DNA of 46,967 bases, from contig WFXH01000087.1 in assembly GCA_015490715.1 (NCBI GenBank), forward strand, positions 1-46,967. Direction: 5' to 3'. Source of the stretch: Saprospiraceae bacterium (GTDB lineage Bacteria > Bacteroidota > Bacteroidia > Chitinophagales > Saprospiraceae). Below, in pieces: positions 1-46,967 of the stretch. Both the position numbers and the translations under genes were made by a program. Position 1 is the stretch's first letter. Every line of letters begins with the position of its first letter. The notes beneath the pieces were generated by a model, which was not told where the DNA came from, did no database searches, and worked only from the letters and a program-made list of their open reading frames with translations.

Positions 1-1
1 G

Positions 2-229
2 CTTAACTATACGGGGTTGGAACGGCATCAGGTCCTGTCTCACAGGATGGTACATGCGCGATTGTATCGGCTTCGTACTATGGAGGGGATGCAGGTGCAA
101 GATTTCATACAACGCATCGCCACAAAGGGTTTATGGGCTGATGCCGATCAATTGAAGATGTTACCCATGTCGAAGCTGATGGACTCCTATCGTCGGTGGT
201 GGCTGGGGCAGCTTACTCAGTCGCTATAA
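2..229 (+). CDS. C-terminal fragment of an unidentified protein
   Basis: The frame is open from the left edge of the window to a TAA at 227-229, so this is the last ~75 residues of a gene that starts outside. The visible part is basic and probably helical (RLRTMEGMQVQDFIQRIA, then MDSYRRWWLGQLTQSL). There is no membrane segment, cysteine pair or motif I recognise, so no function is given. An internal TTG at 17 is not a credible start because the frame continues upstream of it. Its last 13 bases overlap tail-to-tail with the minus-strand gene ending at 217. Confidence 0.6.
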   Translation, partial: LNYTGLERHQVLSHRMVHARLYRLRTMEGMQVQDFIQRIATKGLWADADQLKMLPMSKLMDSYRRWWLGQLTQSL

Positions 230-828
230 GCGAATTTTTTCAATTTGTCGACGAATCGTTGGGCTGCATGATAGCTCGTCTTTTTGCGGCTAAAGACCGC
301 TTTGAGGCGGTCCATTAGATGTTGGCGCATGATGTAAGAGGGGAATGGTTTTGCGATGGAAGCTCCATCGAGAGTGCGAAATTGAAACACTTCGAGCTTT
401 TGCTCGGCAGAAATACCGGGATAGGCGATAATGGTCTGAGTGGTGATGGCTTGTTGCGGGAGGGGCTTGCCCAGGGTGTCTATAAAGCAGGGATACGTGC
501 CGGGGCTTTTGAGCTGGTAGAGTGCCGTGTCCCATGCGAGTAGTATGCGATGAAACGGCCAGTGTTTGACGATGGTGGCGGCAAAATCTCTCAGATTGGA
601 TTTTTGCAGGTAGCTGTAATGCGTTTTGAGTTTTTCGATGCGCTTGCGCTGCGAGGGATGGTCAGCTGTGGCGGCAAGGCTATCTAAGTAGTGTATCGTG
701 CGAATATGCGAAGGCAGAGCGAGGATTAGTGTACCGGTGCGCAAGTATTCACGAGCGGAGTCGGCGGGGAGGGTTGTGGTCTTTTGCGCACGCGTGGGGT
801 AGCTGAGGAGTACAATAGCAAGGAGCAT
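217..828 (-). CDS. Small secreted protein of unknown function
   Basis: About 203 residues. It begins with a hydrophobic signal peptide (MLLAIVLLSYPTRAQ, cleavage likely after TRA), followed by a soluble, mixed, partly basic domain with no cysteines and no sorting domain. The N-terminal part around RKRIEKLKTHYSYLQ looks helical. I do not recognise a family. A longer start at 861 would put eleven residues ahead of the signal peptide; 828 gives a cleaner signal sequence, but the choice is not settled. A CAAAGCTA (minus-strand TAGCTTTG) at 903-910 is a plausible -7 box. The gene is divergent from the glycosyltransferase at 947 and overlaps the preceding plus-strand gene by 13 nt at its 3' end. 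Confidence 0.6.
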   Translation of the reverse strand: MLLAIVLLSYPTRAQKTTTLPADSAREYLRTGTLILALPSHIRTIHYLDSLAATADHPSQRKRIEKLKTHYSYLQKSNLRDFAATIVKHWPFHRILLAWDTALYQLKSPGTYPCFIDTLGKPLPQQAITTQTIIAYPGISAEQKLEVFQFRTLDGASIAKPFPSYIMRQHLMDRLKAVFSRKKTSYHAAQRFVDKLKKFAYSD

Positions 829-868
829 AACCTTGTGAAGGTCGACTGGGGGAGTGTACATGGTTATC

Positions 869-876
869 TATATTTG
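869..876 (+). promoter_or_regulatory. Candidate Bacteroidota -7 box (TATATTTG)
   Basis: This is an exact match to TAnnTTTG, 70 nt before the ATG of the family 2 glycosyltransferase. No TTG -33 element sits at the usual 17-23 nt spacing, so support is partial. It lies back-to-back with a minus-strand box at 903-910. Confidence 0.35.
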
Positions 877-902
877 TTGTGGTTGTGGCATAGGTATCGA
901 TG

Positions 903-910
903 CAAAGCTA
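903..910 (-). promoter_or_regulatory. Candidate Bacteroidota -7 box (TAGCTTTG)
   Basis: Minus-strand TAnnTTTG match upstream of the small secreted protein gene. No well-spaced -33 TTG is seen. Initiation about 7 nt downstream would place the RNA start near 896, upstream of both candidate start codons. Confidence 0.3.
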
Positions 911-946
911 CGCGATAGGGATCAATGTGGAAATGAACGAGTGAAC

Positions 947-1711
947 ATGTATATGGGGAAGAAGATAGCTGTGGTGATGCCTGCCTACAATGCGGCGCGC
1001 ACATTGGAGCGCACGGTGCGGGAGATACCTGCGATTGTAGATGAAGTCATACTCTGTGATGATGGCAGTGTGGACGACACTGTGCGGATTGCCCGCAAGC
1101 TCGGCATTCCCCATGTGCTGTTGCATCCTCAAAACCGCGGCTATGGCGCCAATCAAAAGACGCTGTATGCTAGGGCACTTGAGCTCCATGCCGACATTGT
1201 CGTGATGCTGCATCCCGATTATCAATACACGCCCAAGCTCATCGTGCCGATGGTGCACATGGTGGCCACGGGATTATATCCCGTCGTACTGGGGAGCCGC
1301 ATTCTGGGCGGTGGCGCCTTGAAGGGGGGCATGCCCCTGTATAAGTACGTAGCCAACCGACTGTTGACATTTGTGCAAAATGTGCTGATGGGACAGAAAC
1401 TCTCCGAATACCACACGGGCTACCGCTGCTTCGATGCAGAGGTGTTGCGCTGCATCGACTTTGAGCACAACAGCGACGGCTTTGTGTTTGACAATGAATT
1501 GCTGGCGCAGGTGTGCTATGCGGGTTATGCCGTAGGCGAGGTGAGCTGTCCTACGCGGTATTTCAAGGAGGCTTCGAGTATCGACTTTTGGAGGAGCGTG
1601 CGTTACGGTATAGGGGTTTTGCGCGTCAGTGTGTTGTATTTTTTGGCGCGATTGGGGCTCGTCCAACCGGCTTTTTTGGTCGATCGCGTGCGAAGGGCTC
1701 AGTTGGACTGA
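947..1711 (+). CDS. Family 2 glycosyltransferase (DPM1/DPG-synthase-like)
   Basis: 254 residues with a GT-A fold glycosyltransferase pattern. It shows KIAVVMPAYNAARTL at the N terminus, the nucleotide-binding DDGSVDDT, RGYGANQKT, the metal-site region ADIVVMLHPDYQYTP, the acceptor-side GSRILGGG, and EYHTGYRCFDAEVL. This arrangement belongs to the dolichyl-phosphate-mannose/glucose synthase-like branch, which moves sugars from nucleotide donors to polyprenyl phosphate or glycans at the cytoplasmic membrane. There is no C-terminal membrane helix pair, so the enzyme is probably peripheral. The frame extends upstream to 854, but that extension is cysteine-rich, unlike the family, and crosses the predicted promoter; 947 (or ATG 953) fits best. 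Its last 13 bases overlap the 3' end of dsbD. The acceptor cannot be told from sequence. Confidence 0.88.
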   Translation: MYMGKKIAVVMPAYNAARTLERTVREIPAIVDEVILCDDGSVDDTVRIARKLGIPHVLLHPQNRGYGANQKTLYARALELHADIVVMLHPDYQYTPKLIVPMVHMVATGLYPVVLGSRILGGGALKGGMPLYKYVANRLLTFVQNVLMGQKLSEYHTGYRCFDAEVLRCIDFEHNSDGFVFDNELLAQVCYAGYAVGEVSCPTRYFKEASSIDFWRSVRYGIGVLRVSVLYFLARLGLVQPAFLVDRVRRAQLD

Positions 1712-4266
1712 CTCTTTTGCTTGGAATTATTGTAATATTCCTGGAAGTGTTTTAAGCCGCATTCTAAGTAGGCGTTGTATTCGTCGGCACCTTCCTTGTA
1801 CCCTCGTGGCTTGGCCAGGACTTTTTCGTCGGGGGTGATCATGACGTAGAGGGGCTGGGTATTTTGCCGGAAGTTGGCGATTTGGAAATCCGACCAGATA
1901 TCGCCTTTTCTGCGCAGTTTTTTGTTTTGCACCTCCGACCATAGCTCTTTGTCAAGTGCGCGCTTGTCGTCGACGTAGAGGGACACCAGTATGAAATCGT
2001 TGTTGAGCTTGTGCCAGACGCGCTTGTCGGTCCAGATGTGTTCTTCCACTTTGCGGCAGTTGACGCATCCGTAGCCGGTAAAGTCGAGCAGGATGGGCTT
2101 GCCGACTTCTTTGGCGTACTCAATGGCCTCGTAGTAATTTTTAAAGCAGTTGAGGTTGTTGGCGCATTTGCCGTAAGAGGGGTATTTGGATTTAATGTCG
2201 GCAGCGACGGAGTCGCTTTTCATAAAGATGTTGTAGTGCGCGGGAGGGGCAAGGCCGCTGAGGGCTTTGAGGGAGTAGTAGGTATGGGTTTGAGGGTTGC
2301 GCAGAAATCCACTGGCCAGGTAGAGGGTGAAGAGTGCGGTGGCAAAGGCGAAAACCTTGCGCGGCAGGGAAATTTTGGGCTTGGGTGGATCGTGTGGAAA
2401 GCGTATCCAACCAAACAGATAAGCTGCCATGGCCCCGAAGATCAAGATCCAGATCAGCATAAAGGTCTCGTACTTGAGTATTCCCCAGTGCATAGTCATA
2501 TCGGCTACGGAGAGGAACTTGAAGGCCAGCGCCAGCTCGAGAAATCCGAGCACGACTTTGACGGTGTTCATCCACCCACCCGATCGGGGCAGGCTGTTGA
2601 GCCAGGCCGGAAAGGCTGCGAAAAGCCCAAAGGGCAGTGCAAGGGCCAGCGAAAAACCGAGCATGACAAAAAACGGCCCAACCATCGATGTGGTGGCCGA
2701 CTGTACGAGTGCAGCTCCAATGATGGGACCCGTACAGGAAAAAGACACTATGGCTAAGGTGAAAGCCATGAAGAATATGCCGATATACCCCCCTCGCTCG
2801 GCCAGTGCATCCGTCTTGCTGGCCCACGAGCTCGGCAGGGTCAATTCGAAAAACCCGAAAAACGACAGCGCGAAGATGACAAAGATGACGAAGAACAATA
2901 CGTTGGCAAAGGCATTGGTCGATAGGTCATTGAGTGCTGTGGCACCGAAAAACAGGGTAATAAGCAGGCCCAGGCCGACATAGATTACTACGATGGACAA
3001 ACCGTACAGTATACCGTTGCGCAATCCCGACTTTCGGTCCTTACTGCCCTTGGTGAAGTACGACACCGTCAGTGGCACCATGGGGAAAACACAGGGAGTG
3101 AGCAAAGCCAATAGCCCACCGATAAAACCAAATAAAAAGGTGTACAACAGGCTTTTATCTCGGACGACATCTTCCTCGCCGCAGTCACCTAAGGGGGTTT
3201 TGTACGTCTTGAGGAGGCTTTCGCGCCGCTGGTCAATGCGTTCACCGTTGATCAATACATTATTTTCTGTCTCCTTGGATGCGTGATCTTCTGCATGCGC
3301 AGAGGGATATAGCTCAAATGGGACCAACTCTGGGGGCAGACATCGCTTATCGTCGCAGGTCATGAATTCCAGTTCCCCGGTGATGGGTTTTGTACTGTCC
3401 TTGACCACCAGCTGCTGGCGAAACTGTACTTCTTCTTTGTACTTGACTATGGGAATTCCGAAGATGGGATCCACTCCACTGATGCGATGGGGCCCGGATT
3501 CCTCAAGCTGGCCAGTGGGATAATAGGCCTCGCTCTTCTCAAAGGTCACCGAGGTTGGTATAGGACCTTCGCCCTCGATTCGGTTGGAGTAGACGTACCA
3601 ACCCTTGTCGATGTGCGCCGTGAAGAGGGCCTGATATAGGGTGTCGGAGAGTTTTTGGAGGGAGAAGTTCCATTTGACGGGCTTGAGAATCCCACCGTTG
3701 TCGTCTGCTGGTGGGGCTGAGTTTTCCTTTGGTGGTGAGGAATTTATTGGAGTGGAGGGATTGTTGATGGTGTTCTTCGTAGGTTTATCACTGCCTTTTT
3801 TGTTGTTGTTAAAATGTAGTGTAAATTCGTAATCGGTGGGGGGCAGGCACATTTTGTCGTTGCAGCTCATGTAGGTGAGGTATCCCGTAACGGGAGTGGT
3901 GGGGTCGAGTACTTCGATGATCTGCTCGAGCTGCAGTTTTTTCTTGTACTTGGTCACCAGGATATTGTCGAAGAGGGGCTCGCGGCCGACGATTTTATCC
4001 CCTATCTCGGTCCACGGTTTGGGTAGTCGAAAAGTGGAGGAACTGTCAAAATGCAGTGTAGTAGGAATCGGCCCGTCGGGTTCGGTCTCCTTGGAGTAGA
4101 TTGCCCAGCCATCGTCGATTGTAGCGGTAAAGACGACTTTGTACAGTTGGTCATTGAGGTGTTGCACCTCGTGTGACCATTTTACAGGGTTGACGATTTT
4201 ATCTTGTCCGTGTATTTCTCCCCAAGAGTACAGGATGAAGAACAGGAGCCACAAGCGTTTCCTCAT
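1699..4266 (-). CDS. dsbD: Thiol:disulfide interchange protein DsbD with duplicated N-terminal domain
   Basis: 855 residues against about 565 in E. coli. DsbD carries electrons from cytoplasmic thioredoxin across the inner membrane to periplasmic thiol proteins. Order: signal peptide (1-20); alpha domain 1 (about 24-150) with a Cys pair in YMSCNDKMCLPP; a Ser/Pro/Asn linker; alpha domain 2 (about 196-325) with FMTCDDKRCLPP; a membrane core with the key cysteines in TPCVFPMVPLTVSYF and SFSCTGPIIG; and a C-terminal thioredoxin-like gamma domain with GYGCVNCRKVE. All redox cysteines are present. The two alpha domains clearly repeat each other (NPVKW / KPVKW starts, DDGWAIYS / DKGWYVYS, GPIPT in both), and the extra copy explains the length. 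It lies 80 nt downstream of purQ on the same strand, possibly co-transcribed. Confidence 0.95.
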   Translation of the reverse strand: MRKRLWLLFFILYSWGEIHGQDKIVNPVKWSHEVQHLNDQLYKVVFTATIDDGWAIYSKETEPDGPIPTTLHFDSSSTFRLPKPWTEIGDKIVGREPLFDNILVTKYKKKLQLEQIIEVLDPTTPVTGYLTYMSCNDKMCLPPTDYEFTLHFNNNKKGSDKPTKNTINNPSTPINSSPPKENSAPPADDNGGILKPVKWNFSLQKLSDTLYQALFTAHIDKGWYVYSNRIEGEGPIPTSVTFEKSEAYYPTGQLEESGPHRISGVDPIFGIPIVKYKEEVQFRQQLVVKDSTKPITGELEFMTCDDKRCLPPELVPFELYPSAHAEDHASKETENNVLINGERIDQRRESLLKTYKTPLGDCGEEDVVRDKSLLYTFLFGFIGGLLALLTPCVFPMVPLTVSYFTKGSKDRKSGLRNGILYGLSIVVIYVGLGLLITLFFGATALNDLSTNAFANVLFFVIFVIFALSFFGFFELTLPSSWASKTDALAERGGYIGIFFMAFTLAIVSFSCTGPIIGAALVQSATTSMVGPFFVMLGFSLALALPFGLFAAFPAWLNSLPRSGGWMNTVKVVLGFLELALAFKFLSVADMTMHWGILKYETFMLIWILIFGAMAAYLFGWIRFPHDPPKPKISLPRKVFAFATALFTLYLASGFLRNPQTHTYYSLKALSGLAPPAHYNIFMKSDSVAADIKSKYPSYGKCANNLNCFKNYYEAIEYAKEVGKPILLDFTGYGCVNCRKVEEHIWTDKRVWHKLNNDFILVSLYVDDKRALDKELWSEVQNKKLRRKGDIWSDFQIANFRQNTQPLYVMITPDEKVLAKPRGYKEGADEYNAYLECGLKHFQEYYNNSKQKSQSN

Positions 4267-4346
4267 ACGACGACGTTTTCGGTCTTATGCGCTTTATTAT
4301 CAGCTCAATAAACGGCAGTTTTTGCGCATTTGGTATAATGCGAGGG

Positions 4347-5069
4347 CTATTGATTGGCCTGGGAGGTCGAATATGTGCGCTGTGTCACCAGCGATTGGAA
4401 GAGATAGATTCCGTCGGTGCTGCCGAGCAATGCTTCGCAGGCACGTTCGGGATGGGGCATGAGGCCAAACACGTTGAAGGAGGCATTGGCGATACCTGCA
4501 ATATGTTCTACAGAGCCGTTGGGGTTGGCCTGCGGCGTGCATTGGCTATCTTCGTCACAGTATTGTAAGAGGATTTGGCCTCGGGCACGCATGGTATTTA
4601 AAACATCTGGTGGGCAGTAATAGCGCCCTTCGGCATGGGCAATTGGAATGACGAGCGGGCGGTCAAGCGGTGCTGCACGTGTGAAGGGAGTATCGGGATT
4701 GGATACGCGCAGGTAGACGGGCTTGCAGATAAAACGCTGGTGGTGATTGGGCAAAAGGGCTCCGGGCAAGAGCCCCGCTTCGCACAATATCTGAAAGCCA
4801 TTGCATATGCCGATCAACGTTCCTCCTGCTTTAACGAAGTTTCGGATAGGTCCCATAATACGCGCAAAGCGAGCGATCGCACCAGCACGTAGGTAATCGC
4901 CGTAGGAAAACCCTCCCGGCAAGACGATACAATCTTCTGGTCCGAGACCGGATAATTCCGTTTCGTCGTGCCAGAGACGCACGACTTCAAAGCCAAGTAC
5001 CCTTTCCAGAGCATAAGCGACATCGTCGTCACAGTTGGAGCCGGGAAAAGTCACCACACCAAAACGCAT
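4347..5069 (-). CDS. purQ: Phosphoribosylformylglycinamidine synthase, glutaminase subunit PurQ
   Basis: 240 residues, normal for the small PurQ subunit. It hydrolyses glutamine and passes ammonia to PurL in the fourth step of de novo purine synthesis (FGAR to FGAM). Class I amidotransferase signatures: FPGSNCDDD near the start, PGGFSYGDYLRAGAIA, the nucleophile Cys89 in GICNGFQIL, and the catalytic His/Glu region GLMPHPERA near the C terminus. PIAHAEGRYY is also present. The gene starts only 6 nt after the upstream membrane protein ends, so they probably share a transcript. No purL or purS is in the window, so the partner is encoded elsewhere. Confidence 0.96.
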   Translation of the reverse strand: MRFGVVTFPGSNCDDDVAYALERVLGFEVVRLWHDETELSGLGPEDCIVLPGGFSYGDYLRAGAIARFARIMGPIRNFVKAGGTLIGICNGFQILCEAGLLPGALLPNHHQRFICKPVYLRVSNPDTPFTRAAPLDRPLVIPIAHAEGRYYCPPDVLNTMRARGQILLQYCDEDSQCTPQANPNGSVEHIAGIANASFNVFGLMPHPERACEALLGSTDGIYLFQSLVTQRTYSTSQANQ

Positions 5070-5075
5070 AGACCG

Positions 5076-6059
5076 CTAAGCATTTAACTGAATGTGCTGT
5101 AAATATACGACCGCACCCAATAGGGCGAGGTGCAAGATTTCCACTACCGTCCAATTTTTCACCTGTACCGTAGCCAGACCAAGACCGGTAGCAGTAAAAA
5201 CTGCCAGGAGTAGCAAAAATTGGGTCTCAAAATGACTGAGGGATAGAAAGCACAACAGAGCAAAGGCCATGAGCCACCAAAATGCCGTCCACTTTTTCCG
5301 CTGTTTGTAGACCATGCGCAATTTTCTTCTTCTAAACGATAGAAGGAATATTCCCATCACGGCGATATACAGCAAGAGCACGTAGCTGTCTGTTGGACGA
5401 ATGGGGCTATAGAACACCTCAAGACCAGGAGCATCGGGCAAGCTACTTTTCCATAGGTCGGGATTTTGTAGCACGACGGCTACTACGCCGATCAGATAAT
5501 AGACCACTACAAATCCGCCAAGCCATTGGAAGAACAATTTCATACTTAAATTTCTCAACAAGAGCAGTCCCAGCGGAACCCACCACAACAGGTGAAAGTA
5601 GGGCGGATACAACAGTGCGGCAATGGCCAGAGCAAACCCGCTATTGAACAAGTATCTGGCGGTGTAAAATTTTTCGCCGATGTAAAAGAAATGGTGTAGA
5701 GAATACAGCACAAAGGTAAGGCCTATCGCCGCTGGACCGGCCTGGAGTTGTTCCAGAGTTAGTGAGCTGAGGGGGATGAAAAAAAGGCCGGGCAGTAGCG
5801 TTGAGCGGTCGGTGAAACGGTGGACGATAAAAAACTTGTTGAGCCAGACAGCCTGGATAAACACCAAGAGGGTGGCGAAGATAGCGGAAAATAGTGGGTG
5901 CTTATATAGAAAGGCATCTACTATTTCATACAGAGGGCCCTTGATGGCGTATCGGACCGGTACTGCAAAGAGGAGCCCTTGAAGTCGTACCAGTACGGCA
6001 TACGGCAGTAACAGCAACATGTAATACCAGAGGGGGCGTCGGAGGAGAGCTACTATCAC
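5076..6059 (-). CDS. DUF6427-like polytopic membrane protein
   Basis: 327 residues, almost entirely hydrophobic helices. I count about ten possible membrane segments, starting with WYYMLLLLPYAVLVRLQGLLF and ending with a cluster near WWLMAFALLCFLSLSHF. There are no catalytic motifs. Overall pattern and position resemble the Bacteroidota-specific DUF6427 family, whose role is unknown; this assignment rests on recall of family shape, not a search. A minus-strand box TAATTTTG (CAAAATTA on plus, 6081-6088) lies just upstream of the start. It is tightly followed by purQ. Confidence 0.7.
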   Translation of the reverse strand: MIVALLRRPLWYYMLLLLPYAVLVRLQGLLFAVPVRYAIKGPLYEIVDAFLYKHPLFSAIFATLLVFIQAVWLNKFFIVHRFTDRSTLLPGLFFIPLSSLTLEQLQAGPAAIGLTFVLYSLHHFFYIGEKFYTARYLFNSGFALAIAALLYPPYFHLLWWVPLGLLLLRNLSMKLFFQWLGGFVVVYYLIGVVAVVLQNPDLWKSSLPDAPGLEVFYSPIRPTDSYVLLLYIAVMGIFLLSFRRRKLRMVYKQRKKWTAFWWLMAFALLCFLSLSHFETQFLLLLAVFTATGLGLATVQVKNWTVVEILHLALLGAVVYLQHIQLNA

Positions 6060-6080
6060 ACCGTATGCTTATACTTTGAG

Positions 6081-6088
6081 CAAAATTA
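6081..6088 (-). promoter_or_regulatory. Candidate Bacteroidota -7 box (TAATTTTG)
   Basis: Minus-strand TAnnTTTG match 22 nt before the start of the DUF6427-like gene, giving a short leader. No correctly spaced -33 TTG is visible, and the sequence is locally A-rich, so chance occurrence is possible. Confidence 0.3.
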
Positions 6089-6095
6089 CAACAAA

Positions 6096-6959
6096 TCACG
6101 AGGGATGGGGAAAGTGGTCTTTGAGCCAGGCCAGGCTTGCGTGAAGCAGCTGTTGGGCTTGTTGAGGTAGCGTATCAGCTGGTGGGTGGGTACAGCCAAA
6201 GGAATGGCCCATGCCCGGAATCACGGACACATTGGCCCAAGGGAAGAGTTGTTTGAGGTGGAATGCATCTTCTATGGGTACTGTCTCGTCTTGGTCACCA
6301 TGGACGATGTGGATGGGCAACTCGCGTTTGGGTTGGAGTTGGGTGAGGTCCAGGCGGTGTCTGTACTGTATAAAATCGTCGTAGATATCGCGATAGAGCG
6401 GCATATACTGCTCCGTGCGCGAATTGAAGACGTAGACCACGCCATTTTTGTTCCACTCCTGGATGACCTTGTCGTCGACGAATCGATCGAGGCGAGACAC
6501 GGCAGCCCAAGTAGTGACTGAAGTCACTCGCTCGTCTTCGAGTCCCTTAATCAGCACGATGGGGCCGCTGCGGCTATGCCCGATGAGGTGGAGGTAGCGG
6601 TACTGGAGCAGACCCGAGTCCTTTTGGTCGGTGACCCACTGGAGTACTTGTTCGAGGTCGTAAAGCTCTTTGCTGAAGGTGTTATGGCCGAAGGCCTCCA
6701 GATCGGCAAACTCCATCGGCTGGTCGGGGGTGGTGCCGTTGTGCGAGTAGTTGAATTTGATGAAATGGAAGCCCTGCTCGTTCCACCAGAGTGCCATTTG
6801 CTCCCAGCATCCCCAATCTTTGAAGCCCTTAAAGCCGTGACAGAAAACGATGAGGTCAGCGGGGCTGTTGTGAGCAGGGTAGAAGTCCAGTAGTAAGGGT
6901 CGATCATCGGCGCCGTGGAGGAGGACGTTTTTCGAAATTTCCATAGCGGGCATATCCAT
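6096..6959 (-). CDS. Alpha/beta hydrolase (dienelactone hydrolase/esterase-like)
   Basis: 287 residues. The alpha/beta hydrolase catalytic set is visible: oxyanion-side HGFKGFKDWG, nucleophile elbow IGHSRSGP, an Asp in HGDQDETVP, and a His in GMGHSFG. There is no signal peptide, so the enzyme is likely cytoplasmic. The substrate is unknown; the fold covers esterases, thioesterases and peptidases. The frame runs on to 7175, but that extension is Arg/Ser/Lys-rich, unlike the family, and lies inside the divergent polyprenyl synthase gene. ATG 6959 (or 6953) is therefore preferred. The gene ends 36 nt before the DUF6427-like gene starts on the same strand. Confidence 0.85.
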   Translation of the reverse strand: MDMPAMEISKNVLLHGADDRPLLLDFYPAHNSPADLIVFCHGFKGFKDWGCWEQMALWWNEQGFHFIKFNYSHNGTTPDQPMEFADLEAFGHNTFSKELYDLEQVLQWVTDQKDSGLLQYRYLHLIGHSRSGPIVLIKGLEDERVTSVTTWAAVSRLDRFVDDKVIQEWNKNGVVYVFNSRTEQYMPLYRDIYDDFIQYRHRLDLTQLQPKRELPIHIVHGDQDETVPIEDAFHLKQLFPWANVSVIPGMGHSFGCTHPPADTLPQQAQQLLHASLAWLKDHFPHPS

Positions 6960-6997
6960 TTTGGGACATTTGATTAACGCGCTGTGGGATTTCGAAG

Positions 6998-7005
6998 TAT
7001 CTTTG
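6998..7005 (+). promoter_or_regulatory. Candidate Bacteroidota -7 box (TATCTTTG) for polyprenyl synthase
   Basis: Exact TAnnTTTG match between the divergent hydrolase and polyprenyl synthase genes. A TTG at 6970-6972 is 25 nt upstream, slightly too far. Initiation near 7012 would exclude the TTG codons at 6961, 6970 and 7003 as translation starts. Confidence 0.4.
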
Positions 7006-7026
7006 ATAGCCAAATTGTCGAGGCCA

Positions 7027-8010
7027 TTGGAACCATCACGAGCAGTACTGCGAAAGATACGCCGGCCGGTGGAGTCGGAGATGAAGGAGTTTGAAAAGTA
7101 TTTTCGCAACGCCTGTCGTACGCGCGTGCGACTTTTGGATGCGGTGTTGCGCTTTTTACTCCGTCGCAAGGGCAAGCAGATACGGCCGCTCTTGGTATTG
7201 TTGAGCGCTAAAATGCAAGGTCAGGTCAATGAAAAGACCTTAGTCGGGGCTTCATTGGTGGAGATGTTGCACACGGCCACGTTGCTACACGACGATGTGG
7301 TAGACGATGCCGATGTGCGCAGGGGATTTTTTACTATTCGCCGGTGGTTGGGCAATAAGGTGGCTGTGTTGGCAGGAGATTATCTGCTGTCCAGGGGCCT
7401 TCTCCTGGCGCTGGAGCACAATTACAGCGACCTGTTGTATACCCTATCGGATGCCGTCAAGCGGATGAGCGAAAGCGAATTGCTCCAACTCGAAAAGTCT
7501 AAAAAACCCGATTATAGTCTCGATACCTATTACCGCATTATCGAGGGAAAGACCGCCAGTCTGTTCGCTGCTTGTACAGCTATAGGAGCACAATCCTGTC
7601 GGGCTGATGAGGACAGTATTAGGGAGTTTTGGCAATTTGGATTTTTGCTGGGCAAGGCCTTTCAAATACGAGACGACATTTTGGATTTGCGCGGAGGGGC
7701 TTCGGGTAAGACGCGTGCCAATGATTTGAAGCAGTCGAAGATCACCCTCCCTTTTTTGCTGGCCTATCGGGAAAGTTCCCCTGCCGAACAACGCACATAT
7801 CGAAAGCTTCTGCGTACAAAGCGAAAGTCTTCGAAGGTCATTGAACAACTCGTCGAGTGGATAGAGCGGCGCGGAGGTGTCGATAAAAGTGTACAGGTGC
7901 TTGAAGCGTACATCGCACAGTCCAAGAGTTTTTTAACCAGAATGCCATCCTCTCCTGCTCGCGAGGCCATGTGGATGCTCTGTGATTTTGTGGCTTCTCG
8001 TGATTATTAA
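7027..8010 (+). CDS. Polyprenyl diphosphate synthase (trans-isoprenyl diphosphate synthase)
   Basis: About 327 residues. The enzyme chains isopentenyl diphosphate onto an allylic primer to make the long polyprenyl diphosphate of quinone side chains or lipid carriers. Both Asp-rich metal motifs are present: LHDDVVDDADVRRG and FQIRDDILDLRG. The substrate-binding GKQIRP and the EGKTASLFAACTAIGA stretch are also seen. Chain length cannot be read with certainty, but the sequence looks like the octaprenyl/solanesyl type common in Bacteroidota. There is no ATG before 7081. Family members usually have about ten residues before IRRPVESEM, so the TTG at 7027 is the best guess; ATG 7081 would remove conserved sequence. 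Confidence 0.92.
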   Translation: MEPSRAVLRKIRRPVESEMKEFEKYFRNACRTRVRLLDAVLRFLLRRKGKQIRPLLVLLSAKMQGQVNEKTLVGASLVEMLHTATLLHDDVVDDADVRRGFFTIRRWLGNKVAVLAGDYLLSRGLLLALEHNYSDLLYTLSDAVKRMSESELLQLEKSKKPDYSLDTYYRIIEGKTASLFAACTAIGAQSCRADEDSIREFWQFGFLLGKAFQIRDDILDLRGGASGKTRANDLKQSKITLPFLLAYRESSPAEQRTYRKLLRTKRKSSKVIEQLVEWIERRGGVDKSVQVLEAYIAQSKSFLTRMPSSPAREAMWMLCDFVASRDY

Positions 8011-8053
8011 GAGATATCCGCGGAAGGGAACAAAAAAGGCGCTTTGCGCAACC

Positions 8054-8130
8054 TGGTGGTCCCACAAGGACTCGAACCTTGGACCCCCTGATTATGAGTC
8101 AGGTGCTCTAACCAGCTGAGCTATGGGACC
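8054..8130 (-). tRNA. tRNA with CAU anticodon (tRNA-Met, or tRNA-Ile2)
   Basis: Full cloverleaf on the minus strand, 77 nt. Acceptor stem GGTCCCA pairs with TGGGACC, the D arm contains AGCTCAGCTGGTTAGAGC, the anticodon stem CCTGA/TCAGG encloses loop CTCATAA with anticodon CAT (plus-strand 8094-8096), and the T arm contains GGTTCGAGTCC. The 3' CCA is encoded after discriminator A. A paired G1-C72 and the lack of three G-C pairs in the anticodon stem rule out initiator tRNA. Elongator Met and lysidine-modified Ile2 share this anticodon and cannot be separated confidently by eye; Met is the first choice. Confidence 0.93.
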
Positions 8131-8143
8131 GCTTTTGGGATTG

Positions 8144-8151
8144 CAAAAATA
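8144..8151 (-). promoter_or_regulatory. Candidate -7 box (TATTTTTG) upstream of the tRNA
   Basis: Minus-strand TAnnTTTG match about 14 nt before the tRNA 5' end. No -33 TTG at normal spacing. Its position fits a tRNA with a very short 5' leader. Confidence 0.35.
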
Positions 8152-8296
8152 CAATATTTTACACCAATGTCCCTTTTCTGAAACGGAAAACTCCATTATC
8201 GACCCTTTTGTTTTGGATTTGACCTAAGAAATTCTGAACCGAGTACGGGGATTTCCTCCTATATCAGGGGAGTGATCCTCGGGAGGTCTGGTGGTG

Positions 8297-10399
8297 TTAG
8301 CGGATCAAGGTGATGTCACCACTATAGGTGCGGACGGACCCATCGATAAAGCGTACTTTCATCAAGTAGACATAGACGCCGGGCATGGCAAAACGCCCGT
8401 CAGGGGTTCTTCCGTCCCAGCCGATGTAGGGCTCATTGGGGTTGCTTGCACTGGAATGAAAGAGCACTCCACCCCAGCGATCGAAGATGATGAGCTCATC
8501 GATGCGTTCGACGGCTCTGCTACTGAAGGCGGTAAAGATGTCGTTGATACCGTCGCCATTGGGAGTAAAGGCATTGGGAATGTAGATGGGGTAGTCGATG
8601 TCGATGCGCACTACGACGATGTCTTCGTAGACGCAGCCGTTTTCGTCGGTGACGGTGAGCGTAAAGGTGGTTTGGTTTTTGACAAACACCTCGGGGTCGA
8701 GGCATTCAGTACAGTCTAAGATAGGCTCTGTGGGCATCCACTTTATTTGGACAGTATGTCCCATGGGGTCGACGTAGCCGTGTAGGCGGACGTTTTCGCC
8801 CAGGGTGATCGTGGTGTCTCTTCCGGCATCGACGAAGACGGAATCGGGTGCCGTCACCGTCACTTCGATAGTATCCATACATCCCTTGGGATCGGTAGTA
8901 ATGATTTGGTAGGTGCCGGCGGGCAGATTGGGTATTTCCGACGAAGAGATAAAGGGAGACCCATCGATGGAGTATTGGTAAGGAGGTCCGGCGCCCTGGC
9001 TCGACTGCAAGACGATCGCGCCGTCGTTCGACCACGGGCAGTTGGGTTGTTTGACGATGATGGGAGTGGTCTGCAAGGGAGGCAGATCTTCACAGCACGG
9101 CTCGGCGAAGATTTTTTTGATAGCCGTCACCTCACATCCCGTTTCGGGCTCGCTCAAGGTCAATACGATGTACTTTTCTCCCCAGGTGGAGTACTCGATG
9201 CTGAAAGGTCCTTTGCCGGTACTTGTCTGAGGATTTGCGTCACTGCCGAAATACCAATTGTATTCGAGGTTGTTGGAAACCGATGTTGAGAGGTCCTTGA
9301 TGACGAAGGATTGATCGCATCGCAGTCCCGTATCGGGTTGGACTTCAAACTTGGCTTCAGGCCCTTTGAACGTACCCGTGCCGCCAAATTCGATGCGGAA
9401 GCCAAGGCCCGATTGCGAAAAGTTCATGACCAGGAGGGCATAGCTCTTTCCTGCCTCCATCTGTAGGGCACTGGCGAAGTTGTTGTCTCCAGGTTGGCAG
9501 CCGCAGCTCTCGCCGTCGTCTGGGTCTCCTTCTTTTAAGCCCGTAGGGCCTACACAGACCTTCCACTCGTTGAAGGGGGCGTTGAGGTTTTGCCCCGATA
9601 TCATATTGCGGAGCAATTGTTTGTTGGAGCAGTCGTCGATGCCGCCGGGGAGCTCGTACAGCAAAAAGTCGATATCGTCGTACTGTTTGTACGGAGTGAT
9701 GGTAAAGGTCAACGTGCCGGACTCTTTGCAGGTCCATCGAAACCACATACTGGCGTTTTCGGTGACTCCACAAGCGGCATATGCGATGGCCGGATTGGTA
9801 AATAGGGCCAAATCCTCTTGCTCGCGGCCAAATCCGGCGACATTTTGGATGTCGATGCTGCTTTTATCGCAAAGGACGGTGCCGTTAGTACAGTCTTGGG
9901 TGGGCTCCGGATCGGCATTGAAGGCGTCGATGTAGATACGGAAGGTGCCTTGAGAGCCGTTTTGTCCACCCACGGCCAAATAGTACGTTTCGCCGGGAGT
10001 GGTGGGCAGGATCATTTCAATGAGGTTGGCGGTGATACTGGATTTACAGACCTGTTCGATGAGGCCGGAGCAATCACCTGCGTAGACGGCGCCAACCAGA
10101 TTGTTTAAAGTGAGGTTGTTGTTGTCCTGACGACCTTCGACGATGATGCGCACATAGCGCGTGATGGCTACGAAATAATACCAAACCGCATCACTCTGAA
10201 AGCTGGTAAAACAGGTGAGATTAGCGGCTTCGGGGTTGGCATTTAGGTTGGTGTAGTTGGGGCCTTCGTAGGTGGTATTGATGATATTGGGGAGGACGTA
10301 GGCCCGATTACAATCGTCGTTGAGGGGTACCTGCGCGTACATTATGGGCATCCAAAGCATCAGCAGTATCCAAACAAGAGGGTAGTGCATTCGCGTCAT
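8297..10399 (-). CDS. T9SS type B sorting domain protein (gliding-motility-associated C-terminal domain)
   Basis: 700 residues. Signal peptide (hydrophobic stretch LVWILLMLWMPIMYAQ), then two Cys-containing jelly-roll-like domains of the pre-peptidase C-terminal style (SDAVWYYFVA; ASMWFRWTC). Next are a PKD-like region (FVIKDLSTSVSNNLEYNWYFG) and an SprB-like repeat (PYQYSIDGSPF ... LPAGTYQI). The final ~90 residues are a type B sorting signal: NAFTPNGDGINDIF, LIIFDRWGGVLF, WDGRTPDG, GVYVYLMKV, ending in ITLIR. Such proteins are exported by T9SS and stay on or leave the surface as adhesins or gliding-related proteins; no enzymatic motif is seen. The frame opens at 10426, but ATG 10399 (or 10390) gives a normal signal peptide. 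Confidence 0.93.
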   Translation of the reverse strand: MTRMHYPLVWILLMLWMPIMYAQVPLNDDCNRAYVLPNIINTTYEGPNYTNLNANPEAANLTCFTSFQSDAVWYYFVAITRYVRIIVEGRQDNNNLTLNNLVGAVYAGDCSGLIEQVCKSSITANLIEMILPTTPGETYYLAVGGQNGSQGTFRIYIDAFNADPEPTQDCTNGTVLCDKSSIDIQNVAGFGREQEDLALFTNPAIAYAACGVTENASMWFRWTCKESGTLTFTITPYKQYDDIDFLLYELPGGIDDCSNKQLLRNMISGQNLNAPFNEWKVCVGPTGLKEGDPDDGESCGCQPGDNNFASALQMEAGKSYALLVMNFSQSGLGFRIEFGGTGTFKGPEAKFEVQPDTGLRCDQSFVIKDLSTSVSNNLEYNWYFGSDANPQTSTGKGPFSIEYSTWGEKYIVLTLSEPETGCEVTAIKKIFAEPCCEDLPPLQTTPIIVKQPNCPWSNDGAIVLQSSQGAGPPYQYSIDGSPFISSSEIPNLPAGTYQIITTDPKGCMDTIEVTVTAPDSVFVDAGRDTTITLGENVRLHGYVDPMGHTVQIKWMPTEPILDCTECLDPEVFVKNQTTFTLTVTDENGCVYEDIVVVRIDIDYPIYIPNAFTPNGDGINDIFTAFSSRAVERIDELIIFDRWGGVLFHSSASNPNEPYIGWDGRTPDGRFAMPGVYVYLMKVRFIDGSVRTYSGDITLIR

Positions 10400-10571
10400 A
10401 CTTCGGCGGTTTGTGTAATTTGTCAACGCTTAGGTGTGTTGCGTATTATTATAAGGCTTGTTTTTAGGATTTGTTTAAAGCACTTCGGAAGGTGTTTTTC
10501 TCTTCTTGTAGAATTTAAATGATTGTATGGTGTATGAAATGGTGGTCGTGCGTGCAAGGTGGTCATGATGC

Positions 10572-10600
10572 TTGGTGGTGAGAGAAAGTACATAGCTTTG
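10572..10600 (+). promoter_or_regulatory. Bacteroidota promoter: TTG -33 and TAGCTTTG -7
   Basis: TTG at 10572-10574 and TAGCTTTG at 10593-10600 are separated by 18 nt, the normal spacing for the Bacteroidota primary sigma factor. Initiation near 10607 leaves a short leader before ATG 10620 and supports that start. One of the best promoter matches in the window. Confidence 0.6.
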
Positions 10601-10619
10601 TCCCGCAAATGTTCATGCG

Positions 10620-11261
10620 ATGGCTGCTGTAGTGTTGGATTTGGGCAATGTGCTCTTTCGCATAGACGAGGAGGGGTGTTTGAAGCGCCTGCGTGCATTG
10701 CTGAGCGCCGAAGCCCTTAAAGAAGGGGGATGGTGGGAAGTGGACTTCCCTGCATGGAGGCGTGCCCTTGATGCGGGGCAGATTTCGACGGAGGCCTTTG
10801 TTTCGGAAGTGTTGCGTCACTGCCGAAGTGGCATCGCGCGTCAGGACATTCTCAAAGTGTGGAACAGCATGCTCTTAGGGCCGTGTGATGGATTAGTCTC
10901 TCAACTGAAGAAGTGGTCTGCAAAGGTGCCGATATATCTGTTGAGCAACATCAGTGCAGTGCACTACGCGGAATTTGTCCGTCAGATGGAGGCATCAGGC
11001 ATCGAGATAGACGCGTTTGAGGGGCAATTTGCAGGATGTTTTTACTCGTATCGTCTGGGAATGGTCAAGCCTGAAGAACGCATTTACCGATATGTACAGT
11101 GTCGGATAGGCCAACCATTTCATACGCTCTTTTATATTGATGATAGCCCTGCCAATGTGGAGTCGGCTCGTGGCTTGGGGATGGCCGCGGTGCGGATGGA
11201 TCGGCCTTGTGCATGGGAGGTGATCGATGAGGCGATTGTTTCGCTGTTAGCGGATGAGTAG
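10620..11261 (+). CDS. HAD-superfamily phosphatase (YihX-like)
   Basis: 213 residues. HAD subfamily IA signatures: motif I VLDLGNVLF with nucleophile Asp7, motif II LLSNIS, the Lys region LGMVKPEERIYRYV, and motif IV FYIDDSPANVESARGLGM. The DLGNV form of motif I and the MVKPEERIYRYV stretch closely recall E. coli YihX, a sugar-1-phosphate phosphatase, so a small phosphorylated metabolite is the likely substrate; the exact one is not inferable. Soluble, no signal peptide. The last 15 bases overlap the 3' end of porZ, which is convergent. Confidence 0.88.
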   Translation: MAAVVLDLGNVLFRIDEEGCLKRLRALLSAEALKEGGWWEVDFPAWRRALDAGQISTEAFVSEVLRHCRSGIARQDILKVWNSMLLGPCDGLVSQLKKWSAKVPIYLLSNISAVHYAEFVRQMEASGIEIDAFEGQFAGCFYSYRLGMVKPEERIYRYVQCRIGQPFHTLFYIDDSPANVESARGLGMAAVRMDRPCAWEVIDEAIVSLLADE

Positions 11262-13601
11262 GAAGCTGGCGGTAGCGCCGCGCAGGGGAGAGAATTCGTC
11301 GTATCGGGAGGCGAAGATGAGGTATACCCCGCTGGGCACGGGCTGGTCGTCCATGTCGCGGCCGTTCCACAGTGCGGTGCCTCCGTTGGCGGTGGTGAGG
11401 TAGATGAGGTTTCCTTCCAGGTCGGTAATTTTGACGGTGGCGTTGGCAGCGAGGCCGCGTATGGCGAGGTAGGGATGCTGGTCGGGCAGGTAGGGGTTGG
11501 GGAAGATTTCGAGGGAGCTATCGAAGTATTTGCCGCTAAAGGATGCATCGGTGCGAAAGGCGATTACCCCTTTGGCCGTGGCAATGTAGACGATATCGCG
11601 CTCGGGGTGGATGTTGATGGCGAGAATGCGGTTGTCGGGGAGAGGGGCATTGTCTACGTTGTAATGGGCGAGGAGGACTTCGCCATAGGGGTCGAGGACG
11701 AAGACGCCGTTGTCGGTGCCAAACCACTTGCGGTTGGCTCCATCGACGGCCATACAGCGCACGATTTCATAATTGAGAAGATACTCTGGAATGTCGTTGA
11801 CGGTGACGATGCGGCGGTCTCCGCCGTAGGTTGCCGCCTGGGGACTGAAGACGTCGGTGATGTCGAAAGTGAGCACCCCAAGGGAGGTGCAGACCCAAAT
11901 GGTGCCGTCGAGATCGCGCTCGATGTCGTAGACGGCATTGTCGGGAAGATTGCTGTTGCTGGAGGAGTAGATGCGCCAACGCTCGTCACCTTCGATGTCG
12001 GGATCGCCTTCGTCGAAGACGACTACGCCGCGGGCTTTGTCGGTAGGTGGAGTGGCGATCCAGATGTATCCCTCGTCGGAGATAGTCAGTTCGGAAAAAA
12101 AGGTGCCCGCACGGCTGTTTCCATAGGCTTTCCAGCTGCCATCGGCACTGTATTTGACAAGGGGTTTAGGAGCGAGGTAGTTGGTGATCCACAAGTTGTT
12201 GGCATTGTCAAAGACCAGATCGGCGATGCGGATGCGTTCTTCATCGCCCACGGTGCCCTGCAGTGCCGAATTGGATTTGTCGTAAAACTGGACGATGCTG
12301 CCGTCGGGACTCATTTCGAGTACGCCGCTCAAAAAGGAGCCGAGGAAGATGTGTCCCGTCTGGGGGTGTACAGCGATTTTATAGATGTCGTAAAACAGAT
12401 GGTCGTCGAGCTCTGGAGTGTTTTCGGAACTGATGCGACTCCAGTACTGGCCGTCGTACAAGAGCAGGCCATCTTTACGCCACAGGTAGGTCCATACTTC
12501 ATCATGACCACCCGTGGCGATGAGCACCCTACCCTGATGGTCGAAAGCGATGTCGGTGGCATTGGCTGAGAAGGGGCTATTGATGTAAAAATCGGTGCAG
12601 GAGTTTTGACGAGGCGTCACGTATCGAATCAGTCGATACCTATCGGCCAACCACACCCGACCGTAGGGATCGAACACAGCATTGAGTGGTTTTTTGACAC
12701 AGGGCTCCGGCAATCGGTAGGTGCTGTCCTTGGTCACTATTATTACGGCGTCTCGGTTGCAGTTGTACACACATGTCAGAGTGAGGAGAAGGCCGCTGTC
12801 TTGGGACTCCATTTCGATGATTTGGTAGTTGGGCCATTCACGGTATAACTCCCACTTGCCGTTTTGGTAGACGAAGAGAGCACCGTTGCATCCGAGCCAG
12901 AGCTGGCCGTCGTATTCGGCGATGCCCTGACAATTGGCATCGCTAATGCTCAATTGGTCGATCGAGACCTTTTCCCAATCGGCAAAAGATTGAACCAATT
13001 GCCCTTGGCGCAGATCATAGGTATACAAACCCTTGGTTGTGGCAAGGTAGTAGGTGGAATCGTGATACAGTACATCGCGGGCCTCGATGGGGGTAGTAAA
13101 GGTGGTAAAGAGGAATCGCTTGCTGGGTAGATCCAGTTCGGAAAATCCGTAATTGGCGACGACGAGAATCCGCTGGTCGTCTTTGATGCGGATGCGATTG
13201 ATGCGCTTATCTAAGGGCAGAGTTTGGAAATCGCGGATGTCGCTGATGCCGGTAAATTCTCCTTCCTGGTAGACGGTGAGAAACCCATCCTGATATCCCA
13301 TGATGAGGGCTTTATGGTTGGGATGATAGGCGAGGATGGCGGGGCCGATTTGCAGCAAGCCGTCTTCCTTTTCGTAGGTCTTGTACTGAAGAGTGGCGGG
13401 GTCGATTTCGATCAGTCCTAACTCGTTGGTCATGTAGATGATTCCATTGGCGTTGGTCACACTAAAGGAATTGTTGTAGGGAAAGAAGGTCCTCCATTCG
13501 CCGATTTGCAATTGTTGAGCGGTGAGGACATGGCCCCAAAGAAGCATGTACCCCATGAGGCCGAAAAGCACAAATCTCTTTTGCACGTCGTGCTTAGACA
13601 T
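11247..13601 (-). CDS. porZ: PorZ-like T9SS component (two beta-propellers plus C-terminal domain)
   Basis: 784 residues. Signal peptide (RFVLFGLMGYMLLWGHVLTAQ), mature start QLQIGEWRTFFPYNNSFSV, then many blade-like repeats of the two-component-regulator propeller kind (NGIIYMTNELGLIEID; TYYLATTKGLYTYD; RKWFGTDNGVFVLD; GTIWVCTSLGVLTFD). It ends in a type A-like sorting domain (IFPNPYLPDQHP ... TALWNGRDMDDQPVPSGVYLI). Architecture and opening match PorZ, the surface protein of the Porphyromonas T9SS attachment complex that supplies anionic lipopolysaccharide to sortase PorU. The match is by pattern; a generic propeller cargo is the alternative. It lies 54 nt after nadD in a dnaN-nadD-porZ string. 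Confidence 0.82.
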   Translation of the reverse strand: MSKHDVQKRFVLFGLMGYMLLWGHVLTAQQLQIGEWRTFFPYNNSFSVTNANGIIYMTNELGLIEIDPATLQYKTYEKEDGLLQIGPAILAYHPNHKALIMGYQDGFLTVYQEGEFTGISDIRDFQTLPLDKRINRIRIKDDQRILVVANYGFSELDLPSKRFLFTTFTTPIEARDVLYHDSTYYLATTKGLYTYDLRQGQLVQSFADWEKVSIDQLSISDANCQGIAEYDGQLWLGCNGALFVYQNGKWELYREWPNYQIIEMESQDSGLLLTLTCVYNCNRDAVIIVTKDSTYRLPEPCVKKPLNAVFDPYGRVWLADRYRLIRYVTPRQNSCTDFYINSPFSANATDIAFDHQGRVLIATGGHDEVWTYLWRKDGLLLYDGQYWSRISSENTPELDDHLFYDIYKIAVHPQTGHIFLGSFLSGVLEMSPDGSIVQFYDKSNSALQGTVGDEERIRIADLVFDNANNLWITNYLAPKPLVKYSADGSWKAYGNSRAGTFFSELTISDEGYIWIATPPTDKARGVVVFDEGDPDIEGDERWRIYSSSNSNLPDNAVYDIERDLDGTIWVCTSLGVLTFDITDVFSPQAATYGGDRRIVTVNDIPEYLLNYEIVRCMAVDGANRKWFGTDNGVFVLDPYGEVLLAHYNVDNAPLPDNRILAINIHPERDIVYIATAKGVIAFRTDASFSGKYFDSSLEIFPNPYLPDQHPYLAIRGLAANATVKITDLEGNLIYLTTANGGTALWNGRDMDDQPVPSGVYLIFASRYDEFSPLRGATASFLLIR

Positions 13602-13655
13602 AGGTTTTTGTCTTATGGCATTTTAAACTTCGGCTACTGAAAAAATAGTATGATA

Positions 13656-14246
13656 TCAGCGCGATTTGTACAGTCGGGAACTGGAGATGTAGTCGTAGAC
13701 GGCAGGATGCACTAAGTAGCGAATGGATAGCCCGAGGGAGAGTTTTTTTCGAATAAGGCTGGCGGATATGTGGAGCATGGGAGCTTCGGGGAGTATGTGG
13801 TAGTCCCCGATAGGGGGTAGGTGTTGAAGTGCAAAGCCAGGGCGGGGGTAGATGTAGATAGGGTAGCGCGAGAGGAGCACTTCGTAGTTTTTCCACTTGG
13901 GGAGGGTGTGGACGTTGTCGCTACCCATGAGAAGGCTGAAATGATGGTTGGGGAATTTTTCTTCGAGATGGGCCAGTGTGTCGATGGTGTACGAGGGTTT
14001 GGGAAGGTAAAATTCGATGTCGCAGGCGCGGAATCGCGGGTTGTCTTCAATGGCGAGGTGCACTAAATGCAGGCGGTCGTAATCGGGCGCCAGACTGCTC
14101 TTCTTCTTGAGAGGATTTCTTGGGGTGACAACGAACCACAGCTCCGAGATACCGGAATAATCTACGGCGTGTTCGGCGATGATGAGATGTCCTTGATGGA
14201 TGGGATTAAAGGAGCCGAAGTATAGGAGTACGGTTTTGTGAGGCAT
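13656..14246 (-). CDS. nadD: Nicotinate-nucleotide adenylyltransferase NadD
   Basis: 196 residues, typical length. Converts nicotinate mononucleotide plus ATP to deamido-NAD in NAD synthesis. The nucleotidyltransferase signature GSFNPIHQGHLIIAE is at residues 11-25. FVVTPRNPLKKK, SYTIDTLAHLEEKFP, the LLMGSDN segment and the C-terminal ISASLIRKKL (the ISSTxIR motif of the family) follow in order. It starts 13 nt after dnaN ends and is very likely co-transcribed with it. Confidence 0.96.
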   Translation of the reverse strand: MPHKTVLLYFGSFNPIHQGHLIIAEHAVDYSGISELWFVVTPRNPLKKKSSLAPDYDRLHLVHLAIEDNPRFRACDIEFYLPKPSYTIDTLAHLEEKFPNHHFSLLMGSDNVHTLPKWKNYEVLLSRYPIYIYPRPGFALQHLPPIGDYHILPEAPMLHISASLIRKKLSLGLSIRYLVHPAVYDYISSSRLYKSR

Positions 14247-14259
14247 CGCGGGGATGCTA

Positions 14260-15375
14260 TTACTGCTGGACCAAGGGCATGAGCAGCAGCAGGAGGTCTT
14301 CGGGCTCTTCGGTTTCGGCTGGGTAGATGAGTCCGGGTTTTATCGGTGAAGACATGGCAAAGGTAACCTCCTCGCTTTGGAGGGTGGAGAGCATTTCGAT
14401 GAGGTACTTGCCATTGAATCCGATGCGGAAGGGCTCGGAGTCGTTGAATTGGCAGCCGAGTTGTTCGGTGGCTTCGTTGGAGTAGTCCATATCCTGGGCG
14501 TGAAGGGTTAGCGAATTGTCGCTGATGTTGAAGACGACGAGGTGGGTGAGTTTGTTGGCGTAGAGGGAGATGCGCTTTAAGGCGCTGAGCAACGCCTCGC
14601 GATTGACGATCATGCGCTTGGGAGCCTCTTTGGGGATGGCCATGTTGTAGTCGGGGAATTGCTCATTGATGGGAAGGGTCGACAACACTGTGTTGTCAAA
14701 CTCAAATTGGACGCGATTGCGGCTGTATGAAATGGTGACGGGGCCTTCCTCTGGGAGGATGTTTTTGAGGTACACCATTGGCTTGTGCGGTAAGATGATT
14801 TGTTCGGAGTTTTCCGAATCGATTTCGCTGGCGATATATTTGACTAAGCGATGGGCATCGGTGGCGACAAAGATGAGTTTATTGAAATCGATGTGGAGCA
14901 AAATGCCGTTGAGAGCTGGTCGATACTGGTCAGCACTCACGGCGTAGTGGGTCAGTCGAATGGCTTCTGCGAGCACAGCGGCATCGATGGTGAGCTGTTG
15001 GGTGAGCTCGTCTTCTGGGGGTTTGGGGAAATCTTCGGGATTGTCGCCGGCGAGTTTGTACTTACCCGTGATCGAACTTATTTCCACCACGCCGCTATCG
15101 GGGTCGTGCTGGATGGTTAGGGGTTGCTCGGGCAGGTTTTTTAAGGTATCGAGCAGGATTTTAGCCGGGACAGCCGCTGTGCCGTCGGTATCCCCGATGA
15201 CTTCCATTTGGGTGTGGATGGTTTCGTTGAGATTAGTAGCGGTGATGTGTAAGGTGTTGCCTTTGAGATCGAGTAGGAAGTCCTCTGTGATGGCGATGAC
15301 GGCTTTGGAAGGTACGATGCCCGCTGCTACATTGAGTTTTTTTTCCAGTTCTGCAGAAGAAATATTGAATTTCAT
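14260..15375 (-). CDS. dnaN: DNA polymerase III beta subunit (sliding clamp)
   Basis: 371 residues, normal for the three-domain ring clamp. It begins MKFNISSAELEKKLNVAAGIVPSK and shows the expected ITATNLNETI, the EDFPKPP stretch linking to domain 2, ALNGILLHI, TDAHRLVKY and GFNGKYLIEML. It ends in a hydrophobic tail, ..LLLLLMPLVQQ, like the MPM(R/Q)L tail of other clamps. The clamp holds polymerase III on DNA. dnaA is not next to it. It heads the dnaN-nadD-porZ string. A TAATTTTG box at 15416-15423 (minus) is a possible promoter. Confidence 0.97.
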   Translation of the reverse strand: MKFNISSAELEKKLNVAAGIVPSKAVIAITEDFLLDLKGNTLHITATNLNETIHTQMEVIGDTDGTAAVPAKILLDTLKNLPEQPLTIQHDPDSGVVEISSITGKYKLAGDNPEDFPKPPEDELTQQLTIDAAVLAEAIRLTHYAVSADQYRPALNGILLHIDFNKLIFVATDAHRLVKYIASEIDSENSEQIILPHKPMVYLKNILPEEGPVTISYSRNRVQFEFDNTVLSTLPINEQFPDYNMAIPKEAPKRMIVNREALLSALKRISLYANKLTHLVVFNISDNSLTLHAQDMDYSNEATEQLGCQFNDSEPFRIGFNGKYLIEMLSTLQSEEVTFAMSSPIKPGLIYPAETEEPEDLLLLLMPLVQQ

Positions 15376-15415
15376 AAGGGTATGTATTAACGGTAACCAA
15401 AAATCGATGCAGCGG

Positions 15416-15423
15416 CAAAATTA
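15416..15423 (-). promoter_or_regulatory. Candidate -7 box (TAATTTTG) for dnaN
   Basis: Minus-strand TAnnTTTG match 40 nt before the dnaN ATG. The expected -33 TTG is not at standard spacing. Confidence 0.35.
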
Positions 15424-15576
15424 CACATTTCAAGGAAGAGCGATTATATTCGGCTGTGGAAAACATTGGATGGCTTTCGTCGTTACCACAGTAGAACTGC
15501 TGCCAATCCCAGAACAACAAGTCTAATCTGCAGGGGAGTTTGGTTTGTTTTTTGATAGTACGTCTAACAAAAGGGT

Positions 15577-16626
15577 ATGCGTTTGATGAAGTTTCTCAAC
15601 TTTTTTCAGCTGTTCAAGCAGGAGTTGGCTATCGACCTCGGCACGGCGAATACCCTCATCATGCAAAACGGAAAGATCGTCGTCAATGAGCCGTCTATCG
15701 TGGCGATCGATCGGCGCACGGGCGAGACGATAGCTGTGGGCAAAAAGGCCCTTCAAATGCATGAAAAGACGCACAAGAATATAGAGACGATCAAGCCTCT
15801 CAAGGACGGCGTGATCGCCGACTTCCACGCTGCCGAAAACATGATCAAGGGCATGATCGACATGATCAACGGCAGTCGGCACTTTTTTAGTCATCTAAAG
15901 ATGGTCATCTGCATTCCCTCCGGCATTACCGAGGTGGAGAAGCGCGCCGTCTTTGATTCGGCCGATCGGGTGGATTCCAAAGAGACTTACCTCATTCACG
16001 AGCCCATGGCGGCGGCATTGGGCATTGGGCTGGATGTTGAAGCGCCCATCGGCCACTTGATCGTTGACATCGGCGGTGGCACGACAGAAATTGCCGTCAT
16101 CGCCTTAGCAGGTATCGTGTGTGACCAATCCCTGCGCACAGCCGGCAACGAACTCAACAACGACATCATCGAATACATGAAGCGCGAGCACAACCTGCTC
16201 ATCGGCGAGAAGACAGCCGAAGCCATCAAGATCAACGTCGGTGCCGCCATTAAAGATCTGGAAAATCCCCCCGAACCCTATCCCATCAACGGCCGCGATA
16301 TGGTCACGGGCATACCCAAGCAAGTGTATGTGCGCTATGAGGAGACGGTAGAAGCCTTCGAAAATTCGATCCAAAAAATCGAAGAAGCCGTACACCGCAC
16401 TCTTGAAATTACACCTCCTGAACTGGCATCCGATATATACAGGACGGGCATCTATCTCAGCGGTGGTGGGGCGCTCTTGCGAGGACTCGACAAGCGGCTT
16501 GAACGCAAGACACAGCTCAAGGTGCATGTGCCCGAAAAGCCGCTCTACGCCGTGGTCCGCGGTACCGGCATGGCCCTCGAAAACACCGATCGCTTTTCCT
16601 TCCTGATCAATCACAAAAACTATTGA
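15577..16626 (+). CDS. mreB: Rod-shape-determining actin-like protein MreB
   Basis: 349 residues. Bacterial actin that forms membrane-bound filaments guiding lateral wall synthesis. Actin-fold motifs: phosphate-1 LAIDLGTANTLI, CIPSGITEVEKRAV, phosphate-2 IVDIGGGTTEIAVI, and the adenosine motif YLSGGGALLRGLDKRL. The N-terminal MKFLNFF segment may be the membrane anchor. ATG 15577 has an AAGGG stretch directly upstream; ATG 15586 is an alternative with three fewer residues. mreC follows 27 nt after the stop. Confidence 0.97.
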   Translation: MRLMKFLNFFQLFKQELAIDLGTANTLIMQNGKIVVNEPSIVAIDRRTGETIAVGKKALQMHEKTHKNIETIKPLKDGVIADFHAAENMIKGMIDMINGSRHFFSHLKMVICIPSGITEVEKRAVFDSADRVDSKETYLIHEPMAAALGIGLDVEAPIGHLIVDIGGGTTEIAVIALAGIVCDQSLRTAGNELNNDIIEYMKREHNLLIGEKTAEAIKINVGAAIKDLENPPEPYPINGRDMVTGIPKQVYVRYEETVEAFENSIQKIEEAVHRTLEITPPELASDIYRTGIYLSGGGALLRGLDKRLERKTQLKVHVPEKPLYAVVRGTGMALENTDRFSFLINHKNY

Positions 16627-16653
16627 TGTGCACGGCCGGGAAATGACGCATCC

Positions 16654-17493
16654 ATGTATGCCCTGATACGCTTTCTCATACGACACCAGGCATGGGTGGT
16701 GTTTCTCTTCCTTGAAGGTATCAGTTATGCACTAATCGTCCAGGCCAATCCCTATCAGCGGGAAGTGATGCGGTATACTTGGAATTACTGGCAGCTGCGA
16801 TTTGACAGGAAATTTCAATCGTGGCAGGAATATCTCGAGTTGAAAGACCGCGTCGATACTTTGCTGCGGGAAAATGCTCGATTGCGCAGAGCACTTCTCC
16901 AATTGCAGCAAGAGTCGAAGGAAAAAGCGCCCACATTGGCCCAGGTGGAAGCTCGCGATACTTCGATGTTTAGCTTTGTGCCAGCTCGAGTGATCAGCAA
17001 GTCGATTGGCCGACGACACAACACCTTCATTATTGACAGGGGGAAGGCGGATGGGGTAACAGAGGGGATGGGCGTCATTGCCAGGGAAGGTGTGGTTGGC
17101 GTAGTGCAGCGGTCGAGCGATCATTTTAGTCTGGTCCTATCGGTATTTCATCCAGCGGTACGCATTTCGGCGCGCATTGCTGGGACGGATCACATTGGGC
17201 TGTTGCGCTGGAGTGGGGATCATGGTATGAAATATTTCATACTGGAAGATATTCCAAAATTTGCGAGGTTTGCCCAGGGCGATACCGTGGTCACTTCGGG
17301 GTACAGTCTCGTCTATCCACCTGATGTCGTACTCGGTACTATTGAGTCGGCCCGCATCCCCGAGGGAAGTGCACTGTATGAGATCAAAGTACGGGGAGTG
17401 ATCAATCCCGTGGCGGTACATTACGTCTATGTATTTCGACCCAATCGAAAGGCCGAGTTGGACTCTCTCCTCGGGATACGACTTGTCTATTAG
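16654..17493 (+). CDS. mreC: Rod-shape-determining protein MreC
   Basis: 279 residues. One N-terminal membrane helix (WVVFLFLEGISYALIV), then a coiled coil at about 55-90 rich in Leu/Arg/Glu (LLRENARLRRALLQLQQES), then the beta-rich periplasmic domain with ARVISKSIGRRHNTFIIDRG and REGVVGVVQRSSDHFSLV. This matches MreC, which couples MreB to the wall synthesis complex. Bacteroidota usually follow it with mreD, a class B PBP and rodA, but here the next gene is convergent and unrelated, so those partners must be elsewhere. Confidence 0.95.
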   Translation: MYALIRFLIRHQAWVVFLFLEGISYALIVQANPYQREVMRYTWNYWQLRFDRKFQSWQEYLELKDRVDTLLRENARLRRALLQLQQESKEKAPTLAQVEARDTSMFSFVPARVISKSIGRRHNTFIIDRGKADGVTEGMGVIAREGVVGVVQRSSDHFSLVLSVFHPAVRISARIAGTDHIGLLRWSGDHGMKYFILEDIPKFARFAQGDTVVTSGYSLVYPPDVVLGTIESARIPEGSALYEIKVRGVINPVAVHYVYVFRPNRKAELDSLLGIRLVY

Positions 17494-17613
17494 CGCCATA
17501 CGGGAGGGCACAAGATGTCCGTGAGACTTATCAAGTTAGGGAGTGTGCTATTTTATACGCAAGCTCACCCCTGGTGGCACAGAGAGGCCGTGTTTTAGAT
17601 GACAGCGCGTGGG

Positions 17614-18471
17614 TTACAACTTGACTAAACGATGCACCTGTGGCTGGGCCTCTGGTGTTGAAGTGACAATAGCCGTATACGTTCCGCTTGGCCAGGAGAA
17701 AGTGGGTATATCGGTATTGCTGGAAAGCTCTGCGAGGTACATTAGCTGGCTATTGGGCCCGTAGATGGCAATAGTGGGGGTAAAGTCGTGCTTCTGCCCG
17801 TTATTGCGTAAGAGGATCTTTAGATAATGGTTGAAGGGGTTTGGATAAAATGCGATGGCAGTCTTTGGGGTAGGAGTTGTTTTTGTCGCGGTAGATGTTG
17901 CCTCGGGCACGGCCAGTCTTGTAGTGTCGGCTCCGTCGCCCTGGGTATTGCCGTTGAGGTTGACGCCGTTGCCGGCTGCGTAGAAGGTCACGGTGTCGGT
18001 GCCGGCGGGCGGTGCCTTCCATCGGACGTTGATGATGCCGTCGTTGCGGATGGGCTGTCGGTGTTCGACGTAGGTGCGGCCGTTGTTGGCATCGGCGATT
18101 TGGTAGATGTTGTTGGTATCGGGAAGCCAGTTTTTAATGTCGCTTCCGTTTTTGCCGGGAGGGGCGTCGAGGCAGACCATCTGGAATCCAAAGGCACGAG
18201 GGTTTCCCTTTTTGGGTTCGATCCGCACCTGGACGGTATACTCTTGTTCGGGCATATAGGAGTAAACGCGGTTGCCGTTTTCGTCGAGGAGCCAGATATC
18301 CATGTCGACGACGATGGCGCTGCCGGCGTGGCAGTTTTTGCAGATGGCTCGGTTGTCGCCGGGGGCTCCGGTGTTTCCCTGTTTTGCAACCCTGGCTCTT
18401 CCGCCACTGCTGCCCAAGGCGATCATCAGAATTCCGACAACGAGTGTGAGGTAGACGATGAGTATGCGCAT
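17614..18471 (-). CDS. T9SS type A cargo with choice-of-anchor V-like domain
   Basis: 285 residues. Start MRILIVYLTLVVGILMIAL provides a signal peptide; the frame opens earlier at 18534 but the extra 21 residues lie across a promoter-like box. The mature N terminus has GNTGAPGDNRAICKNCHAGSA, a CxxCH in the position typical of the choice-of-anchor V family (Reeler-like beta sandwich). It is followed by QVRIEPKKGNPRAFGFQMV and TVTFYAAGNGVNLNG. A Thr/Pro linker leads to a type A sorting domain (IAFYPNPFNHYLKILL ... GTYTAIV ... RLVKL). Predicted secreted or surface protein; function unknown. Whether the CxxCH binds haem is open. Confidence 0.88.
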   Translation of the reverse strand: MRILIVYLTLVVGILMIALGSSGGRARVAKQGNTGAPGDNRAICKNCHAGSAIVVDMDIWLLDENGNRVYSYMPEQEYTVQVRIEPKKGNPRAFGFQMVCLDAPPGKNGSDIKNWLPDTNNIYQIADANNGRTYVEHRQPIRNDGIINVRWKAPPAGTDTVTFYAAGNGVNLNGNTQGDGADTTRLAVPEATSTATKTTPTPKTAIAFYPNPFNHYLKILLRNNGQKHDFTPTIAIYGPNSQLMYLAELSSNTDIPTFSWPSGTYTAIVTSTPEAQPQVHRLVKL

Positions 18472-18497
18472 GGTATAAAAGCGTTGATTGATTACAA

Positions 18498-18505
18498 CAA
18501 AGATA
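18498..18505 (-). promoter_or_regulatory. Candidate -7 box (TATCTTTG)
   Basis: Minus-strand TAnnTTTG match 27 nt upstream of ATG 18471. It supports that ATG over the longer frame opening at 18534. No clear -33. Confidence 0.4.
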
Positions 18506-18700
18506 ATACAAATCATCTGTAACACACATCGCACTGGGGCATACGTTAGAGAATTAGAATTTGCAGTATTGAACTTTTTTGGCTGCAGGCTATACGGAGT
18601 GGGGATAGGTGTACGATTTCATACAGAGAAAAAAATGGAAAAACCGTCCCAATAGCCGTGCAAATATTCTCAAATTTGTAGCGCGATTAACAGGGGTACT

Positions 18701-20014
18701 ATGGAAGAGTTAAAAAGTCGCTTTCGAGACAAAGCTGGGGTGTTGAGAGAAGAAGTGCGCACGATGGTGCGGCAGCATCGGGAGGAGACGATCGATACGG
18801 TGCAATTGTGGCAGTTGTATGGAGGGGCGCGAGGGGTAAAATGTCTTGTGTGGGAGACCAGTGCATTAGATCCCTATGAGGGCATTCGCTTTAGGGGGTA
18901 TTCCATTCCTGAACTCAAGGAAAAGTTGCCGCATTTTGAAGGAGATGATCAGCCGCTTCCCGAGGCCTTATTCTGGCTGTTGTTGGTTGATGAGATACCG
19001 ACGAGGGAGCAGGTGCGGCAGCTGAGTGTCGAGCTCGTCAAGCGCTCGGAATTGCCGTCGTACGTATACAATGTCATCGACGCCTTGCCTCGCCAAACGC
19101 ATCCGATGGCCCAATTCAGCATAGCGATTGCATCGATGAAGGGAGAGAGTGTGTTCGATGCGCGCTATCGGGAGGGGCTGTCGAAATCCGAGTATTGGGA
19201 GGCGGTCTATGAAGACGTACTCAATCTCATAGCGCGATTGCCACGCATAGCGGCCTATATCTACCGCCGGGCCTTTAAAGATGGAAAGATGGTCGATCCC
19301 GATCCTACGTTGGATTGGTCCGGCAATTTTGCGCGCATGCTGGGAGTGGAAGATCCGCAGTTTACCAGCTTTTTGCGCTTGTATTTGACCATCCATGCCG
19401 ATCATGAGGGCGGTAATGCCTCGGCGCACACCACCCATTTAGTTGGTTCCACCCTTTCGGATCCCTACTTGACCTTTGCGGCGGGCATGAATGCTCTGGC
19501 AGGACCGTTGCACGGAGCTGCGACGCAAGAGGTCATCCGCTGGATTCTCGAGATGAACGAGTATCTCGGTACGGATAGCCCAACGGTCGAACAGATCGAG
19601 TCGTACGTGCATAAGACTCTCTCGGAGGGCAGGGTCATTCCGGGGTATGGTCACGCGGTATTGCGGCGTCCGGATCCTCGATTTATTGCCCAGAAGGCCT
19701 TTGCAGAGGTCTATCTTAAAGACGATCCGCTGGTGCAGACGGTGTGGAAGATCTTTGAAGTGGTGCCGCCCATTTTGCAGGGTTTGGGCAAGGTGAAAAA
19801 CCCATGGCCCAATGTCGATGCACACTCGGGAGCTATCCTCTATCACTATGGCCTGCGCGAATTTTCATTTTATACCGTGATGTTTGGCGTCTCTCGTGCA
19901 TTGGGCACGATGGCCTCCCTGTGTTGGAGCAGGGCTCTGGGGCTGCCCTTGGAGCGTCCTAAGTCTGTCACCACGCAGTGGGTCAAACAATTTTTAAAGG
20001 AGAAGCAAAGCTAA
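18701..20014 (+). CDS. gltA: Citrate synthase, mitochondrial (eukaryotic) type
   Basis: 437 residues. Condenses acetyl-CoA with oxaloacetate to start the TCA cycle. All three catalytic residues are in place: His in LAGPLHGAATQEV, His in PGYGHAVLR, and Asp in NPWPNVDAHSG. From HADHEGGN onward the sequence reads like animal mitochondrial enzyme (SAHTTHLVGS, SDPYLTFAAGMN, FGVSRALG, WSRALGLPLERPKS), unlike the hexameric E. coli type. It has no organelle-type leader. It should therefore be a dimer insensitive to NADH, by analogy. It is followed 23 nt later by gcvH. Confidence 0.95.
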   Translation: MEELKSRFRDKAGVLREEVRTMVRQHREETIDTVQLWQLYGGARGVKCLVWETSALDPYEGIRFRGYSIPELKEKLPHFEGDDQPLPEALFWLLLVDEIPTREQVRQLSVELVKRSELPSYVYNVIDALPRQTHPMAQFSIAIASMKGESVFDARYREGLSKSEYWEAVYEDVLNLIARLPRIAAYIYRRAFKDGKMVDPDPTLDWSGNFARMLGVEDPQFTSFLRLYLTIHADHEGGNASAHTTHLVGSTLSDPYLTFAAGMNALAGPLHGAATQEVIRWILEMNEYLGTDSPTVEQIESYVHKTLSEGRVIPGYGHAVLRRPDPRFIAQKAFAEVYLKDDPLVQTVWKIFEVVPPILQGLGKVKNPWPNVDAHSGAILYHYGLREFSFYTVMFGVSRALGTMASLCWSRALGLPLERPKSVTTQWVKQFLKEKQS

Positions 20015-20037
20015 TATCGCGTTAAAATAGTTCAGAC

Positions 20038-20430
20038 ATGCAGATACCGCAAGAGCTCAAGTACACGAAAAACCACGAGTGGATCAAGGTCTTAGACGAT
20101 GGCCAGGCGATTGTAGGCATCACCGACTTTGCCCAATCGGAATTGGGTGAAATTGTCTATGTCGAGGTAGAGACGGTGGGCGAGGAGCTCAACAAAGACG
20201 AAGTCTTTGGCCTGGTCGAGGCGGTCAAGACGACATCGGACTTGTACATGCCCGTAAGCGGAAAAGTGCTGGAATTGAATAGCGCAATCGACGAAAACGA
20301 AGGGGGCAATCCCGGGCTTATCAACGAAGATCCCTACGGCAAGGGTTGGATCATCAAGATTGCTATCACCCATCCCGAGGAGCTCGAAGAGCTCTTGTCT
20401 GCCGACGAATACAAAGCCCTCATTGAATAA
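20038..20430 (+). CDS. gcvH: Glycine cleavage system H protein
   Basis: 130 residues, standard length. Lipoylated shuttle carrying the aminomethyl group between the P, T and L proteins of glycine cleavage. Lipoyl attachment is Lys64 in VEAVKTTSDLYMP. The starting YTKNHEWIKV, VGITDFAQSELGEIV and the C-terminal DPYGKGWIIKI are all family-typical. gcvT and gcvP are not in the window. It works with GlyA (24831) in supplying one-carbon units. Confidence 0.97.
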   Translation: MQIPQELKYTKNHEWIKVLDDGQAIVGITDFAQSELGEIVYVEVETVGEELNKDEVFGLVEAVKTTSDLYMPVSGKVLELNSAIDENEGGNPGLINEDPYGKGWIIKIAITHPEELEELLSADEYKALIE

Positions 20431-20471
20431 TTTTCACAAAATCTACGGCCACAGACACCAAAGGGCCGAGC

Positions 20472-20825
20472 ATGTGCATCTATATGCATAGAAGCCGTCT
20501 CCAAATCGGGCTATATACAGTACTAATCGTAGTACTGTCGTTAGCGCCCATTGAAAATGTGGAACGGTCGGTGTGGCTGCAGCAAGTGGGATTGGATAAA
20601 GTGGTGCATGTTGCGATGTACGGCCTTTGGGGGTGGTTGGCTTGGAGGGCATGGGGATCGATGTGGTCGAACGCACAGATCTTTACAATAGGATCTCTGA
20701 TGGGCTGGGGGCTGGAAGTAGCGCAGTCACAGGTGGGAAGGGATTTCGACTGGGCCGATGGTATCGCCAATATGATCGGATTATTGGTGGGACTATGGGC
20801 GGCCAACAGAAAAGATCAAACGTGA
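20472..20825 (+). CDS. VanZ-like family membrane protein
   Basis: 117 residues, with four predicted membrane helices, beginning around QIGLYTVLIVVLSLAP. The VanZ-like pattern DKVVHVAMYGLWGWLAWRAW ... GWGLEVAQSQVGRDFDWADGIANMIGLLVG, with its conserved His, Glu and Asp, is clear. The biochemical role of this small family is unknown in Bacteroidota. Start could be 20472 or the second Met at 20484. It sits between gcvH and tonB, 41 and 13 nt away, all on one strand. Confidence 0.85.
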   Translation: MCIYMHRSRLQIGLYTVLIVVLSLAPIENVERSVWLQQVGLDKVVHVAMYGLWGWLAWRAWGSMWSNAQIFTIGSLMGWGLEVAQSQVGRDFDWADGIANMIGLLVGLWAANRKDQT

Positions 20826-20838
20826 AAAATCTACAGAT

Positions 20839-21771
20839 ATGAATGTCGTCAATAGAATTTTGGATTTCTTCAATGTCGACTTAGCCATCACGGCGGATGT
20901 CATCTTATATGCCCTGGCGGGCATTGTCTTGTTGATCATAGCGTTGATCTTGCTGTATCGCTATTATCTCAACAAGCTGGCAGAGCGGGATATGGCCAGT
21001 GAGTACAAGGATGTGCAATGGTCTTCGCCACTTGAGGCCTACGACAAGTATCCCAAGGTCAACGTGTTTAAGTGGAGTGGTACTTTCTTTCGGGTGGGAT
21101 TACTCACGGCGTTGGCCATTGTGTTGTTGTTTATGAGCTGGACGAGGTATGAAAAGCAGCAGGTCACGCTGGATTACGACATCACCTTGGACGAAGAGAT
21201 ATTGACCGAGCCACCACCCACGAAGGAGCCTCCCCCTCCCCCGCCTCCTCCACCTCCACCGGTCATCACTGAGGTACCCGATGAAATGGTGACGGAGGAG
21301 GAAGAGCCGGAGTTTGTCGACCAGACCATCGAAGAGGAGACTGTGGTGGAAGAGCCCGAGGAAGCACCCCCACCTCCACCTCCACCTCCTAAGAAGAAGG
21401 CACCGGAGAAGATTTTCCGCATCGTGGAAGAGATGCCGAGATTTCCGGGGTGCGAACACCTGTCGAGCAAGGCCGAGCGCCAGCAGTGTTCGCAAAACAA
21501 GCTGCTCTCCTTTATAGCCAAGAACATCAAGTATCCGCCCCTGGCGCAGGAATCCGGTATCGAAGGCACGGTGGTCATTTCCTTTGTCGTCGAAAAGGAC
21601 GGCAGTGTGACCGACATTCAAGTGGTGCGAGAGCTCGGTGGAGGATGTACCGAGGAAGCACTTCGCGTCGTCAAGCTCATGCAAGAGCAGTACAAGTGGA
21701 TACCGGGCAAGCAACGAGGGCGGCCGGTGCGCGTACGCTTTACCTTGCCGATACGATTTCACTTAGAGTAA
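20839..21771 (+). CDS. TonB-family energy transducer with extra N-terminal membrane helix
   Basis: 310 residues. C-terminal TonB domain (about 220-310) with IKYPPLAQESGIEGTVVISFVVEKDG and VRVRFTLPIRF. A disordered middle has proline runs at 131-141 and 177-184 separated by Glu-rich sequence that spans the periplasm, and a TonB-type anchor helix at about 82-100. Before that is an additional helix at about 20-43 (ILYALAGIVLLIIALILLY) and a soluble stretch, so the protein starts about 60 residues earlier than a usual Bacteroidota TonB. It passes proton-motive energy to outer membrane receptors; no ExbB/ExbD or receptor is adjacent. Confidence 0.92.
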   Translation: MNVVNRILDFFNVDLAITADVILYALAGIVLLIIALILLYRYYLNKLAERDMASEYKDVQWSSPLEAYDKYPKVNVFKWSGTFFRVGLLTALAIVLLFMSWTRYEKQQVTLDYDITLDEEILTEPPPTKEPPPPPPPPPPPVITEVPDEMVTEEEEPEFVDQTIEEETVVEEPEEAPPPPPPPPKKKAPEKIFRIVEEMPRFPGCEHLSSKAERQQCSQNKLLSFIAKNIKYPPLAQESGIEGTVVISFVVEKDGSVTDIQVVRELGGGCTEEALRVVKLMQEQYKWIPGKQRGRPVRVRFTLPIRFHLE

Positions 21772-21814
21772 GTCTTCACACACATTCGATTGCCCATCCG
21801 TGAAACACTCACTA

Positions 21815-21837
21815 CCCCTTGTGCCAACCCCAAGGGG
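21815..21837. terminator. Weak hairpin between convergent tonB and porX
   Basis: CCCCTTG (21815-21821) pairs with CAAGGGG (21831-21837) around a 9-nt loop. There is no T-run on either side, so it may act as a bidirectional stop or be incidental. Confidence 0.3.
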
Positions 21838-21878
21838 AAGGTGTATATGGTGTAGTGTATCGATTGTAAGGGGTCGAG

Positions 21879-23447
21879 TTAACTGATGCTTTCGAGCTCA
21901 ACGACGGGGCACAGCATTTCCTCTAAGGAGATGCCGCCGTGTTGAAAGGTGTTGTTGTAGTAGTTGAGGTAGTAGTGGTAGTTGTTGGGGTAGAGGAAGA
22001 ATTTGTTTTGGCGGGCGAAAATGTACTTTGTGCTGAGGTGTGGTGAGGGGAGGCCGGCCTTCTGGGGCTTGTCGATGAGGAAGACCTCATCGCGGTCGAA
22101 GCTGAGGTTTTTGCCGGCTTTATAGCGCAAATTGGTGGTCGTGTTGCGGTCGCCGATGACTTTGATGGGGCTGCTCACACGTATGGTGCCGTGATCCGTG
22201 AGGACGAAGAGCTGTATGGGCTGCTTTAGGGCTTTGAGGAGCGCTGAACGCAGGGGTGAGTGGGTAAACCAGGAGCGAGTGAGAGAGCGATAGGCCTTTT
22301 CGTCGGAGGCCAGTTCTTTGATGACCTCCATCTCGGTACGCGCATGCGACAGGGTGTCGATGAAATTGTACACGATGAAGGTAAGGTCGTTATGGAGGTA
22401 GTTGAGTATTTGGGATTCGAGCTCTTGTGCCTTTTGGACATTGGTGATTTTGATGTATTGGACTTTGATGGGTTTGCGGAAGGTGCGTTTGATTAAGAGG
22501 TGGAGCAGATCTTCTTCGAAGTCGTTTTTACCTCCTTCTTCGAAGTCGTCTTTCCAGAATTGAGGATAGTGTTTGGCGATTTCGGAGGGGAGCATACCTG
22601 CGAAGATGGCGTTGCGGCTGTATTGGGTCGAGGTGGGCAGGATGCTGCAAAAGAAATCTTCTTTTTTGACGCGAAAGTGCTCTAAGAAAATGGGTTCGAG
22701 GGCTTTCCACTGGTCGTAACGGAGGTTGTCGAGGAGCAGTACGATGGTGGGACGCGACGGGTCGAGTTGGAGGAAGATTTTTTGGAGCAATACATTGTGG
22801 GACATGACATCGGGGCCATTGTCGGCGGGCAATTGGTGTATCCAATTGAGGTAGTTGGCCTCTACGAAACGGCTCCATTCGATGTTGGCTTCGATTTTTT
22901 GACGGGCGAGTGTTTGGAGGAGTTCGGGTACGTCGGATTCTTCCATCATGAGCTCCCACTTGACGAGTTCGCGGTAGATGTCAAGCCACTCGCTGTAGTT
23001 GGGATGAGCGTGGATTTGCTCGGTCATCTTATGGAAGGCCTGCCGATAATCCTGGACGGTTTTGGAGGTGATGAGCTGGCCCTTTTCAGTGATTTTTTTC
23101 AGAGTCAGTAGGATCTGATTGGGGTTGACGGGTTTGATGAGGTAGTCGTCGATGCGGGCGCCGATGGCCTCTTCCATGAGGTTTTCGGCTTCGTTTTTCG
23201 TGATCATGACCACGTGCATATGCGGTCGGATGGTTTTGATTTCTTCGAGGGTTTCGAGGCCGGTCATGCCGGGCATGGATTCGTCGAGGAAGACGATATC
23301 GATGTCTTCATCGCGTCGAATTTCCTCGATGGCATCGGGGCCGTTGGTCACTGTGACGACTTCATAGCCCTTTTTCTGGAGGAAAAAGAGCTGCGGTTTG
23401 AGCATATCGATTTCGTCGTCAGCCCATAAAATTTTCGCGCGTTTCAT
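21879..23447 (-). CDS. porX: PorX-type response regulator with PglZ/alkaline-phosphatase-fold effector
   Basis: 522 residues. N-terminal receiver domain (1-120): acidic pair Asp10/Asp11, phospho-acceptor Asp55 in VFLDESMPG, Thr83, and Lys105 in YLIKPVNP. A helical linker follows, then a PglZ-like phosphatase-fold domain with VLLLDNLRYDQWKAL, the nucleophile region PTSTQYSRNAIFAGMLP, and a metal-binding TDHG. This is the architecture of PorX, the T9SS regulator. In P. gingivalis it is phosphorylated by PorY and hydrolyses cyclic oligonucleotides. No porY kinase gene is visible nearby. It is divergent from the HD gene (102 nt apart). Confidence 0.93.
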   Translation of the reverse strand: MKRAKILWADDEIDMLKPQLFFLQKKGYEVVTVTNGPDAIEEIRRDEDIDIVFLDESMPGMTGLETLEEIKTIRPHMHVVMITKNEAENLMEEAIGARIDDYLIKPVNPNQILLTLKKITEKGQLITSKTVQDYRQAFHKMTEQIHAHPNYSEWLDIYRELVKWELMMEESDVPELLQTLARQKIEANIEWSRFVEANYLNWIHQLPADNGPDVMSHNVLLQKIFLQLDPSRPTIVLLLDNLRYDQWKALEPIFLEHFRVKKEDFFCSILPTSTQYSRNAIFAGMLPSEIAKHYPQFWKDDFEEGGKNDFEEDLLHLLIKRTFRKPIKVQYIKITNVQKAQELESQILNYLHNDLTFIVYNFIDTLSHARTEMEVIKELASDEKAYRSLTRSWFTHSPLRSALLKALKQPIQLFVLTDHGTIRVSSPIKVIGDRNTTTNLRYKAGKNLSFDRDEVFLIDKPQKAGLPSPHLSTKYIFARQNKFFLYPNNYHYYLNYYNNTFQHGGISLEEMLCPVVELESIS

Positions 23448-23514
23448 AGAGGAAATTTTACCGAAGTTGGTGTTGGAAAATTGTGGACACGGAATAAAAG
23501 TGTCGGTGTAGTAC

Positions 23515-23522
23515 TATCTTTG
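23515..23522 (+). promoter_or_regulatory. Candidate -7 box (TATCTTTG) for the HD gene
   Basis: TAnnTTTG match; initiation near 23529 leaves a ~20-nt leader before ATG 23550 and excludes the earlier in-frame TTG at 23481. No -33 TTG at normal spacing. Confidence 0.45.
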
Positions 23523-23549
23523 GACAAGGGAATAACGCATGGGCGATTT

Positions 23550-24770
23550 ATGATATTTTTAAAGCGGCCTGGAGGGTATAAAATATTTAGTGATCCGCTG
23601 TATGGGTTTATCAAAATTCCCGAAGGATTGTTGCTGCGCATCATTGATCATGCGTGGTTTCAGCGATTGCGACATATCAAGCAGACGGGATTGACATATC
23701 TGGTGTATCCCGGGGCGGTGCATACGCGCTTTCACCACTTATTGGGAGCGCTCCATCTGACCATGCAGGCGATCAAAGAGCTGAGGGACAAGGGGGCAGA
23801 TATCACCGAAGATGAGGAGATGGGCACCTATGCGGCCATCCTCCTTCACGATATTGGTCACGGGCCGTTTTCGCATGCGTTGGAGGGTCGGTGGATCAGG
23901 GGGGTGTCGCATGAGCAGCTTTCGCTGTGGTATATGGAGGCACTCAATGCACTGTGGGATGGTGAGTTGGAGATGGCTATAGCGCTTTACAAGGGTCGCT
24001 ATCCCAAGCAGTATCTCTCACAACTCATATCCAGTCAACTCGACATGGATCGGCTGGATTATCTGCGTCGCGATAGCTTTTACACGGGGGTAGCGGAGGG
24101 GGTCATTGGCCAGGATCGCATCATCAAGACGCTGGCCGTCGCCGACGGCAGACTCGTCGTGGAGGAGAAGGGGAAATTTTCGGTTGAAAAATTTCTCATT
24201 GCACGGTATTTTATGTACTGGCAGGTGTATTTGCATAAAACCGTGCTCGCTGCGGAGGTGATGTTACAAAAATTTTGGGATCGCCTTGAAGAGCTCGCCT
24301 TAGAGGGTGCTTATACTCCCATTTCACCAGAAATGCACTATTTTATACACTTAAAAAATGCCCAGGAGGCGGGAAAAGAGGAGATTATCCGTCGGCATGC
24401 GGGGCTGACGGATGTGGATTTGGAGTTTGAGTTGAAGCGGGCACTTTCGGCCGAAGATCCCTTGTTGCGGTATTTAGCGGAGGGTCTGGTGCGACGGCGC
24501 ATCTTTCGACTTGTGTTTGACAAGAGCGGTCTTAGTGCGGAGGAAAAATCTGAGTTGACGAAAGCCATGCGAGCTGTCGGAATAACGGATTTGGAGGCGG
24601 TTGTTTGGCATGGAGAGGAAAAGACGCGCGTCTACGAAAATAAGCCCGTGCAGGAGATTTACTTGCGCCTGAAAGATGGGAGCGTCCAACCCTTATCGCA
24701 GATGTCTACCTTTCACTATGAGGCGAGGCCGGGGTCGCGTTGGTACCTGTGTTATCCGCGCTTGGACTGA
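23550..24770 (+). CDS. HD-domain phosphohydrolase (SAMHD1/dGTPase-like)
   Basis: 406 residues. HD metal site: His in VHTRFHHLLGA and HD in LLHDIGHGPFSHALEG. Further on, SSQLDMDRLDYLRRDSFYTGV matches the Asp of the HD set seen in SAMHD1-like triphosphohydrolases. The start (YKIFSDPLYGFIKIPEGLL) is typical of this cytosolic family, which includes deoxynucleotide triphosphohydrolases; activity on dNTPs is inferred, not shown. The C-terminal half is helical. The frame opens at 23481, but the candidate promoter overrides the longer version. Confidence 0.88.
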   Translation: MIFLKRPGGYKIFSDPLYGFIKIPEGLLLRIIDHAWFQRLRHIKQTGLTYLVYPGAVHTRFHHLLGALHLTMQAIKELRDKGADITEDEEMGTYAAILLHDIGHGPFSHALEGRWIRGVSHEQLSLWYMEALNALWDGELEMAIALYKGRYPKQYLSQLISSQLDMDRLDYLRRDSFYTGVAEGVIGQDRIIKTLAVADGRLVVEEKGKFSVEKFLIARYFMYWQVYLHKTVLAAEVMLQKFWDRLEELALEGAYTPISPEMHYFIHLKNAQEAGKEEIIRRHAGLTDVDLEFELKRALSAEDPLLRYLAEGLVRRRIFRLVFDKSGLSAEEKSELTKAMRAVGITDLEAVVWHGEEKTRVYENKPVQEIYLRLKDGSVQPLSQMSTFHYEARPGSRWYLCYPRLD

Positions 24771-24816
24771 ATCGGGAGCAGCGGATCGAACAATCAAGGA
24801 TAGTAGGGCTATTTTG

Positions 24817-24824
24817 TAACTTTG
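24817..24824 (+). promoter_or_regulatory. Candidate -7 box (TAACTTTG) for glyA
   Basis: TAnnTTTG match ending 7 nt before ATG 24831. If used, the transcript would begin at or near that ATG, giving a leaderless message, or a very short leader to ATG 24840. No -33 TTG is at the right place. Confidence 0.4.
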
Positions 24825-24830
24825 GGCAAA

Positions 24831-26147
24831 ATGGAGGAGATGTCAGTGGACAAGGTGTTTGCACTCATTCAAAAGGAGCTCGAGCGCCAGCGGGACGAGA
24901 TCGAGCTCATTGCTTCGGAAAACTACACCTCTGAAGCGGTGATGCGGGCCCAGGGATCCGTGTTGACGAATAAGTATGCCGAAGGGTATCCGGGCAAGCG
25001 GTATTATGGAGGCTGTGAGGTAGTCGACGAGATTGAGCAATTGGCCATCGACAGAGCAAAGGAGTTGTTTGGAGCGGAATACGCCAATGTACAGCCGCAT
25101 TCGGGCTCTCAGGCCAATGCGTCGGTGTATTTATCGATGCTGCAGCCGGGCGATACCATTATGGGATTTAGCCTTGCCCATGGGGGCCACTTGACCCATG
25201 GCTCGCCTGTCAATTTTTCGGGCAAGGTCTATCGCGCTGTCTTTTACGGGGTGCATCCCGATACGGGCCTTGTAGAGATGGAGCAGGTGCGTCGGATTGC
25301 ACTTGAGCATCGACCTAAGCTCATCATTGCGGGAGCATCGGCCTATTCGAGGGATTGGGATTATGCAGCATTTCGGCGCATAGCCGATGAGATAGGGGCG
25401 GTGTTAATGGTCGACATGGCCCATCCGGCGGGATTGATTGCAGCGGGATTATTGAACAATCCCGTCGCGCATGCCCATGTGGTGACTTCCACTACCCACA
25501 AGACCTTGCGTGGCCCCCGTGGAGGGCTCATACTGGTGGGGCGCGATGGCGAAAATCCCCTCGGAATCCGCAACAAGAAGGGCAAAGTGCGCAAACTGTC
25601 GGCCTTGATCAACAGCGGCGTGTTTCCGGGCATGCAGGGAGGTCCCCTCGAGCACGTCATTGCGGCAAAAGCAGTGGCCTTTGGTGAGGCCGCCACACCG
25701 GCATTCCGACAGTACGCCGAGCAGGTCGTGCGCAATGCACAGGCAATGGGCAAGGCCCTCTCTGAGCTCGGGTACCGCATCATTTCAGGAGGTACCGATA
25801 ATCACATGCTCCTCATCGATGTGCGCAATAAATCCATCACGGGCAAGGAGGCCGAAGACTTGCTGGGACAAGCCAATATCATCGTCAATAAAAATATGAT
25901 ACCCTTTGATCCCACCCCGCCGACGGTGACCTCGGGAATACGTATCGGTACTCCGGCCATTACCACACGCGGTATGGGCGTGGAGGAGTGCCTCCTGCTC
26001 GTCGAATGGATCGACGCCATCCTCTCCCATCCAGAAGATGAAAAGTTAAGAAAAGACATACGAGCGAAAACCGTAGAGCTGAGTCGTTCGTTTCCACTAT
26101 ATCCGGGCATGGATTACACAGCGGAGTCCAAAACAACCCTATGTTGA
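24831..26147 (+). CDS. glyA: Serine hydroxymethyltransferase
   Basis: About 438 residues. PLP enzyme interconverting serine and glycine with tetrahydrofolate, the main source of one-carbon units. Signatures: [42 protein letters not shown], the PLP lysine in [14 protein letters not shown], and [15 protein letters not shown]. The start is ATG 24831 or 24840; the latter (MSVDKVF) aligns better with usual N termini, but the promoter box sits so close that either is possible. The 3' end overlaps the next ORF by 7 nt, indicating translational coupling. Confidence 0.97.
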
Positions 26148-26449
26148 AGATTCACTTTACCGAAAAAGCAGCCCAGCGACTGAAAGAGCTCAAGGATGAG
26201 CTCAAAGTGCCAGAGGATTACGTCTTGCGCCTTGGCATAAAGAGTACATCTTCTTGCGGCTCATCGAGGCTCTATACGATGGGCTTTGACGAGCCACAGC
26301 CGGGGGACATGACCTTCGAATTCGACGACTTCGTCGTGGCGGTCCATCCTACACACGCCATGCACATCTTGGGCATGAAAATCGATTGGAAAAAAGTGGG
26401 CGAACAAGAAGGATTTATTTTTATCGATCCGACAAAGGAGAAAAATTAA
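26141..26449 (+). CDS. IscA/HesB-like A-type protein lacking the C-terminal CxC
   Basis: 102 residues. The fold signature of A-type Fe-S carriers is visible: starts [38 protein letters not shown] around the first cysteine (Cys39), then [15 protein letters not shown]. True carriers hold iron or clusters with one Cys here and two more in a C-terminal CGC. This protein ends [11 protein letters not shown] with no further Cys. It is therefore a degenerate A-type homolog, perhaps with altered or no cluster binding. It overlaps glyA by 7 nt. Confidence 0.78.
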
Positions 26450-26487
26450 ACGGGATGTGCAACGTTTACACAAAAAAGTCTGTCTTC

Positions 26488-27144
26488 ATGAGGAGTGTGC
26501 TGCTATGGGGTGTCGTGTTGGTGGGTATGATGTCCCACTCTGTGTATGCACAGGAAGATGCCACTCCCCTGTTGGAAAAGGTCATTGAGCGCTACAACGA
26601 GATCAGTGCGGTGAGCATGGAGATGTTATTGCGCGTCTTTATTCCGGAGAGCGACACGGTAGAGCAAAAGCTAAAGCTGTATCGAAAGGGCAAGAGGTGG
26701 CGACTGGAATCGCCAAAACAATGGGTCATCTTTGACGGCAAGGACGTGTGGAATGTGTATCCCGAAGACAACCAAGCCATCGTATCAAAGCCCCAGGAAG
26801 GAGAGCTCAACGGATGGATGAGTGTAGACATCAGTGCGATGTTGAAAAAGCTCAAAGAGCAAACTTCTTTGCGCTGGATTACGGGGGTAAAAAAGTGGCA
26901 AGACCGGATGCTCACCCTCATTGAGCTCAAACCACGGGATCGGGATAACGAGTTTTTTAAGTTTCGATTGGGCATCGATCGGAAAAAAGCTGAAATACGC
27001 ACTATTGAGAGCTTTGCCAAGGATGGATCGCGTTATGTGGTGGAAATACGAGACATCCGCTATGCGCCGTCACTCAAAGACGATCTCTTCCGCTTTGATC
27101 CATCGGGGTATCCGGGCATGCAAGTAGAGGATCTCCGTATGTGA
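26488..27144 (+). CDS. LolA-like outer-membrane lipoprotein carrier family protein
   Basis: 218 residues from ATG 26488, giving signal peptide MRSVLLWGVVLVGMMSHSVYAQ; ATG 26455 is possible but adds an unusual Cys/Lys-rich extension. The mature part has the LolA-type start LLEKVIERYNEISAVSMEML, the strand-rich YRKGKRWRLESPKQWVIFDGKDVWNVYPEDNQA, and an acidic C-terminal half ending near LFRFDP. LolA proteins chaperone lipoproteins through the periplasm; Bacteroidota have several paralogs whose cargo can differ. It follows the IscA-like gene closely and is likely part of the glyA transcript. Confidence 0.82.
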   Translation: MRSVLLWGVVLVGMMSHSVYAQEDATPLLEKVIERYNEISAVSMEMLLRVFIPESDTVEQKLKLYRKGKRWRLESPKQWVIFDGKDVWNVYPEDNQAIVSKPQEGELNGWMSVDISAMLKKLKEQTSLRWITGVKKWQDRMLTLIELKPRDRDNEFFKFRLGIDRKKAEIRTIESFAKDGSRYVVEIRDIRYAPSLKDDLFRFDPSGYPGMQVEDLRM

Positions 27145-27153
27145 CTTTCGTCA

Positions 27154-27184
27154 TTGTATAGTCGGTTAAAAGGTTCTATTTTTG
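27154..27184 (+). promoter_or_regulatory. Bacteroidota promoter: TTG -33 and TATTTTTG -7
   Basis: TTG at 27154-27156 and TATTTTTG at 27177-27184 are 20 nt apart, ideal for the Bacteroidota primary sigma factor. Initiation near 27191 leaves a ~45-nt leader before the peroxiredoxin ATG. Confidence 0.65.
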
Positions 27185-27235
27185 CGCCCTGAAAGACAGG
27201 TAATTTTTGTGTAAAATTCAAAAAATCAAGGAATT

Positions 27236-27868
27236 ATGGCATTAATTGGAAAGAAGGCGCCGTTGTTTAAGGCCCCTGCAGTGGTGGATGGAGGCACGAT
27301 TGTAGAAGATTTTAACCTGGCCGATTACATCGGCAAGAAGTACATCGTGCTGTTTTTTTATCCGAAGGATTTCACTTTTGTGTGTCCGACGGAGATTTTT
27401 GCCTTTCAGGACCGCCTGAAGGAGTTTGAGAAGCGCAATGCGATGGTGATCGGTTGTTCGACCGATACCGAACAGTGCCACTGGGCATGGCTCAACTGGG
27501 AACGCAGCAAGGGAGGAATTAAAGGAGTGACCTATCCCCTTGTTGCCGACACCAACAAGACCATTTCCACCAATTACGGTGTGTTGGCAGGAGAGTGGGA
27601 CTACAACGAGGAGGGTGAGCTCATCTGCCATGGCGAGATGGTCGCTTACCGAGGGCTCTTCATTATCGACCTCGATGGCATCGTGCGCCACGAGCTCATC
27701 AACGACATGCCCATCGGCAGGAGTGTAGAAGAGGTGTTGCGCGTATTGGATGCTATCCAGTTTGTCGGTAAATACGGCGAAGTGTGCCCTGCCGACTGGA
27801 CGCCCGGAAAAGAAGCCCTCAAGCCGACACACGAAGGCGTAGCTGAATACCTCGCCAAGTACAGCTAA
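27236..27868 (+). CDS. Typical 2-Cys peroxiredoxin (AhpC/Prx1 family)
   Basis: 210 residues. Reduces peroxides in the cytoplasm. Peroxidatic Cys50 lies in DFTFVCPTEIFAF; the resolving cysteine (about 184) in GEVCPADWTPG. The Thr/Cys/Arg active-site pattern is usual, with Arg in MVAYRGLFIID. The C-terminal tail (EGVAEYLAKYS) resembles the hyperoxidation-prone class. A purine-rich AAGGA precedes the ATG. It has its own good promoter and a strong hairpin terminator at 27903-27938, so it is probably monocistronic and well expressed. Confidence 0.96.
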   Translation: MALIGKKAPLFKAPAVVDGGTIVEDFNLADYIGKKYIVLFFYPKDFTFVCPTEIFAFQDRLKEFEKRNAMVIGCSTDTEQCHWAWLNWERSKGGIKGVTYPLVADTNKTISTNYGVLAGEWDYNEEGELICHGEMVAYRGLFIIDLDGIVRHELINDMPIGRSVEEVLRVLDAIQFVGKYGEVCPADWTPGKEALKPTHEGVAEYLAKYS

Positions 27869-27895
27869 TCTCGAAGTACAATCGTGATAGAAATG

Positions 27896-27903
27896 TACCT
27901 TTG
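27896..27903 (+). promoter_or_regulatory. Candidate -7 box (TACCTTTG) abutting the prx terminator
   Basis: TAnnTTTG match whose last base is the first base of the terminator stem. Initiation about 7 nt on would fall inside the 5' arm, breaking the hairpin for the downstream transcript. No -33 TTG at proper spacing. Confidence 0.35.
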
Positions 27904-27938
27904 CCCCTGTCCCGACAAGGGACAGGGGCTTTTCGTTT
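27903..27938 (+). terminator. Rho-independent terminator of the peroxiredoxin gene
   Basis: An 11-bp perfect stem GCCCCTGTCCC (27903-27913) / GGGACAGGGGC (27919-27929) with GACAA loop, followed by TTTTCGTTT. The clearest intrinsic terminator in the window. Confidence 0.85.
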
Positions 27939-27944
27939 GAGGCA

Positions 27945-28238
27945 ATGACTTTACAAGTAATTATCTTTATCATCGGCATTGTGCTCACGATAGCAGCTCA
28001 TGGTGTATATCGGTATCGCGCCATGCGCGGCCTACAGCAGCTGTCCCGGCGTGGTATTCCCCTGCAGTGGCGGCATGTGTGGAGCGGGCAGCGCATGGAA
28101 ATGGAATTGCTGAGGCGATATCCCGACGCTTCGACACTCATCGCACGGACGGTGCAGTCTATCCGCAGAGCGCTCATAAGTCTCGTCGCCTTGATTGTCT
28201 GGGTAGTGCTTTATCTTTGTATACGGCTTTTGTATTAG
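27945..28238 (+). CDS. Small membrane protein of unknown function
   Basis: 97 residues. Membrane helices at about 4-22 (VIIFIIGIVLTIAAHGVY) and about 77-95 (LISLVALIVWVVLYLCI) flank a basic central stretch (RRGIPLQWRHVWSGQRMEMELLRRY). No recognised family. A GAGG sits 5-8 nt before the ATG. The gene starts 6 nt beyond the prx terminator. The promoter of the next gene lies inside its 3' end. Confidence 0.65.
   Translation: MTLQVIIFIIGIVLTIAAHGVYRYRAMRGLQQLSRRGIPLQWRHVWSGQRMEMELLRRYPDASTLIARTVQSIRRALISLVALIVWVVLYLCIRLLY
28191..28219 (+). promoter_or_regulatory. Bacteroidota promoter: TTG -33 and TATCTTTG -7
   Basis: TTG at 28191-28193 and TATCTTTG at 28212-28219 are spaced by 18 nt, inside the 3' end of the small membrane protein gene. 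Initiation near 28226 precedes the lipoprotein ATG 28257. Confidence 0.55.
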
Positions 28239-28256
28239 ACCCGCAAAAATGGCTGT

Positions 28257-29129
28257 ATGTCCCTGCGTATATGGGTGTTGGTAGCTTCAGTATTAGCCCT
28301 GGGGTGTGATGAAGAGGTCCCTCCCCCAGCCTATCTATACGTTAAAGATGCCTCTATTGTGAATGTTCTCAGAGATATTCGACCATTTCAGAGTGTAGAC
28401 AAGCTATGGGTGGTCGTAGAGGGTATCGGCGAACACGGCATTTACCCCACCGGGAGCAAGATACCCATCATTCCTACAAGTGATTCGTTGCGGGTGTGGT
28501 TTTTTGTGGGCGTGCCTGTCAATGGAGAGCGCTTTGAGACGGTGATTTATGAGGCGTGTGCGCCGAGCGTGCATACACTTGATCTTCGGGCAGGAAGTAT
28601 AGACACGCTGCGTTTACATTTTTCCTATCGTACTGAGGTGAAATTTCCTCTCTTTGAGGGTTTTGAGCCCGGTAGTAGCGGTCATTGGGAGGTGGTAGAT
28701 ACGACAGTGGGATATCCATTGACGATGCGGAGAGCTAAGGCCAGTGTGATGGAAAATGTGCGCTATGAGGGGCGGTTGCGCTTGTCTGTTGATTCGCCTG
28801 CGGTGTTGATGGCCTTGAATAAAACCGTCAAAAATGAGGCCTTTAAGGGTAAGGAGGTCTTTCTCGAAGTAAGTGTGCACAATCCCGCGATACATGTAGC
28901 AATGGGATTCGAAAGGCGGAGTAGACAGGGAGTGCGGCGTTTACTCAATGCTATTGTCCTGCCCGATAGTGTCGCTGCGCAATGGCGCATGTTTTACTTT
29001 CGGTTTACACCTGTCATCGATGCAGAGGAAGAATCCCTCTATCGATACATGTTTTTTGCCCGGCTGGATACGACTCAGGCTACTGTTGCAGAACTGGGCA
29101 TCGACAATATCAAGGTGGTGGCATTTTAG
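28257..29129 (+). CDS. Predicted lipoprotein of unknown function
   Basis: 290 residues. Signal peptide with a lipobox (VLALGC, lipidated Cys17). The following DEE at positions +2 to +4 is unusually acidic. The rest is beta-rich and has no enzyme motif: KLWVVVEGIGEHGIYPTGSKIPI, then a carbohydrate-binding-module-like C-terminal region with LFEGFEPGSSGHWEVV and a final ELGIDNIKVVAF. That pattern recalls jelly-roll or concanavalin-like repeats, but I cannot assign a family. The next gene, a sugar transferase, starts 2 nt after the stop, so the two are co-transcribed. Confidence 0.78.
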   Translation: MSLRIWVLVASVLALGCDEEVPPPAYLYVKDASIVNVLRDIRPFQSVDKLWVVVEGIGEHGIYPTGSKIPIIPTSDSLRVWFFVGVPVNGERFETVIYEACAPSVHTLDLRAGSIDTLRLHFSYRTEVKFPLFEGFEPGSSGHWEVVDTTVGYPLTMRRAKASVMENVRYEGRLRLSVDSPAVLMALNKTVKNEAFKGKEVFLEVSVHNPAIHVAMGFERRSRQGVRRLLNAIVLPDSVAAQWRMFYFRFTPVIDAEEESLYRYMFFARLDTTQATVAELGIDNIKVVAF

Positions 29130-29131
29130 GT

Positions 29132-30550
29132 ATGAAATGGTTGACGACACGGAGGAAGGGTATTTTGACGATGTTGGCTGTAGATTTTTGTACAGCATCT
29201 GCAGCGTGGCTGGTCTTTTTTGCCTATCGCTATTACAGTGAGGGGAAGCCCATGCAAGGCCTGTGGGAAGATGCAAAGTTGTGGTGGGGGATGTTGTTGA
29301 TCCCCATCGCCTGGGTGAGTCTGTACACACTACTTGATCACTATCGGGATATCTATCGCTTGTCGAGGTGGAACACCTTGGTGCGCACTCTTGTCGCCAG
29401 CACGATCGGGGTATTGGTATTGTACTTCACGGTGTTGATCGACGATGCGGCACAAAGTCAATGGGATATCTACCGATCGATGGCCGTGCTGTTTTTCACC
29501 CATACGGGCATGACTACGGTAGGGAGGATGGCCCTGCTGACGCGTGCAAAGAATCGCCTGAGAAAGGGGGTCGTACAATTTAATACCCTTATCATAGGTG
29601 GTAACGGCCGGGCTCTTGAATTGTATCGGGAGCTCAAGAGCAGGCCCTATGCTCTTGGGTATCGCTTTGTGGGATATATCTCTGTTAATGGCTGCAATGG
29701 CGAAGCTCTTAAAGGGCATCTACCCTGTTTAGGCAATCTGGAGGCCCTTCCGCAAGTGATCGAAAAGCAGGGCATCGAAGAGGTGCTCATCGCCATCGAG
29801 ACCTCGGAGCACGAGTTGCTCAACAAGATATTAAATGTACTCTTCCGCTACGACAACGTGCTGGTCAAGATCGTACCCGATATGTACGACATCTTGCTCG
29901 GTACGGTCAAGATGAATTATCTCTACGGAGCGATACTCATCGAGATCAAGCGGGAGTTGATGCCGAGATGGCAGCGAGTGCTCAAGCGAGCGATGGATAT
30001 AGTGGTGAGCTTGTTGGTCTTAATCTTGCTGGCCCCCCTGTATTTGTACATCATGATTCGGGTGAAGCTATCTTCTCCGGGCCCCATCATATACAAGCAA
30101 GAGCGGATTGGGTTGAACGGCAAGCCCTTTACCATCTACAAGTTTCGCTCCATGTATGTCAATGCGGAAAAGGACGGGCCCCAATTGGCTCAAGATAATG
30201 ATGCGCGCATTACGCCTTGGGGTAGAGTGATGCGCAAATGGCGATTGGATGAGCTGCCACAGTTTTACAATGTCCTGCGGGGCGATATGTCTCTGGTGGG
30301 ACCGCGGCCGGAACGGGCCTATTATATCAATCAAATTGTGAAATACGCCCCTCACTACGTCAAATTGCTGAAGGTGCGCCCGGGCATCACCTGTTGGGGG
30401 CAGGTGCGTTACGGCTATGCCTCAAGCATAGAAGAAATGCTCCAGCGGTTGAAGTACGACATCATGTACATCGAAAACATGTCGATCGGTCTGGATATTA
30501 AAATTCTCCTCCACACCATTTTAGTGCTGCTAAAGGGCAAGGGCAAATGA
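29132..30550 (+). CDS. Polyprenyl-phosphate sugar-1-phosphate transferase (WcaJ/WbaP-like)
   Basis: 472 residues. Starts a surface glycan by moving sugar-1-phosphate to undecaprenyl phosphate. N-terminal membrane helices (four or so), a Rossmann-like middle (LIIGGNGRALELYRELK), then the conserved bacterial sugar-transferase domain: RAMDIVVSLLVLILLAP, SPGPIIYKQERIG, KFRSM, RKWRLDELPQFYNVLRGDMSLVGPRPE, and RPGITCWGQVRYG. The catalytic Asp-Glu pair is in RLDELPQF. The frame extends back to 28982 inside the lipoprotein gene, but ATG 29132 is right, since upstream residues are out of character. No other polysaccharide genes follow; the next gene is convergent. Confidence 0.93.
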   Translation: MKWLTTRRKGILTMLAVDFCTASAAWLVFFAYRYYSEGKPMQGLWEDAKLWWGMLLIPIAWVSLYTLLDHYRDIYRLSRWNTLVRTLVASTIGVLVLYFTVLIDDAAQSQWDIYRSMAVLFFTHTGMTTVGRMALLTRAKNRLRKGVVQFNTLIIGGNGRALELYRELKSRPYALGYRFVGYISVNGCNGEALKGHLPCLGNLEALPQVIEKQGIEEVLIAIETSEHELLNKILNVLFRYDNVLVKIVPDMYDILLGTVKMNYLYGAILIEIKRELMPRWQRVLKRAMDIVVSLLVLILLAPLYLYIMIRVKLSSPGPIIYKQERIGLNGKPFTIYKFRSMYVNAEKDGPQLAQDNDARITPWGRVMRKWRLDELPQFYNVLRGDMSLVGPRPERAYYINQIVKYAPHYVKLLKVRPGITCWGQVRYGYASSIEEMLQRLKYDIMYIENMSIGLDIKILLHTILVLLKGKGK

Positions 30551-30584
30551 GAGCGTCCTGTGAGAAAGGGGAATGTGGAAGTGC

Positions 30585-31013
30585 TTAACTCAAGATGAAT
30601 TTTACCAGATTCCAGCGATTGTCGTACGTGGCCTGGCCTATTTCGGAGAGGTCGTGATATTGCGCGACTTTTTGGATGAACTCAAGGTCGATATTGGAGT
30701 CGATTTGGGAGTTGGGGTTGGGATAGCCGATCCAAATATAGCCGGAGCGCTTGACTTTGTATTTGAGTAGGGGAAGCAGCTCGGTGAGTTCGCTTTTTCG
30801 TATGAGGAACACGATAGCCATGTCGGCGCCGGACTCATCGAAACCGATGAATTGTACCTCAGGGCTGACGGGTCCAAAACGAGCGAGGAAGTTGCTCGGC
30901 GGGTTGATGATTAAAAAGCGCGTCATCTTAGGTGTGATGCCGAGCTTGGATTTGAGGTTGTACGATGGTTTTTGGTCTTTGGTGTGGTTTTTGGTAACTA
31001 CGGGTCGGTTCAT
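30585..31013 (-). CDS. DUF3052-like small protein overlapping thiolase
   Basis: 142 residues. The pattern KLGITPKMTRFLIINPPSNF ... ADMAIVFLIRKSELTELLPLLKYKVKRSGYIWIGYPN ... IDLEFIQKVA ... NRWNLVKFIL corresponds to DUF3052-type proteins (short Rossmann-like fold, role unknown). This is a recall-based call. ATG 31013 overlaps the thiolase stop codon by 4 nt (ATGA), so translation is coupled. Lysine-rich N terminus. No catalytic residues known for the family. Confidence 0.7.
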   Translation of the reverse strand: MNRPVVTKNHTKDQKPSYNLKSKLGITPKMTRFLIINPPSNFLARFGPVSPEVQFIGFDESGADMAIVFLIRKSELTELLPLLKYKVKRSGYIWIGYPNPNSQIDSNIDLEFIQKVAQYHDLSEIGQATYDNRWNLVKFILS

Positions 31014-32194
31014 GCCTGAAGATTTTCGATAATGATGGCGGAAGCGCCACCGCCGCCGTTGCATAAGGTGGCAAGTCCGTATCGATGGCCGTTTTGTCGC
31101 AAGGCCGACAAGAGGGTGGCGATGATGCGTGCACCAGAAGCACCCAGCGGATGCCCCAGCGAACACGCGCCGCCAAAGATATTGATTTTATCAATGGGTA
31201 CATCTGCAAGCTTGGCAAAGGCCAGCGTTACGACGGCAAAAGCCTCATTGACCTCGTAGAGGGCAATGTCTTCTTTTCGGAGGCCGGCGCGCTGGATAGC
31301 CAGCTCGGCCGCTTTTACGGGAGCTGTGGTAAACCACTCAGGTTCTTGAGCGGCATCGGCAAAGGCCACAATGCGCGCAAGTGGGGTGAGCCCGTGCTTT
31401 TCAATAGCGGCTTTGGATGCCAGAATCAAAGCAGCTGCACCGTCGTTGAGCGTCGAGGCATTGGCGGCTGTGACCGTGCCATCGGGCGTAAAGACGGGGC
31501 GCAGTTTGGGAATCTTTTCAAATTTTACGCGCTTGTATTCTTCGTCTTCGCTGACGACGATGGGCTCACCCTTGCGCTGCGGCACCTCTACGGGGATGAT
31601 TTCTTCCTTAAACTTGCCCGAAGAAGTGGCCTGAGCGGAACGCTTATACGATAGGATTGCAAATTCGTCTTGCTCCTCACGGGAGATATTGTATTTGCGG
31701 GCAGTGGCATCGGCAAAGACGCCCATGACGCTGTGCTGGTAGGCGTCTTCGAGTCCGTCTCTGACGATGGCATCCCATAGTTCGCCGTGGCCATAGGTGT
31801 ATCCCCACCGCGCTCGAGGAACGAGATAGGGGGCGTTGGACATGCTCTCCATACCGCCGCTGACGACGATGTCGTTGAAGCCGAGCATAATGGTCTGAGC
31901 ACCGATCGTGGTGGCCTTCATACCTGATGCACACACCTTGTTGACCGTGGTACAAGGGACGTGTTTAGGAATGTCGGCACCTAAGGCCGCCTGACGTGCT
32001 GGAGCCTGCCCAACACCAGCTGTGAGTACGTGTCCGAAGTAGACCTCATTGACTAAGTCGGCAGAGACCTTGGCGCGCTGCAGTGCCCCTCGAATGGCGA
32101 TAGCCCCCAACTGCGGTGCACTTAGCGGTGCTAAAGCACCGCCAAAACTGCCCATTGGTGTGCGCACTGCCGCCGTAATATAGACGTCTTGCAT
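31010..32194 (-). CDS. Acetyl-CoA C-acetyltransferase (thiolase)
   Basis: 394 residues, the usual thiolase length. Active-site cysteine in NKVCASGMKATT, the GGMESMS stretch, the EVNEAFAVV segment, the His of GGACSLGHPLGASGARI and the second cysteine in LCNGGGGASA. Degrades or forms acetoacetyl-CoA. The C-terminal LIxxAI-type pattern fits either AtoB or a beta-oxidation thiolase; no FadB partner is next to it. ATG 32194 is chosen because MQDVYITAAVRTPMGSF is the normal thiolase N terminus. The frame opens at 32230, upstream of a TACCTTTG box (32219-32226). Confidence 0.95.
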   Translation of the reverse strand: MQDVYITAAVRTPMGSFGGALAPLSAPQLGAIAIRGALQRAKVSADLVNEVYFGHVLTAGVGQAPARQAALGADIPKHVPCTTVNKVCASGMKATTIGAQTIMLGFNDIVVSGGMESMSNAPYLVPRARWGYTYGHGELWDAIVRDGLEDAYQHSVMGVFADATARKYNISREEQDEFAILSYKRSAQATSSGKFKEEIIPVEVPQRKGEPIVVSEDEEYKRVKFEKIPKLRPVFTPDGTVTAANASTLNDGAAALILASKAAIEKHGLTPLARIVAFADAAQEPEWFTTAPVKAAELAIQRAGLRKEDIALYEVNEAFAVVTLAFAKLADVPIDKINIFGGACSLGHPLGASGARIIATLLSALRQNGHRYGLATLCNGGGGASAIIIENLQA

Positions 32195-32218
32195 ATCGGG
32201 TGTGCAATTTAAGCCCTG

Positions 32219-32226
32219 CAAAGGTA
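32219..32226 (-). promoter_or_regulatory. Candidate -7 box (TACCTTTG) for thiolase
   Basis: Minus-strand TAnnTTTG match 25 nt upstream of ATG 32194. It lies after the possible earlier start at 32230, confirming 32194. No -33 match. Confidence 0.45.
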
Positions 32227-32307
32227 GCATATTTCATACATACTTGTAGGATCGCTCGCGCAAGGTTTTGCTCTGGGGCGATTGGGTAATACGTGAAGTA
32301 TGAAGTA

Positions 32308-33669
32308 TTAATTGCAGCCCAATTCTTCGCGAGATAGACTATCCCCATTGGGGAAGCACGCACCCGAATAGACCGTCATTGGTCGAAAGCGCATCATGTA
32401 GGGATCATACAGGGCATTTTCGATAAAATCTTGCAAGTAGTCGAGTTCCTCCTCGGAGAGATGGAGGGGAATGAAGAGCGGTGAAAGCCGCTCGGGCGGC
32501 ACATTGGGATTTTCCGAGACGGCCCGGTTTTTGTATTCCAGCACCTCGCGAATGGTCTTCTTGCTGGCACCGTGAAAGAAGTAGAGACCGTATTTCAGGT
32601 TGTACAGTTGCGGCACTTTGAATTTGTACATGTCTTCGTCGCGTTCGGTAAACCACCCCCTGCCGAGATTGCGATCCAGGTCGTTGGGACCCGTAGCCAC
32701 CGCTAAGGGATTTTCCCACATGTCTTTCACGCCGATGGCGTGAAACTCCATCGAATTAAACACAGGACTCTTGTGGCAGAGATAACATCGCGCCTTGCTG
32801 AAAAACAGCATGGCACCTTTTTTCTGGCTGAGGGTCATAGCGTCTTTTTCTCCCCTGAGCCAGCGCTGGAAGGGTGCATAATAGGGCATGATCGTGCGCA
32901 AGAATGCAGAGATGGCCAGGCTGGCGGTCTGAGGGGTATAGCGCACAGATTCGGGAAACTCGGGGAAAGCCTTGTCAAAGAGCTCTACGTAATTGCCCAG
33001 TACACTGATCTTTTGAAGGTGTTCTTTGTTGATGACCATGCGGTGGAGGCGTAGACCCTCGATGTTTTGCGCTTCCAGTCCCTGATACCCCAGTTTGTTG
33101 ACGTGTTCGACGCCCTTTTTTGCCCAGAGGTGTTCGGTGCCTTCGTTGACACCACCGGCGCCAAAGCGACCGTTCCATAAGGTGTTGGTAGTGTAGGCAG
33201 CTCCGATGAGTGCCAGAGGTCGGGCACCTTGCACATCGGCTTCACTGGGTTTGTAATCGGGGTCGAGATGGCGCTGCTCGCCATATCCAATGCCGCCATC
33301 GGCTATGCCTTGCGGCGTGCCGGGGCGAAAGCCAAGCTCGGGCAAGTGACAGGTGGCACAAGAATACGTCTGTTTTCCCTTCTCCTTAAGTGCATCCATG
33401 CCTAAAGCCGTCTCGTAAAACAACATTTTCCCCAGCTTGACCTTGTAGGGATTTAAGGGATTCTTGGGATCCTGGGGAATTTTGTCGAGATCCGTCTCCT
33501 TAGGCACTTGAAAGGCCTGCAAGCTTCCGGCTACTTCTATGATGCGGGCTTCGAGATTTTGATCAATGACGGAAGATTCGTCAATGCGCTCTACCGAACA
33601 ACTGCCCAAAACTACACCAATCAATCCTGCAATAAAGTACAATAAAACCTTCCTGCTCCTGTCGTTCAT
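32308..33669 (-). CDS. Diheme cytochrome c peroxidase-like lipoprotein (CcpA/MauG family)
   Basis: 453 residues. Lipoprotein signal (GLIGVVLGSC, Cys24). Two CxxCH haem sites, CATCH (around residue 103) and CYLCH (near 300), and the family pattern KLGKMLFYETALG, GARPLALIGAAYTTNTLWNGRFG. Periplasmic di-haem peroxidases reduce hydrogen peroxide with electrons from small cytochromes; MauG-like members oxidise proteins instead. The second haem region FFSKARCYLCHKSPVFNSMEF is standard. Peroxidase activity is not proven by sequence. A TAACTTTG box sits at 33696-33703. Confidence 0.9.
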   Translation of the reverse strand: MNDRSRKVLLYFIAGLIGVVLGSCSVERIDESSVIDQNLEARIIEVAGSLQAFQVPKETDLDKIPQDPKNPLNPYKVKLGKMLFYETALGMDALKEKGKQTYSCATCHLPELGFRPGTPQGIADGGIGYGEQRHLDPDYKPSEADVQGARPLALIGAAYTTNTLWNGRFGAGGVNEGTEHLWAKKGVEHVNKLGYQGLEAQNIEGLRLHRMVINKEHLQKISVLGNYVELFDKAFPEFPESVRYTPQTASLAISAFLRTIMPYYAPFQRWLRGEKDAMTLSQKKGAMLFFSKARCYLCHKSPVFNSMEFHAIGVKDMWENPLAVATGPNDLDRNLGRGWFTERDEDMYKFKVPQLYNLKYGLYFFHGASKKTIREVLEYKNRAVSENPNVPPERLSPLFIPLHLSEEELDYLQDFIENALYDPYMMRFRPMTVYSGACFPNGDSLSREELGCN

Positions 33670-33695
33670 GGGATGTAATTTTTGCAGCGCAGATG

Positions 33696-33703
33696 CAAAG
33701 TTA
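33696..33703 (-). promoter_or_regulatory. Candidate -7 box (TAACTTTG) for the diheme peroxidase
   Basis: Minus-strand TAnnTTTG match 27 nt before ATG 33669, with no -33 TTG at normal spacing. Confidence 0.45.
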
Positions 33704-33845
33704 CAAACTAATGCACTTTTAGAGCGAAAAGGCTTTCACCAAATTGTTGACAGAAAAAATCAATGCCCAAAATTCAGTCCTACATGTTAGCAAATTGATT
33801 ATCAGATATAAATGTATTATCAAAAAATTTAATGTGATGGGGTTT

Positions 33846-34229
33846 TTACTTTTTGCAACATCTTTCGTGGGCTTCAGGGCTGTACTTGAAGTTGATCGCC
33901 AACCACGCGGCGCGACCGAGGCGGAAGAAGAACAGATAGAGGGGGATAGCTCCCACTACGACGATGCCCAATGCGAGGTTGACATCGACATGACCCAGAT
34001 AAATCAGGGCAAAGGCGGCGAGTACGAATAGCCAGCCCGTGATGATATAGGAGATAAACATGGCTCCAAAGTAAAAGCCCGGTTCGGGATTGAAATCCAG
34101 CCCACAGCATGGGCATCGCTCGTGCATTTGGAAGGCGGTCTTTAGGCTAAAGGGTCGAATGAAGAGATCCCCGCAGTGACATCGGGGGCATTTGTGCCGA
34201 AGGAGTACATTCCACAAGATGGAAAACAT
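33846..34229 (-). CDS. DUF983 family membrane protein
   Basis: 127 residues. N-terminal zinc-ribbon-like pairs HKCPRCHCGDLF and ERCPCCGLDF, then two membrane helices (about 57-80 and 85-105, GWLFVLAAFALIYLGHV and LALGIVVVGAIPLYLFFF). This is the DUF983 layout. Its role is unknown; homologs are found near cytochrome oxidase genes in some proteobacteria. The end of the glycyl-tRNA synthetase gene lies downstream, beyond 34317 in plus coordinates. Confidence 0.85.
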   Translation of the reverse strand: MFSILWNVLLRHKCPRCHCGDLFIRPFSLKTAFQMHERCPCCGLDFNPEPGFYFGAMFISYIITGWLFVLAAFALIYLGHVDVNLALGIVVVGAIPLYLFFFRLGRAAWLAINFKYSPEAHERCCKK

Positions 34230-34316
34230 GGCGCATGCGATTTTATACAGGTAATTGTGTAACCCAAAAACTGTTGTATTGTTGAAGGGGGAGTAGTAGG
34301 CGTGATGTGCGTCACA

Positions 34317-35903
34317 TTATGGCACTGCAGGTAGATCTTGAAGATGCTGGTAGAAGTCGCTGAGGAGAGTTTGCAATTCTGTCTTTTGGAGGATGGCGGA
34401 TCGCACTTGATCGAGGGGGATGCGTTCTTGCTGCAGTGTATCGCGGTGGCGAATGGTGACGGTGTGGTCTTCTATGGTCTGGAAGTCGACAGTGATGCAA
34501 TAGGGGGTGCCGATGGCGTCTTGGCGGCGATAACGACGGCCGATGGTGTCTTTTTCTTCGTAGTGGCATTGGGTGTAGAGCTTGAGCTCATCGAAGAGGG
34601 CATGCGCTATGCGCGTAAGGCGCTCATCGGTGCGGACTAAGGGAAGGATCGCGCACTTTATCGGTGCCAATGGTGCCGGGAGCTTTAGTACGGTGCGCGG
34701 TGTGGGTTTTCCTTCGGCATCGGGGACGGTTTCTTCGGTGTACGCGTGGCTCAGTACGGCGAGGAAGGTGCGATCCAGGCCAATGGAGGTTTCGATGACG
34801 TACGGTAAGACGTGCTCTTGGCGATCGGGGTCGTAATAGCGGAGTTTTTTGCCGCTGTGTTGTTCGTGTTGTTTGAGATCGAAGTCTGTGCGCGAATGGA
34901 TGCCTTCGATTTCTTTAAAGCCGAAAGGGAATCGGTATTCGATGTCGACGGCGGCATTGGCGTAATGGGCGAGATTTTCGTGGGTATGAAATTGTAGATC
35001 TTCGGCGGGAAATCCCAAGACCTGGTGCCAGCGCATGCGTTCTTCTTTCCAGTGTTCGAACCACTGCATTTCGGTGCCGGGGTGGACGAAAAACTGCATT
35101 TCCATTTGTTCGAATTCGCGCATGCGAAAGATAAACTGGCGTGCGACGATTTCATTGCGAAAGGCCTTGCCCACCTGTGCGATGCCAAAGGGGAGTTTTT
35201 GTCGGGTGGTCTTCAGCACGTTGGAGAAGTTGACGAAGATGCCCTGAGCAGTTTCGGGGCGCAAGTAGAGGGTGCCGCGCTCATCGGCGATATTGCTCAG
35301 TTGGGTGGAAAACATGAGGTTGAATTGGCGGACTTCTGTCCAATTGCGCGAGCCGCTGACGGGATCTGCGATTTCGAGTTCGAGGATGAGGGCATGCAGA
35401 TCTTTCCAGTCTTGATTTTGTAAGGCGGTGTGCAGGCGCTGTCGGATCTGTTGAATTTCGTCTTGGTATTTCTGGACTCTGGGGGATTCGCTGCGGAACT
35501 TGTCTTCGTCGAAGGCCTCTTTAAAGCGCTTTCGCGCCTTTTGCACTTCGCGTTCGATTTTTTGTTGGAGCTTTTCGATGTGCATTTCGACGAGCTGGTC
35601 GGCTCGGTAGCGCTTTTTGGAGTCCTTATTGTCGATGAGGGGGTCGTGGAAGGCGTCTACGTGGCCGGAGGCTTTCCATGTCGTGGGATGCATGAAGATG
35701 GCGGCGTCGATACCGACGATGTTTTCGTGTAGTTGGACCATCGATTTCCACCAAAAGTCGCGAATGTTTTGCTTGAGCAATACGCCCCACGGTCCGTAGT
35801 CGTAGGTGGCGGCCAGCCCGTCGTAGATTTCCGAGGAGGGAAAGATAAACCCGTATTCTTTACAGTGCGCGGTAATCTTCTTCAAGCTCGTCTCTTCGCC
35901 CAT
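34317..35903 (-). CDS. glyS: Glycine--tRNA ligase (dimeric, single-chain type)
   Basis: 528 residues. Single-chain class II glycyl-tRNA synthetase, the type seen in eukaryotes, archaea and some bacteria, not the alpha/beta form of E. coli. Motif 1 region (YDYGPWGVLLKQNI), motif 2 (GIAQVGKAFRNEIVARQFIFRMREFEQ), ETAQGIFVNF and motif 3 (GLDRTFLAVLSHAY) are present. A charged helical insert lies around residues 95-150. The anticodon-binding domain is C-terminal. The frame opens at 35942, but MGEETSLKK at 35903 is the natural start; a TACCTTTG box is at 35957-35964. Confidence 0.96.
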   Translation of the reverse strand: MGEETSLKKITAHCKEYGFIFPSSEIYDGLAATYDYGPWGVLLKQNIRDFWWKSMVQLHENIVGIDAAIFMHPTTWKASGHVDAFHDPLIDNKDSKKRYRADQLVEMHIEKLQQKIEREVQKARKRFKEAFDEDKFRSESPRVQKYQDEIQQIRQRLHTALQNQDWKDLHALILELEIADPVSGSRNWTEVRQFNLMFSTQLSNIADERGTLYLRPETAQGIFVNFSNVLKTTRQKLPFGIAQVGKAFRNEIVARQFIFRMREFEQMEMQFFVHPGTEMQWFEHWKEERMRWHQVLGFPAEDLQFHTHENLAHYANAAVDIEYRFPFGFKEIEGIHSRTDFDLKQHEQHSGKKLRYYDPDRQEHVLPYVIETSIGLDRTFLAVLSHAYTEETVPDAEGKPTPRTVLKLPAPLAPIKCAILPLVRTDERLTRIAHALFDELKLYTQCHYEEKDTIGRRYRRQDAIGTPYCITVDFQTIEDHTVTIRHRDTLQQERIPLDQVRSAILQKTELQTLLSDFYQHLQDLPAVP

Positions 35904-35956
35904 CGCATGCTGGTTTTTTCCAGGTGTGGAAACTCCTCTCATCAGGATTTATCCTG

Positions 35957-35964
35957 CAAAGGTA
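35957..35964 (-). promoter_or_regulatory. Candidate -7 box (TACCTTTG) for glycyl-tRNA synthetase
   Basis: Minus-strand TAnnTTTG match. Initiation near 35950 gives a ~45-nt leader to ATG 35903. No -33 TTG. Confidence 0.4.
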
Positions 35965-35992
35965 GAGTATTTCGCCTGAAGCATTGCAGCGA

Positions 35993-37204
35993 TTAGATCT
36001 CCACGGAGCGATAAAAGCCGATCGGACCGTAGTCGAAAGAGAGGATCAGTCGATTTTGGCGCTTTCCACGCAGGAAGTTTTGGCGGCTTCGCTGCAGAGA
36101 CTTCCACAACTCGACGTAGGGGCGCGATATTTCTACGACGATGGGGATTTTATCTTCTCCATCGGAAGTGGATAGCGTGGCGATGGGCAAGGATATGAGC
36201 TCTTTCTCATGGCTTTCTCGTGAGTCAACGATGGGATTTAAAGGTACACTCGGGAGAAAGGGCACCTCTGGGATGGTGGGCTTGGAGCTCTGTGCAAGCC
36301 CTTTAATAGAGCTCTGAGCGGGAGTGTGTGGTGGTCGTTGAGTAGTAGAGGTGTGGGAGCGAACGTTTTGGATGCGGCCCCTTTCGGTATTTGTGGTCCT
36401 CGGTGGTGTGGAGCGGCCTCCCATAGGCGAAGAGTGTGCGATGTCGGAGGTGTGCGCCGCATGGGGGCGCTGTGGTTGGTCTTTTGGTTGGAGTTTTGGG
36501 GCGGGTATATTGTGCGATATGGCCGTGGGGATGTCGGCCGTAGGTGATGTCTGGGCGATAGTGATAGAGGATACGTTTGCGGAGGGGTAGTTGTTGACCA
36601 TCCACCACCAGCTGAGGGCAAGGAGTGCGGCAATGGCCGCTGCTGCGGAAAGTGGATACCTCAGCATTTTCGTGCGCGGATGGCGTTTGAGGCGGCTTTT
36701 GTGGGGATAGGTGATTTGCTCGTTGGGGCGCAGCTGGAGGGCTCGATATTGGGCTATGGCGTGTTCGATGGCGTCTTTAGACCATTGGGAATAGAGCAGT
36801 TTCTCTTCGCTCTCTGTGAGGGTGCCGTCGATGAGGGCCATGATGAGCTCGTCGAAATCTTCGATGGAGTGGTATAGGGCAGTTTTTCGTGGAAAATGCT
36901 TCTGTGCAGGCGGGCTCATGCGTGCAAGCTGGAGCTGGCGGTAGAGCTGCTGGAGCGATGTGGAGCGTTTTATACGTTGGAGTACTTTTTCCCTGTCGAC
37001 GGGTTGGAGGTCGCCTTCGATGAGGGCGATGAGGAGCTCTTCGTCGGAGAAATCATCGATGGGGCGATAGAGCATCGACTTCAGCGGAAAGCTGCGTGCG
37101 GTGGGCGGATGATCGCCGGGGGTGCGGGATGGTATGGAGGGAGCAGGGCGTCGATCTCCTCTGGAGTGGAGCTTTCGGATCCATATGTGTATTCGCTTGA
37201 TCAT
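35993..37204 (-). CDS. Probable membrane anti-sigma factor with tandem zinc-less N-terminal domains
   Basis: 403 residues, encoded 38 nt after the ECF sigma gene on the same strand. Two copies of an anti-sigma-like helical unit lie at about 39-103 and 105-166. Each begins FPxKxxLY followed by (I)DDF and LIxALI(E/D)GxL, and ends in a Leu/Gln-rich helix. A third FP-K-like start occurs around 167. Neither copy has the His/Cys zinc ligands of ZAS domains. A membrane helix at about 181-205 is followed by a long Pro/Thr/Ser/His-rich periplasmic segment and a short basic/hydrophobic C-terminal domain. The role is inferred from position and shape. Confidence 0.7.
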   Translation of the reverse strand: MIKRIHIWIRKLHSRGDRRPAPSIPSRTPGDHPPTARSFPLKSMLYRPIDDFSDEELLIALIEGDLQPVDREKVLQRIKRSTSLQQLYRQLQLARMSPPAQKHFPRKTALYHSIEDFDELIMALIDGTLTESEEKLLYSQWSKDAIEHAIAQYRALQLRPNEQITYPHKSRLKRHPRTKMLRYPLSAAAAIAALLALSWWWMVNNYPSANVSSITIAQTSPTADIPTAISHNIPAPKLQPKDQPQRPHAAHTSDIAHSSPMGGRSTPPRTTNTERGRIQNVRSHTSTTQRPPHTPAQSSIKGLAQSSKPTIPEVPFLPSVPLNPIVDSRESHEKELISLPIATLSTSDGEDKIPIVVEISRPYVELWKSLQRSRQNFLRGKRQNRLILSFDYGPIGFYRSVEI

Positions 37205-37242
37205 GCGTGGTTGTTGAGTTTTTTAGATTGGTATGAAATAGT

Positions 37243-37728
37243 TCACGCTACGTAACCCATACGCGTCAGGATGTTTTTGAGTTTTTTACGAGCGCGGTAG
37301 ATATAGACTTTGACTTGGGAGGCATTGAGTTTGGTAATGTGTTCGATTTCCTTATAGGAGTAGCCTTCGTAGTCGCGCAGGAGTAGGACGGTGCGCTGGT
37401 CTGGTGGGAGGAATTTCAGTGCGCGGTGGAGTACTTCCTGGAGGTCTGTGTCGCGTGGGAGAGTGGTTTTGAGGGATTCGTGGATGGGTTCGAGAGGTTC
37501 TTCACGTTTGCTTTTGCGCCAGCGGTCGATGATGAGGTTGTGAGCGATTTTAAACAGGTAGGTTTTGCTGGTTTCGAAGCGCACGTGCTGGCGTTTTTCC
37601 CACATTTTGGCGAAGGCGTCTTGGACGATGTCTTGAGCGGCAGCCTCGTGGTTAATGGCGCTGAGGACAAATCGGTAGAGGGCATCGGCGTACATATCGA
37701 CACAGGCATTGTATTCGACTGCCGTCAT
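37243..37728 (-). CDS. ECF RNA polymerase sigma factor
   Basis: 161 residues. Region 2 with AAAQDIVQDAFAKMWEKRQ and KTYLFKIAHNLIIDRWRK, and region 4 with LPPDQRTVLLLRDYEGYSYKEIEHITKLNASQVKVYIYRARKKLK. Sigma-70 family, extracytoplasmic function type. It directs RNA polymerase to a small set of promoters, normally held inactive by a cognate anti-sigma factor, here probably the next gene. It is the first gene of a two-gene operon. The region upstream is the AT-rich stretch, where possible targets may lie. Confidence 0.95.
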   Translation of the reverse strand: MTAVEYNACVDMYADALYRFVLSAINHEAAAQDIVQDAFAKMWEKRQHVRFETSKTYLFKIAHNLIIDRWRKSKREEPLEPIHESLKTTLPRDTDLQEVLHRALKFLPPDQRTVLLLRDYEGYSYKEIEHITKLNASQVKVYIYRARKKLKNILTRMGYVA

Positions 37729-37944
37729 CCTTTAGGCGGTTTTAGAGTGTATACGACGAAGGGTGGGAAAAAGTTACACGGCGTAGGCGGGAATCTGGTT
37801 GGGGGGTGGGAATACAAATGAGATACACCTTTGGATGATGATTTAACAGGCTTCTTGATAGGGGTAAAGAGAGTTGCGAAAATTACAAGATTGTGCATGA
37901 ATTACCAAAAAGAACTGCACTTAACTCACATTATCATATAGGGG

Positions 37945-37960
37945 AGAAAAAATTTTTTCT
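37945..37960. repeat. 16-bp perfect palindrome AGAAAAAATTTTTTCT
   Basis: AGAAAAAA followed by TTTTTTCT, fully self-complementary, inside the AT-rich gap. It may be a protein site or bent DNA, or chance in AT-rich sequence. It lies about 215 nt upstream of the sigma gene start and 400 nt upstream of the lipoprotein gene. Confidence 0.45.
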
Positions 37961-38054
37961 ATAAGATGTTTTTGCATTGGAGGAAGTTATTGTCTTTGTG
38001 GCAGGAAGAGATTTTAGATGTTTTGTAGGTCAGTAATAGAGGGGGTTGTTAAAA

Positions 38055-38086
38055 GCATCCTGCATCCTGCATCCTGCATCCTGCAT
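38055..38086. repeat. Heptamer tandem repeat (GCATCCT)4.6
   Basis: Four perfect copies of GCATCCT plus GCAT. The period of 7 is not a multiple of 3, so copy-number change would shift frames if the array were translated. Here it lies about 280 nt before the small lipoprotein gene, outside any supported coding region. Confidence 0.85.
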
Positions 38087-38363
38087 TACAAATTGTCTTG
38101 AGTGTACCATTTACGAGTGGATTCATCTAATCTTGACATTTTCTCAGCGGATCGTTCACTACCTATTTATTATTGCAAAAAAATATAAGGCGGATTACCC
38201 TTACACATTGGTGTACTGGAGGGATGTAGATCCGCCATTTTTAATACGCTTGTGGAATAGCCACTACAAAATAGTTTCTCAAAAACCGATCTTGTGTAGC
38301 CTACATTTCGAGTGTTCTATAACTGATTATAATTAATTAAAACAAACCAAAAAAATTTAGAAA

Positions 38364-38774
38364 ATGAAAACAAAGAATCTTGTGTTTTTGATATGCATGT
38401 TCATATATGTTCTAATATCGTGTGTAGAGGGCAACCTCGACAAGGTGGAAGCTGTAGCGAGTGATGCTTTAGCGTCGATGAAAAGGGCTAGTACAGAGCT
38501 TGAGGCTATGGCTGCAGATGTAATGCTCCTAGATACTGTGCAAAACCAGGCCTGTATTCCCCAGACGGATGCGGATTCTTTTTGGTGTACCACCGACTAT
38601 GTGCATAGGAAACTGATTAAAGTACCTCGTAAAGGAGCCAGGCCGCCCTGTCGAGTGTGGGCATCGTATTTCATTACGGTCTGTAAACACAAATCAAAAG
38701 ATTTGTGGGTGACCTACCTTTACGACTTAAAGGTTTCTCCGGATTACTACGGTTGTGACATTTTTTGGGCATAG
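38364..38774 (+). CDS. Small cysteine-containing lipoprotein, unknown function
   Basis: 136 residues. Signal peptide with lipobox FIYVLISC (Cys20). Then an amphipathic Ala/Glu-rich helix (VEAVASDALASMKRASTELEAMAADVMLL), and a C-terminal region with five further cysteines (NQACIP, FWCTTD, PPCRVW, TVCKHK, YGCDIF) that may pair as disulfides in the periplasm. I do not recognise it. It lies in the AT-rich stretch, 62 nt before a T9SS cargo gene on the same strand. Confidence 0.72.
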   Translation: MKTKNLVFLICMFIYVLISCVEGNLDKVEAVASDALASMKRASTELEAMAADVMLLDTVQNQACIPQTDADSFWCTTDYVHRKLIKVPRKGARPPCRVWASYFITVCKHKSKDLWVTYLYDLKVSPDYYGCDIFWA

Positions 38775-38836
38775 GTGCAACGCCTGTGCTCATCCAATCA
38801 TTTTATACCTTGATAACTGAAAAAAAGATATTGATC

Positions 38837-40453
38837 ATGAATAGAAGTGGGTTTACAATTCGAAAAGAGTTTTGTATAGTTGTTTTTACAATAATCCTTC
38901 TTATAATGCGGCCATTCGAATATCTCATTGGGCAATCAGCATTGACAATTGAGAACGCCTCGCCGCTTTGGAGTACAGATATTGAATTTCATGGATATGG
39001 AAACCCACATTTAATACCGAGCTATAACGACTATCGAGATCTACTTCGCTTTGATGAAAGAGGGGATATCTATATCCTGTACAACATCTTTGGAAGCAAG
39101 CTCATAGAGGGATATGCGTTGTACAAGCTCAATCATAAGAATGGAGCCATAGAATGGGAATATATTAAACAGTCAAAGGAGTATAAGAATCGCACTGCTG
39201 CACATAGTCCTCGAATGACCTCTGATGGATACGAAGTCTTGATCAATTACGAAATCAATCGAGATAGTAGTCAGCTCTATTGGGGAGGATTATCAAAGAT
39301 AGGAAAGGCCGTACATCAATTTACTGATGGCAGTGTGATCGACAGTGTTGTGCCCGGACCAAGGGATACGCTGGCTGAACTTGTTTCATCGCCATTGGCA
39401 GTCACAATGACAAGTGTTGTAGTAGATTACATTCCATATGAAGAAGGATATGTGTATTTTGTAGGTTACTCCCCCCGTGCATCGGAATTTATAACTGAAG
39501 TGTCGCATCTAAATAATGAGGGGCATTTGCTTTATAAAAAGAGTACAACGATATCACTTCCTACACCTAAGATCAATTTTAAGGGGGGCATCACGGAAAA
39601 GGGTGATATGTGGATATTTCTGTATAGCATTCTCAAAGGTAGTGCCGATGGAGCCGATACTGTTTATTTGCGTATGTACTTGTACGACACCTTTCTCAAT
39701 TTACGAAGTGTGTATGATTTTTCCGATATTGCCGATATAAGCAGTGATGTAAAGAGCTTTGATATAGCATGGGATGCTGAAGAGCAGCATTATTACTTGC
39801 TGAGTTATTCCAATGCAGAAGGTGGGCCCCATAAGAGGGTGGTAATCCGAAAATTTGATTTGGATCATACCTTACGCGCGAGGATTGATTTATTCGGTTT
39901 GCCCTATAAAATATATAGCGTTGGTCTTGTCGAGTTATCGGGCGATACTACGCTACTCTATTTTACCAATGCTGATCAAAAAGGCAAAGAGGTTAATTTT
40001 TACATTGCCAGATCTTCAGGAGAAATCGAACACCTACGTACTCTGAGACTGGATACCAATTATGTGGCATATTTGAGGAAAGCCACTGTGACGCCTTCCG
40101 GCCAGTTGCTGGCGTATTTTGAATATAAGACGCTTGAGGAATATCCGTCTGCATTTATTCCGTGGCATAATAGTTACTTTTTATTTGACATAGAGGATTT
40201 TATTACTTCAGTTAGTCCAGTGAAAAACCATCCGTCCTGGACGGTATGGCCAAATCCCACAACGGGGAGAGTGTATCTTAAGGGAGAATGCTTTCGCCCG
40301 GAAGTGCGCATTTTTTCCCTCGATGGGAGAGAAAAGGAGGTATATTGTGAAAATGGTGTAATGAATATCTCCGATTATGAACCTGGAACATATATAGTGC
40401 AAATCTACTCACGTGGCCGATTAATGGCAGTCAAAAGAATAGTGAAGCTATAA
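38837..40453 (+). CDS. T9SS type A sorting domain protein (paralog 1)
   Basis: 538 residues. Signal helix (FCIVVFTIILLIMRPFEYLIGQ), a long beta-rich region of repeated measured-value blades (DIYILYNIFGSKLIEGYALYKLN, GYVYFVGYSPR, DMWIFLYSILKG), and a C-terminal type A sorting signal (WTVWPNPTTGRVYLKGE ... IFSLDGREKEVY ... PGTYIVQIYSRGRLMAVKRIVKL). No enzyme motif; a propeller-like fold is possible. The frame opens at 38765 but ATG 38837 precedes the signal helix. The sequence is AT-rich compared with the neighbours. The next gene is similar in size and layout. Confidence 0.85.
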   Translation: MNRSGFTIRKEFCIVVFTIILLIMRPFEYLIGQSALTIENASPLWSTDIEFHGYGNPHLIPSYNDYRDLLRFDERGDIYILYNIFGSKLIEGYALYKLNHKNGAIEWEYIKQSKEYKNRTAAHSPRMTSDGYEVLINYEINRDSSQLYWGGLSKIGKAVHQFTDGSVIDSVVPGPRDTLAELVSSPLAVTMTSVVVDYIPYEEGYVYFVGYSPRASEFITEVSHLNNEGHLLYKKSTTISLPTPKINFKGGITEKGDMWIFLYSILKGSADGADTVYLRMYLYDTFLNLRSVYDFSDIADISSDVKSFDIAWDAEEQHYYLLSYSNAEGGPHKRVVIRKFDLDHTLRARIDLFGLPYKIYSVGLVELSGDTTLLYFTNADQKGKEVNFYIARSSGEIEHLRTLRLDTNYVAYLRKATVTPSGQLLAYFEYKTLEEYPSAFIPWHNSYFLFDIEDFITSVSPVKNHPSWTVWPNPTTGRVYLKGECFRPEVRIFSLDGREKEVYCENGVMNISDYEPGTYIVQIYSRGRLMAVKRIVKL

Positions 40454-40507
40454 TGATATTTAGCTGTGACTCTCGATGATTAGTCACAAATTCAAAATGT
40501 AGGTATT

Positions 40508-42094
40508 ATGATGAAAAAAGTCTATGCATCTGTGATGATAGCAGTACTAAATACCTTTTCTCATGCCCTATGGGCACAATCGTTTTCCTTCAAAGATGAT
40601 GGCCCTGTACTCTGGCATCACTTAGTTAAAGGCGATGGATATAGCGATACTATACGGATTTTTTGGGCAATAAATGGTCTTGACGGAGTAAAGATTGTAG
40701 GAGATGGGCTATACTTGCTACATTTTGCATTGATACAATTTTATGAAGGGTATACTGTAGAGAAAATTGATTTAAACACAGGAGAGGCCCTGTGGACTCA
40801 TACTGTGCTCGGTGTCGACAAGATGAATAGAGAATATCCAAGTATCCCGTATATTACTGGAGATAGCAGCTTCAATGTTTTGGTTTTTCGCCAAAAAGAC
40901 ACAGCGAATACTAATGTACTATGGCAGGAAGCAGTGTTTGGCTTGCGCAGCTATGATCTTCTAACGGGTGAGGTCATAGATAGCAGTTTTGCAGATAGAA
41001 AAGATTCAACAGTGGCCACCTTAAGGCCTATCGGAGGCTCATTTATTAAAAAGGTGAGCCTTTTATACCCTGATACAAATCATTTGGATACATTTTATTA
41101 TTTAGATAGGATATTTTTGAGTTCAACTATCTTGAACAATATTTACAAATTAGATAAGAGGGGTAGAGTTGTAGATAGCTTATTTTCTCATACTACCCTT
41201 AGACATAATGTTGATAATTACTCCTATCGATTACTTGAAAATGGGTCCATAGTATTCCTCTATCACTCTCCTGCTATTTTCTTTGGTGAAAAGGATGACT
41301 TGACGCTGGAAGTAGTAAAACTAAGAGGTTTAAAATTTGATACTACGTATTTAGATTTGTCGAGTACACTGTCGGGATTTGATCGGAGCATTTTGACCTA
41401 TGCTGATACAACTAAGTTTATAATAAAAGCGAAAAAGGAAACGAGAGATATTATAGAGATAAAATTGCTCTGTTATGATTATCATGCCAGACTTTTGGGC
41501 TCGGCTGAGATAATGGTCGATAAAAGAGAGTTTCCAGAATTCGAAGTGAGCAATCCCTTGCTTTTAGAGGATGGTAAGATGCTTTATGCTATGACTTGGC
41601 AAAAAGATAGCGTATCATCTATTATTACGCTCGTGAAATCGGATAGTTCGGGCAATCGTGAAGTGATTGGGATCTTGGAACCCGTAGCGGAAAATTCCGT
41701 AATAAAAACAGACTATCTCATCGACATCGATGACAATCGCTTATTGGTGGGAATCTCGGATCGAAAAACATTGTCCAATACGAGATGGAAATATTTGATG
41801 AATTGGGTTATGCTCTCTAAGGAAGAGCTTCTTAAGAGCATAGGAACAAAAATGCCAAAAGATCCTATCGATGTTACTATTTATCCCAATCCTGTGAGGG
41901 AGAAAATACGGATTATCAATGGGAAGCTCAACGTCCGAGCATATCAACTGTATAACAGCGATGGTCAAATTGTCAAAAGCGGCCTTATATCTACTAATGG
42001 TATTGATGTACATAACTTGCCAGCAGGACTATATATACTCAGACTAAGAATGCGCAATAGATCGGAGGTGTGTTATAAGGTGCTTAAAATGTAA
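40508..42094 (+). CDS. T9SS type A sorting domain protein (paralog 2)
   Basis: 528 residues. Signal peptide (VYASVMIAVLNTFSHALWAQ), then beta-rich sequence with the same early pattern as its upstream neighbour: a SPLW/GPVLW motif near the start, then YxLHF/LYKLN and a (L)NxxxGxxxW step. The C-terminal type A sorting signal is VTIYPNPVREKIRIING ... AYQLYNSDGQIVKSG ... PAGLYILRLRMRNRSEVCYKVLKM. Start ATG 40508 (or 40511). Very AT-rich; some lines are below 30% GC by eye. The two proteins look like diverged tandem paralogs, but their pairwise identity was not computed. Confidence 0.85.
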   Translation: MMKKVYASVMIAVLNTFSHALWAQSFSFKDDGPVLWHHLVKGDGYSDTIRIFWAINGLDGVKIVGDGLYLLHFALIQFYEGYTVEKIDLNTGEALWTHTVLGVDKMNREYPSIPYITGDSSFNVLVFRQKDTANTNVLWQEAVFGLRSYDLLTGEVIDSSFADRKDSTVATLRPIGGSFIKKVSLLYPDTNHLDTFYYLDRIFLSSTILNNIYKLDKRGRVVDSLFSHTTLRHNVDNYSYRLLENGSIVFLYHSPAIFFGEKDDLTLEVVKLRGLKFDTTYLDLSSTLSGFDRSILTYADTTKFIIKAKKETRDIIEIKLLCYDYHARLLGSAEIMVDKREFPEFEVSNPLLLEDGKMLYAMTWQKDSVSSIITLVKSDSSGNREVIGILEPVAENSVIKTDYLIDIDDNRLLVGISDRKTLSNTRWKYLMNWVMLSKEELLKSIGTKMPKDPIDVTIYPNPVREKIRIINGKLNVRAYQLYNSDGQIVKSGLISTNGIDVHNLPAGLYILRLRMRNRSEVCYKVLKM

Positions 42095-42171
42095 GTATGC
42101 CTTTACGGCATTTATCATCTGTGTAAAGATTTATCGGGTTAACAATTGTGTAGATTAGGTGGATGTAAAAG

Positions 42172-42196
42172 TGCCTTGTGATAAGGCAAAGGTTTT
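42172..42196 (+). terminator. Weak hairpin between convergent cargo and sdh-lipoprotein genes
   Basis: TGCCTT (42172-42177), loop GTGAT, AAGGCA (42183-42188), followed by AAGGTTTT. Short stem and short T-run; low confidence. A second 5-bp hairpin occurs at 42097-42111. Confidence 0.25.
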
Positions 42197-42271
42197 AAAA
42201 ATGTGATTTTTTGTCCTATGCCCTTCTGCATGTGGGATCGAGTGGATTAGAGAGCGAGAAAACCTATATTT

Positions 42272-42718
42272 TCACCTATCCGTCCAATAGAGTTTTTCGA
42301 TGCGGAGGAGGGGGCCTGGGCAGTGGTGTTGGTGGCAGGCCTGGCAGAGGCTGATGAGGCCATTGTAGGAAGCTGTGTCGGGGTGTTGTCGGAAGTGATC
42401 GTATTGGCGGAGGAAGGCGTGGGCGTAGAGGTAGTAGCTGGAGTCTTTCATGTGTGGGTGGGTGGCTTCTGCGGTGAGTATTTTGGAGAAGTGTCGGTTG
42501 GGGAGTGGCACTTGGGCGGTTGGGAGGTGTGGGCGTATGCTGTCGAGGTAGTGGGTCATGTAGCGCATGTGTGCGGCCAGAGGGCTCATCGGTTGGGGGC
42601 GGTATTCGACGAATGCGGGTTTGGGAGTGGCCTTTTTATGTAAGGTGGGGAGGAGCTTGCAGGCGGAAAGGAGGATGGCGAAGAGAGCTATGGGCCATAT
42701 ATGGCTGGATGCGATCAT
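42272..42718 (-). CDS. CxxCH lipoprotein, fourth gene of the sdh operon
   Basis: 148 residues. Lipobox LFAILLSAC, then a helix-rich domain ([36 protein letters not shown]) ending in [21 protein letters not shown]. The single CQACH is a possible haem c site near the C terminus, as in some four-helix c' type cytochromes, followed by an extra Cys. ATG 42718 overlaps the sdhB stop by 4 nt (ATGA), so it is translationally coupled to SdhB. It is a candidate periplasmic electron-transfer partner of the complex. The frame opens at 42796 within sdhB, which is a shadow. Confidence 0.8.
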
Positions 42719-43461
42719 CCTTCTTCGATGAGGGAGGCTTTGGCAAACCAGCGGTTCATTCGGGCGATGTGTTCGAGGGAGATTTCTTTGGGGCATTCGG
42801 CTTCGCAGGCTCCGATGTTGGTGCAGTTGCCGAAGCCTTCGAGGTACATGCGTTCGACCATTTTACGAGCGCGGATGTAGCGTTCGGGTTGGCCGTGGGG
42901 GAGCAGGCCGAGGTGGCTGATTTTTGCGGCTACGAAGAGCATAGCGGCTCCATTGGGGCAGGCGGCGACGCAGGCGCCGCATCCTATGCAGGCTGCTGCA
43001 TCGAAGGCCTTGTCGGCGATGGGTTTGGGTACGGGGATCGAATTGGCCTCGGGGGCGGAGCCGGTGTTGACGCTAATGTAGCCGCCGGCTTGCATGATGC
43101 GTTCGAAGGCGGAGCGGTCGACCATGAGGTCTTTGATGACGGGGAAGGCAGCGGCGCGGAAGGGTTCGACCCAGATGGTATCGCCGTCCTTGAAGTGGCG
43201 CATGTGGAGCTGACAGGTGGTCGTGCCGGGAAGGGGGCCGTGAGGTTTGCCGTTGATGACCATGCTACAGGCGCCGCAGATGCCTTCGCGACAATCGTGG
43301 TCGAAGGCGATGGGGTCTTTTTTTTGACGTATGAGGCGTTCGTTGAGGACGTCGAGCATTTCGAGGAAGGACATGTCCTCGTGGGCATCGACCTCGTAAG
43401 TTTCGAAGTGTCCTTTATCCTGTGCGTTTTTTTGTCGCCATATCTTCAGTGTCAGTTTCAT
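42715..43461 (-). CDS. sdhB: Succinate dehydrogenase/fumarate reductase iron-sulfur subunit
   Basis: 248 residues. [2Fe-2S] ligands in [18 protein letters not shown] plus TTTC, [4Fe-4S] in [14 protein letters not shown], and the [3Fe-4S] cysteines in [14 protein letters not shown]. It passes electrons from SdhA FAD to the quinone site in SdhC. Starts [17 protein letters not shown]. 29 nt after sdhA. Confidence 0.97.
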
Positions 43462-43490
43462 GGTGCAGAGATTTTATCCGTTACTAAGAG

Positions 43491-45515
43491 CTACTTATAG
43501 CTTCGGGTAGATGGTTTGACATTTTCGAACACGAGGGGTTCTTTGTGCAGGATGGGGGGGTTGGAGGTGTCGGTCCACTCCCAGGCGGCGACGTAGGCGT
43601 ATTGGTCGTCGTTGCGGAGGGGTTCGCCGTCGGGGGTTTGGTATTCTTCGCGGAAGTGTCCGCCGCAGCTTTCGTTGCGGTGGTAGGCGTCGATAGCGAT
43701 GAGTTCGCCGAGTTCGAGGAAGTCGGCTACTCGGTTGGCTTTATCCAGTTCGGGATTGAGTTCGTCGATTTTGCCGGGGATGAAGACGTTTTTCCAGAAT
43801 TCTTCGCGGAGGGCGCGGATGTTTTCGGCTGCTTGGAGGAGGCTTTCGGCGGTACGGCTGATGCCGGCGTAGTTCCACATGATTTTACCGAGTTGGCGGT
43901 GGAAATATTCGACGGGTTGGTCGCCTTGGACGGAGAGGAGTTTTTCGAAGCGTTGGCGGGCGCGTTGTTCGGCTTCGTCGAAGGCGGGATGGTTGGTATC
44001 GGTCTTTGGGATGCGTATTTTATCGGCGAGGTAGTGGGAGATGGTGTAGGGGATGATGAAGAATCCGTCGGCGAGCCCTTGCATGAGGGCGGAGGCGCCA
44101 AGGCGGTTCGCGCCGTGGTCGGAGAAGTTGCACTCGCCGAGGGCAAACAGGCCTGGGATGTTGGTTTGCAGTTCGTAATCCACCCAGAGCCCCCCCATGG
44201 TGTAGTGGACGGCGGGGTAGATGGTCATGGGTTGTTCGTAGGGGTTGACGCCGGTGATTTTTTCATACATCTGGAAGAGGTTGCCGTATTTGGCTTTGAT
44301 GACTTCTTTGCCCAGCTTGCGGATGGTGTTTGGATCGGGGTTGGTGATGCCGCGCAGGGATGCTTCGGATTTGCCGTAGCGGATAATGGCGTCTTCGAAG
44401 TCGAGGAAGACGGCTCGGCTCGTAGCGTTGACGCCGCGTCCTTCGTCGCACACTTTTTTTATGGCGCGTGCGGCCACGTCGCGCGGAACGAGGTTTCCGA
44501 AGGCGGGGTACATGCGTTCGAGGAAGTAATCTCTATCTTCGGGTGGAATGTCGCGAGGATTCTTTTGTTTGTTGCGTATGGCGAGGACATCGTCCATTTT
44601 TTTGGGCACCCAGACGCGTCCGTCATTGCGGAGGGATTCGGACATGAGGGTGAGCTTAGACTGGTATTCGCCGCTTTCGGGGATACAGGTGGGGTGGATT
44701 TGGACGAAGCAGGGGTTGGCCATCAGGGCACCGCGGCGCACTGCTTTCCAAGCTGCGGAGACGTTGGAGCCCATGGCATTGGTGGATAGGTAGTAAATAT
44801 TGCCGTAGCCACCGGTGGCGAGGACGACGGCGTGTGCGCCGTGGCGTTCGAGTTGGCCGGTGAGGAGGTTGCGTACGATGATGCCGCGAGCTTGGCCGTC
44901 GATGATGACGATGTCGACGAGCTCGTGGCGGTTATACATTGTCACTGTGCCGCGGGCGATCTGGCGGTTGAGGGATTGGTAGACGCCGAGGAGGAGTTGT
45001 TGGCCGGTCTGGCCTTTGGCATAGAAGGTGCGCTGGACCTGTACGCCGCCGAAGGAGCGATTGGCCAGGTAGCCGCCGTATTCGCGGGCGAAGGGCACTC
45101 CTATGGCCACGCAGTGGTCGATGATTTGGAGGCTGATTTCGGCGAGTCGGTAGACATTGGCTTCGCGGGAGCGGTAGTCGCCGCCTTTGATGGTGTCGTA
45201 AAACAATCGATAGATGGTATCGCCGTCGTTTTGGTAGTTTTTTGCGGCGTTGATACCGCCCTGGGCTGCGATGCTGTGTGCCCGTCGTGGGCTATCGTGA
45301 AAGGTAAAGCATTTGACCTGGTAGCCCAGCTCACCGAGGGCGGCCGCTGCGCTGCCTCCTGCCAGTCCTGTGCCCACTACGATGATTTCGAGCTTGCGCT
45401 TGTTATTGGGGGCGACGAGTTTTTGATGGTCTTTAAAATACTGCCATTTTTGATGAAGCGGCCCCGGTGGCACTTTGCCGTCGAGCGTCCTGCCTTCGAT
45501 CCATTCGATTTTCAT
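43491..45515 (-). CDS. sdhA: Succinate dehydrogenase/fumarate reductase flavoprotein subunit
   Basis: 674 residues. FAD-binding [20 protein letters not shown], the flavin-linking His in [17 protein letters not shown], active-site residues around [15 protein letters not shown] and [27 protein letters not shown], and [17 protein letters not shown]. Type B length (about 670) as in Bacteroidota and epsilonproteobacterial enzymes. Direction is set by the quinone. ATG 45515 (MKIEWIEG) is used; the frame opens 15 codons earlier at 45560 inside sdhC. 19 nt between the sdhC stop and this ATG. Confidence 0.97.
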
Positions 45516-45534
45516 ACGGCGATGGTGATTTGAC

Positions 45535-46194
45535 TCAGCTAAATTTAAAGTACAAGGCAATGGGAATTATGGCAAAGAGGAGTGGTACGAGTATAGAAAA
45601 CCACTTTCCGAAAGCTACGATGAATGGCGTGTATTTCGGATGGCGAATGCCGAGTGTCTGAAAGGCGCTTTGAAAGCCGTGACTGAGGTGTAATCCCAGG
45701 ACGACCATCCCCAACACATAGGCGATGACCCATAGCGGGTTTTGAAACGTCTGGACGACTTCGTCGTAAAGCTGTTGATGGGGAAACGCTTTGAGCACTT
45801 TCATGGGGAAGAAAAAGTCCCACAAGTGTAGGATGAGAAAAAGCAATATGCCGATGCCCAGCAGAGCCATATGACGCGCGGACCACGTGGAGTTGTCCGT
45901 AGCGGTGACGGCATATCGCGCCCCTTTTGCCTTGCGGTTGTAGCGGTAGAGCAGGATACCCTGGACGATATGTAGGGTGAAGCCAAGGAAGAGCAATATC
46001 GAGAGGATGCGGATAATCCACCGCGATTCCATCCAGTCGACGAAGGCGGAGAAGGTGCGGCCGTTGTCGGGGAGCAAGAGTAAGATGTTGCCCGACAGAT
46101 GTACGATGAGGAAGCTCACTAAGAAGAGACCGGTCAGGGCCATTATCCATTTTTGGCCGATGGGAGATCGTAAGAATTTTGCGATTGCATTCAT
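45535..46194 (-). CDS. sdhC: Succinate dehydrogenase cytochrome b subunit (type B, single chain)
   Basis: 219 residues, five membrane helices. Haem-ligating histidines are expected in [38 protein letters not shown] and [17 protein letters not shown]. This is the single-subunit diheme form found with 670-residue SdhA. ATG 46194 begins [19 protein letters not shown]; the longer frame to 46314 is Cys/Arg-rich and not membrane-like. A TATCTTTG box is 60 nt upstream. Confidence 0.94.
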
Positions 46195-46253
46195 GTATTC
46201 ATGCGTTTTACACCGCAAGACGCACCGCAATAAAACGGCACAACAGGGAGATG

Positions 46254-46261
46254 CAAAGATA
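46254..46261 (-). promoter_or_regulatory. Candidate -7 box (TATCTTTG) for the sdh operon
   Basis: Minus-strand TAnnTTTG match 60 nt before sdhC. A TTG (CAA on plus, 46287-46289) lies 25 nt upstream, slightly long for -33. It supports ATG 46194 over the frame opening at 46314. Confidence 0.45.
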
Positions 46262-46470
46262 CGGGAAAAGCGCGGGATGAGGTGCCCAATACTTGGCCTT
46301 GTAAAATATTGCACTGCCCTGAATGGAGAAAAGGGAGCCTTTGGGGCTGCGTCAAACCATTTACTGGACGTTGCGTTAATAATTTTAACCTATTGACCGG
46401 GCAGATTGGAACGATTTTTATGGATATAGGGGGATGAAATCGTACAAACGTATCTAACAGACCGGATTTG

Positions 46471-46967
46471 ATGCTGTACAAAGCGATATTCCAGGGCCGG
46501 TTGGATTATGCCACAGAGCGTGCCTATCGGCAGATGAAGGCTTTGTACATTCATCGCATCGAAAATTATTACAAGAGGGAAGCGCATTTCAAGCCCGATC
46601 AGATCTTCGATGATGAGCTCCATAGGGTGGTCATACCGCGTACGGTGGTGCAGCTGTCGGAGAAATACTGGAAAAATACGGTCAATCTATTGAAGCTCTG
46701 TGCGGATTATGCGGTCGCCGGATATGTAGGAGCGTGGATGGTACAGGAGGGCAAGATCCTCCACTATGCGATGATTGAGCCGACGGGAGATAAGGTGGTC
46801 GTGCGGGAGTTTAACAAGGCCCTTTCCATCATAGGCGAGAAGGGGCGGGAGAAGGAGGCCCTCGAGCGCCTCAATAAAGCGATTTCAAAGTACGACAAAC
46901 ACTCGATGGCGTACGAGCGTCGCGGTTACGTCAACTTTATTTTAAAGCAGTATGAGGACGCGCGCTA
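46471..46967 (+). CDS. N-terminal part of a TPR-containing protein (cut by window end)
   Basis: 165 residues are visible from ATG 46471 with no stop before the end. Starts MLYKAIFQGRLDYATERAY, then YYKREAHFKPDQIFDDELHR and a tetratricopeptide helix-turn-helix pair near the edge (EALERLNKAISKYDKHSMAYERRGYVNFILKQYEDAR). TPR repeats mediate protein contacts. The function cannot be assigned, and more repeats probably follow. No signal peptide. No close TAnnTTTG box is seen. Confidence 0.75.
   Translation, partial: MLYKAIFQGRLDYATERAYRQMKALYIHRIENYYKREAHFKPDQIFDDELHRVVIPRTVVQLSEKYWKNTVNLLKLCADYAVAGYVGAWMVQEGKILHYAMIEPTGDKVVVREFNKALSIIGEKGREKEALERLNKAISKYDKHSMAYERRGYVNFILKQYEDAR

Follow-up and report, generated by a model that had tools for sequence, protein, structure and literature searches.

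Contig WFXH01000087.1 of the Saprospiraceae bacterium assembly GCA_015490715.1 contains a sharply AT-rich segment set between genes of balanced composition. What is this segment, and does it belong to the stable gene complement of its lineage? We analysed the whole 46,967-nt stretch of DNA (the window) together with the genome from which it comes, a 2.45-Mb draft in 115 contigs (G000), and a single congener used for comparison (G001). The segment, referred to here as the island, contains three forward-strand genes that we call U, T-A and T-B. The features of the region are as follows.

37,820–42,270 (~4.45 kb), no strand: AT-rich accessory island, 39.0% GC, without a counterpart in G001
37,945–37,960, no strand: 16-bp perfect palindrome AGAAAAAATTTTTTCT (A-run/T-run)
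38,055–38,086, forward: tandem array of GCATCCT, 4.6 copies, a candidate phase-variation repeat 278 bp 5' of the U start
38,364–38,774, forward: U, short cysteine-rich lipoprotein of 136 aa, matching only the N-terminal half of a ~280-aa family
38,837–40,453, forward: T-A, propeller-family protein of 538 aa with a T9SS type-A sorting tail
40,508–42,094, forward: T-B, member of the T-A family, 528 aa, with a predicted β-propeller over residues ~30–440 and a T9SS type-A sorting tail
37,243–37,728, reverse: left-flank ECF sigma factor, outside the module, similar to NF058625 (PG0214/GFO_1088 family)
42,272–42,712, reverse: right-flank small lipoprotein gene, outside the module and downstream of sdhB

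The GC content of the island is 39.0% when measured over 37,820–42,279, and 500-bp windows range from 33.8 to 41.6% inside it versus 51–62% on both sides; the core genes that border it have 52–58% GC. Codon usage follows the same division, with GC3 values of 0.37–0.47 in the three island genes and 0.64–0.72 in the flanking sigma factor, glyS and sdhAB. An earlier note, made from the letters of the sequence, had reported a sharp fall between GC-balanced core genes. Both the fall and the balanced flanks are confirmed, and the values near 25–30% that it quoted apply to single lines only. The palindrome and the heptamer array that it listed are also present, the first perfect and the second 100% matched. 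A search of the island against Rfam returned no family. On the left, the sigma factor scores 123.7 bits against NF058625, under the cut-off of 130. The putative anti-sigma protein beside the island (35,993–37,204 of the window) has a dN/dS of 0.41 between the congeners, compared with 0.06 for its sigma factor.

The corresponding site in G001 is empty. By DNA search, similarity to G001 runs at 89% identity as far as position 37,819 of the window and resumes at 93% at position 42,280; in G001, 10 bp separate the two matching segments. An alignment at base level sets the right limit of similarity at ~42,262. The sigma factor and the small lipoprotein that adjoin the empty site are 97.5 and 92% identical, respectively, to those of the window. 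Both junctions are intergenic, and both flanks continue in the G001 gene order on one contig. The island is therefore accessory and polymorphic, as judged from this one relative. The earlier note had proposed an accessory cassette and had named a conserved position with equal GC in relatives as the observation that would count against it; the relative has the same flanks and no island. The G001 contig C10 was considered as a second case of presence and absence and was rejected, since its T gene sits in G000 on contig C95 (83% identical DNA), where it is cut by the contig end. Contig C79 of G000 has almost no DNA match in G001, and its module was left out of the comparison for that reason.

How the polymorphism arose is less clear. 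The alignment with G001 reveals no target duplication, terminal repeats were not seen, and no integrase or transposase occurs among the island ORFs, so the features of a mobile genetic element that we looked for are lacking. Searches for plasmid matches to T and for phage matches to U returned none. In other genera the gene order of the sdhB neighbourhood is absent, and the sdhB–lipoprotein–sigma factor arrangement is kept only in G001; for this reason, gain of the island here and its loss in G001 are not separable. The suggestion that the island was acquired is thus consistent with its composition and not proven, given the missing integrase, transposase and target duplication and a neighbourhood that other genera do not share.

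T-A and T-B each contain an N-terminal signal, a large mature domain and a C-terminal sorting tail, the layout of T9SS type-A cargo (TIGR04183/PF18962). The tail of T-A lies just above the cut-off of both models (27.2 versus 27 bits for Pfam and 24 versus 23 bits for NCBIfam), and that of T-B passes clearly (41.3 and 43.5 bits). The two T9SS cargo proteins of about 530 residues that had been read from the sequence are therefore upheld. The signal is type-I-like and there is no lipobox. A T9SS machinery gene is present in the same genome, where contig C35 encodes a protein matching SprA_N at 483.7 bits. Together, the sorting tails and SprA suggest that T would be exported to the cell surface by the type IX system. 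Two things set the T proteins apart from known type-A cargo: their mature domain belongs to a predicted propeller family that neither Pfam nor NCBIfam models, and it comes with a cysteine-rich lipoprotein of its own, encoded upstream.

Apart from the sorting tail, searches of Pfam, NCBIfam, PHROGs and PADLOC identified no family for the T body, and a sequence profile search of the PDB gave nothing significant. An AlphaFold2 model of T built from ten sequences has a modest pLDDT of 62.7; Foldseek and VIA-align 2 concur that residues ~30–440 of the model form a β-propeller. BamB chains are the top structural matches (Z up to 13.7, rmsd 4.3 over 274 residues, covering residues 29–437), and sialidases and polysaccharide lyases are also found among the propeller matches. 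T further resembles BamB and the PQQ-type propellers in its kind of blade motif, G-x-(L/I)-x-E-K-x-D-x-x-T-G-x-x-x-W. BamB, however, is a lipidated periplasmic propeller of the BAM complex, whereas T is unlipidated, carries a T9SS tail and is only ~10% identical, so the likeness is one of fold. Prediction thus supports a β-propeller body for T as a statement about fold; no binding or catalytic site or motif was identified.

The two island T proteins are homologous. Against a T profile lacking the tail and built without the window proteins, T-A scores 82 bits and T-B 123 bits, with a best shuffled score of ~9, and pairwise alignment gives 19% identity. In a tree of 60 T proteins, both lie on very long separate branches (3.07 and 2.39) that are the longest or near-longest, which leaves their exact placement unsure. 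They are not sisters, and most other tandem T pairs in the tree are recent duplicates, unlike the window pair. The earlier note had supposed that the cargo is duplicated and had asked for significant similarity between the two proteins. That similarity exists and reflects deep homology within one old family; a recent duplication is not supported, given the low identity and the tree. Its further suggestion of fast evolution fits the window branches and not the relatives within the genus, as T genes common to G000 and G001 have dN/dS values of 0.25–0.31. These values indicate that the T family is maintained under ordinary purifying selection.

T-A and T-B also do not group with the other T copies of their own genome, which bears on the integrity of the assembly. 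The island could have come from another member of the Saprospiraceae and been joined into a metagenome contig, as its foreign composition, its absence from the congener and the 115-contig state of the draft might suggest. Against this, the junctions fall between genes, the flanks follow the gene order of G001 on one contig, and the family occurs at four other loci of the same genome. We regard an assembly artefact as most improbable. A protein search of G000 placed relatives of T-B at further loci, among them a tandem array on C109. At 332–9838 of L051, on the same contig, lies the gene for a secreted repeat protein of 3168 aa with SdrD-like B domains, recognized by eye; its neighbours are a TonB-dependent receptor-like gene and the array of three T genes.

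The gene upstream of T-A encodes the small lipoprotein with five cysteines that the earlier note had described: of its seven cysteines, one (C11) belongs to the signal, one (C20) to the lipobox (LISC) and five to the mature chain of the 136-aa protein. Full-length members of the U family are ~280 aa long and contain 17–20 cysteines. Window U was left out when the U profile was built; it scores 26.6 bits against that profile over model positions 19–134 of 279, compared with 12.2 bits for the best of 2000 shuffles. The lipobox cysteine and four cysteines of the N-domain are common to all six aligned U members, window U included. Its match stops at position 134, and the C-terminal C..C...CG..CC...C domain is missing. 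Window U is thus a shortened relative with the first cysteine domain only, not a full family member. Pfam, NCBIfam, PHROGs and PADLOC contain no family for U, the single PHROG match being to the signal region only, and a structure model of U (pLDDT 56) is too weak to interpret. In our reading, the domains of this lipoprotein are disulfide-rich and would remain at the membrane.

Two further U copies in G000 are incomplete. The copy at L052 (G000:C63, 6504–7097) lacks its first half relative to its counterpart in G001, an intact U lipoprotein of 288 aa, and the copy at L053 (G000:C79, 4900–5030) is interrupted by an in-frame TAA a short way past the lipobox. The T genes that accompany all three incomplete copies stay open. 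One may ask whether the window copy is simply a degenerating paralogue that G001 has already lost, its AT-richness and long branches being products of relaxed selection. The loss of the second half of U, the longest branches in the tree, the 19% identity of T-A to T-B and the empty site in G001 all fit such decay. It is difficult to reconcile with three reading frames that remain open over ~1,200 codons, and with two T proteins that retain the signal, the propeller profile and a sorting tail above the curated cut-off; we therefore consider a decaying remnant unlikely.

The combination of U and T extends far beyond the window. Among 298 Saprospiraceae genomes, T is found in 36 (16 of 112 genera) and U in 25, and seven related loci in named records are mostly from Saprospiraceae. 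At T loci found by T alone and with upstream DNA, U lies immediately upstream in 21 of 28, leaving 7 without U. When every region examined is taken together, T is the next gene after 44 of 47 U genes, with a median gap of 67 bp. Because U matches guided some of the choice of the wider sample, and the genes that trained the U profile were themselves neighbours of T, 21 of 28 is the least biased figure for the pairing. U and T distances correlate over 42 pairs (Mantel r of 0.77, and 0.38 without the closest pairs, compared with a permutation maximum of 0.20). The window arrangement of a single U ahead of two T genes also occurs at L127, L151, L156 and L157 in other genomes, and in G000 a cysteine-rich protein lies upstream of each of the C63 and C79 T genes. 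The link between lipoprotein and cargo proposed in the earlier note is thus conserved well outside this locus, and the island is one copy of a previously undescribed recurring module, U-T(n), in which U is followed by one or more T genes. The proposal in that note that the lipoprotein might anchor or protect the cargo is a conjecture, and window U has lost its second domain.

The arrangement of the module varies. At L138 (G069:C58) and L158 (G162:C37), one region contains whole modules in tandem (U, T, U, T) and another contains three U genes with a single T. Contigs C109 and C95 of G000 break off within T genes; drafts of this kind therefore probably miss copies of the module together with their U genes. 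U may also be dispensable, given the 7 of 28 T loci without it and the three incomplete copies in G000.

These exceptions bear on what the pairing means. U and T might be secreted proteins with separate functions, placed in one operon and spreading as a unit through linkage only, which would accommodate the T loci without U, the single U ahead of several tandem T genes and the damaged U copies beside open T genes. The recurrence of U directly before T in 44 of 47 cases, across genera and at many loci that are not linked, and the correlated distances argue the other way, and we find independence doubtful. An antagonism module, with T as a secreted effector, toxic or lytic, and U as an immunity lipoprotein in the periplasm or at the surface, would explain an accessory, variable locus with a small partner next to a secreted protein, and sialidases and polysaccharide lyases do occur among the propeller matches. 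However, U is located upstream and serves one to several T genes whose sequences differ, and it is cut short while T stays open; T and U match no toxin or defence family and no catalytic motif is seen. This role is very unlikely.

The GCATCCT array upstream of window U has no match elsewhere in its own genome, and arrays of this type are a recurring element of the module. Those located 5' of U have mostly 7-bp units, occasionally 11-, 8- or 6-bp units, and the unit differs by locus. In G001 they are GTCAGGATCAC x13.3 and CATATCG x9.1, and in other genera ATCGTGG x13.3, TACAGAC x8.9, TGCTTAC x7, GTATCCT x11.6 and CCGCATA x12.1. Within 688 kb of sequence, 12 of 21 short arrays fall in the 3.3% that lies upstream of U. 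A stricter, gene-level test finds arrays upstream of 9 of 43 U genes and 7 of 369 other genes (Fisher p = 4e-6); these seven include the window sigma factor, which has the same array as window U, and two of the seven share one array. The majority of U copies lack an array, and a few other genes possess one. Ten module-free stretches of 14–20 kb from G000 and G001 contain no arrays. The Bacteroidota promoter motif TAnnTTTG was considered as a companion of the arrays and rejected as inconsistent, being near 7 of 10 arrays at varying places and absent by the array in the window.

Several arrays have unusual surroundings. At L060 (G001:C79, 8343–8459), the gene that follows an 11-bp array, GAGCGTTTACC x10.6, is that of a secreted metalloprotease-like protein, which indicates that arrays are not exclusive to the U-T module. 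A region of ~478 bp, with the same heptamer unit at both loci, is 81% identical between L177 (G000:C81, 3245–3715) and L132 (G001:C10, 3282–3759). It lies 5' of a GLPGLI-like secreted protein in G000 and 5' of U in G001, ending about at the start codon, and a shorter part recurs at G000:C49; these positions suggest a shared or swapped promoter region. At L155 (G057:C89), GTATCCT (10,979–11,042) and ATCCTGT (14,777–14,857), rotations of one unit, flank a single U-T module; recombination between them might exchange or delete it.

The arrays may act as a phase-variation switch. A close precedent is the hmw1A and hmw2A adhesin loci of Haemophilus influenzae, where experiments showed that more heptanucleotide repeats in the promoter lead to lower expression (PMC8262952). 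The likeness is a 7-bp array ahead of the gene for a secreted and variable protein of the surface (predicted in the present case); the differences are the phylum, the secretion route and the locus-specific units, some of them 11 bp, and for the present arrays length variation is a prediction. Heptamer repeats are over-represented in many bacteria (PMC4692102). The TAACTGA repeats of Beggiatoaceae, Cyanobacteria and some Bacteroidetes are intergenic and near start codons (PMC4679880), but use one fixed unit genome-wide, in contrast to the locus-specific units before one gene family described here. Neither locus-private units ahead of one gene family nor an association with a T9SS pair turned up in the open-licence literature searched.

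We lean towards a model in which the island is a copy of an accessory, exchangeable two-component surface module, with U as the partner and T as the variable head. U would stay on the membrane as a lipid-anchored docking or folding partner of the propeller, which would be exported by the type IX secretion system and either fixed to the cell surface by its C-terminal tail or released there. The propeller may serve as a variable binding head, adhesin- or receptor-like. Copies vary between strains and loci, many with a private 7- or 11-bp array 5' of U, where a change in copy number could shift promoter or leader spacing and thereby switch or tune expression. Homology, gene order, the empty site, array enrichment and the presence of SprA are established; the fold comes from prediction, and phase variation, ligand binding, contact between U and T and location at the surface are inferred. 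In the window, a one-domain U would serve, or once have served, two strongly diverged T genes. A broader proposal, that exchangeable U-T(n) cassettes diversify surfaces family-wide, each with its own 7- or 11-bp switch and each delivering by T9SS a separately phase-variable propeller head held or matured by U, is possible and is put forward tentatively.

In wastewater treatment plants Saprospiraceae are abundant, and some of them are filamentous or move by gliding (PMC9304909); little is known of their surfaces. A conserved, unannotated gene pair at unlinked loci, polymorphic between close relatives and associated with slippage-prone repeats, is a candidate for surface variation, which may be directed at phages, predators or attachment sites. 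The module would provide the type IX system with a possible dedicated partner lipoprotein, and it makes repeat-driven switching in Bacteroidota directly testable.
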